The notes under the pieces: model-generated | What the model saw: the letters and a program-made list of their open reading frames with translations, nothing else | Told to the model about the DNA's origin: nothing | Databases searched by the model: none | In this document: positions 1 through 64,000 of the stretch, piece by piece | Layout: each line of letters begins with the position of its first letter | Position numbering within the stretch: position 1 is the first letter of the stretch | Program-made: the position numbers and the translations under genes | Source: Acidobacteriota bacterium | GTDB taxonomy: Bacteria; Acidobacteriota; Aminicenantia; Aminicenantales; Saccharicenantaceae | Direction: 5' to 3' | NCBI GenBank assembly: GCA_039683095.1 | Contig: JBDKSB010000003.1 | Location: 62,001 to 126,000, forward strand | DNA: 64,000 nt

Positions 1-1
1 C

Positions 2-235
2 CGCTCCAACAACTGCCTCCGCTCGGCCGGCATCGAGCGGATCTACGAGCTCGTGCAGAAGACCGAGGACGAGCTCCTCAAGACCAAGAACTTCGGCCGC
101 AAGTCCCTTGCCGAGATCAAGGAGACGCTGGCCAATCTGAACCTCGGGCTGAACATCGAGCTCCACCCTCGTCTCATCGAGCGGATCCAGGCGGAGATCA
201 AGGCCGGCGCGCCCGAGAAGGAGACTGAGGCATGA
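2..235 (+). CDS. rpoA: RNA polymerase alpha subunit, C-terminal part (5'-truncated)
   Basis: This is the end of the alpha subunit of RNA polymerase, cut by the window start. The visible 77 residues are the C-terminal domain that binds UP-element DNA and activators: the family signature RSxNCLRxAxI...ELVxKTExELLK.[13 protein letters not shown] is intact. The stop overlaps the start of rplQ (ATGA at 232-235), the usual alpha-operon order. Recognition is by direct reading of the conserved motif. Confidence 0.96.
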
Positions 236-645
236 GGCACCAGGTCAAAAAAGGAATGCTCGGGCGCAATACCGCCCATCGCCGGGCGCTGCTGCGCAAC
301 CTCGTGACGTCCTTCCTCGAGCGGGAGCGGGTCCGGACGACCCTGGCCAAGGCCCGGGAGGTCCGGCCCATCGCCGAGAAGATGGTCACCCTGGGCAAGC
401 GGGGCACCCTGCACGCCCGGCGCCAGGCCCTGGCGTACATGACCAAGGAGACCGCGGTCAAGAAGCTCTTCGACGAGATCGGCCCGCGCTTCAAGGAGCG
501 TCCGGGCGGCTACACCCGGATCGTCAAGCTCGACCGCCGGGCCGGCGACGGCGCGGCCATGGCCCTGATCGAGCTGGTGGACGCGGAGTTCAAGGCCAAG
601 ACCAAGAAGAAGAAGAAGGAGGCCAAGAAGCCGGCGGCCAAGTAG
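232..645 (+). CDS. rplQ: 50S ribosomal protein L17
   Basis: L17 is a protein of the large ribosomal subunit near the exit tunnel. The 137 residues start with the conserved [13 protein letters not shown] and contain HRRALLRNL and the GGYTRIVKL motif, as in all bacterial L17. The tail after about residue 117 is a Lys-rich extension ([13 protein letters not shown]), somewhat longer than in E. coli. It is translationally coupled to rpoA through ATGA and is followed by a strong terminator, so it closes the operon. Confidence 0.97.
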
Positions 646-663
646 CTTAGGCGAGGATCATAG

Positions 664-693
664 GGGGCCCGGCGTTCGCCGGGCCCCTTTTTT
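664..693 (+). terminator. Rho-independent terminator of the rpoA-rplQ operon
   Basis: A perfect 10-bp stem (664-673 with 678-687, GGGGCCCGGC) with a four-base loop is followed at once by six T. It lies 18 bases after the rplQ stop. Bases 694-795 to the next gene hold nothing I recognise. Confidence 0.95.
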
Positions 694-795
694 ATTGGCT
701 CGGGAAGCAGCTCTCTCCGGCTCTGACAAGAGCTCTGTTCGGACATTTCCCGGAAGCATGGCTCGGGGCCGCTCAAGCGGGCTCCCGCCCTCAGC

Positions 796-1761
796 TCACT
801 TGGCGGGCGCTTCGGCCGGACGCCGCGCGGCCTGGTAGATCTTTGTCCAGTAGGCGTCGGCCAGGCGGTCAATGCGGACGCAGGGCGTCTCGTGGACCGT
901 CGCGTTGATGAAGTACTCGCGGTCGATCATCATGCCCACGTGGCCGATCTTGTTCAGGGCCTGGCCGAAGAAGATCAGGTCGCCGGCCTGCTCCTGGCCC
1001 TTGGGCACCTCCCGCAGGCCGCTCTCGGTCATCTGGATGTCGGCGTCGCGGAGGATCGGCACGCCGTTCATCTTGTAGACGAGCTGGGCCAGGCCCGAGC
1101 AGTCGAGCCCGAGCGGGGAGGTCCCGCCCCAGGTGTAGGGCACGCCGAGGAGGCGCTTGGCCAGGGCGACCATGTCGGCCGCGGGCCGGCGGGGCCAGGT
1201 CCAGGGGGCCTCATGGATCTCCCCGTCTCCCTTCTGGATCCAGGCCCGGACGCCGTCCGGCAGCAGGACCTCGAGCCAGCGGTCGTTCTTCTCGCCGGCG
1301 ACCTCGAGGACCGAGCTCAGGGGCGCCGTTCGCACCGGCTTGTGGGCCGTGACGTCCGCTTCCCGGTAGGTGTTGGCCAGCAGCCCCAGCACGACGAAGA
1401 CCCGGCCCGACGAAGCGTAGGGCTTCTCGCCCGGCTTCAGGAAGCGCAGGGAGGAAGCCGGGACCCAGCCCGGGTAGGCATCCGGCGTCTCGATCCGGAC
1501 CCAGTCTTCCCCGGCGGCGTTCTTCTCTCTCTTGACGATCTTGACGTTGTCGCCGAGCAGGGCCTGGCTGACGACGTCGACCGTATCCGTGGGGCCGCTG
1601 AACATGTTCTCGACCGAGCGGATCACCACGGCCGCCGTCGGCCCGGCCGCGAGCTCCGGGCGGAGATCGGCCGGCTTCGCGGTCTGCGGCTGGGTTTGGC
1701 CGGCGCAAGCCAGCACGGGGGACAGGGCGATCAGGATCGCGGCGATCAGCGTCTTGGCCAT
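796..1761 (-). CDS. Exported NlpC/P60 murein peptidase with SH3b-type domains
   Basis: A 321-residue cysteine peptidase of the NlpC/P60 family, which cuts the D-Glu-diamino acid bond of murein peptides. Residues 1-19 form a signal peptide ending in a lipobox (VLAC, Cys19). About 40-185 look like two SH3b modules (GWVPASSL and AWIQKG ends). The catalytic domain is about 195-312 with Cys221 (LDCSG), His274 (GHVGMM) and His290 as the likely triad. The start is set by GGAGG about six bases before ATG1761; longer upstream frames have no such site. The layout resembles Bacillus YkfC, whose partner YkfB is an epimerase like the divergent neighbour here. The substrate is inferred. Confidence 0.9.
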   Translation of the reverse strand: MAKTLIAAILIALSPVLACAGQTQPQTAKPADLRPELAAGPTAAVVIRSVENMFSGPTDTVDVVSQALLGDNVKIVKREKNAAGEDWVRIETPDAYPGWVPASSLRFLKPGEKPYASSGRVFVVLGLLANTYREADVTAHKPVRTAPLSSVLEVAGEKNDRWLEVLLPDGVRAWIQKGDGEIHEAPWTWPRRPAADMVALAKRLLGVPYTWGGTSPLGLDCSGLAQLVYKMNGVPILRDADIQMTESGLREVPKGQEQAGDLIFFGQALNKIGHVGMMIDREYFINATVHETPCVRIDRLADAYWTKIYQAARRPAEAPAK

Positions 1762-1847
1762 GAGGCACCTCCGGGCGAACGTCCGAATGAATATCATAGC
1801 CGTGTTGAGGGCGGGAGACAAGCGGGTATCGGGGGACACGACCGCAT

Positions 1848-1877
1848 TTCCAAATGTCCTCTTTTTTCCGTTATAAT
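1848..1877 (+). promoter_or_regulatory. Promoter of the dipeptide epimerase gene
   Basis: A perfect TATAAT at 1872-1877 precedes a GGAGGT ribosome site (1885-1890) and ATG1897. The -35 candidate TTCCAA at 1848-1853 (18-bp spacer) is weak. The divergent NlpC/P60 gene starts at 1761, so this short region serves both genes. Confidence 0.65.
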
Positions 1878-1896
1878 GCGGGGCGGAGGTGACGAC

Positions 1897-3021
1897 ATGA
1901 AGCGCAAGGAATTCCTGGGACTCGCCGGCGCCGCCGCGGCCGGGTCGCTCGTTTCCATCCGGCCGGCCCTGGCCCAGGCCCTGACCGGCGGCGGCGGCAG
2001 GACGAAGCTTTCGATCAAGATCATGGACCTCAAGCTCCAGTACGCCTGGGGCCTGTCGCGGGGGACCTGGACGACCCGCCGGAACGCCTTCGTCAGGATC
2101 GAGCGGGACGGCCTGGCCGGGCTGGGTGAAGCCGCCCCCATCGCCCGCTATAACGAGACGGCCGAAGGCGCCGCGGCCTTCTTCGAAAAAGCCCGCCCCG
2201 TCCTCGAGCGCGACCTCTGGGAATACGCCGTCCGCTGGAACGATCTCGAGGCCCTGGCCCCGGCCGAGCACGCGGCCAAGGCGGCCCTGGACATGGCCCT
2301 GCTCGACTGGGTCGGGAAGAAGCTGGGCGTGCCGGTCTGGAAGCTCCTCGGCCTCGACAAGGGCGGCGCCCTGAAGACGACCTATTCCATCGGCATCGAC
2401 GAGGTCCCGGTCATGCAGGAGAAGATCCGCGCCTACCCGGACTTCGGCGTCTACAAGATCAAGGTCGGCACGAAGGACGACCGCAAGATCATCGAGGGCA
2501 TCCGGGCCGTGACCTCGAAGCCCCTCCGTGTCGACGCCAACGAAGGCTGGAAAACCAAGGAAGAGGCCCTCGAGAACATCAACTGGATGGCCGGCCTGGG
2601 GATCGAATACGTCGAGCAGCCGATGCCCGCCGGCATGCTCGGGGACTACGCCTGGCTCAAGGAGCGCTCCAAGCTCCCCCTCTACGCGGACGAGAGCCTG
2701 ATGAAGGCCTCGGACATCCCGCGCATCGCCCCGTACTTCGACGGCCTCAACATCAAGCTGATGAAGTGCGGCGGGATCCAGGAAGCCGTGCGCATGGCGG
2801 CCATGGCCCGGGCCCTGGGCCTGAAGCTGATGATCGGCTGCATGGTCGAGACGTCGCTGGCCATCTCGGCCGCCGCGGCCATAACGCCGCTCTTCGACCA
2901 CGCCGACCTCGACGGCAACCTGCTCTCGGCGACGGATCCGTTCAAGGGCGTCAGGACGGTCAAGGACCAGCTGGTCCTCAACGACAAGCCCGGGCTGGGG
3001 GTCGAAGGCAGCGTCTGGTAA
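1897..3021 (+). CDS. Exported dipeptide epimerase (enolase superfamily, L-Ala-D/L-Glu type)
   Basis: A 374-residue member of the muconate-lactonizing subgroup of the enolase superfamily. The catalytic parts are readable: KxK acid/base lysines K187/K189 (YKIKVG), metal ligands D213, E240 and D265, the second lysine at 287 (NIKLMKCGG), and near the end D337-L-D339, the DxD motif that binds the ammonium group of dipeptide substrates. This makes L-Ala-D/L-Glu epimerase the best assignment. The N-terminus is a signal-like sequence (KRKEFLGLAGAAAAG) similar to Tat signals but with KRK, not RR. GGAGGT sits six bases before ATG1897. It is divergent from a murein peptidase, so it probably acts on murein dipeptides. 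Confidence 0.88.
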   Translation: MKRKEFLGLAGAAAAGSLVSIRPALAQALTGGGGRTKLSIKIMDLKLQYAWGLSRGTWTTRRNAFVRIERDGLAGLGEAAPIARYNETAEGAAAFFEKARPVLERDLWEYAVRWNDLEALAPAEHAAKAALDMALLDWVGKKLGVPVWKLLGLDKGGALKTTYSIGIDEVPVMQEKIRAYPDFGVYKIKVGTKDDRKIIEGIRAVTSKPLRVDANEGWKTKEEALENINWMAGLGIEYVEQPMPAGMLGDYAWLKERSKLPLYADESLMKASDIPRIAPYFDGLNIKLMKCGGIQEAVRMAAMARALGLKLMIGCMVETSLAISAAAAITPLFDHADLDGNLLSATDPFKGVRTVKDQLVLNDKPGLGVEGSVW

Positions 3022-3040
3022 CGGCGCGCGCCGGGCGGGA

Positions 3041-4696
3041 TCAGGTCGTCTTGCCGGCGGTGACGACGAGCTTCTGGCCCACGTAGAGGATATCCGAGGC
3101 CAGGCCGTTCTCGGCCTTGATCTTGTCCACCGTCGTCTTGAAGGACTGGGCGATCTGGAACAGGGTATCGCCGCCGCGCACCGTGTAGTTGACCTTTTCG
3201 CCCTCGGCCGCCGCCGTCGCCGCGCCCGCAGCGGCCGGGGTTTCCACGCCGCCCCGGGAGGGCACCCGGAGGACCTGGCCGACCCGGATGAGGTTCGACC
3301 TCAGGCCGTTCAGGCTCATGATGGCGTTAACCGAGGTCCGGTAGCGCCGGGCGATCGCTCCCAGCGTGTCGCCCGGGCGTACCGTGTGCCGGTCGGTGAC
3401 GACATCGGGGGGGATGTACTGGGGGAGCGTGGCGATGCAGGCCAGGCATTTCTCGCCGTAGCCCGCCGGGACGCGGAGGCCGTAGGAGTAATTCGGGGTC
3501 GAGTCGTGGCGCAGCTCCGAGTTGAGGGAGACCAGTAGCGCGGGATCGAGCGCCAGGTTCTGGGACAGCGTCGCCAGCTTGACGGCGGCGTCCACCTTGA
3601 CGGTTTCGAAGGGGAGGGGCGGGTCGGGCGTCGGCAGGTCGAAGCCGTACTTGGCCGGGTCGCCGACGATCAGCAGGGTGGCGATGAAGCGGGGCACGTG
3701 CCGGGCCGTCTCGAAGGGCAGGTTGGCGAAGATGTCCCAGAAGCTGTCGAAGTACTCGACCTTCTGGGCCCGCATGACCCGCTGGACCTGGGCCTCGCCG
3801 CAGTTGTAGGCGGCGATGGCCGACATCCAGTCGCCGAACATGTCGTGGAGCTCGACCATGTACTGGATGGCCGCCCGCGTGGCCTTGACCGGGTCCATGC
3901 GCTCGTCGATGTACTTGTCCTGCTTGAGGCCGTAGCGGAAGCCCGTCGAGCGGATGAACTGCCACATGCCCAGGGCCCGGGCCCGGGACAGGGCCCGCGG
4001 CCGGAAGGCGCTCTCGATGAGCGGGATCCAGGACAGCTGCTCGGGCAGGCGCTCCTTGCGCAGCTCCTCGAGGATCATGTCCCGGTACTGCCCGGAGCGC
4101 TTGTAGGAGTCGAGGAAGGCGTTGCGCTCGACCGTCTGGAAGGACTTGATCTCCCGGAGGACCCACTGGTTCTCGACCAGGGGGATGGAGCCATTGACCG
4201 AATGGGCCAGGGTCGTCCGGGCCGCCGAGAGCTTCTGGATGCGCTGGGCGATCAGGAGACGGAGGTCATGCTTCTCCTGGAGGAGGGGCGAGTCGGCCGG
4301 GACGGACATCCTCAGGAGGTAGCCGTAGGCCTCGTCGAGCTTGACCAGGGCGCCGTCCATGTCCTCCCGGTCGATGGCCGCCTGGGCTTCCTCGACCGTG
4401 GCATAGGCCGCCTCGAGCAGGACCGACGGGTCTTTCTCGTCGATATCGGGTTTCGCGGCCTGGACGGCTTCCTTGTCCTCGTCCCGGGCCGGCTTGGGAG
4501 CCGGCTCGGCCTCGACGGCGGGCTTCTCGGGCTGGGGCGCCGGGGCCTGGACGTCGGCCGGCGGGGCCGCGGCCGGCTTCGAAACCGGCTTGGGGGCCGT
4601 CGCGGCGGGCTTGGGGGCGGGAGAACAGGCCGCCAGCAGGAGCAGGATCAGGGGAAAAGCGGCCCAGGCCAGGGGTAAATTGCGTTGTTGCTTCAT
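3041..4696 (-). CDS. MltD-like membrane-bound lytic transglycosylase with two LysM
   Basis: A 551-residue lipoprotein (lipobox LLAAC after a hydrophobic run) that cleaves glycan strands of murein non-hydrolytically. An Ala/Pro/Lys-rich linker precedes the SLT domain, whose catalytic Glu is in IPLIESAFRP, followed by GMWQFI.STG and AAYNCGE. Two LysM repeats lie at the C-terminus (DTLGAIARRY and DTLFQIAQSF). ATG4696 is chosen because the promoter's -10 box ends next to the alternative ATG4708. Convergent with the epimerase, 19 bases apart. Confidence 0.92.
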   Translation of the reverse strand: MKQQRNLPLAWAAFPLILLLLAACSPAPKPAATAPKPVSKPAAAPPADVQAPAPQPEKPAVEAEPAPKPARDEDKEAVQAAKPDIDEKDPSVLLEAAYATVEEAQAAIDREDMDGALVKLDEAYGYLLRMSVPADSPLLQEKHDLRLLIAQRIQKLSAARTTLAHSVNGSIPLVENQWVLREIKSFQTVERNAFLDSYKRSGQYRDMILEELRKERLPEQLSWIPLIESAFRPRALSRARALGMWQFIRSTGFRYGLKQDKYIDERMDPVKATRAAIQYMVELHDMFGDWMSAIAAYNCGEAQVQRVMRAQKVEYFDSFWDIFANLPFETARHVPRFIATLLIVGDPAKYGFDLPTPDPPLPFETVKVDAAVKLATLSQNLALDPALLVSLNSELRHDSTPNYSYGLRVPAGYGEKCLACIATLPQYIPPDVVTDRHTVRPGDTLGAIARRYRTSVNAIMSLNGLRSNLIRVGQVLRVPSRGGVETPAAAGAATAAAEGEKVNYTVRGGDTLFQIAQSFKTTVDKIKAENGLASDILYVGQKLVVTAGKTT

Positions 4697-4708
4697 TTTC
4701 GGACACAT

Positions 4709-4738
4709 CTTATACCACAGGGGCCGGCCGACCGTCAA
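4709..4738 (-). promoter_or_regulatory. Promoter of the MltD-like gene
   Basis: Read on the minus strand, TTGACG (4738-4733), an 18-bp spacer and TATAAG (4714-4709). Only 12 bases separate the -10 box from ATG4696, so the 5' leader is about five bases and has no Shine-Dalgarno sequence. Confidence 0.75.
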
Positions 4739-4761
4739 CGCCGAAAGGGGGTAGAAGCGGC

Positions 4762-5733
4762 TCAGGCTGCTTTGCGGTGCCAGTTCCAGGCCGATCCGAC
4801 GATCGTCTCGAGGGAGGACAGGCGCGGGGTCCAGCCCAGGACCCGCCCGGCCTTGGCCTTGGAGGCCAGGAGCACGGCCACGTCCCCCTGGCGCCGTGGC
4901 GCGACATCATAGGGGACCGGGCGGCCGGTCACCTTTTCGGCCGTCCGGATGACCTCGAGAACGGAATGGCCCGCCTCGGTGCCCAGGTTGATGACGTCGC
5001 CGGGCCCGCCGGCCAGGAGCGACTTCAGGGCCAGGACATGGGCGTCGGCCAGGTCGGTGACGTGGATATAGTCCCGGACGGCCGTCCCGTCGGGCGTCGG
5101 GAAATCGCCGCCGAAAACCTTCAGGCGGGGCGCCTTGCCCAGGAGGCTGAGCAGGACGTTAGGCACGAGGTGGGTCTCGGGGGAATGGCATTCGCCCGCC
5201 GTCCCGTCGAGGGCCGCCCCGGCGGCGTTGAAATAGCGAAGCGCGATCGAGCGCAGGCCGTGGGCCCGCTCATAATCCCGGAGGATGTCCTCGACCATGA
5301 GCTTGGCCCGGCCGTAGGGGTTGGCCGGCCGCGTCGGGTGGCTCTCGGGGATGGGTGTGGTCTCGGGCTCGCCGTAGACGGCGGCCGTCGACGAGAAGAT
5401 GAGGGCCCTGGTCCCGGCCTCGAGCATGGCGTCGAACAGATTCAGGCTGGTAGTCAGGTTGTGGGTGTAGTATTTCCTGGGGTTGACCCAGGATTCACCG
5501 ACCTGGATGAGCGAAGCGAAATGGAGCACCGCCCCGATCTCATGGTCGCGGAAGACCCGACGCAGGGCCTCGCGGTCGAGGAGGTCGGCCTTGATCAAGG
5601 GCGCCGCCCCGACAAGCTCCGGCCGGCCGCTCGAGAGGTTGTCCAGGACGAGGACGTCGAAGCCGTTCCGGACGAGCTCCCTGACGGCGTGCGAACCGAT
5701 ATAGCCGGCCCCGCCGGCGACGAGTACGGTCAT
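4762..5733 (-). CDS. galE: UDP-glucose 4-epimerase
   Basis: A 323-residue short-chain dehydrogenase/reductase that interconverts UDP-glucose and UDP-galactose with bound NAD. The GGAGYIGSH nucleotide-binding motif is at the N-terminus, the SSTAAVYG strand carries the catalytic Ser/Thr, and YGRAK is the YxxxK pair; RYFNAAGA is typical of GalE. The start ATG5733 overlaps the stop of the upstream gene (ATGA), so it is the third gene of a coupled operon. A UDP-GlcNAc epimerase activity cannot be excluded. Confidence 0.93.
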   Translation of the reverse strand: MTVLVAGGAGYIGSHAVRELVRNGFDVLVLDNLSSGRPELVGAAPLIKADLLDREALRRVFRDHEIGAVLHFASLIQVGESWVNPRKYYTHNLTTSLNLFDAMLEAGTRALIFSSTAAVYGEPETTPIPESHPTRPANPYGRAKLMVEDILRDYERAHGLRSIALRYFNAAGAALDGTAGECHSPETHLVPNVLLSLLGKAPRLKVFGGDFPTPDGTAVRDYIHVTDLADAHVLALKSLLAGGPGDVINLGTEAGHSVLEVIRTAEKVTGRPVPYDVAPRRQGDVAVLLASKAKAGRVLGWTPRLSSLETIVGSAWNWHRKAA

Positions 5734-7175
5734 GGCGCCTTCCTTTCGAGGAGGCGGCGCGCCCTGGCCAGGCCGGCCGCCTTGGTGTCGAACGCGTTGT
5801 CGAGCTGGGCCCGGTAGAGCTTCTTGAGCAGGCGGCCCATCGCCGGCCCGGGCTGGACCCCGAGGGCGATCAGGTCCCGGCCCATGACCAGGGGCCTGAT
5901 CGTCTCCCGGTTGACCCGGAGCTCGTCGAACTTCTTGAACAGCCAGCGGGCCTGCCGGTCGAGCCCCCGGAGGAGGCGGGCGCCCCGGCCGGCCCGGTCG
6001 GCGGCGTCGAGGAGAACGACGAGGTCGATCTCGCCCTGGACGTCGGCGGCCAGCCGGTTGAAGGCCTTCCTGGTGACCTCCTCGCGGCCGTTCCACAGCT
6101 CGCCGGCCCGGTGATGGACGCGGATGAGCAGGGGGACCATGCGGCCGATGGGATAGCCGTTCCAGGTCTGGACCTTGAACCGGAGCAGGACCCGGCGGGC
6201 CGCCCGCTCGCTCTGGATGTCGTGGCCGGCCGAAGTCAGGGCCATGCGGCCGCGCTTGAATTCCCAGCGGGTCGTCGTGGCCTTGCCCAGGTCGTGATAG
6301 AGGGCGGCCAGCAGAAGGGCCAGGCGCTTGGGCGTCGGGAGCCCGCGCAGGCGCCCCAGGGCGGCGGCCTGGTCGACGGTGAGCTTGATGTGGGCCCAGA
6401 CCGTGTGGTGGCCGTAGTCGTCCCGCTCGGGGTGGAAGACCGAATCCTGGATGGCCAGGGTCAGGGCCTGGAGCTCGGGGAACCACTGCTCGAGAACGCC
6501 GAGACGGAACATCTCCTCGAGGCCGACGGACGGCCGCGGCGATCCGAGGAGCAGCTTGAACATCTCGTCGTTGACCCGCTCGACGCTCAGCCCGGCCAGG
6601 TTCACGGCCCGGGCGGCCGGGTAGATCGAGGGATCGACCTTGAAGCCCAGGACCGAGGCGAAACGGGCCACCCGGACGACGCGCAGCGGGTCGTCGGGGA
6701 ATGCGGCCGGGTTGGTCAGGCGGATGCGCCGGGCCAGCGTGTCCTTGCGGCCCTCGAAGGGGTCGATAAGGCTCCCGTCCCTGAGGCGCAGGGCCATGCT
6801 GTTCGTCCGGAAATCGCGGCGCTCGAGATCCTTCTCGACGGGCAGGCCGGGGTCGGCGGCGACGACGATGTCCTTGTGGCCCCGGGCGCCGGACGCCGCC
6901 GCCCGGTCGACTCGGGGCAGCGCGACGTCATAGGTCCGGCCCTGGCGGGTGAACTTGATGATGCCGAAGCTCCGGCCGACCAAGTCGACCCGGCCGTGCT
7001 TCCCGAGGCGGGCGATGATCGTCTCGAGCGGCCGCCTGGCGACCAGGAGATCGACCTCCGGCGAGGGCCGGCCGAGGATGAGGTCGCGGACGAAGCCGCC
7101 GACGGCGTAGACGTCGCCGCCGAAGAGCCGGACGAAGAGAGCCCGGTCGGGGAAGTCGAACTTCAGCTTGGTCAT
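5730..7175 (-). CDS. CCA-adding / poly(A) polymerase family nucleotidyltransferase with HD domain
   Basis: A 481-residue class II tRNA nucleotidyltransferase family protein. The head has VGGFVRDLILGR followed by EVDLLV in the place of the usual DxD. The RRDFRTNSMAL and DPLRVVRVARFAS motifs are clear, followed by an HD-type domain (LYHDLGKATT). The metal-binding signature reads E-V-D rather than D-x-D, a conservative change. It may repair tRNA CCA ends; the family also includes poly(A) polymerases, so I do not give a symbol. ATGA overlaps join it to genes on both sides. Confidence 0.88.
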   Translation of the reverse strand: MTKLKFDFPDRALFVRLFGGDVYAVGGFVRDLILGRPSPEVDLLVARRPLETIIARLGKHGRVDLVGRSFGIIKFTRQGRTYDVALPRVDRAAASGARGHKDIVVAADPGLPVEKDLERRDFRTNSMALRLRDGSLIDPFEGRKDTLARRIRLTNPAAFPDDPLRVVRVARFASVLGFKVDPSIYPAARAVNLAGLSVERVNDEMFKLLLGSPRPSVGLEEMFRLGVLEQWFPELQALTLAIQDSVFHPERDDYGHHTVWAHIKLTVDQAAALGRLRGLPTPKRLALLLAALYHDLGKATTTRWEFKRGRMALTSAGHDIQSERAARRVLLRFKVQTWNGYPIGRMVPLLIRVHHRAGELWNGREEVTRKAFNRLAADVQGEIDLVVLLDAADRAGRGARLLRGLDRQARWLFKKFDELRVNRETIRPLVMGRDLIALGVQPGPAMGRLLKKLYRAQLDNAFDTKAAGLARARRLLERKAP

Positions 7176-8395
7176 TGGGCGGACGGGAACTTCTCCAGCA
7201 TCTCCCTGACCGCGTCCTTGTGGACCATGAACATCAGGCACTTGAGGCGGATGTAGTCGGCCTGATAGAAGAAGTAGCCCTTGACGTTCCCCCACCAGGC
7301 GTTCTCCCAGGAATCCTTGATCAGGTACCAGTTGCCCCTGGCCTCTTCGATGTAGCCGACGCAGTGGACGGCGTGGTCGTCGGTCGAGGCGCCGCTCGTG
7401 AAGCGGCACTCGCGGCTGGACTGGTCGATGTACTGGGACGGGATGTCGAAGCTGGGCACCATGGCCAGGTTGTCCCGGCCCAGGTAGCCGGGCTCGGAGA
7501 AATCGACGGCCAGGGTGGCGGAGTAGCCCCGCCGCAGGGACCGGAGCAGGGCCAGCGAGAACTCGTAGAGGGGCAGGTTCAGGTAGTCCCTGGAATGCCA
7601 CCAGTTGTCGGGGACCCGGTATTCTCCCTTGGCGTAGAAGGGCAGATACATGAAGCTGATGAACGAGACGTAGTCGTCCGGCCTGAGGCCGAGCGCGGCC
7701 AGGTATTCGAGCGGCGTGAGTGACCGGCCGTCGACGTCGATGCGGGCGGGCGGGCGCCCCAGGTGCTTGTCCAGGATGGCCCGAACGCCGGCGACGGCGG
7801 CCGCTTCGTCCCATCGGTCCCCGGCGGCCAGGCCGTTGAGGAAGTCGCGGAACTCGCGGAAGAGGGGGCCGTGATCGTGGGCGGTCTTGCCGCCGGGCAG
7901 GCCAGGATAATCGGTCTCGCGGACCAGGCCGTACTGCTTGATCCGGGCCAGCGCCGAATTGGGCTCGGAGCCCTGGCCGAGGAAAGACTTGCCCTTCTCC
8001 CGGATGAAGCGGCGGGCCTTTTCGACGTATTCCCAGTAGACCGTGTGCATCTCGGACAGCTTGACCTCGGCCTGGCCCTTGCGCCGCAGCTCGGATTCGA
8101 GGAGCGAGGTGGCCGCGAAGGCCCAGCAGGTCCCCGTGTTGCCCTGTGGGACGGGCGGCAGGTGGAAGAGCTTGGTGAAGGCGTTGAGGTCGGTCGGATG
8201 GGCGAAGCCGGTCAGGTCGGCGGCCAGGAACGAGGCTTCGGCGCTCGCCGGGCCCTCTTTGATGTAGACCGCCTGGTCGTGCTTGGGCCCGGGGCCCGCG
8301 GACGCAGGGGACCCGGCCTTCTTGCCGCAGGATATCGTCAGTCCCGCGGCCAGGGCCATGACCAGGATAAGCACCGCCAGTCTGCGCATATTCAT
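7172..8395 (-). CDS. Exported C1-family (papain/bleomycin-hydrolase type) cysteine peptidase
   Basis: 407 residues with a signal peptide (possible weak lipobox TISC, Cys23). The papain-fold catalytic set is visible: Gln84, Cys90 in QGNTGTCWAF, and His341 in DDHAVHCVGY. The third residue is Asp361 (IKDSW) where classical papains have Asn, a change to check rather than proof of inactivity. GGAGG stands before ATG8395. First gene of the operon with the nucleotidyltransferase and galE, which offer no functional clue. Confidence 0.85.
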   Translation of the reverse strand: MNMRRLAVLILVMALAAGLTISCGKKAGSPASAGPGPKHDQAVYIKEGPASAEASFLAADLTGFAHPTDLNAFTKLFHLPPVPQGNTGTCWAFAATSLLESELRRKGQAEVKLSEMHTVYWEYVEKARRFIREKGKSFLGQGSEPNSALARIKQYGLVRETDYPGLPGGKTAHDHGPLFREFRDFLNGLAAGDRWDEAAAVAGVRAILDKHLGRPPARIDVDGRSLTPLEYLAALGLRPDDYVSFISFMYLPFYAKGEYRVPDNWWHSRDYLNLPLYEFSLALLRSLRRGYSATLAVDFSEPGYLGRDNLAMVPSFDIPSQYIDQSSRECRFTSGASTDDHAVHCVGYIEEARGNWYLIKDSWENAWWGNVKGYFFYQADYIRLKCLMFMVHKDAVREMLEKFPSAQ

Positions 8396-8439
8396 CGCTG
8401 TCCCTCCTCCCGGAAGATCGCGCCGGGGCGCGGATTTCC

Positions 8440-8468
8440 ATTATAGGATTCGCGGCCCTGAACTGCAA
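8440..8468 (-). promoter_or_regulatory. Promoter of the C1 peptidase-nucleotidyltransferase-galE operon
   Basis: On the minus strand TTGCAG (8468-8463), 17-bp spacer, perfect TATAAT (8445-8440), then about 44 bases to ATG8395 with GGAGG in between. Confidence 0.75.
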
Positions 8469-8512
8469 AACGAAAAAGAGCGGAAAAGGGGGAGTTCCCG
8501 TTCTTGACCGGC

Positions 8513-8541
8513 TTGTCAGGCGGCGCCTTTTTGGGTATCCT
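8513..8541 (+). promoter_or_regulatory. Promoter of the WHy-domain gene
   Basis: TTGTCA (8513-8518), 17-bp spacer, TATCCT (8536-8541). ATG8553 follows after 11 bases that include GGAAGG, so the leader would be very short. TTGACC at 8504 was also seen but has poor spacing. Confidence 0.5.
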
Positions 8542-8552
8542 GGAAGGAAGAC

Positions 8553-9440
8553 ATGAACGCGCGCCAACGTCCGACAGCCGCCCCGCTCGCCGTTGCCGTC
8601 ATGCTGTCGACGCTGGCTTTCGCCCTGGCGCCGCCGGAGGCCCGGCCCGCGCCGGCTTCTCCCGCCGGGGGACGGGACGAGGTCAGCCTGACCCTCCGGG
8701 AGAAGGTCATCAAGGACCTCAGCTCGTCCGGGCTGGTCCTGGCCTTCCACGTCCTCGTCGCCAACCCGGCCGAGGCGCCGCGTGAGCTTGTCCGCTACCG
8801 CTACCGGGTCCGCATCGACCAGAAGGAATACATCAACACGGAGATCGCCCTCGACGCGCCGCTGGCCGTGCCGGCCGGCGGCCGGACGCTCATCGCCCTG
8901 CCGGTCAAGATCACCTACGAGCTGTTGTTCAAGGTCACCGGGCCGATCGAGGGCCAGGCCCTCTGCGACATCGTCGGCGACATGTATTTCCGGAACGAGC
9001 GGCTGAAGGAGCAGAGAGCATCCTTCGCCTACAGCGGGGAGTTCCCGATCTTCAAGGACCCCGAGGTCGACCTGCTGCCCCTCGACGTCCTGGACCTGAC
9101 GGTCGGCGGGGCCGACGTGGTCTTCCATCCGCGGTTCAAGAACCTGAACCGCTACGATCTCATCGTCGAGACCATCGACTATGAGCTTTTCTTCAGCGGC
9201 CGCCCCGTGCAGGCCGGGTCCATCCCCGGCGACAAGAGCCTGCCTGGGACCGGCGAAAAGAGCTTCGCCCTGCCGTTCCTGCTGGATTTCTTCGAAGCCG
9301 GCGACGACGTCCGGGCCGGCTTCGCCCAGGACGAGTTCCCCTGCCGCTTCGCCGGGCGGGTCGTCATCGCCTCGGTTTGGGGACGGCTGGCCATCCGCTT
9401 CGACAGGACCCAGCCTCTCCGGCTCAACAAGAAGGTCTGA
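8553..9440 (+). CDS. Exported LEA-2 / WHy-domain protein
   Basis: 295 residues with a signal peptide (to about residue 27-30). The rest reads as two tandem LEA-2/WHy immunoglobulin-like modules: about 43-150 (VLAFHVLVANPAEAPRELVRYRYRVRID...VPAGG) and about 165-285 (FHPRFKNLNRYDLIVETIDYELFFSG). In this family the N-P/N-L turn followed by an alternating strand is diagnostic. WHy proteins are linked to desiccation or stress tolerance; the role here is unproven. It stands alone and converges on the next gene. Confidence 0.75.
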   Translation: MNARQRPTAAPLAVAVMLSTLAFALAPPEARPAPASPAGGRDEVSLTLREKVIKDLSSSGLVLAFHVLVANPAEAPRELVRYRYRVRIDQKEYINTEIALDAPLAVPAGGRTLIALPVKITYELLFKVTGPIEGQALCDIVGDMYFRNERLKEQRASFAYSGEFPIFKDPEVDLLPLDVLDLTVGGADVVFHPRFKNLNRYDLIVETIDYELFFSGRPVQAGSIPGDKSLPGTGEKSFALPFLLDFFEAGDDVRAGFAQDEFPCRFAGRVVIASVWGRLAIRFDRTQPLRLNKKV

Positions 9441-9450
9441 TCCCCCAAAC

Positions 9451-9480
9451 AAAAGGGCGCGCCCCCGGGGGGACGCGCCC
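9451..9480 (-). terminator. Terminator of the outer-membrane barrel gene (possibly bidirectional)
   Basis: Between the two convergent stops lies an imperfect hairpin with outer arms GGGCGCG and CGCGCCC. Read on the minus strand it ends in TTTT plus further T-rich sequence, which fits termination of the minus-strand gene. Confidence 0.8.
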
Positions 9481-9504
9481 GCACGTCGATCTTGAGGCCG
9501 GGAA

Positions 9505-10278
9505 CTAGAACCAGTAGCTCAATCCGGCTGTCAGAGCCAGCCCGCCCAGGTCGAGAGGCTCGAAGCCGGCGAACCAATTGTCGAGCTTGGCCTTGACCGA
9601 GTGATAGCGGACCTCGGCCTCGATGGTCGTCCGGTAGCCGATGGGGATCTGGAATCCGCCGAAGGCGTGCCAGCCGAAGGACGCGCCGCTCTCGCGGCCG
9701 AGCACCGACTCCACGGGATAGATGTCGACGTCGCCCAGTTCGGGATCGGGGTAGACCCAGGGATCGGCGAAGTTGACCATGTCGCCGAACATGCGCACGC
9801 TCCAGAAGACGAGGCTGGCGCCGCCGCCGAAGTAGGGGACGAGCTTCGCCCGCCGGCCGAGGGGCAGGAGCTTGACCGACAGCTGCAGCGGGGTCGAGGT
9901 GACCCGGAAGGAATGGGCGATATCGTTGCCCATGTAATATTCATAGGGGAACGCGAAATCGCCCTCGTCCAGGGAGTTCAGGACCCAGTCCCTGTAGTAG
10001 CCGTACTGGCTCCTGTTGAACGTGTCCAGGGCCAGGCTGAGGCTGATGTTCTTGCCGAGGAAGTAGTCGTAGGCGGCGCCGAGCATGGCCCCCCGGTAGT
10101 CGCTCTTGTTGAAGCTCATCTGGCTGAGCTCGATGGCCCAGAGGCTGTCGGGGTGGGCGGTCGGGTCGGTCGAGAACTGCGGCATGAAGAACCCCAGCCG
10201 GAACTGGACCGAATCGGAAAAAGCGAGGGTCGGGACGAGAAGAAGGAGTCCCGCGGCGAGGATGGTCAGCTTTTTCAT
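9505..10278 (-). CDS. Outer-membrane beta-barrel protein, unknown function
   Basis: 257 residues. A signal peptide (MKKLTILAAGLLLLVPTLAFS) is followed by alternating polar/aromatic strands (YYRDWVLNSL, LVPYFGGGASLVFW, TTIEAEVRYHSVKAKL) and a C-terminal LTAGLSYWF. The final Phe is the signal recognised by the BAM complex. This fits an OmpW/OmpX-like eight-strand barrel. ATG10278 is chosen over the longer frame because AGGAGG precedes it. Confidence 0.8.
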   Translation of the reverse strand: MKKLTILAAGLLLLVPTLAFSDSVQFRLGFFMPQFSTDPTAHPDSLWAIELSQMSFNKSDYRGAMLGAAYDYFLGKNISLSLALDTFNRSQYGYYRDWVLNSLDEGDFAFPYEYYMGNDIAHSFRVTSTPLQLSVKLLPLGRRAKLVPYFGGGASLVFWSVRMFGDMVNFADPWVYPDPELGDVDIYPVESVLGRESGASFGWHAFGGFQIPIGYRTTIEAEVRYHSVKAKLDNWFAGFEPLDLGGLALTAGLSYWF

Positions 10279-10301
10279 TTCGTTCCTCCTGTTCGCCATG
10301 A

Positions 10302-10310
10302 ATTATAGCA
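10302..10310 (-). promoter_or_regulatory. Extended -10 promoter of the barrel gene
   Basis: On the minus strand TGC then TATAAT (10307-10302) forms an extended -10 element; no good -35 is seen. The rest of 10311-10410 has a GC-rich inverted repeat (10323-10329 with 10340-10346) that I cannot assign. Confidence 0.65.
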
Positions 10311-10410
10311 AAAATTATGCCAGCCCGGACCTGGGGAGATCCGGGCCGCCGCCCCCGGGGGCTGTGCCCAAAACAGGTCAGGTGTCCTCCATGCCGGGCC
10401 GGGGGGGCGT

Positions 10411-10440
10411 TTGACTTTCGGGCCGGGGCCGGGATACCAT
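10411..10440 (+). promoter_or_regulatory. Promoter of the Sua5/TsaC gene, leaderless geometry
   Basis: TTGACT (10411-10416), 18-bp spacer, TACCAT (10435-10440). The GTG start follows after seven bases, so transcription should begin at or next to the start codon. No Shine-Dalgarno sequence. Confidence 0.65.
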
Positions 10441-10447
10441 CCCGGCC

Positions 10448-11095
10448 GTGACGAAGACCCTGATCGTGCCGCTCGACCCCGGCGCCGGGACCGCGTTCCC
10501 GGCCGGGGAGATAGCCGGCCGCCTGCTGGCCGGGGCCGTGGCCGCCTACCCGACGGAGACCTTCTACGCCCTGGGCGCGGCCGCCTTCGCCGGGAAAGCC
10601 GTGGACAGGATCTTCCGCCTGAAGAAGCGCGGGGCCTCCAAGCCCCTGTCCTTCATCGTCTCCGACATGGAAATGGTCCGCGAGGTCGCCGCCGCGATGC
10701 CCGCCGCGTTCACGGCCCTGGCCGCGGAATTCTGGCCGGGCCCGCTGACCCTCGTCCTCCCGGCCGCCGCCGGCCTGCCGGACCGGCTGCTCGGGCCGGG
10801 CCGGACGATCGCCGTCCGCATCCCGCCGCTCGCCTGGCTGCGGGCCCTGGTGCGGGAGATGAGCGAGCCGCTGACGGCGACCAGCGCCAACCTGGCCGGG
10901 GAGCCCGAGATCGCCGGGGCGGCCGAGGTCCGGGCCCTGTTCGAAGGGCAGGTCGACATCATCATCGACGGCGGCCCCGCGCCCGGCGGCCGGCCCTCGA
11001 CCATCGTGGACTTGTCCGCCGGGACGCCGCGCATCCTGCGCCAAGGGGCGATCCCCGCGGAACGGATAAAAGCATTTATCGGCGGCCCGGCTTGA
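10448..11095 (+). CDS. L-threonylcarbamoyladenylate synthase (Sua5/YciO/YrdC family)
   Basis: 215 residues. The enzyme makes threonylcarbamoyl-AMP from Thr, bicarbonate and ATP for the t6A37 modification of ANN-reading tRNAs. The YrdC fold signatures are present: AYPTETFYALG, RIFRLKKRGASKPLSFIV, WPGPLTLVLPA, AVRIPP and LTATSANLAGEP. There is no extra Sua5 C-terminal domain, so it is the short type. The start is GTG10448 because the frame's promoter sits immediately upstream and there is no ribosome site. Confidence 0.9.
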   Translation: MTKTLIVPLDPGAGTAFPAGEIAGRLLAGAVAAYPTETFYALGAAAFAGKAVDRIFRLKKRGASKPLSFIVSDMEMVREVAAAMPAAFTALAAEFWPGPLTLVLPAAAGLPDRLLGPGRTIAVRIPPLAWLRALVREMSEPLTATSANLAGEPEIAGAAEVRALFEGQVDIIIDGGPAPGGRPSTIVDLSAGTPRILRQGAIPAERIKAFIGGPA

Positions 11096-11137
11096 TCGCC
11101 GGCCGCGCCCCTTTCGAGACGCGCCCCCGATGCCCCG

Positions 11138-13114
11138 CTACTTGACGGTGGCCCCGGCCTCGATCTCGCGGTCGAAGAAGGGGACGACGGCCTTGTTGTC
11201 GGGGGTGATGGCGGCGAGCAGCATGGCCTGGGACTCGATGCCGCGGATGACCGCCGGCTTGAGATTGCAGATGACGATGAGCTTCTTGCCGACGAGCTCC
11301 TCCGGCGCGTAGGTCTCGGCGATGCCGGCGACCATCTGCCGCTGCTCCGTGCCGATGTCGATCTTGAGCTTGAGGATCTTGGTCGCGCCGGGAATGCGTT
11401 CGGCCTCGAGGATCCGGGCCACCCGGAGGTCCATCTTCTTGAATTCGTCGTAGCTGATGATGTCCATTCCCTTCGCTCCCTTCGTCGTCGTTTCGGGCCC
11501 CGCGGCCGGCGCGGCGGCCGGTCCCGCGGCCTGGGTCCCGGCCTCGTCGGCCAGGAAGTCCTTCAGCGCCACCCTCGGGAAGAGCGCCTGCGGCGTCCCG
11601 ACCTTGCGGCCGGGGCCGAAGCCGCGGAATTCGATCTTCTCCCAAGGCACGTCGGACGGCTTGGCCGGCTCCCCGAGGAAGCCCCAGACCTTCTCGACCG
11701 ACCGGGGCATCACGGGGTAGGCGAGATAGCTCGCGCCGCGGATGGCCGCCGCGGCCTGGAGCAGGACACGCCCCAGCCTGGGCCGCCGGGCCGGGTCCTT
11801 GGCCATGATCCAGGGCTCGTTGTCGGCCAGGTACTTGTTGACCCGGCCGATGTAGGCCCAGATCTCCTCGAGGGCCTTGTTGAGGGCGCAGGCGTCATAG
11901 AGTTCGAAGACGCGGCCCTTGAGCTCCTCGAACCCGGTCCGGACGGCGGCGTCCTCGGCCGTCTCCTCGCCGGGAGCGTCGATCGTCCCGCCGAAGTAGT
12001 TGCCGATCATCGTCAGCGTCCGCTGGACCAGGTTGCCGAAGTCGTTGGCCAGGTCCGAGTTGACCCGGTGCAGGAAGCCCTCGTGGGAGAAGTTGCCGTC
12101 CTGGCCGATGGGGATCTCGCGCAGCAGGAAGTAGCGCAGCGGGTCCGGCCCGAAGGCCTTCAGCAGGACGTGCGGGTCGAGGACGTTGCCCCGGGACTTG
12201 GACATCTTGGTGTCGTCCTTGAGCCACCAGCCGTGGCCGTAGACCGTGCGGGGCAGGGGCAGGCCGGAGGCCATCAGGAAGGCCGGCCAGTAGACCGCGT
12301 GGAACCTCAGGATGTCCTTGCCGACCAGGTGGATGTCGGCCGGCCAGAACTTCTCGAAGCGGTCCATGTTCCAGTCGTAGCCGATGGCCGTGACGTAATT
12401 ATGGAGGGCGTCGAACCAGACGTAGATGGTGTGCTTGGGATCGCCAGGCACCGGCACGCCCCACTTGACCGTCGTCCGGGTGATGCTCAGGTCCTTGAGC
12501 CCGCCCCGGACGAAGCTGGCGACCTCGTTCATCCGGCTCTGCGGCCGGACGAAATCGGGGTGCTCCTCGTAGAGCTTAAGGAGCCTGTCCTGGTAGGCCG
12601 ACAGGCGGAAGAAGTAGGTCTCCTCGGAGACGACCGAGGCCTTCTTGCCGCAGTCGGGGCAGGTCTTGCACCCGTCGGCCTCGACGGGCACGTCGTCGGC
12701 GAGGAAGTTCTCGTCGGAGACGCAGTACCAGCCCCGGTACGTGCCCTTGTATATGTCGCCCCTGCCGAGCAGGATCTGGAAGAGCTTCTGGACGCCCTTC
12801 TCGTGGAAGTCCATGGTCGTGCGGACGAAGAAGTCGTAACGGATATCGAGGGCCTGCCACAGGTCCTGGGCCCGGCCGACCACGGAATCGGCCAGGGCCT
12901 TGGGGGTCATCCCCCTTTCGGCCGCCGCCTTCTCGATCTTCTGGCCGTGTTCGTCCGTCCCGGTCAGGAAGAAGACGTCCTTGCCGGCCAGCTTCTGGAA
13001 GCGGGCCAGCGTGTCGGCGATGATGGTCGTGTAGGCGTGCCCGATGTGGGGCACGTCGTTGACGTAATAGATCGGCGTCGTGATATAGAAGGTCTTTTTA
13101 GAGTTCTTGGCCAC
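11138..13114 (-). CDS. metG: Methionyl-tRNA synthetase with C-terminal tRNA-binding domain
   Basis: 658 residues, class I synthetase charging tRNA-Met. HIGH is at about residue 23-26 and KMSKS at about 300, with a CxxC zinc-knuckle (KTCPDCGKK) in the connective peptide. After an Ala/Pro linker (about 520-545) a full EMAPII/Trbp111-type domain follows ([12 protein letters not shown]...IVICNLKP), which raises tRNA affinity and makes dimers. The start is GTG13114, preceded by AGGAGG at eight bases; it overlaps folE by 17 bases. Confidence 0.95.
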
Positions 13115-13679
13115 TGCCGTGTCCTCCTCGGATGAGCATCATGGCCTCGGCCCGCGTCGCCGGGTTCTTGCGGAAGACGCCGCGGACGGCCGAGGTCACC
13201 GTGATCGACTTGGGCTTCTTGGCCCCGCGCATCGACATGCACATGTGCTCGGCCTCGATCACGACCATGACGCCCAGGGGCTCGAGGTGCTTGTCGAGCA
13301 GGTCGGCGATCTGCTTCGTCAACCGCTCCTGCACCTGGAGCCGCCTGGACAGGGCCTCCACGACCCGGGCGATCTTGCTCAGCCCGACGATGCGCCCGGC
13401 CTTCGGAATATAGGCCACGTGGGCCACTCCCGCGAAGGGGAGGAGATGATGCTCGCACATCGAATAGAGGGGGATGCTCTTGATGAGGACCATCTCGTCG
13501 TGCTTCTCGTCCTCGATGACGCGGAGGTTCCGCGTCGCCTCCTCTTCGGTGCCGCCGAGGATCTCGGCCAGCATGTGGGCCACCCGCTGCGGCGTCGCCT
13601 TGATGCCGGGGCGGCCGGGGTCCTCGCCGACGCCCTCGAGGACGAGGCGGACGCCCTTCTCGATCTTCTTGGGATCCAT
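13098..13679 (-). CDS. folE: GTP cyclohydrolase I
   Basis: 193 residues. Converts GTP to 7,8-dihydroneopterin triphosphate, the entry to folate, tetrahydrobiopterin or queuosine precursors. The family core [20 protein letters not shown] carries the zinc ligands (Cys, His), and [26 protein letters not shown] and [17 protein letters not shown] complete it. ATG13679 is taken because the protein then begins with the usual helix; ribosome-site support is modest (AAGGA). It lies between larC and metG in one operon. Confidence 0.95.
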
Positions 13680-13708
13680 GATGTCCTTGCTTTCGCCTCC
13701 GGCCGCCG

Positions 13709-14878
13709 CTAGGGCTTCCCCGTGAAGCCGCTCGCGGCCCGGCGGGCGATCTCTTTCAGCGGCCTCCCGGTCCGGCGGGCCGCCGCAACGAGGTCGTCGT
13801 ATTCCGGCTGGACGTTGACCGTCCGGCCGGCCAGCCTGGCCACCTTGACGCCGATCTTCCGGCCGTCCACCCTGACGGTCCGGACCTCGCGCTCGAGGAC
13901 GCGGCGGCCGACCGGATAATAGCGGACGCCGATCGAGGTCGTCTCGCGGAAGACCGCCTCGATCAGGTCGTCCAGGCGGGCGGACTCGACCAGGAGCGAG
14001 AGCTTGGTCCCCAGCCGGTTCTTCTTCATGACCACGGCGGAAAGGGTGGCGTCGAGCGCGCCTTCCTCCAGGGCCCGCTCCAGGAAGTGGGCCAGGAGCT
14101 GGGGCGTGGCGTCGTCGATCGTCGCCTCGATGATGTAGACGCTCTTGCCCGGGTCGAACGAGCCGGCCTCGCCGTAGTAAACCCTCAGGATATTGGGGAT
14201 CTCGGGGAATTCCTTCGTCCCGGCGCCGCGGCCGATCTTCTCGTAAGCGAGCTCGGGCAGACCGGCGAATCTCCCGGCCAGGGCCGAGACGATGGCCGCG
14301 CCGGTCGGGGTCACGAGCTCGGATTCGACCCAGGCGGAGTAGACCGGAACCTTCGTCAGCAGCTCGGCGACCGCCGGCGGCGGCACGGCCAGCCGGCCGT
14401 GTGACGTCCGGATCCAGCCCGAGCCGACGTTGAGCGGCGAGCAATAGACCTCGCCGACGCCCAGCTCCTCGAGGAGGAAGGCGGTCCCGACGACGTCGAC
14501 CAGGGCGTCGTCGGCCCCGGCCTCGTGGAGGTGGGCTTCCTTGAACTTCCGGCCGTGGACCTTCGCCTCGGCCTCGAACAGCCGCCGGAAGACCGCCTGG
14601 GCCCGGTCCTTGACGGCCGGCGCGAAGCGGCTCTTGAGGACGACCCGCTCGACGTCGGCGAACGTCCGCTCGCCGTGCTTGCGATCCCGGATCTCGACGT
14701 CGACCTTGACCGCGGCGAAGCCGCCCCGGCGGACCCGGCGGACGGCGATCTCCACCGGCAGGCGGAGCCCGGCCATCCGGTCCCTGAACAGGGCCGGATC
14801 GACCCCCAGGTCCAGGAGCGCGCCGAGGCACATGTCGCCGCTGACTCCCGACGAAGCGTCGAGATAGACGTACTTCAT
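13709..14878 (-). CDS. larC: Nickel-pincer cofactor biosynthesis protein LarC
   Basis: 389 residues. LarC is the CTP-dependent nickel insertase that finishes the nickel-pincer nucleotide used by LarA-type racemases. The family start [14 protein letters not shown], the [16 protein letters not shown] motif, PTGAAIV and the C-terminal [20 protein letters not shown] are all present. It is one uninterrupted frame, unlike the larC1/larC2 arrangement known in Lactobacillus. No larA, larB or larE is in the window, so the cofactor user must lie elsewhere. Confidence 0.93.
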
Positions 14879-14887
14879 GGTCCATTA

Positions 14888-14916
14888 AGAATATCGTTTT
14901 CATGGGAAAAATGCAA
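14888..14916 (-). promoter_or_regulatory. Promoter of larC-folE-metG, near-leaderless geometry
   Basis: On the minus strand TTGCAT (14916-14911), 17-bp spacer, TATTCT (14893-14888), then nine bases to ATG14878. No Shine-Dalgarno sequence is present. Confidence 0.65.
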
Positions 14917-14927
14917 AATCGCGGGGG

Positions 14928-14957
14928 TTGACTCGGCCTCGCGGAAAAATGTATATC
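14928..14957 (+). promoter_or_regulatory. Promoter of the methylthioadenosine phosphorylase gene
   Basis: TTGACT (14928-14933), 18-bp spacer, TATATC (14952-14957), then GAGGAGG before ATG14974. It is back to back with the larC promoter within 95 bases. Confidence 0.7.
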
Positions 14958-14973
14958 AAGGCGAGGAGGATCC

Positions 14974-15864
14974 ATGGCCGGAACAAAGAAGAGCGCGCCT
15001 CCCGTGGCCACGATCGGCATACTCGGCGGCACGGGGCTCTACGAGATCGAGGGCTTCAGGAACAAGAGGGAGGTCCGGCTGCGGACGCCCTTCGGCGAGC
15101 CCTCCGGTCCCTATGTCGTCGGCACCCTCGAGGGCCGGCGGGTGGTCTTCCTGGCCCGCCACGGCCAGGGCCACCGGCTCCTCCCGGCCGAAGTCCCGTA
15201 CCGGGCCAACATCTTCGGGTTCAAGAAGCTGGGCGTCGAGCGGCTGATCTCGATCAACTCGGTCGGCTCTCTCCGCGAGGACATCCCGCCGCGGGACATG
15301 GTCCTGCCCGACCAGTTCTTCGACCGCACCCGCCGGGCCGGCACGTTCTTCGGCGGCGGGCTCGTCGCCCATGTCAGCCTGGCCGAGCCGGTCTGCCCCG
15401 ACCTGGCCGCGACGCTCCATGACGCGGCCGCGAGCCTGGGCCTGAGGGCCCGCCTGGGCGGCACCTACGTCTGCATCGACGGGCCGGCCTTCTCGACCAA
15501 GGCCGAGTCGAAGGCCTACCGGTCCTGGGGCGGCACCGTCGTCGGCATGACCGCGGCCACCGAGGCCAGGCTCTGCCGTGAAGCCGAGATCTGCTACGCC
15601 ACCCTGTGCCTGGTGACGGACTACGACGTCTGGCACGAGACCGAGGAGCCGGTGACGGTCGAGCTCGTCCTCCAGAACATGTCCTTCAACATCGCCAACG
15701 CCAGGGAGGTCCTCAGGAAGGCCGTGGCGGCGATGGGGAAGGACGCCAAGCCAGGCTGTGACTGCAGTTCGGCCCTCCGGAACGCCATCGTCACGGCGGC
15801 GGGCGTCATCCCGGCGGCGACGAAAAGGGCCCTGGCCCCGATCGTCGGGAAGTACCTGGGATAG
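14974..15864 (+). CDS. mtnP: S-methyl-5'-thioadenosine phosphorylase (PNP family)
   Basis: 296 residues. Cleaves methylthioadenosine with phosphate to adenine and methylthioribose-1-phosphate in methionine salvage. The MTAP signatures are clear: [99 protein letters not shown] precedes the ATG. The next gene, 16 bases on, is a sugar kinase in the same direction and probably the same transcript. A related purine nucleoside specificity is possible. Confidence 0.92.
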
Positions 15865-15880
15865 GGCCGGGGCGGGCGCC

Positions 15881-16780
15881 ATGAGCCTGGTCATCGTCGG
15901 GTCGGTCGCCTTCGACACCGTCCGCACGCCCTGGGGCGACCGGGAGAGGATCGTCGGCGGCTCGGGGACGTACTGCTCGCTCGCGGCCAGCTTCTTCACC
16001 CGGCCGCGCGTCGTCGGCGTCGTCGGCCGCGACTTCCCGCGCAAGACGATCGCCTTCCTCCGGTCGCGCGGCGTCGACCTGGCCGGGCTCAAGATCAAGG
16101 CCGGCAAGACCTTCCATTGGGAAGGGAAGTACGAGGACGATCCCAACCGCCGGACGACCCTGCGCACGGACCTCAACGTCTTCGCCGACTTCCGGCCGGA
16201 GATCCCGGCGGCCTACCGGAACTCTCGCATCGTCTACCTGGCCAACCTCAACCCGGAGCACCACGAGTTCGTCCTGGGCCAGTTCCGCCGGCCGGCCCTG
16301 GTGGCCATGGACACGATCCGCCTCTGGATCGACACGAAGCGGGAGGCCCTGCTCAAGGAGCTCGGCCGGAGCGACATCTTTTTCGCCAACGACGAGGAGG
16401 CCCGCCTGATCACCGGCGAGCTGAACCTCATCGCCGCCGGCAAGGCCCTCCTCGGGCTCGGCCCGTCGCTGGTCGTCCTCAAGAAGGGCGAGCACGGCGC
16501 GCTCGTCTTCCGCCGGAACTTCGTCTTCGGCGTGCTGGCCCACCCCTGCGAGCATGTCATCGACCCGACCGGGGCCGGGGACAGCTTCGCCGGCGGCTTC
16601 CTCGGCTATCTCGACAAGCGCCGGACCCTGGCCGCGCGGGACGTGCGCCGGGCCGCGGTCTACGGCAGCGTCATGGCCTCGTTCGCCATCGAGGATTTCG
16701 GGATCGGCCGCTTTCAGGCGCTCGACCGGGACCTGGTCGAGGGCCGGTTCAGGCAGTTCCGCAAGCTGACGACATTCTAG
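15881..16780 (+). CDS. PfkB/ribokinase-family sugar or nucleoside kinase
   Basis: 299 residues. The PfkB fold shows as GGSGTYCSLAASFF near the N-terminus (substrate lid), VGVVGRDFPR, and the signature DPTGAGDSFAGGFLGYL with the catalytic Asp and anion hole. The substrate is not readable; position behind the methylthioadenosine phosphorylase suggests a ribose- or nucleoside-type salvage substrate. ATG15881 is used since it begins the conserved first strand (SLVIVGSVAFD); a longer frame would overlap the upstream gene. Confidence 0.85.
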   Translation: MSLVIVGSVAFDTVRTPWGDRERIVGGSGTYCSLAASFFTRPRVVGVVGRDFPRKTIAFLRSRGVDLAGLKIKAGKTFHWEGKYEDDPNRRTTLRTDLNVFADFRPEIPAAYRNSRIVYLANLNPEHHEFVLGQFRRPALVAMDTIRLWIDTKREALLKELGRSDIFFANDEEARLITGELNLIAAGKALLGLGPSLVVLKKGEHGALVFRRNFVFGVLAHPCEHVIDPTGAGDSFAGGFLGYLDKRRTLAARDVRRAAVYGSVMASFAIEDFGIGRFQALDRDLVEGRFRQFRKLTTF

Positions 16781-16830
16781 GACACGCGCCGGCCCCGGCC
16801 CGTCCGGGACGCGGCGGGGGAGGATAAAAA

Positions 16831-18213
16831 ATGGCAGAGATCAAGCCGCCCATGGAGCCTTTTCGCATCAAGGCCGTCGAGCCGCTGCGCGCGACCACGC
16901 GCCGGGAGCGGGAGACGCTGCTCAAACAGGCCGGCTTCAACCCGTTCGGCCTGCCGGCCGACAAAGTGACCATCGACCTGCTGACCGACTCCGGCACCTC
17001 GGCCATGAGCGACAACCAGTGGGCCGGGATCATGACCGGGGACGAGTCCTACGCCGGGGCCCGCAACTTCTACAACCTCGAGGAGTCCGTCCGCTCCATC
17101 TTCGGCTTCAGCCATGTCATCCCGACGCACCAGGGCCGGGCGGCGGAACGCGTCCTCTTCACCTCGATCCTGAAGAAGGGCGACAGCGTCCCCAGCAACA
17201 TCCACTTCGACACGACCCGGGCCAACATCGAGGTCCTCGAGGCCAGGGCCGAGGACCTGGCTGCCGCCCCGGCCTACGACCCCGACTCGAACGAGCCGTT
17301 CAAAGGCGACATGGACGTGGCCAAGCTGAAGAAGTTCATCGAGCGGCGGGGCCGGGAGCGGGTGCCGCTGGTCATGATGACGGTGACGAACAACAGCGGC
17401 GGCGGCCAGCCGGTCTCGCTCAAGAACATCAAGGAGACGAGCGAGGTCTGCGCCCACTTCGGCGTCCCGTTCTTCCTGGACGCCTGCCGCTTCGCCGAGA
17501 ACGCCTGGTTCATCAAGAAGCGGGAGAAGGGCTACGCCAAGAAGAGCGTCCTCGAGATCGCCCAGGAGATGTTCTCCTACGCCGACGGGGCGACCATGAG
17601 CGGCAAGAAAGACGCCCTGGTCAACATCGGCGGCTTCGTCACCCTGGACGACGACGCCCTGGCCGAGAGGATCAAGAACAACCTGATCATCAGCGAGGGC
17701 TTCACCACCTACGGCGGGCTGGCCGGCCGCGACCTGGAGGCCATGGCCCGCGGCCTCAAGGAGGTGCTCGACGAGGACTACCTCGAGCACCGGACGGCCC
17801 AGGTGGCCTACCTCGGCGGTCTCGTCGACCAGGCCGGCGTGCCCGTCCTGAAGCCGTTCGGGGGCCACGCCGTCTACATCCTGGCCGACCGCTTCCTGCC
17901 GCACATCCCCCGGGCCCAGTATCCCGGCTGGGCCCTGACCGTGGCCCTCTACCGCGAGTACGGCATCCGGTCCGTCGAGATCGGCGGGGTCATGTTCGGG
18001 CGCAAGACGGGCAAGGGGAAGGAAGAGGCCTACCCGGCCCTGGAACTCGTCCGGCTGGCCGTCCCGCGGCGCGTCTACACGGCCTCGCACCTGCGCTACG
18101 TCGCCGAGGCGCTCATCGACCTCCACAAGAACCGGGACAAGGTCAAGGGGCTGCGGATCGTCCGCGAATCGCCCTTCCTGCGGCACTTCACCGCCCGGCT
18201 CGAGGAGATCTGA
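16831..18213 (+). CDS. tnaA: Tryptophanase
   Basis: 460 residues. PLP enzyme that splits tryptophan into indole, pyruvate and ammonia. The PLP lysine is in MSGKKDA (about 259-260). Tyrosine phenol-lyase is the close alternative, but the positions that separate the two favour tryptophanase: Asp127 in FDTTR (Thr in the lyase), VEIG around 390 (MERG in the lyase) and His452 in RHFTARL (Phe in the lyase). GGAGG with a short A-rich spacer precedes the ATG. Only 50 bases separate it from the kinase gene and they hold no TnaC-like leader. Confidence 0.9.
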   Translation: MAEIKPPMEPFRIKAVEPLRATTRRERETLLKQAGFNPFGLPADKVTIDLLTDSGTSAMSDNQWAGIMTGDESYAGARNFYNLEESVRSIFGFSHVIPTHQGRAAERVLFTSILKKGDSVPSNIHFDTTRANIEVLEARAEDLAAAPAYDPDSNEPFKGDMDVAKLKKFIERRGRERVPLVMMTVTNNSGGGQPVSLKNIKETSEVCAHFGVPFFLDACRFAENAWFIKKREKGYAKKSVLEIAQEMFSYADGATMSGKKDALVNIGGFVTLDDDALAERIKNNLIISEGFTTYGGLAGRDLEAMARGLKEVLDEDYLEHRTAQVAYLGGLVDQAGVPVLKPFGGHAVYILADRFLPHIPRAQYPGWALTVALYREYGIRSVEIGGVMFGRKTGKGKEEAYPALELVRLAVPRRVYTASHLRYVAEALIDLHKNRDKVKGLRIVRESPFLRHFTARLEEI

Positions 18214-18226
18214 CGGCCGGGAGGCC

Positions 18227-18958
18227 TCAGGTCCTGATCAGGCCCGACGGCTCGCAGCTGAGGTCGAGGCTGCCGATGCCGGCGTCGATGTCGATCTCGA
18301 TGGTGACGGGACTCCTGCCGTAGGCGCCGTTGACGTAGGCGCCGCCCTGCTTGGTCAGGCCGCGGGCGTCGACCGACCCGAGCCCGCCGTCGACCTTGAC
18401 CCGGACGCCGACCTCGGCCGGCAGGCGGAGCTTGCCGCTGCCGACGCCGCCGTCGATCTTGACGTTGAAGCCCGCGGCGTGGGGGCCGCGGAGGTCGAGT
18501 TCCGTCTCGCCGACGCCCATGTCGATCTCGACCCGCTGGAGCTTGAGGCCGCGCAGGTCGAGCCTGCTGCGCCCGGCCCCGAGGTCGATGACGAGATCGA
18601 GCGGGACCGTGTCGGCCAGGGTCAGGTCCCAGCGGTTCCGGCTGCGGCCGAAGCTGCTCCGGTGCCGCCGGGGATGACGGACCTCGAGGAGGCCCTTGTC
18701 CCCGAGCAGGCGGTAATCCACCTCGGGGCGGTAGCGTTCGCGGCTGAACTCGAAAGCCGCGTCGAGGAGGGCCGGCTGGCCGGCGCCGCAGAGGCTCAAC
18801 TCGCCGGCGCCCATGCTGATCCGGGCTTCCACCCGGGCCGCCCCGCCGAGTTCCACCGTCCTGGTCTCCCTGATCAGGTTCCCGGGCTCGTCGCAAGCGG
18901 CGAAGAGGGCCGCCAGGACGGGGACCGCGATCCATAATTTCTTCTCAATCAATGGCAT
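18227..18958 (-). CDS. Toast-rack (DUF2154/DUF4097-like) lipoprotein
   Basis: 243 residues with a lipobox (LFAAC). The body is a repeated beta unit: MGAGELSL, LGAGRSRLDL, MGVGETELDL, GGVGSGKLRL, GGLGSVDA and AGIGSLDL, about 20-25 residues apart, typical of the right-handed beta-solenoid 'toast-rack' domains. Function of such lipoproteins is not known to me. GGGAGG lies before ATG18958. It follows the serine hydrolase on the same strand after 71 bases. Confidence 0.75.
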   Translation of the reverse strand: MPLIEKKLWIAVPVLAALFAACDEPGNLIRETRTVELGGAARVEARISMGAGELSLCGAGQPALLDAAFEFSRERYRPEVDYRLLGDKGLLEVRHPRRHRSSFGRSRNRWDLTLADTVPLDLVIDLGAGRSRLDLRGLKLQRVEIDMGVGETELDLRGPHAAGFNVKIDGGVGSGKLRLPAEVGVRVKVDGGLGSVDARGLTKQGGAYVNGAYGRSPVTIEIDIDAGIGSLDLSCEPSGLIRT

Positions 18959-19029
18959 GGCCGGGCCTCCCTGTCTGATTTGACCTTCCGTTCCGATATA
19001 CGAAGGCGCCGGGCGCGTGGTTCCCGGCC

Positions 19030-20724
19030 TCAGGGCCTCCGGATCTTATGGGCCGGCAGGTCCTGCCCGCCCTGATGGAGGACGAGGCCGGTCACCCGGC
19101 CCGACGCGTCGACGGTGAAATCGATCTGGGCATCGACGACCTTGAGGAAGAACCGCGTTTCCGATTCGGGGAAGAGCTCGACCTCGGGCTGCCCCGTGGC
19201 CTGGGAAAAAAGCCCGTCGCCGCGCCGGACCAGGGTGATGATGAAGCCCGGCGTCAGCTCGTAATCCCCGATCAGGCGGTCGTAGAGCTTGGGATCGAGC
19301 GCGATCGCCTGCCGCGCGGCCGGCAGGGGCTTGTCCGTTCTGGCGAAGATCTGGGCCGGCCCGAGGCGGGATTGGATTCGAAGGCCGGCGGCGCGGCCGG
19401 CGGCGTCCGTCGAGAAAACGAAACGGGCCGGGTTGTCCTTGAGGAAGAACTCGGTCGGCGAGGCCGGATAGAGCTCGTTCCTCGAGCCGCCCTGTCTCTG
19501 GGCGAAGAGCTTCGCCCCTTCGCGGCTGAAGTAGTATTCGTTCTTCTGCTCGTCCACGTAGACGCCGGCGATCCTGTCGAGAACGGCGGCCGGTACCGCC
19601 GCGGCCTTTCGTTCCGGCTCGGGCAGGCCGAGCGTCAGCCAGGCGATCTTGACCGCCCGGGGCTCGGGGGCGCGGCCGGCGATGGCGCTGTTGGTCAGGA
19701 TGGCGATGAAGATCCTGTCCTCGGGGAAGGTCATCTCGTAGGAGGTGAAGCCGTTGATTCCGCCGCCGTGCTCGATCGAGCGGTGGCCGCCGAAGTCGGC
19801 GATGAACCAGCCGTAGCCGTAGCCGCTCGATTCCCCGCCGGCGAGCTTGTACGGCCTGAAGGCCAGGTCGAGCCAATCCCTCCTGACGAGCTTGCCGGCG
19901 AAGACGGCGTCGCTCCAGACGGCCAGGTCGTCGACGGTCGAGAGGAGCGAGCCGGCCGCGTAAGGCTGGGTCATGCTCAGGTAGGGCGCGTTCAGGAAAG
20001 CGTCCTTGTCCGCCTGATAGCCGCGGACGCGGCGGGGGAGGACGCGCTCGGTGTGGTCGTAGGAGGAGCTCTTCATGCCCAGGGGCTTGAAGATGCGCTC
20101 GTCGACGAACTGCTCGTAGGTCCGGCCGGAGACCCGCTCGATGATGGCCCCGAGCAGGATGTACCCCGAATTGTTATAGGCCCAGCTCCGGCCGGGCTCG
20201 AACTGCATGGGCTTGTCCTTGAAGAGATCGATAAGCTCCTTGACCGTGAAGTCTTTGCGCCAGAGCGGCAGCCACTCGGCCATATCGGTATAGCTCTGGA
20301 TGCCGGAGGTGTGGGTCAGGAGGTGCTCGACGGTGATCTTGCGGCCCCGGGCCGGATAATCGGGCAGGAACCTGGTGATCTCGTCCTGGAGGCCGAGCTT
20401 GCCCTCCTGGGCCAGCAGGAGGATGGACACGGCCGTGAACTGCTTGGTGATCGAGCCCAGGCGGAAGATCATGTCCGGCGCGACCGGGACGCCGAGCTCG
20501 AGGTCGGCCAGGCCGTAGCCCTTGCGGAGGATGGTCCGGCCGTCCTTCCGGACGATGACGGCCGCGCCGGGCTGCCCGGGCTTGTAGGTCTCGGCCATGA
20601 CCGCGTCGATCCTGGCCGCCAGCGCGTCGTCCGCGGCCGGCGCGGCGGCGGCCGCGCGGGCCGGCGCAACGAACGACGTGAAGACAAGAAGCGCAATGCC
20701 GGCGACGGCGGCTTTCCTGTTCAT
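19030..20724 (-). CDS. Exported beta-lactamase-fold serine hydrolase (class C type)
   Basis: 564 residues. Signal peptide to about residue 25-30. The serine beta-lactamase/AmpH-like domain has Ser91-I-T-K94 (SxxK), a YNNSGY motif (YxN) and HGGG in place of KTG. Two C-terminal repeats (about 405-470 and 490-560: LDRIAGVYVD..., YDRLIGDYELTPGF...) are DUF3471-like beta modules. Such proteins are esterases, D-aminopeptidases or peptidases; which one is not readable. GGAGG precedes ATG20724. The 154 bases upstream contain a possible TTGTCA/TATTAT promoter with short spacing. Confidence 0.85.
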   Translation of the reverse strand: MNRKAAVAGIALLVFTSFVAPARAAAAAPAADDALAARIDAVMAETYKPGQPGAAVIVRKDGRTILRKGYGLADLELGVPVAPDMIFRLGSITKQFTAVSILLLAQEGKLGLQDEITRFLPDYPARGRKITVEHLLTHTSGIQSYTDMAEWLPLWRKDFTVKELIDLFKDKPMQFEPGRSWAYNNSGYILLGAIIERVSGRTYEQFVDERIFKPLGMKSSSYDHTERVLPRRVRGYQADKDAFLNAPYLSMTQPYAAGSLLSTVDDLAVWSDAVFAGKLVRRDWLDLAFRPYKLAGGESSGYGYGWFIADFGGHRSIEHGGGINGFTSYEMTFPEDRIFIAILTNSAIAGRAPEPRAVKIAWLTLGLPEPERKAAAVPAAVLDRIAGVYVDEQKNEYYFSREGAKLFAQRQGGSRNELYPASPTEFFLKDNPARFVFSTDAAGRAAGLRIQSRLGPAQIFARTDKPLPAARQAIALDPKLYDRLIGDYELTPGFIITLVRRGDGLFSQATGQPEVELFPESETRFFLKVVDAQIDFTVDASGRVTGLVLHQGGQDLPAHKIRRP

Positions 20725-20878
20725 GGGCGTTCGAACCTCCTGGGACCGGAACTCGGGGAGGCGCGGGCCCGGCGGCCCGCATCCCCTTGAACCATACAAT
20801 AATACAAGACGGCGGCTGATGACAAAATGTTCATCCGGCCCGTCCCGCGGTCCCGGCGCCGGCGCGCCCGGGGGCCGG

Positions 20879-22171
20879 TCAGGCCGCGCCGCCATGGCCG
20901 TTCCGGGCGTAAGCGCCGATATCGAGGAAGCCGTGTCCGCTCAGGTTGAAAAGGATGTTCACGGGACGCCGCTCGGCCCTGGCCTTCAGGGCCTCGGCCA
21001 CGGCCGCGGCGACGGCGTGGGCGGATTCCGGCGCGGGCAGGATGCCTTCCGTCCTCATGAACAGCGCGCCGGCGTCGAAGGCGGCCTTCTCGCCGACCGC
21101 GGCCGGTTCGACGAGGCCCATCGCCGCGAGGTGGCTGACCAGGGGCGCCATGCCGTGGTAGCGGAGCCCTCCGGCATGGAGCGGAGGCGGCACGAAGTCC
21201 GCGCCCAGCGTGTGCATGTACAGCAGGGGGGTCAGCCCGGCGCTGTCGCCGAAGTCGTACCGCAGCGCGCCCCGGGTCAGAGAAGGGCAGTCCTCCGGCT
21301 CGACCGCGACGAAGCGCGTCTGGCGGCGGCCGGCCAGGACGTGCCGGGCGAAGGGGAAGGCCAGGCCGGCGAAGTTCGAGCCGCCGCCGACGCAGCCGAT
21401 GACCGTGTCGGGGACGGCGTCGAACTCCTCGATCTGCTTCTCCGCCTCGAGCCCGATGACCGTCTGGTGCATCAGGACGCTGTCCAGGACCGAGCCGAGG
21501 GCGTATTTGACGTCCGGGTCCTTGACCGTCACCTCGACGGCCTCGGAGATGGCCATGCCCAGGCTGCCGGGGTGGTCATGGTCCCGATCGTAGAACTTCC
21601 GCCCGGCCTCGGTCGTCGGGCCCGGGCTTTCGAAGACGCGGCCCCCGAACATCTCCATGATGACCCGGCGTCCCGGCTTCTGGCGGAAGCTCGAGCGGAC
21701 CATGAAGATCCTCGTCCCGACGCCGAAGCGCGAGCCGGCGTAGGCCAGGGCCGAACCCCATTGCCCGGCGCCGGTCTCCGTGGCCAGCGTCCGGACGCCG
21801 TCGCGCGCGGCCAGGAAGGCCTGCATGAGCGCCGTGTTGGTCTTGTGGCTGCCGACGGGCCCGGCGCCCTCATATTTATAGAAGATGCGGGCCGGGGTGT
21901 TGAGCTCCTTTTCCAGGGCGGTCGCCTCGACCAGGGGCGTGGGCCGGAAGACCTCGTAGGCCTCGAGCACGGGGCCGGGAATGGGGACCTCGCGGGCCGT
22001 TTCGATCTCCTGGCGGATGAAGCTCTTCGGGAAGATGGCCTCGAGGTCCTCGGGCTTGAGAGGCGCCTTCGTTCCCGGATGCAGGGGCGGCTTCGGCGGC
22101 TCCGGGAGGTCGGCCTTGATATTGTAGAAGGCCCGGGGAAGAAGGTCCGTCCTTCGCGATGCGAAGCGCAT
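20879..22171 (-). CDS. trpB: TrpB2-type tryptophan synthase beta chain
   Basis: 430 residues, TrpB2 branch by length and the N-terminal YNIKADLPEPPKPPLHPGT block. It joins indole and serine to tryptophan with PLP on Lys110 (GSHKTNTA); GAGQWGSA and GCVGGGSNFAG are the PLP-binding loops. No trpA is nearby, as is usual for TrpB2, which likely salvages free indole. AAAGGA stands nine bases before ATG22171. Upstream on the same strand is a promoter and a Trp-rich leader ORF, so attenuation-type control by tryptophan is likely. Tryptophanase is encoded 2.7 kb away. Confidence 0.92.
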   Translation of the reverse strand: MRFASRRTDLLPRAFYNIKADLPEPPKPPLHPGTKAPLKPEDLEAIFPKSFIRQEIETAREVPIPGPVLEAYEVFRPTPLVEATALEKELNTPARIFYKYEGAGPVGSHKTNTALMQAFLAARDGVRTLATETGAGQWGSALAYAGSRFGVGTRIFMVRSSFRQKPGRRVIMEMFGGRVFESPGPTTEAGRKFYDRDHDHPGSLGMAISEAVEVTVKDPDVKYALGSVLDSVLMHQTVIGLEAEKQIEEFDAVPDTVIGCVGGGSNFAGLAFPFARHVLAGRRQTRFVAVEPEDCPSLTRGALRYDFGDSAGLTPLLYMHTLGADFVPPPLHAGGLRYHGMAPLVSHLAAMGLVEPAAVGEKAAFDAGALFMRTEGILPAPESAHAVAAAVAEALKARAERRPVNILFNLSGHGFLDIGAYARNGHGGAA

Positions 22172-22337
22172 GATGGTGTTGTCCTTTCACGACGTCTTTC
22201 CCGTCGTATCCATGGGGTCCTTGGCTCAAGGGGCCGGCGCGCGCGGGCATCCCGGCGGGAGCTGTCCCGGCAGGGGCTGTCCTTCTTGAACAGAAGCGCA
22301 CCGGCACCTTAAAAGGGGAATGCGCGGGGGAAAGGAC

Positions 22338-22427
22338 TTATCGGGCGGTTGGCACCGCCCACCAGTTCCAGAGCCACGAGGACAGCGCGACGGCGGCGGC
22401 GGTCAGGAGGTCGTTCCGGCTGTCCAT
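22338..22427 (-). CDS. Trp-rich leader peptide of trpB2 (29 residues)
   Basis: A small ORF on the trpB2 strand: ATG22427, 29 codons, TAA at 22340-22338. It begins MDSRNDLLTAAAVAL and then has Trp at 18, 20, 22 and 23 (SSWLWNWWAV), four Trp in 29. A consensus promoter ends nine bases upstream, so it would be translated from an almost leaderless mRNA. The tandem UGG-UGG is directly followed by a hairpin and the stop codon is followed by a segment complementary to the trpB2 ribosome site. By analogy with trp operon leader peptides it should sense charged tRNA-Trp. The ORF and codons are seen; the function is inferred. Confidence 0.72.
   Translation of the reverse strand: MDSRNDLLTAAAVALSSWLWNWWAVPTAR
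22343..22360 (-). promoter_or_regulatory. Leader hairpin overlapping the last Trp codon
   Basis: Perfect 7-bp stem GGGCGGT/ACCGCCC (22360-22354 with 22349-22343) with a four-base loop. Its 5' arm begins in the last Trp codon, so a ribosome stalled there would prevent it from forming. There is no clean T-run, so it is not an obvious intrinsic terminator. Confidence 0.6.
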
Positions 22428-22436
22428 ATCGCGCGG

Positions 22437-22465
22437 ATTATAGGGAACGGGGATCGGGCTGTCAA
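22437..22465 (-). promoter_or_regulatory. Consensus sigma70 promoter of the trpB2 leader transcript
   Basis: On the minus strand perfect TTGACA (22465-22460), 17-bp spacer and perfect TATAAT (22442-22437). It is among the best promoters in the window. It lies 9 bases before the leader ORF and about 265 bases before trpB2. Confidence 0.85.
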
Positions 22466-22497
22466 GCGAAAAAGGAAGTTCTTCTCTCGCCGGAAAA

Positions 22498-22507
22498 ATG
22501 TTAACAT
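22498..22507 (+). promoter_or_regulatory. Palindrome ATGTTAACAT upstream of the GH172 gene
   Basis: A perfect 10-bp palindrome 28 bases before ATG22536. The same ten bases occur at 52085-52094 upstream of another glycosidase-like gene. It could be a repressor/activator site or contain a -10 box (TAACAT). I found no convincing -35. Confidence 0.5.
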
Positions 22508-22535
22508 CGTGATCCGTCTCTTTGGAGGACAGAGC

Positions 22536-24122
22536 ATGAAGTCGCTTGGCAAGAGAAAACCCGCCCCGGTCGCGGCGGCCGCAATGAGCCTGCTCCTTGC
22601 GGCCGGGGCAGCTTTCGCCCAGGACCTCGACGGGCTGACGAAGCTCAAGCCGGGGCGGTCGCGGGCCGTGACCTCGACCGACCCGAGCTTCACCGGCAAC
22701 GCCGACCGGATCAAGCACATCGCCCCGGGCGAGACTCGGGTCCTGGCCGATATCAAAGGCCCGGCGGTCATCCGCCACATCTGGCTGACCTTCAGCGAGG
22801 CCCGGCCGAACTGGCTCGAAGCTGCCGGCTCGGCCGCGCCCGACGAGATCGTCCTGCGCATGTACTGGGACGGGGCCCGGGAGCCGGCCGTCGAGGCGCC
22901 GCTCGGCGACTTCTTCGGGGCCGGCTTCGGCCGCCGCTCGGAGCTCGTCTCGGTCCCGGTCCAGGTCGAGACCGGCGGGGACGGCTACAACTGTTTCTGG
23001 CCCATGCCCTTCTTCAAGCGCGGCCTCATCACCGTCACCAACGAAGGGGCCAAGAACGTCCGCTCGTTCTATTACCAGATCGATTACGCCGGGGAGCCGG
23101 GCCTGGCCCGGGACGCCGCCTACTTCTGCGCCCAGTACAACCAGGCCTTCCCAGAGAGGCTCGGGCGCGACTACACCGTCGCCGACATCCGGGGCCAGGG
23201 CCATTACGTCGGCACGGTCATGTCCATGCGGGCCCGCAGCCCGATGTGGTTCGGCGAGGGCGATGCCCGGTTCTACGTCGACGGCGAAGCGAAGCCGTCC
23301 ATCCAGGGCACCGGGACCGAGGACTACTTCCTCATGGCCTGGGGCATGTCGCTCGGCATGTATCCCTATTTCGGCTGCGTCCGCTGGAGCCCGGAAGGGG
23401 AGATCCCGGGCACCGAATACTGCATGTACCGCTGGCACATCGCCGATCCGGTCCGGTTCGAGAAGTCCCTGCGCTTCGATATCGAGCACACCGGCTGGAT
23501 CTCGGCCGACGAGACGGAGAGCGGCAAGATCGAGGGACACGTCGAGCGCGAGGACGACATCGCCACCGTCGCCTTCTGGTACCAGAAGGGCCAGCCCCGG
23601 CGCTTCACCGCCCTGCCGCCGCTCGCGGCCCGGCGCTTCCCGGATCTCGATATCGTCGTCGAGGGGAAGACGCTCGCCGCCTCGGCTCGGAAGACGCGGG
23701 GCGAGGCCGAGCTCCAGAAAGGATACGATTGGACGGCGGAGGGGCAGGTCCTTTTCCGCCCGACCGGCGACAAGTCCGCCCTCGAGGTCGATTTCGACGT
23801 GACCAGGAAGGAGTACCGGGGACTGGTCCTGCGCCTGACCTACGCCGACGACTACGGGGCCTGGCGCGTCTTCCTGGACGGCAAGCCGGCGCCGCTGGCC
23901 GAGGACGGGACCGTCCCGTCGGAGAGCCCGGTCATCGATTTCTACTCGCGGGACCTCGACGTCCGGGACGTCTATCTGGGCAGCCTGACCCTCGCGCCGG
24001 GACGGCACACCCTCCGCTTCGAGGCCGCGGGCCGGAACCCGCTGGCCAGGGGCGGCGCGCTCGGCCTGGACTCGGTGAGATTGCGGGAGCGGTGGGCGAA
24101 GAAACGGAAGCTCCTGACCTGA
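22536..24122 (+). CDS. Exported GH172 (DUF2961) glycoside hydrolase
   Basis: 528 residues with a signal peptide (cleavage after about AGAAFA). The DUF2961/GH172 core is clear: IKGPAVIRHIWLTF, DGAREPAVEAPLGDFFG, CFWPMPF, FYVDGEAKPSIQGTGTEDYF with the catalytic Glu in TGTEDYF, and WHIADPVRFEKSLRFDIEHT. A C-terminal beta-sandwich follows (about 410-520). Known GH172 enzymes act on fructofuranosyl or arabinofuranosyl linkages; substrate here unknown. GGAGG with seven bases spacing fixes ATG22536; longer in-frame starts lack a ribosome site. Confidence 0.87.
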   Translation: MKSLGKRKPAPVAAAAMSLLLAAGAAFAQDLDGLTKLKPGRSRAVTSTDPSFTGNADRIKHIAPGETRVLADIKGPAVIRHIWLTFSEARPNWLEAAGSAAPDEIVLRMYWDGAREPAVEAPLGDFFGAGFGRRSELVSVPVQVETGGDGYNCFWPMPFFKRGLITVTNEGAKNVRSFYYQIDYAGEPGLARDAAYFCAQYNQAFPERLGRDYTVADIRGQGHYVGTVMSMRARSPMWFGEGDARFYVDGEAKPSIQGTGTEDYFLMAWGMSLGMYPYFGCVRWSPEGEIPGTEYCMYRWHIADPVRFEKSLRFDIEHTGWISADETESGKIEGHVEREDDIATVAFWYQKGQPRRFTALPPLAARRFPDLDIVVEGKTLAASARKTRGEAELQKGYDWTAEGQVLFRPTGDKSALEVDFDVTRKEYRGLVLRLTYADDYGAWRVFLDGKPAPLAEDGTVPSESPVIDFYSRDLDVRDVYLGSLTLAPGRHTLRFEAAGRNPLARGGALGLDSVRLRERWAKKRKLLT

Positions 24123-24140
24123 GACGGCCGGCCGCCCGGA

Positions 24141-24629
24141 TCAGTAATTCTTCTTCTGAGGCAGGGCCATCCAGGCCTCGAAGAGCTCGAGGCACTCGTC
24201 CCGCATGAAGCCGGGGACCAGCCGGATCCGGCTTCGGCCGAGCGCCCTCATCTGAGCGTTCGAGATCCGGAGCTCGTTGAAGCCGGACCGCGCGGCGTCG
24301 CGGATGCCGGCGCCGAAATAGACCGTGCCGATGCGGGCCCAGTGGATGGCCCCGAAGCACATCGGGCAGGGCTCGGTCGTAGAGTAGATCTCGCAGCCGC
24401 CGAGGTCGAAGGTGCCGAGCTTCTTCGAGGCCCTGCGGATGGCGTTGACCTCGGCATGACAGGTGGCGTCGTGCCCCAGGACCGTGTTCCTGGCCGCGGC
24501 GACGACCCGGCCGTCCTTGACGATGCAGGCCCCGAAAGGCCCGCCGTCGGGGCGGGCGAGGTTCTTTCTCGCCTCGCGGACGGCGCGGGCCATGAACCGG
24601 CGATCCGGCGCGGCGGGTTTCGTCCTCAT
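24141..24629 (-). CDS. Guanine deaminase-like nucleobase/nucleoside deaminase
   Basis: 162 residues, cytidine-deaminase fold. Zinc site HAE in CHAEVNAIRRA and PCPMC in TTEPCPMCFGAI. The length, the NAIRRA segment and the C-terminal helix ending with LFEAWMAL match bacterial guanine deaminases more than TadA tRNA deaminases, but the call is by motif only. GAGGAGG lies just before ATG24629. Confidence 0.82.
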   Translation of the reverse strand: MRTKPAAPDRRFMARAVREARKNLARPDGGPFGACIVKDGRVVAAARNTVLGHDATCHAEVNAIRRASKKLGTFDLGGCEIYSTTEPCPMCFGAIHWARIGTVYFGAGIRDAARSGFNELRISNAQMRALGRSRIRLVPGFMRDECLELFEAWMALPQKKNY

Positions 24630-24645
24630 GGGACCTCCTCGGCCG

Positions 24646-24674
24646 ATTATACTCTGTTGACCGTTCCGGCCGAA
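24646..24674 (-). promoter_or_regulatory. Promoter of the deaminase gene
   Basis: On the minus strand TTCGGC (24674-24669), 17-bp spacer, perfect TATAAT (24651-24646). It overlaps the opposite-facing M28 peptidase promoter, so the two may interfere. Confidence 0.6.
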
Positions 24675-24686
24675 ATCTGGTTAAAT
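24657..24686 (+). promoter_or_regulatory. Promoter of the M28 peptidase operon, leaderless geometry
   Basis: TTGACC (24657-24662), 18-bp spacer, TTAAAT (24681-24686), then eight bases to ATG24695. No Shine-Dalgarno sequence. Confidence 0.65.
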
Positions 24687-24694
24687 AAGTTTCC

Positions 24695-26410
24695 ATGAGA
24701 CACCCGAAAGCCCTGCTGGCGGTCGTTCTGTCTTGCGCCGTCCTGTTTCCCGCGGCCTCGGGCCCGGCAGCCGCGGACCGCGGCGCGCCGGCCCTCATCC
24801 GCATCCCCAAGGGCGCGACGCTGCCGGTCCGGGCGCTGGCCCGGCTCCAGCTCGACATCCGCCAGGATCTCGGCACCTGCCTGCTGGCCCTGGCCGACGG
24901 CGAGGACCTGGCGCTGCTGCGCCGCGGCGGCATCCGCTACACCATGATCAGCAGGGAAGCGGCCCGGCACGAGCTCCTCCTCGTCGACACGAGCCGCCCG
25001 GGCGCGCTCGAAGCGCTCCGCGCCGCCGGCCACGCCGTGGCCGTGGAAGCGGGGACCGCGGTCTTCTGGACGGACCAGGGAAGCGCTGCCGAGGCGGTCC
25101 CGGCCGGCCTGCCGCGCAAGGTCCTGCCGTCCCGCCGCCTCCCGCTGCAGCTCCGGGTGCCGCCGGCCGGGACCCCCGCTCCGGCCGAGGCATCGGCCCA
25201 GGATCCCCTGATCGAATTCATCGTCTCGAACGTCACGCCGGCCGACCTGGCCGCCGAGGTCCAGACGCTCCAGGATCACCAGACCCGCTACGCCTCGACC
25301 GCCAACTGCGAGGCCGCGGGCGAATCGCTCTATAGCTCGTTCTCGGCCCTCGGGCTCGACGACGTCCATTTCGAGCCGTTCTCCTTTTCGACGGGCTATG
25401 CCTCGCGCAACGTCGTGGCCGAAAAGACCGGCGAGACGTTCCCCGACGACATCTTCATCATCTGCTCCCATTACGATTCGTACTCGCCGTCCCGCCTGAC
25501 CCTGGCACCGGGGGCCGACGACAACGCCAGCGGCACCGCTGCCGTCCTCGAAGCCGCCCGGGTGCTGGCGCCGTATCCGCTCGACTACACGGTCCGGTTC
25601 ATCGCCTTCTCGGCCGAAGAGTGGGGTCTCTGGGGCAGCCGCGCCTATGCCGACGCGGCCCATGCCGCCGGGGACCGTATCGTCGGCGTCATCAACCTGG
25701 ACATGATCGGCTACGCCGACGCGACGCCCGAGGACCTCCAGATCATCGTCAACGACGGTTCGGCCTGGCTGGCCGATCTCTTCGCCGCCGCCGGCCCGAA
25801 TTACGGCCCGGTCACGGCCACGAAGATGGTCGACCAGACGATCGTCTACTCGGACCATTCGCCGTTCTGGGACAACGGCTATCCTGCCCTCCTGGCCATC
25901 GAGGATTATCCCCTGAACAATCCTTACTACCACCAGACGACCGACACCCTCGACCGGCTCAACGTCGACTTCTGCACCGCCGCCGCGCGCGCCTCGATCG
26001 GGCTCCTGGCCGAGCTGGCTCAGCCGGTCAGGGACGGCCATCCGAGAACGCCCGCCCGCCTGAACGCCGAGTGGGAATCCTACAGCTCGCTTTTCAGGAC
26101 CCTGGCCTTCGTCAACCTGAGCTGGGACGCCCAGGCCGATGCCGCGGGATACAATGTTTATCGGACGAGGACCTCGCACCTAAACTATGTCAAGATCAAC
26201 GATGCGCCCGTGACGGGGACGTCGTTCGCCGACGACACGGTGAGCGCGGGCGCGGAATATTATTACGTTTTGACCGCGGTCGGCCCCACCGGCCTCGAGA
26301 GCAACCGTTCCCGGGAGAACGCCTGGGGGGCGGGCGGGACCGTCACGACGGCCGCGGGGGCGCCGGTCAGGCGGGCCGTCACGCCCCGGATGTTGAGGGG
26401 GCCCCGATGA
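24695..26410 (+). CDS. Exported M28-family zinc metallopeptidase with C-terminal FnIII-like domain
   Basis: 571 residues with a signal peptide. An N-terminal region (about 35-170) has no clear family. The M28 domain (about 175-450) shows the full di-zinc set: CSHYDSYS, GADDNASGTA, SAEEWGLWGS, INLDMIGY and YYHQTTD. A fibronectin-III-like module follows (about 470-545, LSWDAQADAAGYNVYRT...YYYVLTAV). Such enzymes release N-terminal amino acids from peptides. Translation appears to start on a nearly leaderless message. The stop overlaps the next start (ATGA). Confidence 0.88.
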   Translation: MRHPKALLAVVLSCAVLFPAASGPAAADRGAPALIRIPKGATLPVRALARLQLDIRQDLGTCLLALADGEDLALLRRGGIRYTMISREAARHELLLVDTSRPGALEALRAAGHAVAVEAGTAVFWTDQGSAAEAVPAGLPRKVLPSRRLPLQLRVPPAGTPAPAEASAQDPLIEFIVSNVTPADLAAEVQTLQDHQTRYASTANCEAAGESLYSSFSALGLDDVHFEPFSFSTGYASRNVVAEKTGETFPDDIFIICSHYDSYSPSRLTLAPGADDNASGTAAVLEAARVLAPYPLDYTVRFIAFSAEEWGLWGSRAYADAAHAAGDRIVGVINLDMIGYADATPEDLQIIVNDGSAWLADLFAAAGPNYGPVTATKMVDQTIVYSDHSPFWDNGYPALLAIEDYPLNNPYYHQTTDTLDRLNVDFCTAAARASIGLLAELAQPVRDGHPRTPARLNAEWESYSSLFRTLAFVNLSWDAQADAAGYNVYRTRTSHLNYVKINDAPVTGTSFADDTVSAGAEYYYVLTAVGPTGLESNRSRENAWGAGGTVTTAAGAPVRRAVTPRMLRGPR

Positions 26411-27003
26411 AAGCCCGGCGCCTGACGCTCGTCCTGGCCGGAGTCGCGCTGGGGCTGGCCGTTTCCGCCGCGGCGCCGGCCCAGGAGCTTTCGGTCTCGT
26501 TCGCCGCGGGGGGCTTCTTTCCATCCGGGTCGGCCTACCGCGATATTTACGGGCCGGGGGCGTCGATCGCCGGGGACGTCTGGCTCAAGCTCAAGGGACC
26601 GTTCGGATTTGCGGCCGGGTTCGGCCGCCTGTCCGACCGGGGCTTCGCCGTGCCGACGGCCGGCAGCGGGACGGATGCCTATCCGCTGGAGTTCCGCCGG
26701 ACCTCCGTCCCGGTCATCGCGTTTTATCAGGTCGCGGCCGGGCCGGCGATCATACGCCTGGGCGCGGGACCGGGTTTTCACAGCTACCGCGAGACCTGGA
26801 CGACGGCCGGCCTCGAGTACGCCGGGCACAAGGCCGCGCTGAGGTTCGTCCTGGCGGCATCGGTCAGGATCGCCGGCCGGATCTCGGTCTTCTGCGAATC
26901 ATGCTACGAATCCATCCGGACGGGCCAGGGCACTTCGCTCGACGTCAACGTCAACGTGGGCGGCGCCCAGGTCCTGGGCGGCCTGTCCTTCCGGATCTTC
27001 TGA
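26407..27003 (+). CDS. Small outer-membrane beta-barrel protein
   Basis: 198 residues: signal peptide to about residue 26, alternating strands rich in Gly and aromatic residues, C-terminal LGGLSFRIF with terminal Phe as in BAM substrates. No family name can be given. Coupled by ATGA to the M28 peptidase gene, so both products are probably made together at the envelope. Confidence 0.72.
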   Translation: MKARRLTLVLAGVALGLAVSAAAPAQELSVSFAAGGFFPSGSAYRDIYGPGASIAGDVWLKLKGPFGFAAGFGRLSDRGFAVPTAGSGTDAYPLEFRRTSVPVIAFYQVAAGPAIIRLGAGPGFHSYRETWTTAGLEYAGHKAALRFVLAASVRIAGRISVFCESCYESIRTGQGTSLDVNVNVGGAQVLGGLSFRIF

Positions 27004-27037
27004 TAATTTCCCAATCACTCATCGAACAGGAGAAGCC

Positions 27038-28405
27038 ATGAGCGAAGAGAGCGGGAGCGGCAGGCGGAGCCGGAGGGATTTCCTAAAGATCGGCGCGGCG
27101 GCCGGTTTGGGCGCCGCGGTGGCCGGGCTGGGCCTCGAAGCGGGGACGCCGGTCATCGCCGGGGAAGCCCGGCCGCAATTCAGGGCGCCGGCCATCCCGA
27201 CGGTCAAGGTCGGCTTCGTCGGCGTCGGCGGGATGGGCTCGGCCCACGTCCAGAATTACCTCAGGATCGACGGCGTTGAGATCAAGGCCATCTGCGACAT
27301 CCGCCCGGCCCATGTCGAACGGGCGCGGAAGTGGGTGGTCGAGGCCGGGCAGCCCGAGCCGGCCGGATATTCTGATGGGGAGAGGGACTTCGAGCGGATG
27401 TGCGAGACCGAGGACCTCGACCTGGTCATGACGGCGACGCCCTGGGAGTGGCACGTGCCGGTCTGCCTGGCGGCCATGCGCAACGGCAAGCACGCGGCGA
27501 CCGAGGTGCCGGCGGCCATGTCCATCGAGGATTGCTGGGCCCTGGTCGAGGCGGCCGAGAAGCACAAGAAGCACTGCCAGATGATGGAGAACTGCTGCTA
27601 CGACCGGATCGAGCTGATGACCCTGAACCTCGTCCGCAAGGGGATCCTGGGCGAGGTCCTCCACGCCGAGGCCGGCTACCTGCACGACCTGCGCGGCGTC
27701 AAGTTCTCGAGCGAGGGCGAAGGTCTGTGGCGGCGGGCCTGGGCCCGGAAGGTCAACGGAAACCTCTACCCGACGCACGGCCTGGGGCCCGTGGCCCAGT
27801 GCCTGAACGTCAACCGGGGCGACGCGTTCGATTATCTCGTCTCGATGAGCTCGCCGGCCCGGGGGCTCCACGAGTACGCCGTGGCCAAGTTCGGCGCCGG
27901 ATCGGCGCAGGCCCGGGAGCGCTACGTCCTCGGCGACGTCAACACCAGCCTGATCAAGACCAGGCTCGGCAAGACGATCATCCTGATCCATGACACGAAC
28001 CTGCCCCGGCCCTACAACCGGATCAACTACGTCCAGGGGACCCGGGGGTTGGCCCACAAGTGGCCCGACCGGATCTATGTCGAAGGCCGGTCGCCCAAGC
28101 CCGACGATTGGGACGATTTCCAGTCGTTCGCGGCCGAGTTCGAGCACCCGCTCTGGAAGTCCATCGCCGCGAAGGGCGAGGGGAGGGGCCACGGCGGCAT
28201 GGACTACATCGAGGATTATCGGCTGATCCAGTCGCTGCGCCGGGGCGAGCCGCTCGACCAGGACGTCTATGACGCGGCGGCCTGGAGCGCCATCGTCGGG
28301 GCCAGCGCCAGGAGCGTCGAGCTCAAGGGCCGGCCGGTCGCCATACCGGACTTCACCCGCGGCCAGTGGAAGAGCACCGCGCCCCTCGGCATCGTCGGAG
28401 CCTGA
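27038..28405 (+). CDS. Tat-exported GH109-like NAD-dependent glycosidase (Gfo/Idh/MocA fold)
   Basis: 455 residues. A textbook Tat motif (SRRDFLK) opens the protein. The Rossmann motif VGFVGVGGMGSAH follows, then TATPWEWHVPVCLAAMRNGKHAATEVP. The segment NCCYDRIELMTLNLVRKGILGEVLHAEAGY is typical of GH109 alpha-N-acetylgalactosaminidases, which use tightly bound NAD; I shorten the call to GH109-like because other MocA oxidoreductases share the fold. The role would be removal of GalNAc from glycans. GGAG (27031-27034) lies just before ATG27038. Confidence 0.82.
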   Translation: MSEESGSGRRSRRDFLKIGAAAGLGAAVAGLGLEAGTPVIAGEARPQFRAPAIPTVKVGFVGVGGMGSAHVQNYLRIDGVEIKAICDIRPAHVERARKWVVEAGQPEPAGYSDGERDFERMCETEDLDLVMTATPWEWHVPVCLAAMRNGKHAATEVPAAMSIEDCWALVEAAEKHKKHCQMMENCCYDRIELMTLNLVRKGILGEVLHAEAGYLHDLRGVKFSSEGEGLWRRAWARKVNGNLYPTHGLGPVAQCLNVNRGDAFDYLVSMSSPARGLHEYAVAKFGAGSAQARERYVLGDVNTSLIKTRLGKTIILIHDTNLPRPYNRINYVQGTRGLAHKWPDRIYVEGRSPKPDDWDDFQSFAAEFEHPLWKSIAAKGEGRGHGGMDYIEDYRLIQSLRRGEPLDQDVYDAAAWSAIVGASARSVELKGRPVAIPDFTRGQWKSTAPLGIVGA

Positions 28406-28422
28406 TAAAAGGGATCCTGGAA

Positions 28423-28474
28423 GGGGTCAAATCCTCTTTTTGCCCAAAAAAGCCTAAAAAGCAGGTTTGACCCC
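28423..28474 (+). repeat. 19-bp imperfect inverted repeat (REP-like hairpin)
   Basis: Left arm 28423-28441 (GGGGTCAAATCCTCTTTTT) and right arm 28456-28474 pair almost fully, with one bulged base on each side and a 14-base loop. The unit starts 17 bases after the GH109-like stop. It may act as a terminator, yet the GGGGTCAAA ends resemble the REP-type elements mobilised by Y1 transposases. No transposase gene is nearby. Confidence 0.7.
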
Positions 28475-28500
28475 CTCCTTATTGGTTTGCCCCCCTCTCC

Positions 28501-28528
28501 TTGACAAGGCCTTATTTTTATCTATAAT
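28501..28528 (+). promoter_or_regulatory. Consensus promoter of the tetR-efflux operon, leaderless geometry
   Basis: Perfect TTGACA (28501-28506), 16-bp spacer, perfect TATAAT (28523-28528). The GTG start of the regulator follows after six bases, so transcription should begin on the start codon. Confidence 0.85.
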
Positions 28529-28531
28529 AAA

Positions 28532-28560
28532 ACTGTGAAAACCAAACAAGTTTCCACAGT
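28532..28560 (+). promoter_or_regulatory. Likely TetR operator overlapping the start codon
   Basis: Inverted repeat ACTGTGAAAAC (28532-28542) and GTTTCCACAGT (28550-28560), 11-bp arms with one mismatch around a seven-base centre. It begins four bases after the -10 box and covers the predicted transcription start, a position suited to autorepression by the encoded regulator. Confidence 0.7.
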
Positions 28561-29230
28561 ATCAAGACCGGGCCGGCGGGAAAGGTGCGCTGGGCCCGCG
28601 GCGCGGGCGAGGATCGTCGCGACGGCCCGGGACCTTTTTCTCCGGCGGGGCTTCCTGGGGACGACCGCCGACGACATCGCCAGGGAGCTCGGCATCAGCA
28701 AGGCCACGCTCTACAAAACCTTCCGCAGCAAGGAGGAGATCCTCAGGGCCGTCGTCCGCGAGAACATGGCCGAGATCCAGGCCGGCGTCGAGGGCCGGAT
28801 CGGCGACGCCTCCCTGGGCTTCGTCGAGAAGATGGCCTCCCTCCTGGGCTTCCTGGCCGACCGGATCTCCCTGTTCGGTCCGTTCCTGGCCAGGGATATC
28901 CAGCGGAGGGCCCCCGACATCTGGCAGGAGATCGATGAATTCCGGCGGGACAAGATCCTCAAGAACTTCCGGATCGTCCTCGGATCCGGCCGCCGCGAGG
29001 GCATCTTCCGCGCCGACGTCGACCTCGATCTCCTCCTGCGGGTGTTCCTCGGCCTGGTCCAGCAGTTCGTCACCCCCGACGAGGTCCGCCGCACCGGCCG
29101 GTCGCCGGCGGAGATACTCGAGTCGATCGTCAAGGTCTTTTTCCAAGGCATCCTGACCGACAAGGGGCGGCTCGATCTCTCGGCCCGCACCCCGTCCCTG
29201 TTCGAGCCCCGAAAGGAGAGCGCATTATGA
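28535..29230 (+). CDS. TetR-family transcriptional regulator
   Basis: 231 residues. The N-terminal helix-turn-helix is classical: ARIVATARDLFLRRGFLGTTADDIARELGISKATLYKTFRSKEEIL. The C-terminal ligand domain (about 85-215) is of the kind found with efflux genes. GTG28535 is used: it sits at the expected transcription start and no ribosome site is needed if the mRNA is leaderless. The stop overlaps the ATG of the HlyD-like gene. It likely represses its own operon; the inducer is unknown. Similar in layout to CecR upstream of ybhGFSR in E. coli. Confidence 0.88.
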   Translation: MKTKQVSTVSRPGRRERCAGPAARARIVATARDLFLRRGFLGTTADDIARELGISKATLYKTFRSKEEILRAVVRENMAEIQAGVEGRIGDASLGFVEKMASLLGFLADRISLFGPFLARDIQRRAPDIWQEIDEFRRDKILKNFRIVLGSGRREGIFRADVDLDLLLRVFLGLVQQFVTPDEVRRTGRSPAEILESIVKVFFQGILTDKGRLDLSARTPSLFEPRKESAL

Positions 29231-30204
29231 GATCGAAGATCATGGTCCTCGTCCTGATCCCGCTGGCCGCGCTGGCCTGCTCGGGGGGAAGGGACAAGAA
29301 GGCCATCACCGCCTCGGGCACGATCGAGGCCATCGAGGTCAACGTCGCTTCCAGGGTCTCCGGCCAGATCCTTTCCCTGGCCTTCGACGAGGGGGCCCGG
29401 GTCAGGCCGGGCGATGTCCTGGCCACGATCGATCACGCCACGGCCGACATCCAGCTGCGCCAGGCCGAGGCCGGCGTCAAGCTGGCCGAAGCCCAGCTCG
29501 CCCTCCTGGTCAAGGGTTCCCGCAAAGAGGACATCCAGCAGGCCGAGGCCGCCCTGACGCAGGCCGAAGCCGGCCTCCATGTGGCCTCCGACGACGCCAG
29601 GCGCATGCGCGAGCTGGCCAAGACCGGAAGCGTCACGCCTAAGCAAAAGGACGACGCCGAGGCCCGGCTCGTCGTCGCCGGGGCCCAGCGCACGGCTGCC
29701 GCCGAGACCCTGAACAAGGCCCGCCGGCTGGCCCGGCCCGAGGAGATCCAGGCCGCCGAAGCCCGCCTGGCCCAGGCCCAGGCGGCCGCGGACCTGCTGG
29801 CCAAAACGATCGCCGATTGCACCATCACGGCTCCCGCGGGCGGCATCGTCACCCACAAGGCCCTGGAGGCCGGCGAGCTCGTATCGCCGGGCGCGACCGT
29901 GGTCACCATCTCCGCGCTCGACAGCGTCTATGTCATGATCTACCTGCCCGAGCGGGAGGTCGGCCGGGTCCGCCTGGGGGACGCCGCCGAGATCGAGATC
30001 GACAGCTACCCCGGCCGGCCCTTCCCCGGCCGCATCACCTACATCTCGCCCGAGGCCGAGTTCACGCCCAAGAACGTCCAGACCAAGGATGACCGGATCA
30101 AGCTCGTCTTCGGGGTCAAGGTCGAGATCGAGAACCGGGATGGCCTGCTCAAGCCGGGCCTGCCCGCCGACGCGGTCCTCCGGGCCGCCGACGCCGGCCG
30201 TTAG
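29227..30204 (+). CDS. HlyD/YbhG-type periplasmic adaptor lipoprotein
   Basis: 325 residues with a lipobox (LAALAC). Membrane-fusion protein linking an inner-membrane exporter to TolC. Order: beta-barrel/lipoyl half (VSGQILSLAFDEGARVRPGDVLATID), a long alpha hairpin of Ala/Gln-rich coiled coil (about 78-195), second lipoyl half (CTITAPAGGIVTHKALEAGELV) and a beta-barrel. Coupled by ATGA to tetR and followed by an ABC ATPase gene after 12 bases. Confidence 0.9.
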   Translation: MRSKIMVLVLIPLAALACSGGRDKKAITASGTIEAIEVNVASRVSGQILSLAFDEGARVRPGDVLATIDHATADIQLRQAEAGVKLAEAQLALLVKGSRKEDIQQAEAALTQAEAGLHVASDDARRMRELAKTGSVTPKQKDDAEARLVVAGAQRTAAAETLNKARRLARPEEIQAAEARLAQAQAAADLLAKTIADCTITAPAGGIVTHKALEAGELVSPGATVVTISALDSVYVMIYLPEREVGRVRLGDAAEIEIDSYPGRPFPGRITYISPEAEFTPKNVQTKDDRIKLVFGVKVEIENRDGLLKPGLPADAVLRAADAGR

Positions 30205-30216
30205 GAGGATCGGGTC

Positions 30217-31212
30217 ATGGCCGCCCTGGCCGTCGAAACGCACGGTCTCTCCAGATCGTTCGAGACCGTGGACGCCGTCCGCTCCCTCGACCTCTCGATC
30301 GCGGAGGGGGAGATGTTCGGCCTCGTCGGCCCCGACGGCGCCGGCAAGACGACGATCCTCCGCATGCTCTGCGGCCTGCTCGCGCCGAGCTCGGGCCGGG
30401 CGGCGGTCCTTGGACGCGACGTCGTCAAAGAGGCCGGGGCGCTCAAGAGCCGGGTCGGCTATTTCTCGCAGAGGTTCAGCCTCTACGGCGACCTGACCGT
30501 GGACGAGAACATCGAGTTCTTCGCCGAGATCCACGGGGTCGGCGGATTCGGGCCCCGCCGCGAGGAGCTGCTGGCTTTCACCCGCCTGACGCCCTTCCGC
30601 GGCCGGCTGGCCGAGCGCCTCTCCGGCGGCATGAAACAGAAGCTGGCCCTGGCCTGCGCCCTCATCCACACGCCCCGCATCATCTTTCTCGACGAGCCGA
30701 CCACCGGCGTCGACGCCGTCTCGCGCCGCGATTTCTGGAAGATCCTGTCCGGGCTCCTGCGGACCGGCATCACCATCGTCATGACGACGCCCTACATGGA
30801 CGAGGCCGAGCGCTGCACCCGGGTCGGGCTGCTGGCCGGCGGCCGGCTGCTGGCGGCCGACACGCCGCAGGCGCTCAAAGGGCTCATGCGCGGCGCGGTC
30901 GTCGAGATCCTCTGTCCCGAGATCCGGCGCGCGTTCGCCGTGCTGAAGGACCTTCCCGGCGTCACCGAGGTCCAGCTCTTCGGCGACCGGCTGAACGCCG
31001 TCGTGGGCGACCCCGACCGCGAGATCCCCCGCATCGAGTCGGCCCTGGCCGCGGCCGGCATCACCGTCGCCCAACGGCGGGTTCTGGCGCCGTCGCTGGA
31101 GAACGTCTTCATCTCAGTCACCCAAGAGGGACCGCCTCCCGGGGGAGAGGTCCCGCCCAGCTCGCTGGAGGGACGATCCCCCCAGGGGACGATCCCCGGA
31201 GGCCGATCATGA
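30217..31212 (+). CDS. ABC transporter ATPase (first of two)
   Basis: 331 residues. Walker A GPDGAGKTT, Q-loop (FSQRFSLYGDLT), signature LSGGMKQKLALA, Walker B IIFLDEP and the H-loop replaced by Thr in MTTPYMDEAE (the usual switch His is absent here). It corresponds to one half of the two-domain YbhF ATPase. A C-terminal regulatory stretch of about 100 residues ends in a Pro/Gly-rich tail. The stop overlaps the TolC-family start (ATGA). Confidence 0.9.
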   Translation: MAALAVETHGLSRSFETVDAVRSLDLSIAEGEMFGLVGPDGAGKTTILRMLCGLLAPSSGRAAVLGRDVVKEAGALKSRVGYFSQRFSLYGDLTVDENIEFFAEIHGVGGFGPRREELLAFTRLTPFRGRLAERLSGGMKQKLALACALIHTPRIIFLDEPTTGVDAVSRRDFWKILSGLLRTGITIVMTTPYMDEAERCTRVGLLAGGRLLAADTPQALKGLMRGAVVEILCPEIRRAFAVLKDLPGVTEVQLFGDRLNAVVGDPDREIPRIESALAAAGITVAQRRVLAPSLENVFISVTQEGPPPGGEVPPSSLEGRSPQGTIPGGRS

Positions 31213-32534
31213 CCAGGAAATTCATCGTTATCGCCGCGTTCTTGGCCTTCCCGCTGGCCGGCCTGGCCCAGACGCGCTCGCTCACCCTCGATGAGGCCGT
31301 CGCCGCGGGACTCGACGCGAGCCCGGCCCTTCACGCCTCCAGGATGAGGGCCGAATCGTCGGCCGCCCGGGCCCGCGAGGTCGCCGCCGCCCGCCTGCCC
31401 GCGGTCCGGCTGGGCGCCGGCTACACGCGCTTGAGCGAGGTGCCGGACTTCCAGGTGACGCTGCCCATCTCGCCGAACCCGATCGTGGTCTCCCAGAGCT
31501 ACTTCAACAACTGGAACCTGCGCCTCTCGGTCCAGCAGCCGGTCTTCACCGGCTTCCGGCTCGAGGCCGGCGCCAGGTCGGCCCGGATGCTGGAGCGGTC
31601 GGCCGGCTTCGACCTGGCCAAGGACCGCTCGGAGCTCGTCTTCGCCATCAAGAGCGCCTACTGGGGCCTCGCCCGGGCCCTTCAGTACGAGGCCGTCGTG
31701 GCCGAGACCGTCGGCCAGGTCCGGGAGCACCTCAAGGACGTCCGGGCCTTTTTCGACCAGGGACTGCTGGTCAGGAACGAGGTCCTGCGGGCCGAGATAC
31801 AGCTCTCGAACGCCGATCTGGCGGCCATCGACGCCCGGAACGGAGTCGAGGTCGCCCAGACCTCTCTCCTGAACCTGATCGGCCTGCCCGTCGACACGAA
31901 GATCGAGCTGGCCACCTCGGCCGAGAGCCAGGCTTCGCGCCTCCCCGGCGACGAGGCGGCCGCCCGGGCCCTGCTCGACATGGCCCTGGCCGGCCGGCCC
32001 GAGATCAAGGCGGCCGAGTTCCGCATCCGGGCCTCCGAGGCCGGGCTGAAGGCCGCCAAGTCCGGCTGGTACCCCCAGGTCTCGCTGGCCGGCAACTACT
32101 ACTCCATGCGCCCGAACTCGCGTTATCTCCCGGCCCTGAACGAGTTCAAGGACACCTGGGACATCAGCCTGTCCGTCTCGCTCGACGTCTGGAACTGGGA
32201 CCAGACCAGGAACCAGGCCGCCCAGGCCCGGGCCCAGCTGGCCCAGGCCCGCGACGCCCGGGAGCTCCTCGAGGACCAGGCCGTCCTGGATGTCACCCAG
32301 AGCCGGCTGGCCCTGGTCCAGGCCCGCCGCAAGACTGAGGTGGCGGCGGCCGCCGTCGGCCAGGCCGACGAGAACCTGCGCCTGGCCCGGGACCGTTTCC
32401 GCCATGGCGTGGCCGTCAACACCGACGTCCTGGACGCTGAGGTCTTCCTGCTCCAGGCCAGGACCGCCAAGGTCCAGGCGGCCATCGATCTCGTCCTGGC
32501 CCAGGCCCGCCTGGAAAAAGCGCTGGGGAACTAG
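31209..32534 (+). CDS. TolC-family outer-membrane efflux channel
   Basis: 441 residues. Signal peptide to about residue 21, then two homologous outer-membrane-factor repeats of long helices (SLTLDEAVAAGLDASPALHASRMRAESS; the LDMALAGRPEIKAAEFRIRASEAGLKAAKSGWYPQVSLAGNYY motif is diagnostic). Forms the exit duct for the HlyD/ABC pump of the same operon. It lies between the two ATPase genes. Confidence 0.92.
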   Translation: MTRKFIVIAAFLAFPLAGLAQTRSLTLDEAVAAGLDASPALHASRMRAESSAARAREVAAARLPAVRLGAGYTRLSEVPDFQVTLPISPNPIVVSQSYFNNWNLRLSVQQPVFTGFRLEAGARSARMLERSAGFDLAKDRSELVFAIKSAYWGLARALQYEAVVAETVGQVREHLKDVRAFFDQGLLVRNEVLRAEIQLSNADLAAIDARNGVEVAQTSLLNLIGLPVDTKIELATSAESQASRLPGDEAAARALLDMALAGRPEIKAAEFRIRASEAGLKAAKSGWYPQVSLAGNYYSMRPNSRYLPALNEFKDTWDISLSVSLDVWNWDQTRNQAAQARAQLAQARDARELLEDQAVLDVTQSRLALVQARRKTEVAAAAVGQADENLRLARDRFRHGVAVNTDVLDAEVFLLQARTAKVQAAIDLVLAQARLEKALGN

Positions 32535-32563
32535 GGCCCGGAGGGAAACGAGGGGAGCGCGCC

Positions 32564-33529
32564 ATGCCCGCCAAGGCCATCGAGGTCAAGTCGCTGACCA
32601 AGAGGTTCGGCGCCTTCACGGCGGTCGATGCGGTCTCGTTCTCCGTCGAGCGGGGGGAGATCTTCGGCTTCCTCGGGGCCAACGGGGCCGGCAAGTCGAC
32701 GACCATCCGCATGCTCTGCGCCCTGCTCGATCCGACCTCGGGCACGGCCTCCGTCGGCGGCTTCGACATCCGGCGCGAGCCCGAGCGGGTCAAGCGCTCG
32801 ATCGGCTACATGTCCCAGAGATTCTCGCTCTATGACGATCTGACCGTGGCCGAGAACATCCGCTTCTTCGGCGGCGCCTACGGCCTGGACCGCAGGGCCA
32901 TCGAGTCCCGCATGCCCTGGGTACTGGAGATGGCCGGCCTGCGCGGCCGCGAGGGCAGCCTGACCCGAACGCTGTCGGTCGGCTGGAAGCAGCGCCTGGC
33001 CCTCGGCTGCGCCGTCCTGCACGAGCCCGGGATCGTTTTCCTCGACGAGCCCACCGGCGGAGTCGACCCGGCCTCGCGGCGTCGCTTCTGGGAGCTCATC
33101 AACGGCCTCTCGGAGCGGGGGATCACCATCTTCGTGACGACCCATTACATGGACGAGGCGGAGTACTGCAACGACATCCGGCTCATGCACGCCGGCCGGA
33201 TTGTGGCCGGCGGCAGCCCCACCGAGCTCAAGGCCGCGGCCATCCGCCATCCCATCCTGGAACTGGCCTGCGATCGCCCGGTCGAGGCCATGGAGATCCT
33301 GCAGAAGGAACCCTGGGTGGTCGACACCTCGATCTTCGGGCTGTCCCTCCACGTCGGCGTCGGCGAGGAGGCCGAGGGCCGGCGGCTCCTGGCCGATCGG
33401 CTGGGGCGGGCCGGCATCGCGGTCCAGCGCGTCGACCGCATCAGGCCGTCCCTCGAGGACGTCTTCATCCACGAGATCGAGACGAACGCGGCCCCCGGGC
33501 CGGGCGCGGCGGGGGAGGCGAAGCCGTGA
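32564..33529 (+). CDS. ABC transporter ATPase (second of two)
   Basis: 321 residues. Walker A GANGAGKST, Q-loop MSQRFSLYDDLT, signature LSVGWKQRLALG (LSVGW in place of LSGGQ), Walker B IVFLDEP and a regular switch His in TTHYMDEAEYC. Equivalent to the other half of YbhF. With the first ATPase it could form a heterodimer in which each subunit carries a variant motif. The stop overlaps the GTG start of the first permease. Confidence 0.9.
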   Translation: MPAKAIEVKSLTKRFGAFTAVDAVSFSVERGEIFGFLGANGAGKSTTIRMLCALLDPTSGTASVGGFDIRREPERVKRSIGYMSQRFSLYDDLTVAENIRFFGGAYGLDRRAIESRMPWVLEMAGLRGREGSLTRTLSVGWKQRLALGCAVLHEPGIVFLDEPTGGVDPASRRRFWELINGLSERGITIFVTTHYMDEAEYCNDIRLMHAGRIVAGGSPTELKAAAIRHPILELACDRPVEAMEILQKEPWVVDTSIFGLSLHVGVGEEAEGRRLLADRLGRAGIAVQRVDRIRPSLEDVFIHEIETNAAPGPGAAGEAKP

Positions 33530-34701
33530 AGGGGCCCACGTTCGCCGGCATCCGGTGCATGGTCAAGAAGGAGTTCCGGCAGATCCGCCGGGACACCCGC
33601 TCGCTGGGCTTCATGATCTTCCTGCCGGCCTTCATGCTCCTGATGTTCGGCTTCGCCCTGACCCTCGACGTCAAGCACATCGCCCTGGCGGTCGTCGACG
33701 AGGACGGCAGCCAGGCCAGCCGCGAGCTCGTCGAGCAGTTCAGCACCACCGAGTACTTCGACCTCAAGGCCGTCCTGCCCGCGACGACGGCCATCGATCC
33801 CCTGATGGCCCGGGGGGACATCAAGGCCGCCCTGGTCATCCCGCCCCGGTTTGCCGAGGACCTCCTGGCCGGCCGCAGCCCTTCGGTCCAGGTCCTGGTC
33901 GACGGATCGAACGCCCTGAGCGGCACCACGGCCGGGGGCTATATCGCCGCCATCCTCCAGACCTATTCCCAGAGGATCACGCTCGAGACCCTGGCCCGGC
34001 GGGGCCTGGGCCGGCTCTCGGTCCCGATCGCGGCCGAGGTCCGGGTCTGGTACAATCCAGAGCTCCGCAGCTCCAACTTCCTCATCCCCGGCCTGATCGC
34101 CTTCATCCTCATGGTCATCGTCACGGTCTCCACCGCCTCCTCCGTCGTCCGGGAGAAGGAGCGCGGCACCATGGACCAGCTGCGGATCTCGTCGCTCAGA
34201 TCGTCGGATCTCATCATCGGCAAGATGATCCCCTACGCCCTGATCTCGCTCGGCGCGGCCCACCTGGTCCTCCTCTTGAGCCAGATCCTGTTCGGGGTCG
34301 GCATCAAAGGCAGCTATCCCTTGCTCCTCCTGGCCATGGTCCTGTTCGTCTGCGGCGCCCTGGGCCAGGGGCTGTTCATCTCGTCGGTGACCCGGACCCA
34401 GCAGGTGGCTTTCCTCCTGGCCATCCTGACGAGCATGCTGCCGACCTTCATCCTCTCGGGGTTCGTCTTTCCCGTCCGCAACATGCCCGCGGTCGTCCAG
34501 GCCGTCACCTACTTCGTGCCGGCCCGGTATTTTCTGGCCGCGCTGCGGGCCATCGTCCTCAAGGACGCCGGCCTGGCCGCGATCTGGCAGCAGATCCTGT
34601 TCCTGGCGGGCTTCGCTCTCCTGATGCTGGGGGCCAGCGCGGCCCGGATGGGACGCGGCGAAAAAGAGCCGCGGCCGCGGCGGGGGAGGGCTCGGGCATG
34701 A
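33526..34701 (+). CDS. ABC-2 type permease, YbhS/YbhR-like (first)
   Basis: 391 residues, start GTG33526 overlapping the upstream stop. One N-terminal membrane helix, a large periplasmic domain with VRVWYNPELRSSNFLIPG (a family hallmark), then five C-terminal helices with VVREKERGTMDQLRIS and the RTQQVAFLLAILTSMLPTFILSGFVFP end motif. Forms the membrane channel with the second permease. Coupled to it by ATGA. Confidence 0.9.
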   Translation: MKGPTFAGIRCMVKKEFRQIRRDTRSLGFMIFLPAFMLLMFGFALTLDVKHIALAVVDEDGSQASRELVEQFSTTEYFDLKAVLPATTAIDPLMARGDIKAALVIPPRFAEDLLAGRSPSVQVLVDGSNALSGTTAGGYIAAILQTYSQRITLETLARRGLGRLSVPIAAEVRVWYNPELRSSNFLIPGLIAFILMVIVTVSTASSVVREKERGTMDQLRISSLRSSDLIIGKMIPYALISLGAAHLVLLLSQILFGVGIKGSYPLLLLAMVLFVCGALGQGLFISSVTRTQQVAFLLAILTSMLPTFILSGFVFPVRNMPAVVQAVTYFVPARYFLAALRAIVLKDAGLAAIWQQILFLAGFALLMLGASAARMGRGEKEPRPRRGRARA

Positions 34702-35828
34702 AGGCCATCCTGTCCATCGTTCACAAGGAGTTCCTGCAGCTCCGGCGCGACCGCCGGCTCTTCCCGCTCCTGTTCCTCTCGCCGGTCCTGCAGCTGCTCC
34801 TGCTGGGCTACGCCGCCAACCTCGACGTCCGCAACATCCCGGCGGTCGTCTGCGACCAGGACGGTTCGGCGGCCAGCCGCGAGTTCATCGCCGGCTTCCT
34901 CAACTCGGGCTATTTCTCGGTCCGGGCCCGGGTCGAGCGGCTGGACGAGATCGACGCCTACCTCGACCGGGGCCAGGCCTCAACCGCCTTCGTCATCCCC
35001 CGCGGCTTCGGCGACGACCTGGCGGGCGGCCGGCCGGGCAAGGTCATGATCATCGCCGACGGCGTCGAGAGCCAGACGGCCACGATCGGCGTCAACTACT
35101 CCACCATGATCGCCAAACGGTACGCTCAGCGCCTGCTTCTCGAGCGCTTCGAGCGGGTCCAGGGCCGGGGCGGGATCCGCCCGGTCCAGGTCGAGGCCCG
35201 GGTCCGGGTCTGGTACAACCCGGAGCTGAAGAGCCGGAACTTCATGATCCCCGGCGTCCTCGGCCTGATCCTGATGGTCATGACCATCGCGCTGGCCTCC
35301 ATGGGCATCGTCCGCGAGAAGGAAGCCGGGACCATGGAACAGCTGATCGTCACCCCCATCCGGCCTTACCAGCTCATCGTCGGCAAGCTCCTGCCGTTCG
35401 TGCTCATCGGCCTCGTCGAGGCCGCGTTCGTCATGGCCGTGGCCGCGTTCTGGTTCGTCGTCCCGGTCCGGGGCAGCCTCGGGCTGATCCTCCTGGCCTG
35501 CCTGGCCTTCATGCTCAACACCCTGGGCTTCGGCCTGTTCATCTCGACCATCTCCCGGACCCAGCAGCAGGCCATATTCACGGCCATCTTCTTTATCATG
35601 CCGATGATCATGCTCGGCGGGTTCGTCATCCCGATCGAGAGCATGCCGCCGTTCTTCCAGGCCGTGTCCCGCGTCATCCCGACGCGCTACTTCTTCACCA
35701 TGATCCGCGGCCTCATGATCCGCGGCGCCGGCTGGCCGGAGATCTGGGACCAGATGCTTCCGCTGGTCGCGCTCGGCGCCTTCGTCCTGAGCATGAGCAT
35801 CGCCCGCTTTAAAAAGAAGCTCGATTAG
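34698..35828 (+). CDS. ABC-2 type permease, YbhS/YbhR-like (second)
   Basis: 376 residues, paralogous to the preceding permease: same VRVWYNPELKSRNFMIPG, VREKEAGTMEQLIVTPI and RTQQQAIFTAIFFIMPMIMLGGFVIP motifs. It ends the tetR-HlyD-ATPase-TolC-ATPase-permease-permease operon. The set is complete for export across both membranes; substrate unknown. Confidence 0.9.
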   Translation: MKAILSIVHKEFLQLRRDRRLFPLLFLSPVLQLLLLGYAANLDVRNIPAVVCDQDGSAASREFIAGFLNSGYFSVRARVERLDEIDAYLDRGQASTAFVIPRGFGDDLAGGRPGKVMIIADGVESQTATIGVNYSTMIAKRYAQRLLLERFERVQGRGGIRPVQVEARVRVWYNPELKSRNFMIPGVLGLILMVMTIALASMGIVREKEAGTMEQLIVTPIRPYQLIVGKLLPFVLIGLVEAAFVMAVAAFWFVVPVRGSLGLILLACLAFMLNTLGFGLFISTISRTQQQAIFTAIFFIMPMIMLGGFVIPIESMPPFFQAVSRVIPTRYFFTMIRGLMIRGAGWPEIWDQMLPLVALGAFVLSMSIARFKKKLD

Positions 35829-35839
35829 CGTCCGGCGGG

Positions 35840-35869
35840 TTGACAGCTCCCCCGACCCCGGGCTATAAG
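35840..35869 (+). promoter_or_regulatory. Promoter of the first GH95 gene, leaderless geometry
   Basis: Perfect TTGACA (35840-35845), 18-bp spacer, TATAAG (35864-35869), six bases, then ATG35876. It sits 12 bases after the efflux operon stop, with no terminator seen between. Confidence 0.75.
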
Positions 35870-35875
35870 GGCCCA

Positions 35876-38407
35876 ATGAGAGCCCGGCCCGTTAACCTCC
35901 GCCGCGGACGGCCGCGGCGATCCGCCCTCCGGGGGGCCGTCCCTCCCGCGTTCGCGGCCTTCCTCCTGGCCGCCCTCCTGGGCCTCGGGACCTGCTCCGC
36001 CGACCGGCCCGTTCCGGCCGGGCGGGCGGTTGCCCGCGGGCAGGACCGGCTCTGGTACCGCCAGCCGGCCGCCGACTGGAACGAGGCCCTGCCGGTCGGG
36101 AACGGCCGGCTCGGAGCGATGGTCTTCGGCTGTCCGGACCACGAGAGGCTCCAGCTCAACGAGGAGACGGTCTGGGCGGGGAGCCCCGTCGACAACAACA
36201 ACCCCGGGGCGCTCGAGAACCTGCCCCTGATCCGCCGGGCCCTGTTCGAAGGGCGTTATGCCGAGGCCTCGGCCCTGGCCGAAAAGCATCTGCTGGGCAC
36301 GCCGCCGCGCATCCGGTCCTACCAGCCCCTCGGCGACCTGCTCATCGACCTGGATGGCGTCCGGGCCGGTTCCGGATACGAGCGGGCTCTGGATCTCCGG
36401 GACGGCGTCGCCTCCGTCGTCTGCGAAACGCCGGAAGGGGCGAGGATCGAGCGGGAGGTCTTTTCCTCGGCCGCGGACGACGTCCTGTCCGTGCGGATCA
36501 CGGCCGGCCGCGGGGCGCGGATGACGGGCTCGATCCGCCTGGCGCGGTCCAGGGACGCCGTCACGAAGGCGGTCGGCTGGAACAGGCTCGTGATGTCAGG
36601 CCGGATCATGGACAAGCCCGATCCGCTGACCGGCCCCGGCGGCGCCCATATGCGCTTCGCGGCCGCGCTCGAGGTCCTCGCCGACGGCGGCCGGGTCAGC
36701 CCGGCGGGGGAGGGGCTCAGGGTCGAAGGCGCGCGGGGCCTGACCATCCTTCTCGCCGCGGCCACGGACTACGACCCGGCCCTCCTCGCCTGCGATCCCG
36801 GCCTCGATCCGGAGGCGAGATCGGCCGCGACCCTGGCCCGGGCAGGCAGGCGTTCCGGCGGGCAGCTGCGGGCCCGGCATGTCGCCGAGCACCGCGCGCT
36901 CTACGACCGGGTCGCTCTCGACCTCGGCGGCTCGCCGGCGGCGGCCGCGCTCCCGGCCGACGAGCGCCTGGCCCGGGTCAAGGCGGGCGGCGAGGACCCG
37001 GCCCTTGTTGCGCTCTATTTCCAGTACGGCCGCTACCTGCTCATGGGCTCGTCGCGGCGGCCGGCCGCGCTCCCGGCCAACCTCCAGGGCATCTGGAACC
37101 AGGATTTCGAGGCGGCCTGGAACTCCGACTTCCACACCAATATCAACCTGCAGATGAACTACTGGCCGGCCGAAGTGGCCAACCTCTCCGAATGCGTCGC
37201 TCCGCTCGCCGGCTTCGTCGGCCGCCTGACCGTCCCGGGGACGGCGACGGCCCGCAAGACCTACGGCGCCCGCGGCTGGACCCTCCACCACCTGACCGAC
37301 CCCTTCGGCCGGACCGGCGTCGCCGACGGCGTCTGGGGCGTCTCGCCCATGGCCGGACCGTGGCTGACCTTCCCGCTCTGGGACCACTACGAGTTCGGCG
37401 CCGACACGGCCTTCCTCCGCGACGCGGCCTATCCTGTCATGAAGGGCGCGGCCGAGTTCGTGGCCGATTTCCTTGTCCCGTCGCCGGAGGGCTGGCTGGT
37501 CACAGCGCCAGCGCATTCGCCCGAGAACGCTTACATCGACCCGACGACGAAAAAGGCCGAGTCGCTGACCTACGCCGCGACGATCGACGTCGAGATCGCC
37601 CGGGCCCTGTTCGAGAACTGCATCCGGGCCGCCGGCATCCTGGGCGTCGACGCGGATTTCGCCGCCCGCCTGAAGGAGATCGAACGGCGGCTGCCGCCCC
37701 TCCAGGTCGGAAAGTTCGGCAACCTCCAGGAGTGGATCAAGGACTACGACGAAGCGGAGCCGGGGCACCGGCACATGTCCCACATGCTGGCCCTCTACCC
37801 CCTGGCCCAGATCACGCCGGAGACGCCCGAGCTCTTCGAGGCGGCCAGGCGGACGATCGCCCGGCGGCTCGCGCACGGCGGCGGCCAGACCGGCTGGAGC
37901 CGGGCCTGGATCGTCAGCTTCTACGCCCGGCTGCTCGAAGGCGAGACCGCCTATCAGAACCTGCTGACGCTCCTGCGCCAGTCCACGATGAAGAACCTCT
38001 TCGACACCCATCCGCCGTTCCAGATCGACGGGAACTTCGGCGGCGCGGCCGGCATCGCGGAGATGCTCCTGCAGTCCCACCGGGGCTTCATCCAGGTCCT
38101 GCCGGCTCTGCCGGCCGCCTGGGCCGGGGGGAGGTTCAGGGGGCTTTGCGCCCGGGGCGGGTTCGAGATCGACGCGTCATGGGCGTCCGGCCGGGTCGTC
38201 GAGCTCCATGTCCGCTCCAGGGCGGGGGGCCGGCTCCGTCTGGCCGATCCCTTCGGCGGGCGCGAGGTCCGTGTCTCCGGCGCGGAGCCGGCGGGCGCTC
38301 TGCCCCGTCAGGGCATGATCGAGATCGAGACGCGTCCTGGCCAGGAGATCGTCTATTCGACGACGATCTCGTCGGCGAAGATCCAGGACTTGCCGCCCGC
38401 GCCGTAG
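35876..38407 (+). CDS. GH95 alpha-L-fucosidase/galactosidase family protein (first copy)
   Basis: 843 residues with a basic N-terminus and a hydrophobic export segment (about 25-40). GH95 inverting enzymes cut alpha-1,2-fucose. Readable family blocks: LPVGNGRLGAMVFG, LQLNEETVWAGSP, LPANLQGIWNQDF.AAWNSDFHTNINLQMNYWPAE, HSPENAY, MSHMLALYPL and [17 protein letters not shown]; the Asn pair, Glu and Asp of the active site fall in these. The in-frame TTG35840 is rejected because it forms the -35 box. The 3' end overlaps the convergent GH20 gene by 55 bp. Confidence 0.92.
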   Translation: MRARPVNLRRGRPRRSALRGAVPPAFAAFLLAALLGLGTCSADRPVPAGRAVARGQDRLWYRQPAADWNEALPVGNGRLGAMVFGCPDHERLQLNEETVWAGSPVDNNNPGALENLPLIRRALFEGRYAEASALAEKHLLGTPPRIRSYQPLGDLLIDLDGVRAGSGYERALDLRDGVASVVCETPEGARIEREVFSSAADDVLSVRITAGRGARMTGSIRLARSRDAVTKAVGWNRLVMSGRIMDKPDPLTGPGGAHMRFAAALEVLADGGRVSPAGEGLRVEGARGLTILLAAATDYDPALLACDPGLDPEARSAATLARAGRRSGGQLRARHVAEHRALYDRVALDLGGSPAAAALPADERLARVKAGGEDPALVALYFQYGRYLLMGSSRRPAALPANLQGIWNQDFEAAWNSDFHTNINLQMNYWPAEVANLSECVAPLAGFVGRLTVPGTATARKTYGARGWTLHHLTDPFGRTGVADGVWGVSPMAGPWLTFPLWDHYEFGADTAFLRDAAYPVMKGAAEFVADFLVPSPEGWLVTAPAHSPENAYIDPTTKKAESLTYAATIDVEIARALFENCIRAAGILGVDADFAARLKEIERRLPPLQVGKFGNLQEWIKDYDEAEPGHRHMSHMLALYPLAQITPETPELFEAARRTIARRLAHGGGQTGWSRAWIVSFYARLLEGETAYQNLLTLLRQSTMKNLFDTHPPFQIDGNFGGAAGIAEMLLQSHRGFIQVLPALPAAWAGGRFRGLCARGGFEIDASWASGRVVELHVRSRAGGRLRLADPFGGREVRVSGAEPAGALPRQGMIEIETRPGQEIVYSTTISSAKIQDLPPAP

Positions 38408-40776
38408 TGCCAGCCGGGGACGGCGCCGATCGACCGGGCCCGGACCCGGACACGGCGGACGGGGCGCTTCTCGAACCGGGCCGCGAATTCCTTGATGGTC
38501 GGTTCGGCCAGGCGCGGCGAGATATCGTTCGCGACCTCGCCGACGATCTCGTATGTCTTTCCGTCCGCGGAGACGGCGAACTCGACCGCCGCCGGCAGGA
38601 AGATCCAGGAGTTGATGTTCTGCAGGGCCCTCAGGGAGATCGAGCGGACGGCTTTTCGGCCGCCCAGGTCGATGACCGCGTCGAGGTCCGTTCCCTCGAA
38701 GCCCTGCCAGCGGCCGTCGCCCGAATCGAGCGAGCCGAGGAGGCCGTCGGTCAGGCCGGTCTCGCCGCCGGCCGCGTGCTCGGGGCTGAAGGCCAAGGCC
38801 AGGGCCGGCTTGCGGCCGAGCGCGGCGTGCGCGACGAACTCTTCGGACGCCACGGCCGGGCTCGCCTGTTCGGCCCCGTCGAAGGCCGCCGCCCGGACCT
38901 TGGCCGTCTTCTTGAGGACGATCGGCTTCCTGTAGAGCTTTGACGCCGGGCCGGGATCGGCGCCGTCCATCGTGTAGCGGATGTCGAGCCCGGGGATCTC
39001 GGTCGCGAGCGTCAGGGCGGCCCGGGTGCCGCCCCGCTGCGACCCGGTCCTGATGTCGACGAGCCAGGCGCTCCGGGCGAAGTTCAGGCCGGCCTGCTCA
39101 TAGCGGGGGAGGAGCCGGCCAAGCCGGGCCGCGAAATCCGGCCAGTCGCGCCGGGCCTGCGGCGACCAGACCGCTTCGGCCAGGGCCGCGATCCGGGGCA
39201 GGGCCATGTACTCGGCGTGCCGGCCGTTCGGGACATATTCGGTCCAGAGATTGACCTGGCCGCCGAGGATGTGGGCGGCCTCGGCTTCGGTCAGGGCCTC
39301 GGGCGCGGGGTCGAAGGCATAGACCTTGGAGAGCGGCACGAAGCCGCCGATCGAGGGCGGCTCGACCGCCGGATCGCCCTGATAATAATCAATGTAGCAG
39401 TGGGTCGTCGGCGACATGACGACGTCGTGCCCGGCCTTGGCGGCGGCGATGCCGCCTTCCGTGCCGCGCCAGGACATGACCGTGGCCCGCGGGGCGATTC
39501 CGCCCTCGAGGATCTCGTCCCAGCCGACCAGGCGCTTGCCCAGGCCTTCGAGGACCCGTTCGATGCGCCGGGTGAAGTAGCTCTGGAGCTCCTGCTCGTC
39601 CTTGAGGCCTTCGGCCTTCATCCGGGCCTGGCACCTGGGGCAGCGCTTCCACTCGGTCTTATCGACCTCGTCTCCGCCGATGTGGACGAAGGGGCCGGGG
39701 AAAAGGGCGGCGACCTCGGTCAGCATGTCCTCCAGGAACCCGAACGTCTTCTCGTTGCCGGGGCAGAAGACGTCGGTGATGGGCCAGTAGCCGCCCGGCT
39801 TGACCGTGAACGGGCCGCCGGTGCACGAGAGTCCGGGATATGCGGCCAAGGCCGCCATGGCGTGGCCGGGCATCTCGATCTCGGGGACGACGGTGATGAA
39901 GCGCGCCGCGGCGTAGGCCACGACATCGCGGATCTCAACCTGGCTATAGAAGCCTCCGTAGGTCGCGGCCTCGCCCGGCTTCTGGGGTTCGCGGGCGTTC
40001 CAGTGCTTGTCCTCGCGGTCGACCCGCCAGGCCCCGACTTCGGTCAGCTTCGGATATTTCTTGATCTCGATGCGCCAGCCCTGGTCGTCGGTCAGGTGCC
40101 AGTGGAAGGTGTTGAGCTTATGGCTGGCCAGGATGTCGATCCAGCGCAGGACGAAGTCCTTGGGGAAGAAGTGCCGGGAGCAGTCGAGCATGGCCCCGCG
40201 CCAGGCGAACCGGGGCCGGTCCTCGACGGAGACGCAGGGGACGGTCCAGGCCGTCGCGGCCGCCGCCGCCGAGCCCGGAACGGCCGGCCGCTCGATGGCC
40301 GCCGGCAGGAGCTGGCGAAGGGTCTGCGCGCCGTAGAAGGCGCCGGCCGGCGCCGCGGCCCTGATCTCGATCCTGTCCGGCTTGACCTCGAGGAGATAGC
40401 CTTCGTCCCCGACGCGGGCCTGAAGATCGTCGAGCCGGAGGACGATGGACCCGGCCGGCGCTGCGGCCTCGGGCGAGGTCGCCGGCGCGGCGACGACGGC
40501 GATATCGAGCCCGGCCGGCCGGCCCAGCATGTCCTTGAGATACGCGGCCACGGGCGTCAAACCGTCCTGTCCTTCAAGGACGACGATCTTCGTTCCGGGT
40601 CCGAGGGCGAAAGTGCCCGGCTCGGCCTTCAAGCTCAGGGGCGCCGGCACGAGCGCGGGCCCCGCCGGTCGCGCCGGCCCGTGACCCTGGGGCGCCGAGG
40701 CGCAGCCGGCCAGGAGCAGCGCGATGACGGGGCGAATCCACCGCCATAATATCCGGGCTCCGCGTCGATCGGTCAT
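38353..40776 (-). CDS. GH20 beta-N-acetylhexosaminidase lipoprotein
   Basis: 807 residues with lipobox LLLAGC. Order: GH20b N-domain (about 45-170), catalytic barrel with RGAMLDCSRHFFP, FHWHLTDDQGWRIEIKKYP, EIEMPGHA and the catalytic Asp-Glu pair in HIGGDEVDKTEW, then C-terminal chitobiase-like and F5/8-type beta domains ending KSWIFADEIVVE. Acts by substrate assistance on terminal GlcNAc/GalNAc. AGGAGG stands seven bases before ATG40776. Confidence 0.94.
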   Translation of the reverse strand: MTDRRGARILWRWIRPVIALLLAGCASAPQGHGPARPAGPALVPAPLSLKAEPGTFALGPGTKIVVLEGQDGLTPVAAYLKDMLGRPAGLDIAVVAAPATSPEAAAPAGSIVLRLDDLQARVGDEGYLLEVKPDRIEIRAAAPAGAFYGAQTLRQLLPAAIERPAVPGSAAAAATAWTVPCVSVEDRPRFAWRGAMLDCSRHFFPKDFVLRWIDILASHKLNTFHWHLTDDQGWRIEIKKYPKLTEVGAWRVDREDKHWNAREPQKPGEAATYGGFYSQVEIRDVVAYAAARFITVVPEIEMPGHAMAALAAYPGLSCTGGPFTVKPGGYWPITDVFCPGNEKTFGFLEDMLTEVAALFPGPFVHIGGDEVDKTEWKRCPRCQARMKAEGLKDEQELQSYFTRRIERVLEGLGKRLVGWDEILEGGIAPRATVMSWRGTEGGIAAAKAGHDVVMSPTTHCYIDYYQGDPAVEPPSIGGFVPLSKVYAFDPAPEALTEAEAAHILGGQVNLWTEYVPNGRHAEYMALPRIAALAEAVWSPQARRDWPDFAARLGRLLPRYEQAGLNFARSAWLVDIRTGSQRGGTRAALTLATEIPGLDIRYTMDGADPGPASKLYRKPIVLKKTAKVRAAAFDGAEQASPAVASEEFVAHAALGRKPALALAFSPEHAAGGETGLTDGLLGSLDSGDGRWQGFEGTDLDAVIDLGGRKAVRSISLRALQNINSWIFLPAAVEFAVSADGKTYEIVGEVANDISPRLAEPTIKEFAARFEKRPVRRVRVRARSIGAVPGWHYGAGGKSWIFADEIVVE

Positions 40777-40812
40777 GATGCGCCTCCTGTGGGCGGGGGA
40801 TTCGGGATGTCG

Positions 40813-40841
40813 ATAGTAAGTTCCTGATCGCGCCGTGTCAA
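40813..40841 (-). promoter_or_regulatory. Promoter of the GH20 gene
   Basis: On the minus strand perfect TTGACA (40841-40836), 17-bp spacer, TACTAT (40818-40813), then 36 bases with AGGAGG before ATG40776. Confidence 0.8.
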
Positions 40842-40860
40842 GGCCGCCGCCGCGGTTCCG

Positions 40861-40889
40861 TTGACGGGCCCCTCCCGGAGGCGTATCAT
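40861..40889 (+). promoter_or_regulatory. Promoter of the DUF486 gene
   Basis: TTGACG (40861-40866), 17-bp spacer, TATCAT (40884-40889). The -10 box contains the upstream in-frame ATG40888, which argues that translation begins at ATG40909. Confidence 0.65.
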
Positions 40890-40908
40890 GGCGCCCGATT
40901 TATCTGCC

Positions 40909-41238
40909 ATGGCCACAGTCGCCCTGCTCACCATCTCCAACGTCTTCATGACCTTTGCCTGGTACGGGCATCTCAAGTACAAGAACATCGCTCTCTGGAA
41001 GGTCGTTCTCGTCTCCTGGTCGATCGCCCTCCTGGAATACTGCTTCCAGGTCCCCGCGAACCGCATCGGCCATCGGCATTTTTCGGCGGCCCAGCTCAAG
41101 ACGATCCAGGAAGTCATCACCCTGCTCGTCTTCGCCGGCTTCTCGGTCTTCTACCTCAAGGAGGACCTGAAGTGGAACTACATCGTCGGCTTCGGGTTCA
41201 TCCTGGCCGCCGTCTTCTTCGTCTTCCACAAATGGTAA
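40909..41238 (+). CDS. DUF486 small membrane protein (DMT-like)
   Basis: 109 residues with four hydrophobic segments. The start MATVALLTISNVFMTFAWYGHLKYKN and the PANRIGH....LKTIQEVITL and YIVGFGFILAAVFF parts are typical of DUF486 proteins, distant relatives of small drug/metabolite transporters of unknown function. ATG40909 is chosen over 40888 on promoter position; no ribosome site is seen. Confidence 0.82.
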   Translation: MATVALLTISNVFMTFAWYGHLKYKNIALWKVVLVSWSIALLEYCFQVPANRIGHRHFSAAQLKTIQEVITLLVFAGFSVFYLKEDLKWNYIVGFGFILAAVFFVFHKW

Positions 41239-41244
41239 GGCCGG

Positions 41245-41274
41245 TTGACAGTCTCCGCGGCCGCGGTCTATGAT
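41245..41274 (+). promoter_or_regulatory. Promoter of the GH5-capA pair
   Basis: Perfect TTGACA (41245-41250), 18-bp spacer, TATGAT (41269-41274), followed by a leader with GGAGG before ATG41305. It begins six bases after the DUF486 stop. Confidence 0.78.
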
Positions 41275-41304
41275 GCCTCCATCCCATCCCGGAGGGAGAG
41301 CATC

Positions 41305-42609
41305 ATGCGCAAGACCGTCCTCCTGATCCTCACGCTGAGCCTGGCCGCCTGGGGCTGCCGGGGCGACAAGGCCGCGGGGACCGCCGCCGAGGGCGGGCCG
41401 CAAGCCTCCCAGGCCGCCTCGGCCGCCTTTGTCACGGTCAAGGACGGCAAGTTCATGCTGTCGGGCAGGCCCTTCTATTTCGTCGGGGCCAACTTCTGGC
41501 AGGGCATGAACCTGGCCGTCGACGGGCCGAGCGGCGACCGGCCGCGGCTCCTGCGGGAGCTCGACCGTCTCCGCGACCTCGGCGTCACCAACCTGAGGGT
41601 CATGGCTTCCTCCGAGGGGCCGAACACGGAGCCTTACCGAATGGTCCCGGCCCTGATGACCTCGCCCGGGGAGTACGACGGCAGCGTCCTCGACGGCCTC
41701 GACTTCCTGCTGGCCGAGATGGGCAAAAGGGGCCAGCGCGCCGTCATGGTCCTCAACAACTTCTGGCAGTGGTCGGGCGGCATGGCCCAGTACGTCTCCT
41801 GGCACGAGAAGACGCCCATCCCGTATCCCGGCGATTATCCGAAGTTCGTCGATTACTCGGCCAAGTTCTACGGCTACCCCGAATGCCAGGACTGGTTCCG
41901 CGACCACATCGCCATGATCGTCGGGCGGACGAACCCCTACACCGGCCTCAAGTACCGGGACGACCCGGCCGTGTTCTCCTGGGAGCTCGGCAACGAGCCG
42001 CGCCGCTATCCCCAGGGCTGGATCGACGACACCTCCGCCTACATCCATTCGCTGGACCCGAACCACATGGTCACGACGGGCTCGGAGGGCGCGCCGCCTG
42101 AAGAGAAGGGCCAGGACTTCGTCAAGACCCATAGCTCGCCCGGGATCGACTACGTCACCATCCACATCTGGCCGCAGAACTGGGATTGGTACGACCCCAA
42201 GCGGCCGGCCACCTACAAGGCGAAAGCCGAGCCCCTGGCCATCGAATATTTCAAGAAGCTGGCCGATCAGACGAAGGCCATGGGCAAGCCCCTGGTCCTT
42301 GAGGAGTTCGGCCTGGCCCGCGATTGGGCCACTAAGCACAACAACTACGACCCGGCCTCGACGACGACGACGAAGGACCTCTACTACGCGGCCCTCTACA
42401 AGCTGGTCGAGGACTCGATCGCCTCGGGCGGCCCGGCCATGGGCGACAACTTCTGGGCCTGGGCGGGCGAGGCCCGGCCGGGCGGCAAGCCCTGGGTCGG
42501 CGACCCGCCGCACGAACCGGCCGGCTGGTACTCGGTCTATGACGCCGACGCCTCGACCATCGCCATCATCTCCGGCCACGCCAAGAGGATCGCGGAGCTC
42601 ACGAAGTAG
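41305..42609 (+). CDS. GH5-like (mannanase-type) glycoside hydrolase
   Basis: 434 residues with a signal peptide; Cys19 could be lipidated though the lipobox (AWGC) is poor. A GH5/clan-A (beta/alpha)8 barrel: FVGANFWQGMNL at strand 1, SWELGNEPRR with the acid/base Glu, and LVLEEFGL with the nucleophile Glu. The GELGNEP-like context resembles GH5_7 beta-mannanases, but the exact substrate is not readable. GGAGG precedes ATG41305. Next gene starts one base after the stop. Confidence 0.84.
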   Translation: MRKTVLLILTLSLAAWGCRGDKAAGTAAEGGPQASQAASAAFVTVKDGKFMLSGRPFYFVGANFWQGMNLAVDGPSGDRPRLLRELDRLRDLGVTNLRVMASSEGPNTEPYRMVPALMTSPGEYDGSVLDGLDFLLAEMGKRGQRAVMVLNNFWQWSGGMAQYVSWHEKTPIPYPGDYPKFVDYSAKFYGYPECQDWFRDHIAMIVGRTNPYTGLKYRDDPAVFSWELGNEPRRYPQGWIDDTSAYIHSLDPNHMVTTGSEGAPPEEKGQDFVKTHSSPGIDYVTIHIWPQNWDWYDPKRPATYKAKAEPLAIEYFKKLADQTKAMGKPLVLEEFGLARDWATKHNNYDPASTTTTKDLYYAALYKLVEDSIASGGPAMGDNFWAWAGEARPGGKPWVGDPPHEPAGWYSVYDADASTIAIISGHAKRIAELTK

Positions 42610-42610
42610 G

Positions 42611-43783
42611 ATGGTCAGGCTCCTCGTCGCCGCCGACTGGGCCCCGATCCGGGCCTTCGAGCCGATCGTGTCGAAGGACCCCCTGGCCGTCTATGGGGAC
42701 ATGCTGCCGGTCCTCCGCCGGGCCGATCTCCGCGTCGTCAACTGCGAGTGCGCCCTGACCGCGGCCGGCGAGCCGGTCTGGAAGAGCGGCGCGGTCTTCA
42801 AGGGCCTGCCGGCCCACGCCGCCGGACTGGCCGCCGTCCCGTTCGAGGCGGCCTGCCTGGCCAACAACCACGTCTTCGACTACGGATTGAGCGGCTTCAA
42901 GGAGACGCTCCGGGTCCTCCAGCGGAGCGGCATCCGCACGGTCGGGGCCGGGCTGACGCGCGAGGAGGCCGAGGCCCCGCTGCGGCTGACGGCCGGCCGG
43001 GCCCGGATCACGATAGTCAATTTCGGCGAAGGCGAGGACCTGACGGCCTCGACGGGCGGCCCCGGCGCCTGCGGCTGGGAGATCGAGCGGCTGGCCGGCG
43101 AGGTCCGCAGGGCCAAGAAGCGGGGCGATTTCGTCCTGGCCGTCGGGCACGCCGGCCTCGAATACATACCCTTCCCGCCGCCGTACGTGGCCGCGGCCTT
43201 CCGGGCCCTTGCGGATGCCGGGGCCGACTGCGTTGTCGGCCATCACCCCCACGTTCCCCAGGGATTGGAGACGCGCCGCGGCCGGCTCATCGCCTACAGC
43301 CTGGGCAATTTCGCCTTTTTCCAGCCGCCCGAGCTCCATTACCGCCGGACCGGGTTTTGCCTTTCACTCGATATCCGGGCGGGCCGTCTGGCCGGCTACG
43401 AGATCCATCCCTATGGCATCACCGCGCAGGGGCTTCGCCGTCTCGGCAAGGGAGAGGAGAATAGGTTCAGGGAGGCGCTCCGCCGCGTCTCCGCTCCTCT
43501 CGCCTCGGCGCGCGGCGTCGCCGAAGCCTGGCGAGCCTATCTCGCCTATTACGGGCCGGAGGGATTCAAGAAAGAGGTCCGGGGCATCCTCGAGGAGATG
43601 GAGAGGGAGCCGCGCAAGGGCGCGGCCATGTTCCGGAACCGCATCACCACCCTGCAGCACGCGGAGCTGTGGCGGGACGCCCTGACCCGCTTCATGTCCG
43701 GAGATCCGGCCCCCGCCCGTCCGGCCTTGACGCGCCTCATCGGCGAGTGGCTGACGAAACCCCTGGCGCCCGCGGCGCGCTGA
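42611..43783 (+). CDS. CapA-family metallophosphatase-fold protein
   Basis: 390 residues. CapA/PgsA-type domain (PGA_cap): VNCECALTAAG, ACLANNHVFDYG, VVGHHPHVPQGLE and IAYSLGNFAFFQ carry the metal-ligand Asn/His/Asp. CapA proteins take part in poly-gamma-glutamate capsule anchoring or cleavage, but many homologues have other roles. No signal peptide is seen. It is transcribed with the GH5 gene and converges, four bases apart, on a cluster with a glutamate racemase-like gene. Confidence 0.85.
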   Translation: MVRLLVAADWAPIRAFEPIVSKDPLAVYGDMLPVLRRADLRVVNCECALTAAGEPVWKSGAVFKGLPAHAAGLAAVPFEAACLANNHVFDYGLSGFKETLRVLQRSGIRTVGAGLTREEAEAPLRLTAGRARITIVNFGEGEDLTASTGGPGACGWEIERLAGEVRRAKKRGDFVLAVGHAGLEYIPFPPPYVAAAFRALADAGADCVVGHHPHVPQGLETRRGRLIAYSLGNFAFFQPPELHYRRTGFCLSLDIRAGRLAGYEIHPYGITAQGLRRLGKGEENRFREALRRVSAPLASARGVAEAWRAYLAYYGPEGFKKEVRGILEEMEREPRKGAAMFRNRITTLQHAELWRDALTRFMSGDPAPARPALTRLIGEWLTKPLAPAAR

Positions 43784-43787
43784 CGGC

Positions 43788-44771
43788 TCAGGCCAGGCCG
43801 CAGCGCTTCCCGGCCGACTCGATGATCGCCCGAATGAGCCCGCGGTAATCCTCGTCCTCGCCCTGGGGCGAGCCGTGGTAGAGGGTATAGATCTGCGGCG
43901 CCCAGCTCTTGTGGGGCTTGAGCCCGGGGATGCCGTTGACCTCGATGATGCGCAGTTTCCCCGTCCTGTCGACCCGCATGTCGATGCGGACGTGATCCAG
44001 GCAGCCCATGGCCCCGGCGGCGGCGTCGCCCAGGAGCCGCGCTTCTTCCGTTCGGGCCCCGGCCAGGCCGATGCGGGTCAGGCCGACGCCCCGCAGGTCG
44101 CTCCGGAGGATGCGGTAATTCCGGTAATGCGAGTCCTCGACCGTGACCAGGCCGGGCAGGACCTCGCGCGTCTTGCCGTTGCCGATGACGAGGGCCGTGT
44201 ATTCGTCGCCGGGCAGGAACTCCTCGACCAGGGCCGGCTCGTCGAACTCCTGTTCGACGAAGGCGACGCGGCGGCGGAGCTCCATCTCGTCGTGAACGAC
44301 GCTCTCGTCGGAGATGCCGACCGAGCGCGATTCGCAGATGGGCTTGACGAAGGCCGGATAGGAGACGGACGAGGCATCGTCGGCCGAGTGGAGGAGGACG
44401 TGGGCCGGCACGGCCACGCCGGCCGCGGCCAGGATCTCGTGGGTCTCGAACTTGTCGATCATGGCCCGCATGGTCCGGCTGTTCGAGCCGATGTAGGGGA
44501 TGCGCCGCTCGTCCAGGACGTCGGCGACCCAGGTGCCGGCGGCGTTGCGGCCGATGAAGGCCTCGTTCGGGGTGATGTGGTAGAGGGCGCTCCAGACGAT
44601 GTCGAAGTCGGGCTTGTCGACGAGGCGGAAGAACTCCGCTTCGTCCGCGACGTAGGCGACCCTGGCCGGGTGGCCGAGCGACTCGGTGGCCGCGCGCATG
44701 GATTCGGTGACCTTCATGTCTCCCCAGCCCTGGGCGTCGCCGCCCGGGCCGGTCAGCAGCAGGATCCTCAT
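43788..44771 (-). CDS. D-alanine-D-alanine ligase-like ATP-grasp enzyme
   Basis: 327 residues. ATP-grasp fold of the Ddl type: PYIGSNSRTMRAMIDKFETHEILAAAGV, PAFVKPICESRSVGIS, VEEFLPGDEYTALVIG, and the metal site RIDMRVDRTGKLRIIEVNGIPGL. The N-terminal region differs from housekeeping Ddl. The ATG overlaps the stop of the racemase gene. With a Glu/Asp racemase and an M20 hydrolase in one transcript, a D-amino-acid-containing peptide bond is a fair inference. Confidence 0.8.
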   Translation of the reverse strand: MRILLLTGPGGDAQGWGDMKVTESMRAATESLGHPARVAYVADEAEFFRLVDKPDFDIVWSALYHITPNEAFIGRNAAGTWVADVLDERRIPYIGSNSRTMRAMIDKFETHEILAAAGVAVPAHVLLHSADDASSVSYPAFVKPICESRSVGISDESVVHDEMELRRRVAFVEQEFDEPALVEEFLPGDEYTALVIGNGKTREVLPGLVTVEDSHYRNYRILRSDLRGVGLTRIGLAGARTEEARLLGDAAAGAMGCLDHVRIDMRVDRTGKLRIIEVNGIPGLKPHKSWAPQIYTLYHGSPQGEDEDYRGLIRAIIESAGKRCGLA

Positions 44772-45700
44772 GACGTTTCTCCGTGGAAGAGATCGGGTTC
44801 GCAGCGGTAATCGAGAAGGGCCTGGGCCGCGGCCGCCGAAACGGGCCCGAGGCGCCGGGCCACGGCCCGCCGCTGGGCCTCGGCCAGCTCGACCTTGGAA
44901 ACGACCTCGACGGGAACGGGCCGTAAGCCGGAGCCGGCCGGGCGCCGGGCCAGGCCGTCGGTCAGGCCGTCGACGAGGCGCTCGCCCGGATCGAGGATGA
45001 CGACCCTCGATCCGGTCAACCGTCCCAGCGAGGCCCGGAAGGACTCGGCGACATAAGCGTAGTGCGTGCAGGCCAGCCCGGCGTAGACGGGCGCTTCGGG
45101 GGGGATCCGGGGCGAGAACCGGCGGACGCATTCGTCGACGAGACCCGGCAGCGCCGGCGAGTCGGGATCCTTGTCGATGGCCGCGGCCAGGCCGTGGCAG
45201 GGCTCGGCGACGACGCGGCCCGGGTCCAGGCCCCGGCGGGCCATCCGCCGGATATGTTCGCCCGAGCCGATGGTCGTCCGTGTGCCGACGAGGGCGAGCA
45301 CCCCGGCGGGGTCGCGCAGGAGCTCCCCGGAGAACAGGGCCGCCCCTTCGTCGAGGATGCCGGTCACGGGGACGGCCGGGAACCGGCTGAAAGAGGTCGC
45401 TTCGTAGACGACCGACAGCGTGTTGCAGGCGATCAGGATGAGGTCCGGCCGGAAGGACATCATCGCGGCCAGGGCCCGGTCGAAGACGGCGGCCCTGGCG
45501 CCCATGTCCGGCAGGTCGTTGTAGCCGCGACTCGCGTCCGGCCAGGCGTTGACGTAGACGAGGCGGACGGGGCCCTGGCCGGCCGTCCCGCGCAGGCGCC
45601 GCTCGAGCCCGGCGCAGATAAGAAGCCCGCCCAGGCCGGAGTCCGTGACGATGACGGTCAGGCCGCCGGGCCGGTCCTCGAAGGCGGAGAGGCTTTTCAT
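44768..45700 (-). CDS. Glutamate/aspartate racemase family protein
   Basis: 310 residues. MurI-type two-base racemase: TDSGLGGLLICAG (Asp/Ser), IACNTLS with the first catalytic Cys and LACTHYAY with the second Cys. The fold is MurI-like but with a longer C-terminus (about 40 residues), so it may be a specialised Glu or Asp racemase rather than the cell-wall enzyme. It is 13 bases after the M20 gene and ATGA-coupled to the ATP-grasp gene. Confidence 0.82.
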   Translation of the reverse strand: MKSLSAFEDRPGGLTVIVTDSGLGGLLICAGLERRLRGTAGQGPVRLVYVNAWPDASRGYNDLPDMGARAAVFDRALAAMMSFRPDLILIACNTLSVVYEATSFSRFPAVPVTGILDEGAALFSGELLRDPAGVLALVGTRTTIGSGEHIRRMARRGLDPGRVVAEPCHGLAAAIDKDPDSPALPGLVDECVRRFSPRIPPEAPVYAGLACTHYAYVAESFRASLGRLTGSRVVILDPGERLVDGLTDGLARRPAGSGLRPVPVEVVSKVELAEAQRRAVARRLGPVSAAAAQALLDYRCEPDLFHGETS

Positions 45701-45713
45701 CCGGGTGGCCGCC

Positions 45714-46901
45714 TCAGGCGATCCCTTCCGGCGCGTCCCCGGCCCCGGCCCGGAAATCCGCCCGGACGCGCTCCAGGAGGCCCGGCTCGGTCAGGATGCG
45801 GGCGGCCGCGGCGGCCAGGAAATAGACGCCGTCGAGGAGGGCTTTCTCGCCGCCGGGACCGACGGCGTCCCGGGCGAAGCCCTCGGTGTGGATGGGGAAG
45901 TCGCTGGCCTTGATCATCGGCTCGATGGTCGGCGCTACCCAGGAGACGTTGGCCAGGTCGGTCGAGCCGTAGGACTCCCGGAGCCTGGCCGGATCGGGGC
46001 GGCCGCGCTCGACGAAGAGCTCCGAAAAGACGTCCTCGAGGGCGCGGTTGCGGCGGAAGGTCGTGACGCCCGGCCCGGGCTCGCCGACTTTGACCCGGCA
46101 GCCGGCCTCGGCGGCGGCCTTTTCGGCCAGGCCCCTGGCCTCGGAGACCAGGCGCCCGAGCCCGGACATGGTGTCGGCCCGCAGGGAGAACCGGCCGCGG
46201 GCGTAGTCGGGGATGATGTTCGGCACGTCGCCGCCCGATTCGATGATGCCGTGGAAGAGCGTTCCCGGCGCGAATTTCGTCCGGGGCAGGGCGGCCGCGT
46301 AGTAGAAGGCGACCAGGGCGTCGAGCGCGTTCCGGCCCTCCCGGGGCGCGGCGGCGGCGTGGGCCTTCTTGCCGAAGAACTCGACGACCAGGGTGCGCCG
46401 GGCCAGGGCCTGGCAGATGACCGTGTCCAGCATGTGGGGATGGATCTGGAGGACGACATCGGAGCGGGCGAAGACCCCGTCCTGGATCAGGCGGACCTTG
46501 CCGCTGCCGCGCTCCTCGGCCGGGGTGGCGACGACCTCGATCGTGCCGGCAAGGCCGTCCGCGAAAGCGGATTTCAGGACGACGGCGGCGTAGGCCCCGG
46601 CCGTGCCGATGATGTTGTGGCCGCAGGCATGGCCCAGGCCGGGGAGGGCGTCCATCTCGGCGGTGAAGGTCACCCGGGGACCGTCCGCGGACAGGGAGCG
46701 AACGGCCCGGAACGAGGTCGGCAGGGCCTCCGAGGCGGGGGACAGGTCGAATCCCTCGGCCTTGAGCAGGGACCGGAGCAGGCGCGACGTCCGCACTTCC
46801 TCGAAGGCGAGCTCGGGATCGGCGTGGATGCGGCGGCTCAGGTCGAGGATATCGGAACGGCGTTCCTCGACGGCCTTGGCGATCCGGGCGTTGATGTCCA
46901 T
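45714..46901 (-). CDS. M20D-family amidohydrolase
   Basis: 395 residues. M20D zinc amidohydrolase similar to amino-acid-conjugate hydrolases and AbgB: RRIHADPELAFEE, EMDALPG, GHACGHNIIG, ATPAEERGSGK and a lid-flanking VPNIIPDYARGRFSLRAD; the last His is in FPIHTEGF. The N-acyl substrate is unknown. ATG46901 has no ribosome site and only a short leader. First gene of the hydrolase-racemase-ligase set. Confidence 0.86.
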   Translation of the reverse strand: MDINARIAKAVEERRSDILDLSRRIHADPELAFEEVRTSRLLRSLLKAEGFDLSPASEALPTSFRAVRSLSADGPRVTFTAEMDALPGLGHACGHNIIGTAGAYAAVVLKSAFADGLAGTIEVVATPAEERGSGKVRLIQDGVFARSDVVLQIHPHMLDTVICQALARRTLVVEFFGKKAHAAAAPREGRNALDALVAFYYAAALPRTKFAPGTLFHGIIESGGDVPNIIPDYARGRFSLRADTMSGLGRLVSEARGLAEKAAAEAGCRVKVGEPGPGVTTFRRNRALEDVFSELFVERGRPDPARLRESYGSTDLANVSWVAPTIEPMIKASDFPIHTEGFARDAVGPGGEKALLDGVYFLAAAAARILTEPGLLERVRADFRAGAGDAPEGIA

Positions 46902-46916
46902 GTCCGATCAGGAGCC

Positions 46917-46946
46917 ATGATAATTCAGAAGCAAAATTGTTGTCAA
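46917..46946 (-). promoter_or_regulatory. Promoter of the M20-racemase-ligase operon
   Basis: On the minus strand perfect TTGACA (46946-46941), 18-bp spacer, TATCAT (46922-46917). It leaves about 15 bases to ATG46901 with no ribosome site. Its -35 overlaps the T-run of the upstream terminator. Confidence 0.78.
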
Positions 46947-46969
46947 AAGGCGGCGCCGTTCTCGGCGCG
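46945..46969 (-). terminator. Terminator of the small Cys/His protein gene
   Basis: On the minus strand a GCGCCG/CGGCGC stem (46968-46963 with 46958-46953) with a four-base loop is followed by CGCC and TTTT. It begins a few bases after the stop at 46976. The final T-run is part of the next promoter's -35 box. Confidence 0.65.
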
Positions 46970-46975
46970 GCTCCT

Positions 46976-47275
46976 TCAGCCGCCGGTCTCGTCGATTTCC
47001 GCGGGAACGAGCTTGATCGAGTCGTGGATCCTGAACGACTCGCCCCTCCTGGCGCCATGGCCGCGGCAGACCGGGATGATGTACCACGCGGGGTCGTCCG
47101 AGCCGCCGTCCCTCTGGACAGGCGCGCCGGCCTCCGGCCTCAGGTAGCAGCTGACCTCGGAGCAGTAGCGCGGCAGGGGCTGGCCGCTGTGCTTGAGCCA
47201 ATGGTCCAGCCATGAGCCGCACCGGCATTCCGGGCCGTCCGCCCCGTTGACGTTCTTGACCTTCAGCGCGTTCAT
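46976..47275 (-). CDS. Small Cys/His-rich probable zinc-binding protein
   Basis: 99 residues. The pattern NVNGADGPECRCGSWLDHWLKHSG...RYCSEVSC...WYIIPVCRGH has paired Cys and His ligands (CRC, DHW, YC, SC, VCxxH). I recognise the general shape of a family of short bacterial proteins of unknown function (C.CGSWLxHW...WYIvPxC). ATG47275 is chosen: GGAGG lies 11 bases upstream; GTG47293 would include that site. No links to neighbours are clear. Confidence 0.65.
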   Translation of the reverse strand: MNALKVKNVNGADGPECRCGSWLDHWLKHSGQPLPRYCSEVSCYLRPEAGAPVQRDGGSDDPAWYIIPVCRGHGARRGESFRIHDSIKLVPAEIDETGG

Positions 47276-47376
47276 GACGATAAAGTCCTCCACTCTCCGC
47301 AGGCGATCTGCGCCGCAGCCGTCAGGGGACGCCCCGACGGCTCTTTCCCGGCTAGCAGTTCAGTCGGCCGCGTGGA

Positions 47377-47727
47377 TCAGCAATCAATCCAAAGATAGTA
47401 AAGGCTCAAAGGGCCGACCTTGCCGCCGCCGAGACCGCTGTAGATCAGGATGTAGCACCGGTTGTCGCAACAGTTCGGGCAATCGCATCTCTCCGGGACC
47501 GGGCCGGCGGCCACGGGAACGAGCCTCGCGATCTTGCGGACGACGCCGTCGTAAGTCACGTACTTCGCCGTCGAAGGCACGAAGGCGATGTCCGGCCCGT
47601 GGACCTCGACGAGGGGACCGATGGCCCCGGCCGCGGCCGGCGGGTCGTTCTGCTGGACGCCCGAGACGATCCCGAGAAAGAGCACGTCGAAGAGCACCAG
47701 GAAAAGTCCGACTCCATTCTTTTTCAT
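47377..47727 (-). CDS. Small exported Cys-rich hypothetical protein
   Basis: 116 residues. One N-terminal hydrophobic segment (GVGLFLVLFDVLFLGIVSG) as signal or anchor, a middle beta-rich part and a Cys cluster CDCPNCCDNRC at about 82-92. No family recognised. GGAGGG lies before ATG47727. Five Cys in eleven residues suggests metal or disulfide binding outside the cytoplasm. The 100 bases between it and the Cys/His gene hold nothing I recognise. Confidence 0.6.
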   Translation of the reverse strand: MKKNGVGLFLVLFDVLFLGIVSGVQQNDPPAAAGAIGPLVEVHGPDIAFVPSTAKYVTYDGVVRKIARLVPVAAGPVPERCDCPNCCDNRCYILIYSGLGGGKVGPLSLYYLWIDC

Positions 47728-47838
47728 TGGCTTCCCTCCTGAGGATATTGGCATCTCTCCTGATGATAAAGACACTCGGCCGGGCCTTTTCTCGTCGCCG
47801 CAAAAAAATATTTTTTCCAGGGGCTAAATGGGGTCGGC

Positions 47839-47867
47839 TTGCCGGTGACGCCGTTTTTGCCTAGAAT
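47839..47867 (+). promoter_or_regulatory. Promoter of the TPR-CHAT gene
   Basis: TTGCCG (47839-47844), 17-bp spacer, TAGAAT (47862-47867). The transcription start would fall near 47874, just before GGAG at 47880. The ATG at 47866 lies inside the -10 box and cannot be the start. Confidence 0.6.
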
Positions 47868-47890
47868 GGCGGGATTACCGGAGAAGGCTT

Positions 47891-50788
47891 ATACAAAAAA
47901 TAGCATTTTTCATCCCCAAGCCGAGGATCCGGGCGCTCGCCGCCCTGGTCATCGCCGGGACCAGTCTGTTCGCCTTTCCCAAGAGCGGCCCTGGGGTCGG
48001 GTCCGGCGAGGCGGAACCGGCCTTCCTGGCGGAAGGCGCGGCCCTGGTCGAGAAAGGGGCCTACGAAGAGGCCATCGCCTATTTCAAGGAAGGCCTCTTA
48101 CGGCCTGATGCGAGGACCTCCGAAAGGGCCCGCATCTATCATTTACTCGGCTACCTCCTCCTGTATGTAGACCGGAATGAGGAAGCCATTCAGAACACGC
48201 ACGTCGCGCAAAAGTGGGCAATCGAATACGGGCTAAAGGCCGAAAACGCCGAGTTCAAGGCCGAATCGGCCATCATCCAAGCCTACATTCGGGCTCTCGC
48301 CCTCCGGAGCTCGCGCGACATCCCCGGCTCCAACGCAAAATTCGAGGAAGCCTTTCGGCTGGCCGGAACAGACGCGGGCCGGCCCTACCGGCTCAAGATC
48401 GCCGGATCCTGGAGCGTCAACTATACGACCTCAAAGGACGGGCAAGCAAAATATCTTGACCTCAACTTACGGGCCCTTGAACTGGCGACCACACTTAAGT
48501 ACAAACTCGAGGCCTCCCGGGCCGCAAATAAGGTCGGCGCGTATTACGCCATGAGAAGCGATTATTCCCGGGCCCTCAGCTTCTTTCTGAATGCCCTGAA
48601 TTATTCAAGAGATGTCCCGGACAACGGGAACCTGATCGGATGCTTGAACAACGTCGCCGGGATGTACAGCTCCCTGGGGGACTATGTCAAGGCGAAAGAC
48701 TATCTTCTGGCCGCTTTTTCGCTCCTGCCAGAAGGCTCGACGAGGGCTTTCGATTCTTCGGTGCTCCTCAATCTTGGCACCCTGTTCTACGGCCTGGGGA
48801 AGCGTCTGCAGTCCGATGACTTCCTGCAGAGGGCCCTGGACTGCTTCGGTTCCTTCCTCGAACTCAAGAGCGTGCCGGGGGGCGGGCCTCTCCGCCTGGA
48901 CGCGCTGGCCGGAATGGCGGCCGTTTATATCGACCAGGGCCGCGCAGATGAGGCGCGGAGGATCCTCGCGCCCGCCCTCGGGGAGGCCATAAAAACGAAC
49001 GCCCCGTCCCTCACCGCCGGCAAGATCCATGCCCTGTCGGGGAGCTTGTCGCTGCGGACCGGAAACGTCCCCGAAGCCAGGACGCATTTCGAGGAGACTG
49101 GTTCCATATCCGAACGGACCGGAAGCCCTCTCCTGAAGGCGGACGCCGCTTTCGGCCTGGGCCGCTGCGCCGAAGCGCTCGGGGACTACGGCCAGGCCAT
49201 CGAGAACTACGAGCATGCCCTTGAGATCGTCGGCGAAGGGTTCTCCGGCATCGTCAGCGATATCCAGCGGGCCGAATTCATCGGGACGACCCTCAAGCCC
49301 TTTCAGGCCCTGATCGGCCTCTATCTCAAGCTGTCCAGGACGGAGAACAGCGACATCTATGACCGCGAGATGTTCCGCCTGTCCGAGTATCTGAGGGCCA
49401 GGTCCTTCCGGGAGTTCCGGGACAGGCTGTCCAGGAATCCGCCGCCCCCTGCGGGAGCGCCGGAGGGACCAGACGAGGCGGCGCTCAACCGGGAACGGAC
49501 CGGGCTGCTGAAGTCGCTGTCTCAGGGAGGCCTCGGCGGGGATAAGCGGGAGCGGATCAGGGCCAGGCTGATCCAGCTCGACGACCTGCTGGACGCCGGG
49601 ATCCTCGACAGATACGGCCCGGCCGACCCGACCATCAGGTCTCCCAAGCCCATGTCCCTCGATGTCCTTCAGGGCCGGGTCCTGGACGACCGCACGGCCG
49701 TCCTCGAGTACCTCCTGGGGGAGTCGGCGTCGGTCCTTTTCTGCGTCACCAGGCATTCCCTGCGCCTCATCGAGCTGCCTCCGGCCCGCGGCATCAGGAA
49801 CGCCCTGACGGGTTATCTGGCCTTCCTCGAGGACCCGTCGATGCCCGTGGGGAAGGGGCTCCCCGCGGCCAAGCGGCTTTACAGAACCCTGCTTGAGCCC
49901 GCGGAGCCGTTCCTGCCGGCCCGGGTGGACCGGCTGATCGTTATCCCAGACGGGATGCTCTTCCGGCTGCCGTTCGAGGCCCTGGCCCTGCCGGCGGCGG
50001 AGGCGGCGAAACCGGTCTATGTCAACGACCGCTTCACCGTCTCCTACGCGCCCTCCGCCTCGTCGCTGGAGCTTCCCGGGACGGCTCAGGAAGTCCAATA
50101 CGCCAAGAGCGCGCTCGCGTTCGGCGTTTCGAAGTACCCGCGTCCGAACCGCCTCAGCGCGCAGGCGGCGCCTCTCTCGCCGAGCGCCATCCTCGACGAC
50201 ATCTACGGCCGGCGGGGCTTCGAGATCGGCTCCCTGCCCCACGTCGGGGAGGAGATCGCCGACCTGGCCCGGAGGCTCGGCCCGGGCAAGATCGACGCCT
50301 ACGAGGGACCGCAGGCGACGGAGAAGGCGCTGAAGGGGCTCGATCTCAAGGCCTACCGGCTCATCCACCTGGCCTGCCATGCCTTCTCCGACGACAATAA
50401 CCCCTTGAGGTCGGCGCTCCTGCTGGCGCCCGGGGACGGCGACGAGGAGGACGGCTATCTCCAGGTCTCCGAGATGTACAACCTGGGGACCAACGCGGAC
50501 CTGGTCGTACTGTCCGCCTGCCAGACGGGGAGGGGCACGATCGTCATGAACGAGGGCAACCTCGGCCTGCCGCGGGTTTTCTTCTATATGGGCGCCCGGT
50601 CGGTCCTGTCGACGCTATGGCCGGTCTACGACAACGCCGGGGCCGCCTTCATGAAGAGCTTCTACGACGCCTATTTCGGCGGCCAGGGCGAGGCCGAGGC
50701 CGTTCGGGCCGCGAAGAAGGCGATGCGGGAGAAGGGATTCTCGCATCCCTTTTTTTGGGCGCCCTACGTGCTGACGGGCGGGTTCTAG
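47891..50788 (+). CDS. Exported TPR-CHAT protease-like protein, apparent AUA start
   Basis: About 965 residues. The frame that ends at 50788 stays open to 47849 but has no ATG, GTG or TTG until 48551, in the middle of the TPR region. Read from ATA47891, seven bases after GGAG, it gives MQKIAFF...PKPRIRALAALVIAGTSLFA, a good signal peptide. TPR-like helices follow (about 45-500: GAYEEAIAYFKEGL, GDYVKAKDYLLAAF, GDYGQAIENYEHAL). The CHAT caspase-like domain is about 640-965 with His830 (HLACHA) and Cys877 (LSACQTG). Convergent with the anti-sigma gene, four bases apart. A sequencing indel instead of AUA is the main alternative. Confidence 0.82.
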   Translation: MQKIAFFIPKPRIRALAALVIAGTSLFAFPKSGPGVGSGEAEPAFLAEGAALVEKGAYEEAIAYFKEGLLRPDARTSERARIYHLLGYLLLYVDRNEEAIQNTHVAQKWAIEYGLKAENAEFKAESAIIQAYIRALALRSSRDIPGSNAKFEEAFRLAGTDAGRPYRLKIAGSWSVNYTTSKDGQAKYLDLNLRALELATTLKYKLEASRAANKVGAYYAMRSDYSRALSFFLNALNYSRDVPDNGNLIGCLNNVAGMYSSLGDYVKAKDYLLAAFSLLPEGSTRAFDSSVLLNLGTLFYGLGKRLQSDDFLQRALDCFGSFLELKSVPGGGPLRLDALAGMAAVYIDQGRADEARRILAPALGEAIKTNAPSLTAGKIHALSGSLSLRTGNVPEARTHFEETGSISERTGSPLLKADAAFGLGRCAEALGDYGQAIENYEHALEIVGEGFSGIVSDIQRAEFIGTTLKPFQALIGLYLKLSRTENSDIYDREMFRLSEYLRARSFREFRDRLSRNPPPPAGAPEGPDEAALNRERTGLLKSLSQGGLGGDKRERIRARLIQLDDLLDAGILDRYGPADPTIRSPKPMSLDVLQGRVLDDRTAVLEYLLGESASVLFCVTRHSLRLIELPPARGIRNALTGYLAFLEDPSMPVGKGLPAAKRLYRTLLEPAEPFLPARVDRLIVIPDGMLFRLPFEALALPAAEAAKPVYVNDRFTVSYAPSASSLELPGTAQEVQYAKSALAFGVSKYPRPNRLSAQAAPLSPSAILDDIYGRRGFEIGSLPHVGEEIADLARRLGPGKIDAYEGPQATEKALKGLDLKAYRLIHLACHAFSDDNNPLRSALLLAPGDGDEEDGYLQVSEMYNLGTNADLVVLSACQTGRGTIVMNEGNLGLPRVFFYMGARSVLSTLWPVYDNAGAAFMKSFYDAYFGGQGEAEAVRAAKKAMREKGFSHPFFWAPYVLTGGF

Positions 50789-50792
50789 CGGG

Positions 50793-51479
50793 CTATTTCC
50801 GGACCGAGAACTCGGACAGCTTCGAAGCCAGCTCCTGTCCGTCCTCCAGGACGGCCGTGACCCTCCAGAAATATGTCTGGCCCGCCGGAACGGCGTCCCG
50901 CGCCTCCTCGGGGAGCTTCAGGCGGGTTTCCGTGACCGGGTCGCTCTGCCAGGTCTTTTGCAGGGACTGGTCGAAGATCTCCACGACATAGCGCACGGCC
51001 CTGGGCGCGGGCTCCCATTTGAACTCGATCTCGCCGGCGGCGACCGAAGCCTCGTTCTTGGGGACGATGAGCCGGACCTGGGTCTCCGAGACGCCCCGGA
51101 TGACGGGCCGCTCGGTCAGCCGGATCACCGAATAGGTGACGATGGCGAGCCCGGCCAGCCCCGCCAGGGCCGCGACGGCGGCCCTCCGGCCGACGGACAA
51201 CCGCGCGCCTTCACCGGCGAACCGCGTCCGACGGGCAGGGGCGTCGGCCAGGATGCCGTCCAATTCGGCCGAGAGCCGGAGAGCCGATCGAACGAGAAGG
51301 GCGCAGTCGCGGCAGCCGGCGACATGGTCCAGGAGCCTCGAGCGCTCTTTCCGGCGCGCCTCATCGGTGACCAGCCGGACCAGGTCATCGGGAGCCGGGC
51401 ATCCCGCGCCGGGTTCGGCTCCTTTCTCCGCCAGGCAGGCCCAATAGGCCGCCATCAGCCCGGACATGTCAGTCTTCAA
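50793..51479 (-). CDS. Zinc-finger anti-sigma-like membrane protein
   Basis: 228 residues from TTG51479 (AGGGGGA a few bases upstream) or 224 from ATG51467. A ZAS motif HxxxCxxC (DHVAGCRDC at about 51-59) is followed by one membrane helix (about 98-118) and an outside FnIII-like domain (about 135-228, GEIEFKWEP...QTYFWRVTAVLEDG). It overlaps or abuts the ECF sigma stop, the usual sigma-anti-sigma pairing, so it should hold the sigma factor inactive at the membrane until a signal arrives. Confidence 0.82.
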   Translation of the reverse strand: MKTDMSGLMAAYWACLAEKGAEPGAGCPAPDDLVRLVTDEARRKERSRLLDHVAGCRDCALLVRSALRLSAELDGILADAPARRTRFAGEGARLSVGRRAAVAALAGLAGLAIVTYSVIRLTERPVIRGVSETQVRLIVPKNEASVAAGEIEFKWEPAPRAVRYVVEIFDQSLQKTWQSDPVTETRLKLPEEARDAVPAGQTYFWRVTAVLEDGQELASKLSEFSVRK

Positions 51480-51993
51480 GGTCGATCCCCCTTTTTCCCA
51501 GTATATCCTTCAAGTCGGCGATGCCGCGATAATAGGTGCTCTGGGCCCTCCGGAGGGACCAGGAATGGAGCCGGGCGATCTCCTCGAAGGAGAATCCCTC
51601 GAGGCGAAGCTCGAGGACCCGGCGCTTGGCGGCCCCGACGCTCCCGAGCGATTCGCGAACGACCTCCTTCAGCATGTCCATCGCTCCCGGCCGGGCCCGC
51701 CCGTATCCATCGATGCGAGACTCGTCGGTCTTGGCCGCGTCGAAGATCTTTTTCTCACGGTTGGTCTTCTGTCCTTCATTGATAAAGACAGACAAAACCA
51801 CCTTTTTTACATAGGCGTTGAAAAAAATAATTTTTTTCCCCTGGTTCTCCCTGAGAACCTGCCAGATCCTCAGGCGGATCTCCTGGAGCAGGTCGTCCCT
51901 CTCGGGGGAAGGCGCGGCGCAGCCGAGGGCCCTGAGCTCCGAGATCAGGAAGGGCGTCAGCGAATCGAGAATATCTTCTATGGATTCCGGCAT
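51469..51993 (-). CDS. ECF-type RNA polymerase sigma factor
   Basis: 174 residues. Region 2 (DDLLQEIRLRIWQVLREN...FFNAYVKKVVLSVFINEGQKTNREKK) and region 4 (LGSVGAAKRRVLELRLEGFSFEEIARLHSWSLRRAQSTYYRGIADLKDIL) are separated by a linker. It would direct RNA polymerase to its own promoters when released by the adjacent anti-sigma. ATG51993 is preferred to ATG52026, which lies inside the -10 box. Confidence 0.85.
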   Translation of the reverse strand: MPESIEDILDSLTPFLISELRALGCAAPSPERDDLLQEIRLRIWQVLRENQGKKIIFFNAYVKKVVLSVFINEGQKTNREKKIFDAAKTDESRIDGYGRARPGAMDMLKEVVRESLGSVGAAKRRVLELRLEGFSFEEIARLHSWSLRRAQSTYYRGIADLKDILGKRGIDLED

Positions 51994-52024
51994 GACAGAG
52001 GCAGCCCCGTACTTGGCGGGGGCC

Positions 52025-52053
52025 ATCGTACTGAATACAGGCGGGAAGTTCAA
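52025..52053 (-). promoter_or_regulatory. Promoter of the sigma/anti-sigma genes
   Basis: On the minus strand TTGAAC (52053-52048), 17-bp spacer, TACGAT (52030-52025). It could be read by sigma70; autoregulation by the ECF factor is not visible. Confidence 0.45.
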
Positions 52054-52084
52054 GCCCTGGAGAACCGCACAAGGAGAGATGTTT

Positions 52085-52094
52085 ATGTTAACAT
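52085..52094 (+). promoter_or_regulatory. Palindrome ATGTTAACAT upstream of the 52156 gene
   Basis: Perfect 10-bp palindrome identical to the one at 22498-22507. It lies 61 bases before ATG52156. It may be a shared operator or, through TAACAT, part of a promoter. Confidence 0.5.
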
Positions 52095-52116
52095 GGCGGC
52101 CGACTCGAGAGATCGA

Positions 52117-52138
52117 CGGCCCGCTAGCGAACGGGCCG
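52117..52138 (+). promoter_or_regulatory. Hairpin in the 5' leader of the 52156 gene
   Basis: Perfect 7-bp stem CGGCCCG/CGGGCCG (52117-52123 with 52132-52138) with an eight-base loop, ending a few bases before AAGGAG. There is no T-run, so it is not a terminator; it could affect translation or mRNA stability. Confidence 0.4.
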
Positions 52139-52155
52139 GCAAGGAGCTCGCAAGG

Positions 52156-54507
52156 ATGAACCTGGCAAAGAAGCCGATCTTGGCCCTCGTCCTGGGCCTT
52201 TCCCTGGCCGCCGGGGCGCAGGCCCGGCAGGCCTTCAGGACCGATCGTTTCGAAATGGAGATCAACGCCCGCGGGGAGATCGTCAGGCTGGCCGACCTGA
52301 AAACCCGGCGGAATTACGCCCCGGAAGGCCGTCCCGGATATCTCGTCCGGGTCAAGGACGCCGGCGGCGCCGAGCTCGTCCCGGCCGCGGTCCGGGCCGA
52401 TAAGGACAGGATGACCTTCATGTTCGGGGGCGGGATCGAGCTTGTCGTCCGGGCCGCCGCTAAACCCGATTACCTGCGGTTCGAGCTGGTCAAGGCCGCG
52501 CCCCAGGGGAAGATCGACGCCGTCCTCTGGGGACCGGTCCTGACGACGATCGGCGAGACGATCGGCGAGGTGGTCGGGGTCGTGAGGGACCGGGATTTCG
52601 CCATCGGCATCCAGGCCCTGAACGCGAAGACGTGCGGCGGCCGGCTGGTCAACGAGGAAGGGACGACGGAGGGCCGGACAACGGCCACGCCGGAGCCCTT
52701 CGGGTCGAGCCTCCAGGCCTTCTGCGTCAACCAGGCCCGGGACCGGGTCATGACCGTCTGGCGTCAATTCCGGAACGTTCCGGTCAAGGCCCTGCCCGGG
52801 TTCAGGCTGGAGGGGACCGCCCTGGCCGTCTTCGGGACGACGCCCGGCGCGGCCCTGCCCCTGATCGGCAGGATCGAGCTGGCCGAGGGCCTGCCGCATC
52901 CGACGATCGACGGCGAATGGATCAAAACCTCGGGGGTAACGGGCCGTCCCTACCTGATCGCCGATTTCGGCGAGAAGAACATCGACGAGATGCTGGAATA
53001 CGCCCGCCGCCTGGGGTTCTATTCGCTCTACCACAGCGGCCCGTTCAGAACCTGGGGCCACTTCGACCTGCTGGAGGAATTGTTCCCCAACGGCCGGGCC
53101 GGCATGAAGCGGTGCGTGGACAAGGCCCGGGCCATGGGCATCCGCATCGGCTCGCACACGCTCACGAACTTCATCACGACGAACGACCCGTTCGTCACGG
53201 CCCCGGCCAACCAGGGGCTGATGGCCGCGGGCGTCGCCGCCCTCCAGAAGGACATCGACCCGGCCGCGACGGAGATCGCCGTCGACCGCGAGGACTGTTT
53301 CAGGCAGGAGTCGACCCTCAACAGCGTCCTCATCGGCGGCGAGATCGTCCGCTACCAGGACGTGACCGGGAGCGGGCCGTACGTCCTGACGAACTGCGTC
53401 CGGGGGGCCTTCGGGACGGCCGCGGCGGCCCATGCCAAGGGCCAGCCGGCCAGGAAGCTCATGGACCACCCCTACAAGACCCTCTTCCCCGATTGGCCCA
53501 TGCAGGAGGAGCTCATCCGCAACCTGGCTGCCTACTTCAACGAGACCGGGGTCTCGCACATGGACTTCGACGGCCACGAAGGGACCTGCTACCTCGGCCG
53601 GGGCGATTACGGCCACGACCACTTCGTCGAGGCTTTCCAGTCGCAGGTCGACCACCTGGTCGTCAACGGCTCGAGCAACGTCGGCCATTTCTACTGGCAC
53701 ATGAACAGCTACATCAATTGGGGCGAGCCCTGGTACGCGAGCTTCCGGGAGAGCCAGTCGGAATACAGGTTCAGGCACCAGCCGTTCCTCGAGCGCAACT
53801 ACCTGCCCAACATGCTCGGCTGGTTCCTCATGACGCCCGACACGCGGCTCGAGGACATCGAATGGATGCTGGCCCGGGCGGCCGGATATCGCGCCGGCTA
53901 CGCCTTCGTCGCCGATCCCGAGTCCTTCGAGAGGAACCCCGATACGGACGCCATCATCGCGGCCATCAGGACCTGGGAGGAAGCCAAGCAGCTGGGCGTC
54001 TTCAGCGAGGAGCAGCGGGCCAGGCTCAAGGACCCGGAGCGGGATTTTCACCTGGAGAGAACGGGGGAGAAGCGCTGGGCCATGCGGAGCTTCGACAAGT
54101 TCGTTTTCGAGCACGCCAGGAAGGTCCTCCAGCCCGGCGAGCCGGCGCAATCGGAGTTGAGCTTCGAGAACGCCTGCGAGGATCAGCCTCTTCATCTCCA
54201 TCTCCTGCTCACGGGAGGGGCGGACGCCCAGGCCCGGGAGGTCGGGATCGAGGTCGACCGGTTCTTCACGGTGACGGTCCCGGCCACGCTGAAAAAGGGA
54301 CAATCCCTGGTCTGGGACGGCTCCGGCCGGATGATCCTCTACGACGACAAGGGGCGTAAGGTCCAGGATCTCCCGGCCGGCCGGAGCCTGCCGCTGCTCG
54401 GGAAGGGCAGGCACACGGTCGCCATCGAGGCCCGTTTCGACGGGAGCGACCCGGTCATCAAGGGGACCGTGAAGCTCAAGGGCGCGGTCGAATCCGTCGA
54501 ACGATGA
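52156..54507 (+). CDS. Exported glycoside-hydrolase-like protein, family not assigned
   Basis: 783 residues with a signal peptide (cleavage after about GAQA). An N-terminal beta domain (about 25-270) precedes a barrel-like part: [65 protein letters not shown] and [24 protein letters not shown]. The Asp in MDFDGHEG and Glu after it look like active-site residues of a glycosidase, but I do not recognise the family. A C-terminal beta domain (about 655-783) ends it. AAGGAG is nine bases before ATG. ATGA-coupled to a GH95 gene, which supports glycan degradation. Confidence 0.68.
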
Positions 54508-56969
54508 AGCTCATGAACGGACGGCGGGAGGCTGGATTGAAAACCTGGCGCGCAGGCGTCCTGATCCTGATCGGGCTCGGATTCGGCTGCTGGGGCCGGG
54601 CGCCCGGCCGCGCCCCCGTGAAGCTCTGGTACGACCGGCCGGCCGACGCCTCTGTGCCGGACGTCAAGGACGGCTGGCGGAACGATCCGGAATGGCTCAA
54701 AGCCCTGCCCGTGGGCAACGGCTCCCTGGGGGCCATGGTCTTCGGCGACGTGAACCGGGAGCGTCTGCAGCTTAACGAGAAGGGCGTCTGGTCGGGCGGC
54801 CCGGATGACAACGACAATCCCGGGGCCGCGGCCTCCCTCGGCGAGATCCGGCGGCTGCTCTTCGCCGGGAAGTACAGGGAGGCGACGGACCTGACCCTCA
54901 GGACGCAGGTTTGCAGGGGCGCCGGTTCCGGATACGGCAACGGCGCCGAGGTGCCGTTCGGCTGTTTCCAGACACTGGGCGACCTGGGGCTCGATTTCGG
55001 GAAGACGTCGGCCTTTGAAGATTACCGCCGCGAGCTCGATCTCGAGCGCGGGATCGTCAGCGTATCCTACCTCCAGGACGGGGTCCGCTATCGGCGCGAG
55101 GTCTTCTCGAGCTTCCCCGACCGGGCCCTGGTGGTGCGCCTCGCGGCCGACAAGAAGGGCGCCCTGAGCTTCAAGGCGGCCCTGACGCGTCCGGAGCGCT
55201 GCGAGACGCGGACGGAAAAAGGCCACCTGCTGATGACCGGCGTCCTGACCGACGGCAAGGGCGGCAAAGGGGTCCGTTACGCCGCCCGGCTGAAGGCCGT
55301 CGCCAGGGGCGGGCGCGTGACCTGTTCACAGGGCGCCCTGGAGGTCAGCCGGGCCGACGACGTCGTCCTGATCCTGACCGCCTCGACCAGCCACAAGCTC
55401 GAATACCCCCGTTATCGCGGGGCCGACCCCCTGGCCGCGACGGCGGCCGAGCTCGAGAGCGCCGCCTCCCGGCCCTACGCGTCCCTGCTCCGGCGGCACG
55501 TCGAGGATCACGCCCGGCTCTTCGGCCGGGTCCGCCTGGCCCTGTCCGGCGGCGCCCCGGATGCGGTCCCGACGGACCGGCGGCTGCGGGGACAAGAGGA
55601 CCGCCCGGACGACCTGCGCCTGCAGGAGATCTATTTCCAGTTCGGGCGCTATCTCCTGATCGCCTCCTCCCGCGAGGGGTCGCTTCCGGCGAATCTGCAG
55701 GGGCTTTGGGCCAACAAGATCCAGACGCCCTGGAACTGCGATTATCACACGGACATCAACGTTCAGATGAACTATTGGCCGGCCGACCCGACGAACCTGG
55801 CCGAGTGCAGCGGACCGCTCACAGGGCTCATCGGCTCCCTGGTCAAGCCGGGCGAGCGGACGGCCGCCGTCCAATACGGGGCCGCCGGCTGGTGCGTCCA
55901 TCCGATCACCAACGTCTGGGGCTTCACCGCGCCGGGAGAGCACCCGAGCTGGGGATTGCATGTCGGGGCCGGCGGCTGGCTCTGCCACGACCTCTGGGAC
56001 CATTATCAGTTCACGCTGGACCGGCAGTACCTGGAGGCGGTCTATCCGATCATGCTGGGCTCGGCCCGGTTCTACCTCGATTGGCTGGTCGCGGACCCGG
56101 CCACCGGCGAGCTGGTTTCCGGGCCGGCGACCTCTCCCGAGAACTCGTTCGTCGCGCCGGACGGCTCGACGGCCCAGATGAGCATGGGGCCGTCGCATGA
56201 CCAGGAGGTCATCCGCGATCTCTTCACCAGCGTTCTCGCGGCCGCGGCCGTCCTCGGGGACAGGGACCTTCTTCTGCCGAGGATCGAGGCCGCCCTCGGC
56301 AAGCTGGCCCGGCCGCGGATCGGATCGGACGGCCGGCTGATGGAATGGCGGGAGGAGTTCAAGGAGGTCGAGCCCACGCACCGCCATGTCTCTCACCTCT
56401 TCATGCTCCACCCCGGGAGCGAGATCGATCCGGAGAGAACGCCCGGGCTGGCCGCCGCCGCGCGAAAGAGCCTGGAGGCGAGGACGGACACCGGCACGGG
56501 CTGGTCGCTGGCCTGGAAGATCAATTTCTGGGCCCGTCTCGGGGACGGCGACCGGGCCTACCGGCTGCTCCGGAACCTCCTCCGGCCGATCGACCAGACG
56601 GGAGTCAACATGTCGAACGCCGGCGGGACCTATCCCAACCTCTTCTGCGCCCACCCGCCCTTCCAGATAGACGGGAATTTCGGGGCCACGGCCGGCATCG
56701 CCGAGATGCTCCTCCAGAGCCATCTCAAGGAGGGCGGCCGGTACGTCCTGAAGCTCCTGCCGGCCTTGCCCGGAGCCTGGCCGAACGGCGAGGTGACGGG
56801 CCTGAGGGCCCGCGGCGGCTTCGAGGTCGACATGACCTGGAAGGCGGGGAGGCTCGTGAGAGCCGAGATCCGGTCCGGCAAGGGCAGCCCGGCGATCGTC
56901 CGCTATGGGACGGCGGCCCGGGCCGTCGATCTCGAGCCCGGCCGGAAGCTCGTTTGGGCCGGTCGATAA
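54504..56969 (+). CDS. GH95 alpha-L-fucosidase/galactosidase family protein (second copy)
   Basis: 821 residues with a basic N-terminus and an export segment. Family blocks match the first copy: [79 protein letters not shown] and [17 protein letters not shown]. It differs from the 35876 copy throughout, so it is an old paralogue rather than a recent duplicate. Coupled by ATGA to the preceding glycosidase-like gene. The 75 bases after it hold only GC-rich short repeats. Confidence 0.92.
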
Positions 56970-57044
56970 GAGCCCGGCCGGAAGCGCCGGTCGGGGGGAG
57001 CCGCCGGAGCCGCATGGCCGGAGCGGGGCTTTGCCGGCGTCCGC

Positions 57045-58094
57045 TCAGAGGATAAGCATGCAGTCGCCGTAGGAGAAGAAGCGGTAGCGCTCCCTGACCG
57101 CCTGGCGATAGGCTCGCATGACCAGCTCGTAGCCGGCGAAGGCCGAGACGAGCATCAGCAGGGTCGACTGGGGCAGGTGGAAGTTCGTCAGCAGCCGGTC
57201 GACCACATGGAACTCGAACCCGGGGGTGATGAAAAGCGCCGTCGAGCGGCGGCCCGGGCGGACCGCGCCGTCCTGCCAGGCGCTTTCGAGCGTCCGGACG
57301 ACCGTCGTGCCGACGGCCGTGACCGGCCGGCCCTCCGGCCTGGCGGCATTGATCGCCCTGGCCACGGCGGGAGCGACGGCGTAGCTTTCCTCGAGCATCC
57401 TGTGGCCGGCGACGAGCTCGGCCCGGACCGGCTGGAACGTGGCCGGGCCGACGTCAAGGGTGACGCGCCGGACCTCTACGCCCCGGTCCCCGAGGGCCTT
57501 CAATATGCCCTTCGTGAAGTGAAGTCCCGCGGTCGGGGCGGCGATGGCCCCTTCCCGCCTCGCGAAGACAGTCTGGTAGCGGTCGATGTCCTCCGCTCTC
57601 GCGGCCTCGTCCTGCCTGGCCCGCTTGATGTACGGCGGCAGGGGGGCATAGCCGGCCTCGCGGAGCAGGGCCCGGACGTCGGCCCGGCCGAAGTCGAGGA
57701 GCCGCCGCCCTTCCTCCCCCCGCCCCGCCACCCGGGCCGCTGCTCCCCCGGGGAAGCGGACGGCGCTCCCGTCGCGGACCCTTTTCGCCGGCCGGCACAG
57801 GACCTCCCAGGTCCCCGGACCGGCCTCGCGGATGAACAGGAACTCGATCTTCGCCTCGCCGCTCGCGCCCCAGAGACGGGCCGGCAGGACCCTGGTGTCG
57901 TTCAGAACGAGCAGGTCGCCAGCGTCCAGGCATCCGGCGAACTCGCGGAACCGGCCGTGCCGGATGGCGCCGGCGCGCCGGTCCACGATCATCATCCGCG
58001 AATCGTCGCGATGGGGGAGGGGGTGCTGGGCGATGAGCTCCGGCGGCAGATCGTAGTCGTAATCCGAGACGCGAAGGGGATTGCCGGAGGTCAT
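57045..58094 (-). CDS. queA: S-adenosylmethionine:tRNA ribosyltransferase-isomerase
   Basis: 349 residues. Transfers and isomerises the ribose of AdoMet onto preQ1-tRNA to give epoxyqueuosine. Family blocks: YDYDLPPELIAQHPLPHRDDSRMM, LLVLNDTRVLPARLWG, PPYIKR, APTAGLHFTKGIL, LDVGPATFQPVR and FITPGFEFHVVDRLLTNFHLPQSTLLMLVSAFAG. It starts 17 bases after the ruvB stop, the usual ruvB-queA pairing. Confidence 0.96.
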   Translation of the reverse strand: MTSGNPLRVSDYDYDLPPELIAQHPLPHRDDSRMMIVDRRAGAIRHGRFREFAGCLDAGDLLVLNDTRVLPARLWGASGEAKIEFLFIREAGPGTWEVLCRPAKRVRDGSAVRFPGGAAARVAGRGEEGRRLLDFGRADVRALLREAGYAPLPPYIKRARQDEAARAEDIDRYQTVFARREGAIAAPTAGLHFTKGILKALGDRGVEVRRVTLDVGPATFQPVRAELVAGHRMLEESYAVAPAVARAINAARPEGRPVTAVGTTVVRTLESAWQDGAVRPGRRSTALFITPGFEFHVVDRLLTNFHLPQSTLLMLVSAFAGYELVMRAYRQAVRERYRFFSYGDCMLIL

Positions 58095-58111
58095 GGCCGC
58101 TCGGTTTGGGA

Positions 58112-59161
58112 TCAGTCCCTGAAAAGCTTCTTCTGGCCGGACGGCCGGGCCTTGCCGCGCGAGCCGGGCTCGCGGTATTCGTAGCCCAGGTGGGCATAGG
58201 CCTTCGGGGTGATGACCCGGCCGCGGATGGTCCGGTCGAGGAAGCCGATCCGCATCAGGAAGGGCTCGTAGATGCTCTCGATCGTGTCCTTCTCTTCGTC
58301 GATGGCCGCGGCGATGGTGCCGATGCCGACAGGCCCGCCGCCGAAGTTCTCGATGATGGTCGAGAGGATCTTGCGGTCGACGTCGTCGAGCCCCAGGGCG
58401 TCGACCTCCATCATGTCCAGGGCCCGCTGGGCCTCCCTGGCCGTGATGACGCCGTCGCCCTTGACGTCGACGTAGTCGCGGACGCGGCGCAAGAGGCGGT
58501 TGGCGACGCGCGGCGTGCCCCGCGAGCGCAGGGCGATCTCGCCGGCCCCGGCGTCGTCGACCTTGACCTTGAGGATCCTGGCCGAGCGCTGGATGACCTT
58601 CTTGAGGTCCTCGTCCTGGTAGTAATCGAGGCGGTGGATGATGCCGAACCGGCCGCGCAGCGGGGCCGTGATCCGGCCGGCCCGGGTCGTCGCGCCGATG
58701 AGGGTGAACTTCCTGATCTTGAGCTTGTGACTGCGCGCCCCCGGCCCCTGGCCGATGACGATATCCAGGCTGAAGTCCTCCATGGCCGAGTAGAGGATCT
58801 CCTCGACCGAGGGCTGCAGCCGGTGGATCTCGTCGATGAACAGGACTTCCTTGGTCTGCATGTTCGTCAGGATGGCCGAGAGGTCGCCGGCCCGCTCTAT
58901 GACCGGGCCGGAGGTCGGCTTGATGCCGACGCCCATCTCCCTGGCGATGAGGTAGGCCAGGCTGGTCTTGCCCAGCCCAGGCGGTCCGTAGAGGAGGACG
59001 TGGTCAAGGTGCTCGTCGCGCTTCTTGGCCGCCTCGATGAAGACCTTGAGGTTGGCCTTGACCTTGTCCTGGCCGACGAACTCGTCGAACGTCTTCGGCC
59101 GGAGGCTGTCCTCGAAGAGGACGTCCTCCTTCGTTCGGATGGGACTGAGGATGGCTGGCAT
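58112..59161 (-). CDS. ruvB: Holliday junction branch migration helicase RuvB
   Basis: 349 residues, AAA+ motor of the RuvAB branch-migration complex. Walker [10 protein letters not shown], Walker [10 protein letters not shown], sensor [18 protein letters not shown] and the winged-helix C-terminus ([17 protein letters not shown]). ATG59161 begins shortly before [17 protein letters not shown] as in other RuvB. Operon with queA. Confidence 0.97.
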
Positions 59162-59178
59162 ATTGTCGACTCTCTGCT

Positions 59179-59206
59179 ATTTTACTCAACTCCCGTTTCA
59201 GGGCAA
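59179..59206 (-). promoter_or_regulatory. Promoter of ruvB-queA
   Basis: On the minus strand TTGCCC (59206-59201), 16-bp spacer, TAAAAT (59184-59179), 17 bases before ATG59161. Confidence 0.6.
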
Positions 59207-59286
59207 GCCCGCCGTGAGACGGCGATCCGCCGGTCCGGCGCCGACCCGCAGGCGAGGCCTTTCGCCGGGGAGCCATCCCGCCGCTC

Positions 59287-59316
59287 TTGACAACGACCGG
59301 CTGCCTGGTCAAGAAT
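59287..59316 (+). promoter_or_regulatory. Promoter candidate of the PAS/kinase pair
   Basis: Perfect TTGACA (59287-59292), 18-bp spacer, AAGAAT (59311-59316). It would give a leader of about 145 bases before ATG59469. The 307-base gap 59162-59468 otherwise shows only the opposite ruvB promoter. Confidence 0.5.
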
Positions 59317-59468
59317 GGCTTTCCTCGGAAGCTAGGACCCGAGACGGTTTCCCCGGCCGCCCGGCCGTGAAGGCGCATCGGCCGTCGGTCCGGATCAGAA
59401 TATCCCGGGAGAGATGATCATCGTCCCTTCATATAGTCTGCCGCGCCGGGCGCGGTGAGGAGCCGGCC

Positions 59469-61334
59469 ATGACGAAGAAGTTCCATCCGGAGGAGCGGAT
59501 TCGCGCGGCGGAAGAAGCCGTCCGCCTGTCCGAGAGGAAATGGCGGGCCCTCTACGACAACATGCCGGACGGCTTGGTCAGCATCGGCCGGGACGGTCGC
59601 ATCCTCGGGATGAACAAGGCCTTCCGGGCCCTGACCGGGTACACGGCCGAGGAACTCCGGCGGATGACCTACCTGGATCTGACCCCGAAGAAATGGCACG
59701 AGATGGAGAAGACCATGCTCGAGGGCCAGATCAGGAGCCGGGGGCACTCCTCGACCTACGAAAAAGAATATCGGAAAAAGGACGGGACCATCGTCGCGGT
59801 CGAGCTCCGCACTTTCCTGAGCGGCGACGAGGCCGGGTCCGGGGAGTGCATGTGGGCCGTCGTCCGCGACGTCTCCGCGCGGCGGCGAAACGAGCAGGCC
59901 CTCGTCCGCTCGGAAGAGAAGTTCGCCAGGATCTTCGCCGGGAGCCCGATCTCCCTCTGGCTGACCACTGTCCGGGACATGAAGCTTCTCGATGTCAACG
60001 CGAGCTTTGTCCGGGACACGGGGTTCTCGAGGGAGGAAGCCCTCGGACGCACGTCGCTCGAACTGGGGCTTTTCCCCGACGCCGCGGGCCGCGAGCGCTT
60101 CATCGCCGGCATGGAGGCTTCGGGACAGGTCCGGGACATGCATCTGACGATTCGCGCGAAGTCCGGCGAGACGCGCGACATGCTTTTTTCCGGGACCGCG
60201 GCGACGATCGGAGGGAAGCCCTGCTATCTCGTCTCGGCCGTGGACATCACCGAGCGCAGGCGCGCGGAGGCCGCCCTCCAGCAAAGCGAGGCCTTCATCA
60301 AGGCGGTCCTCGACAGGCTTCCGGTCGGCGTGGCCGTTGGCTCGATGGGCCCGCCGACGACATTCATATATATGAACGACAATTTTCCCGGCTTCTGCCG
60401 GACGACGCGGGAGAAGCTCGCCGCCCCGGACGGCTTCTGGGACGCCGTCTACGAGGACCCGGCTTTCCGGGAGCGGGCGAGGAAGCGCGTGTTGGAAGAA
60501 GGCGCGGCCGGGGACCCGGAGCGGACGCTGTGGACGAACGTCCCCATCACCCGCGCCGGGGAGGAGACGACGTTCGTCACCATGCGGAACGTCCCCGTTC
60601 CCGGAAGATCGGTGACGATCTCGCTGGTCTTCGACGTCACCGAGCGCATCCGGAACGAGGAGAGCCTCAAGAAGCGCCTGCGCTACGAGGAGACGCTGTC
60701 GTTCATCTCCTCGCTGGCCGCGGCCGCGGCGGACATGGACAGCTTCCTGAACGACGTCCTGCGGAAGCTGGGAACGGCCCTGGATGTCAGCCGGGTCTAC
60801 ATCTTTGAATACCGCCCGGAGACGGACAAGGGCGACAACACCTACGAATGGACGGCCCCCGGCATATCGTCCCAGATGGCCGATTTCCAGAGGGTCCCGG
60901 CGGCGGGGGTGACCTGGTTGATGGAGCGGATGCGGAGCAATACGGCCATCAACTGTCCCGACCTGGGCGAGGTCGCCGACGAGAGAACGAGGGATCTCAT
61001 GGCCTGCGGAGGGGCCGTCTCGGTCCTCATCGTGCCGCTTTTGGTCGGCGGCGACTTCTTCGGCTTCATCGGCTTCGACGAATGCCGCCGCCGCCGGGAT
61101 TGGCCGCAGGAGGACGTGGACCTCCTTTCTTCGATATCGAGGATCATCGCCGCCGCGATCGAGCGCCGGCGGGCCGAAGCGCGCCTGGCCGAGCAGCTCG
61201 ACGAATTGCGCCGCTGGCAGACCGTCACGCTGGGCCGGGAGAGGCGCGTCCTCGACCTCAAGCGCGAGGTCAACGAGCTCCTCGTCCGCTCGGGGCTGCC
61301 GCCGCGCTATGCCAGCGCGGAGGAGGAGAAATGA
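59469..61334 (+). CDS. Soluble triple-PAS/GAF sensory protein without kinase domain
   Basis: 621 residues, no membrane helix. Three PAS domains (about 20-145, 145-270, 275-395: WRALYDNMPDGLVSIGRDGRILGMNKAF; FARIFAGSPISLWLTT; FIKAVLDRLPVGVAVG), then a GAF domain (about 405-570, LGTALDVSRVYIFEYRP...VPLLVGGDFFGFIGFDECRRRRDW) and a C-terminal coiled coil with RWQTVTLGRERRVLDLKREVNELL. There is no His or ATPase domain; the kinase is the next gene, ATGA-coupled. Ligand unknown. Confidence 0.85.
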   Translation: MTKKFHPEERIRAAEEAVRLSERKWRALYDNMPDGLVSIGRDGRILGMNKAFRALTGYTAEELRRMTYLDLTPKKWHEMEKTMLEGQIRSRGHSSTYEKEYRKKDGTIVAVELRTFLSGDEAGSGECMWAVVRDVSARRRNEQALVRSEEKFARIFAGSPISLWLTTVRDMKLLDVNASFVRDTGFSREEALGRTSLELGLFPDAAGRERFIAGMEASGQVRDMHLTIRAKSGETRDMLFSGTAATIGGKPCYLVSAVDITERRRAEAALQQSEAFIKAVLDRLPVGVAVGSMGPPTTFIYMNDNFPGFCRTTREKLAAPDGFWDAVYEDPAFRERARKRVLEEGAAGDPERTLWTNVPITRAGEETTFVTMRNVPVPGRSVTISLVFDVTERIRNEESLKKRLRYEETLSFISSLAAAAADMDSFLNDVLRKLGTALDVSRVYIFEYRPETDKGDNTYEWTAPGISSQMADFQRVPAAGVTWLMERMRSNTAINCPDLGEVADERTRDLMACGGAVSVLIVPLLVGGDFFGFIGFDECRRRRDWPQEDVDLLSSISRIIAAAIERRRAEARLAEQLDELRRWQTVTLGRERRVLDLKREVNELLVRSGLPPRYASAEEEK

Positions 61335-64000
61335 CGGCCCCGCGGGATCGGCCGCGGCGCGGCCGAGGCGGCGCCCGGCCCCTGAAGCCCGAAGCGGGGG
61401 CCGAGGCCGCGCCGTCTCCCGCCATCCTGGTGATCCTGTTCGTCCTGCTCGTCGCCGGCATCTCGGCCATCGGCATCACGGTCTTTCAGAACTTCCGGGC
61501 GAGGTTCCTGGCCCAGGCGCAAACGATGCTCGACTCCATCTCCAGCCTCAAGGCCAGGGAACTCCAGGACTGGCGGCAGGACCTGCTGGCGGACGCGGAC
61601 ATCTTGTATCGCAACGCCGCCTTCGTCGAGGCGGTGCGGCGCGGCCTGTCGGATCAGGCCGGGGGCCGGGCCCTGCTTCACGATTGGCTCGACCACTTCC
61701 TGACCTCGGGGCGCTATGACCGGGTCTCCATCGTTGACCGGCACGGTTTCGAGATCTTCTGTGTCCAGGGAGAGCTCCAGGGCCTTCCCGCCTGCCCGGC
61801 CCGGGAGATCGAAGCCAGCCTCGGGAAGGGAAGGGTGGCCTTCCTGGATTTCTGGCGGGACCGCACTCCAGGAGGCGTTCGCTTGGCGCTCCTCGTCCCC
61901 ATCCTCGGTCTCGCCCCCGCGCCGGACGAGGCCGGGACGCCGGCCTGCGTCGTCCTGCGCGTCGACCCTCGCCGGAGCCTCTTCCCGCTCATCCGGCAGT
62001 GGCCCGGAGCGGAGCCCCGGGCCGAAACGTTCATCGTCCGGCGCGAGGGCGACGACATCCTCTATCTCAGCGATCTCGAGGACCGGCCGGACGCGGCCTT
62101 AGATCTGAGATCCCCCCTGGGCCGGCCCAACCTGCCTTCCGCCATAGCCGTGAAGGGAGGGGAGACCGTCATGGAGGGAGTGGACCGGCGGGGAGTGCCC
62201 GTCTTCGCGGCCGTGCGCCCCGTGCCCGGATCCCCCTGGTTCCTGGTGGTCCAGATGGCCAGATCCGAGGTCATCGCCGGGCTCCGGGAACGCCGCTGGC
62301 AGGCGATCGCCTTCACGGCGGCGCTCATCGTCCTCACCGGCACCGGCCTGGGCCTTGTCTGGCGGCGCCAGCGCGAGATATATTTCCGCGGCCAGGCCAG
62401 GTCGTCGGAACGGCTGCGGGAAAGCCTGGAGCGCTTCGAGTTCGTCAATCGCGCCTCTTCCGATATCATTTGGGACTGGGACCTCCGGACGGGGACGATC
62501 TGGTGGAATGACAATTTCGCGAGGCTCTTCGGCGGCACGGACGGGGAGACCCGGCAGGGCTACGGATCCTGGATCCGGCGGATCCATCCCGGTGACATCG
62601 GCCGGATCGAGGAGGGCCTCCGGGCGGCGATCGATTCCGGGGCCGCCTCGTGGTCGGGTCACTATCGGTTCCGGCGCGAGGACGGCGCCTACGCGGAGGT
62701 CGAGGACCAGGCCTATATCAGCCGTGACGGCGGGGGCCGGCCGTTCCGCCTGATCGGGGCGATGCGCGATGTCACGGAGAGTCACGCGGTCGTGGCCGCG
62801 CTCAAGGAGAGCGAGGAGCGTTATCGGCTTCTGACGGAACATGCCCCCATCGGGATCGTCCTTTATCGCGACCACAGGATCATCTTCGCCAACAAGGCCG
62901 CGCTGGGCCTGCTGGGCGCGGACTCGGAAGCGCAGGTCCTCGGCAAGTCCGTAGCGGACATCGTGCATCCCGGCTCGCTGGCCTCGGTCCGGGAGCGCCT
63001 TTTGAAGATGCAGTCCGGCGAGGACGGGCTCTTCTCCGCCGAGGACGTCTACGTGAGGCTGGACGGCAGCCCCATCGACCTCCAGATCATGGCCACGCCG
63101 CTCATCCTCGGGGGAAGCCCGGCCCTCCAGGTCCTCATCTCTGACATATCGGAGCGGAAGAAGTCGGAGAAGGAGATCCACTCCGCCCAGGCCGAGCTGA
63201 AGCGGCTGCTGGAAGAGGCCGTCCAGTCGCGCCGGGCCCTGCTCAGCGTGGCCGAGGACCAGAAGGCGGCGGAGGAGGAGGTCCGCCAGCTGAACGTCCA
63301 GCTGGAGCAGCGCGTCCGCGACCGCACCGCCCAGCTGGAGGCGGCCAACGCGGAGCTGGAAGCCTTCTCCTATTCAGTTTCCCACGATCTGCGCGCCCCG
63401 CTGAGGGCCATCAACGGCTACACCCGGATCCTGTTCGAGGACTACAAGCCGAGCCTCGACGAGAAGGGCCAGCGCATCTGCTCCGTCATCGGCGACAGCG
63501 CCCTCAACATGGGACAGCTGATCGACGCCCTCCTGGCGCTGTCCCGGCTGGGGCACTCGGAGATGCGGCTCTCGGCGATCGACATGAGAACGCTGGCCAA
63601 CTCGATCTTTTTCGAGCTGACCACGCCGGAGGCCCGGGCGAGGATCGACTTCCGGCTCGGGCCCCTGCCGGCGGCCGTCGGCGACCCGCACCTCATCCGC
63701 CAGGTCTGGACGAACCTCCTCTCCAACGCCCTCAAGTTCTCGGCGAAGAGGGACAGGCCGGTCATCGAGGTCAAGGGGGAGCGGGCGGGGCGGGAGAACG
63801 TCTATTCCGTGAAGGACAACGGCGTGGGATTCGACATGGCCTACGGGCACAAGCTCTTCGGCGTCTTCCAGCGCCTCCACAGCGCCGGGGAATTCGAGGG
63901 GACGGGCGTCGGCCTGGCCATCATCGAGCGCATCGTCCGCCGCCACGGCGGGCGGGCCTGGGCGGAGGGCAGTGTCGGAGAGGGGGCGACCTTCCATATC
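61331..64000 (+). CDS. Membrane-bound hybrid-free sensor histidine kinase, cut at the window end
   Basis: 890 residues are visible with no stop; the gene continues past the window. Helix 1 at about 31-53, an extracytoplasmic sensor (about 54-320, Cache-like), helix 2 at about 322-344, two PAS domains (about 365-490 and 490-615), a Glu/Gln-rich coiled coil, HisKA with the phospho-His685 (YSVSHDLRAPLRAINGY) and HATPase with NLLSNALKFSAK, DNGVGFD and GTGVGLAIIE. The HisKA type is that of bacteriophytochrome-like kinases. Partner response regulator not in the window. Confidence 0.9.
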   Translation, partial: MTAPRDRPRRGRGGARPLKPEAGAEAAPSPAILVILFVLLVAGISAIGITVFQNFRARFLAQAQTMLDSISSLKARELQDWRQDLLADADILYRNAAFVEAVRRGLSDQAGGRALLHDWLDHFLTSGRYDRVSIVDRHGFEIFCVQGELQGLPACPAREIEASLGKGRVAFLDFWRDRTPGGVRLALLVPILGLAPAPDEAGTPACVVLRVDPRRSLFPLIRQWPGAEPRAETFIVRREGDDILYLSDLEDRPDAALDLRSPLGRPNLPSAIAVKGGETVMEGVDRRGVPVFAAVRPVPGSPWFLVVQMARSEVIAGLRERRWQAIAFTAALIVLTGTGLGLVWRRQREIYFRGQARSSERLRESLERFEFVNRASSDIIWDWDLRTGTIWWNDNFARLFGGTDGETRQGYGSWIRRIHPGDIGRIEEGLRAAIDSGAASWSGHYRFRREDGAYAEVEDQAYISRDGGGRPFRLIGAMRDVTESHAVVAALKESEERYRLLTEHAPIGIVLYRDHRIIFANKAALGLLGADSEAQVLGKSVADIVHPGSLASVRERLLKMQSGEDGLFSAEDVYVRLDGSPIDLQIMATPLILGGSPALQVLISDISERKKSEKEIHSAQAELKRLLEEAVQSRRALLSVAEDQKAAEEEVRQLNVQLEQRVRDRTAQLEAANAELEAFSYSVSHDLRAPLRAINGYTRILFEDYKPSLDEKGQRICSVIGDSALNMGQLIDALLALSRLGHSEMRLSAIDMRTLANSIFFELTTPEARARIDFRLGPLPAAVGDPHLIRQVWTNLLSNALKFSAKRDRPVIEVKGERAGRENVYSVKDNGVGFDMAYGHKLFGVFQRLHSAGEFEGTGVGLAIIERIVRRHGGRAWAEGSVGEGATFHI

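Follow-up and report, generated by a model that had tools for sequence, protein, structure and literature searches.

Bacterial genes that start at AUA are rare and already known, and the TPR-CHAT protease gene described here would add one more case. In E. coli, infC and pcnB start at AUU, as does cvfC1 of S. aureus, and initiation factor IF3 discriminates against AUA-type starts. Natural AUA starts have been described in S. aureus for infC, for ccpN and, in one lineage, for citZ; reporters with non-canonical starts reached ~10-30% of their AUG versions, and extended Shine-Dalgarno sequences precede the non-canonical starts of infC, cvfC1 and ccpN (PMC13009471). In Listeria, translation of rsbW persists at a reduced level after an ATG-to-ATA change, and fixed non-canonical starts are found in 6 of 2265 conserved genes (PMC13068326). 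A described TPR-CHAT protein, Csx29 of the type III-E CRISPR system Craspase, cleaves the sigma inhibitor Csx30 (PMC10028731).

The window, a stretch of 64,000 nucleotides from an uncultured Acidobacteriota bacterium, carries a TPR-CHAT gene whose frame has ATA where its closest orthologues have ATG. The best reading, which we hold with moderate confidence, is that ATG recently became ATA in an intact gene, which is still weakly initiated at the AUA. Output of the protease is then probably low or nil.

A TPR-CHAT gene with no canonical start near its 5′ end

The stop-to-stop frame of the gene (47849-50788, forward strand) is open over 979 codons. As expected of a TPR-CHAT protease, its product combines a hydrophobic signal-peptide-like segment, N-terminal TPRs and a CHAT domain with His (HLACHA) and Cys (SACQTG) motifs. 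The sequence-only reading had pointed out that ~660 bases of TPR coding contain no ATG, GTG or TTG in frame, and that an annotation starting at ATG48551 would drop the signal peptide and the first TPRs; both observations stand, since 217 coding codons precede ATG48551, the first canonical start. Past this codon, ATG, GTG and TTG make up 2.7% of the frame (20 of 745 codons), which predicts ~5.8 for the first 217 codons; the chance of finding none there is ~0.003. A gene with an AUH start should lack a canonical in-frame start codon close to where its coding begins, and this gene does.

How unusual this is was judged with a codon-usage model trained on sampled stretches, 144 kb from the gene's own contig and 180 kb from its syntenic counterpart in the relative G002. 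The model replaced a comparison of starts in translated frames, which was swamped by shadow frames in this genome of 68% G+C. Coding signal in the TPR-CHAT gene runs from ~47909 on, and 72.8 nats over 214 codons lie before its first canonical start, by far the largest such loss among 133 modelled genes (C3:22001-166000). The second largest, 19.6 nats, belongs to a gene that runs off the sampled stretch, and no remaining value exceeds 6.6, so no other internal gene among the 133 in these 144 kb resembles it. In the G002 control, the loss exceeds 5 in 3 of 161 modelled genes, two of them cut by the ends of the sample and one shadow-frame-like.

Table 1. Coordinates of the features discussed. Positions without a locus label are those of the window; L003 and L004 are the orthologues in G002 and G050.
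Feature	Position	Strand	Basis or remark
Divergent 116-aa protein, signal-peptide-like N-terminus	47377..47727	-	65% identity in G002; no Pfam family
Sigma-70-type promoter TTGCCG-17-TAGAAT	47839..47867	+	1 found, 0.1 expected in shuffles
Weak Shine-Dalgarno-like GGAGAAGG	47880..47887	+	Sequence; not conserved in L003
ATA proposed by the sequence-only reading	47891..47893	+	Best GGAG spacing, but TCA in L003
ATA at the orthologous position, likeliest start	47900..47902	+	ATG in L003 and L004
TPR-CHAT protease CDS, 962 aa	47900..50788	+	Pfam PF12770 E 1.6e-65, TPR families; orthologues; dN/dS
First in-frame ATG of the TPR-CHAT gene	48551..48553	+	217 coding codons upstream
Putative membrane anti-sigma-like protein (convergent), one TM segment, Ig/FN3-like C-terminal part	50793..51479	-	Conserved in G002; weak Pfam matches
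ECF-like sigma factor	51469..51993	-	Pfam Sigma70_r4_2 E 9e-6, just under cut-off
T9 tract	L083:2061-2069	+	Identical, out-of-frame, signal-peptide region
T9 tract	L039:4352-4360	-	Identical, out-of-frame, signal-peptide region
T9 tract	L079:1593-1601	+	Identical, out-of-frame, signal-peptide region

The start codon and its upstream signals

The closest orthologue, L003 of G002, is 66% identical, followed by L004 of G050; two scans of the genome contigs gave none closer than that of G002, the only close match, L152, being taken as the same assembly as G002:C8. In both orthologues an ATG aligns without gaps to ATA47900, placing an AUH codon at the orthologous start position, and the window and L003 are similar from this very codon on, with no similarity upstream. 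Because of these two observations, ATA47900 is most likely the start codon. The sequence-only reading had proposed ATA47891, noting correctly that GGAG (47880-47883) lies 7 bases ahead of it, but its counterpart in L003 is TCA. On homology, ATA47891 is thus rejected as the primary start despite the best Shine-Dalgarno spacing, while the sequence-only proposal that an AUA start limits translation remains the best reading once moved 9 bases downstream. The choice between the two leaves the frame unchanged and makes a difference of 3 residues. The sequence-only reading had also set an ATG at this codon in homologues as the test of a local mutation, and such ATGs are found, at 47900; the ATA is therefore a change specific to this lineage rather than a regulatory start that relatives conserve.

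The promoter whose -10 box had been placed as ending at 47867 is the sole promoter-like match in 47700-48000, and L003 has identical elements with identical spacing. An extended Shine-Dalgarno is absent at the TPR-CHAT start, where GGAGAAGG provides only GGAG, 7 nt from ATA47891, and AAGG, 12 nt from ATA47900. Because there is no strong Shine-Dalgarno, the efficiency of the AUA may be low or negligible here, and the fact that the weak motif is better spaced to 47891 than to 47900 counts against our explanation. RNA folding predicted nothing unusual for either 5′ end.

We propose that a single G-to-A substitution turned ATG into ATA at 47900 in an otherwise intact gene for a secreted protease. 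The transcript would begin just past the conserved promoter, and initiator tRNA would initiate inefficiently on AUA, probably helped by GGAGAAGG just upstream, with the in-frame AUA at 47891 as a possible further initiation site. Discrimination by IF3 would then lower protein output to between roughly a tenth and a third of that from AUG, by analogy with the S. aureus reporters, or to less given the weak Shine-Dalgarno. We infer the reality of the base, the use of the AUA and its efficiency alike.

Selection on the gene and its neighbours

The stretch of 217 codons ahead of ATG48551 is plainly coding and evolves under purifying selection, as judged from its comparison with the G002 orthologue (dN 0.35, dS 0.93, dN/dS ~0.37; ~0.36 for the whole gene). 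When amino-acid changes are polarised by the outgroup G050, the window lineage receives 58 and the ATG-bearing G002 69, and there is no stop or frameshift in the 962 codons. With low dN/dS and no excess of amino-acid changes there is no visible decay, which leaves a functional AUA or a very recent change. The G050 orthologue (G050:C168) lies in two frames split near codon 630, a frameshift of the genome or of its assembly. Next to the TPR-CHAT gene, the convergent pair of anti-sigma-like and ECF-like sigma genes (50793-51993) recalls the relation of Csx29, Csx30 and CASP-sigma.

Weak initiation, silencing or error

The ATA is not common to relatives, since both orthologues have ATG, and a codon unique to this lineage could have arisen very recently, lack function or be an error. 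Among the alternatives to weak initiation, the one that survives best, though we consider it unlikely, is a genuine ATG-to-ATA change that in effect shuts the gene off, leaving a fresh pseudogene too young for decay. Poor initiation is indeed expected from an AUA whose Shine-Dalgarno is weak and badly spaced, the ATA is seen in this lineage only, and the gene looks dispensable, its N-terminal part being unmatched in 9 of 13 genomes of the genus. The intact reading frame and the polarised changes described above speak against silencing.

It is improbable, to a similar order, that the organism truly has ATG at 47900 and that the ATA is a single G-to-A error of the consensus. One base would restore the codon that both relatives carry, and the window's genome assembly is incomplete (95% complete, 13 contigs). 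Against this, frameshift-split genes are absent, in either direction, among the 118 shared genes on this contig. This points to a good consensus, but the count is a test of indels, not of substitutions. A real base change is more likely than a base error because the Listeria rate implies that a few real non-canonical starts are to be expected per genome. The same count bears directly on the assembly indel that the sequence-only reading had offered as its other explanation: together with the ungapped alignment of the start region and the first 217 codons to the orthologue, it leaves an indel unsupported and unneeded.

Two further readings fare far worse. Translation only from ATG48551, the first canonical start, giving a cytoplasmic TPR-CHAT protein without signal peptide, is very improbable in view of the selection on the 217 codons upstream and of the orthologues' ATG at 47900. 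Hardly credible is a start at the out-of-frame ATG47866 with frameshifting or slippage on the A6 run (47895-47900) into the TPR-CHAT frame: this ATG opens a frame up to 48108, an in-frame ATG occupies the matching place in L003 and slippage-like 5′ ends with T9 occur in distant TPR-CHAT genes (below), but ATG47866 overlaps the conserved -10 box and is not expected in a transcript from this promoter, 47866-47899 has no similarity to L003, and A6 is short for slippage.

Starts of infC and of other TPR-CHAT genes in the order

That AUH codons can serve as starts in this clade is indicated by infC. In the window's genome (G000:C12:1235624-1235833, L154) it starts at ATT behind AGAGGAGG (AGGAGG); infC of G003 and G004 likewise has ATT behind AGGAGG, and ATT or ATC is found in other genomes of the order. 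AUH starts are therefore decoded in the clade, and by analogy with E. coli we infer that they are sensitive to IF3.

Across the order, a script checked ~90 TPR-CHAT genes whose 5′ end is closed for a canonical start ahead of the hydrophobic segment. Apart from the window gene, one lacks it: in the distant gene of G038 (L009, G038:C24, position 1348) no ATG, GTG or TTG precedes the signal peptide, and the sequence GAGGTGAGTC-ATT-TATAAAAAA, with ATT behind GAGGTGA, is a strong candidate for an AUU start. Among 178 sampled genes of this genome, in which the TPR-CHAT and infC loci were included on purpose, only these two combine the lack of a canonical start near the coding boundary with an AUH codon preceded by a strong Shine-Dalgarno. 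The ATT of the G038 TPR-CHAT gene resembles the AUH codon at which infC of G038 starts. The TPR-CHAT gene of G049 (L010, G049:C7, reverse strand) may start at ATC behind GGGAGG, its sole canonical alternative being a TTG without Shine-Dalgarno. An extension to 7 further readable genes at class level gave a canonical start near the hydrophobic segment in 6, with L230 masked. One or two non-canonical cases in ~90, leaving out the window as it was picked for its anomaly, are suggestive, not significant. Two convergent TPR-CHAT genes ~1.5-3 kb apart occur in many genomes of the order (G044:C32, G048:C36, G086:C55 and others).

The orthologues of G067, G084 and G065, members of another subfamily (~60% identical), have a different arrangement. 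There, the first half of the signal peptide is encoded from an out-of-frame ATG, whose frame enters the identical TTTTTTTTTAA with its T9-AA tract and stops at the TAA directly after this tract; one extra U or a -1 shift would join this frame to the TPR-CHAT frame. Transcriptional slippage at nine T has been documented in bacteria (PMC1088944), and the T9 tract is a candidate for programmed slippage or phase variation.

A broader idea, to which we give only tentative credence, is that the secreted TPR-CHAT proteases of the order are repeatedly held back at the gene start by unrelated devices, namely AUA here, AUU in G038, perhaps AUC in G049 and the T9 slip, selection keeping a dangerous protease low, partly via IF3. 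The AUA of the window, the AUU of G038 and the T9 orthologues make a testable case for such proteases throttled at initiation.

Comparison with known systems

Gene finders that accept only ATG, GTG and TTG would start this protein at 48551, so that a secreted protease would be called cytoplasmic. A genuine AUA would mean that the start codon of an intact protease gene changed naturally and recently, beside a sigma/anti-sigma pair, where dose may matter.

The gene would share with infC, ccpN, cvfC1, citZ and pcnB a non-canonical AUH start in an intact gene. The starts of ccpN and cvfC1 are conserved and have an extended Shine-Dalgarno, whereas the TPR-CHAT gene has a weak one and its relatives use ATG; similarly, the non-canonical start is conserved in relatives for infC and ccpN, but not for citZ or the TPR-CHAT gene. 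S. aureus citZ, with its lineage-specific AUA, is thus a like case. The L. monocytogenes rsbW mutants share one G-to-A change at the start codon of an intact gene, a change deduced here from the ATG of the relatives. They concern a different gene, came from laboratory acid selection, were measured and also occur in two natural strains.

As to the protein, the likeness to Csx29 lies in the TPR and CHAT parts and in the genes for a sigma factor and a putative sigma inhibitor nearby. By analogy, a natural guess would be that the TPR-CHAT protease cleaves the putative anti-sigma protein. The protein described here differs from Csx29 in being secreted-looking and in lying beside a putative membrane anti-sigma protein, and its N-terminal signal-peptide-like segment argues against membership in a type III-E Craspase.
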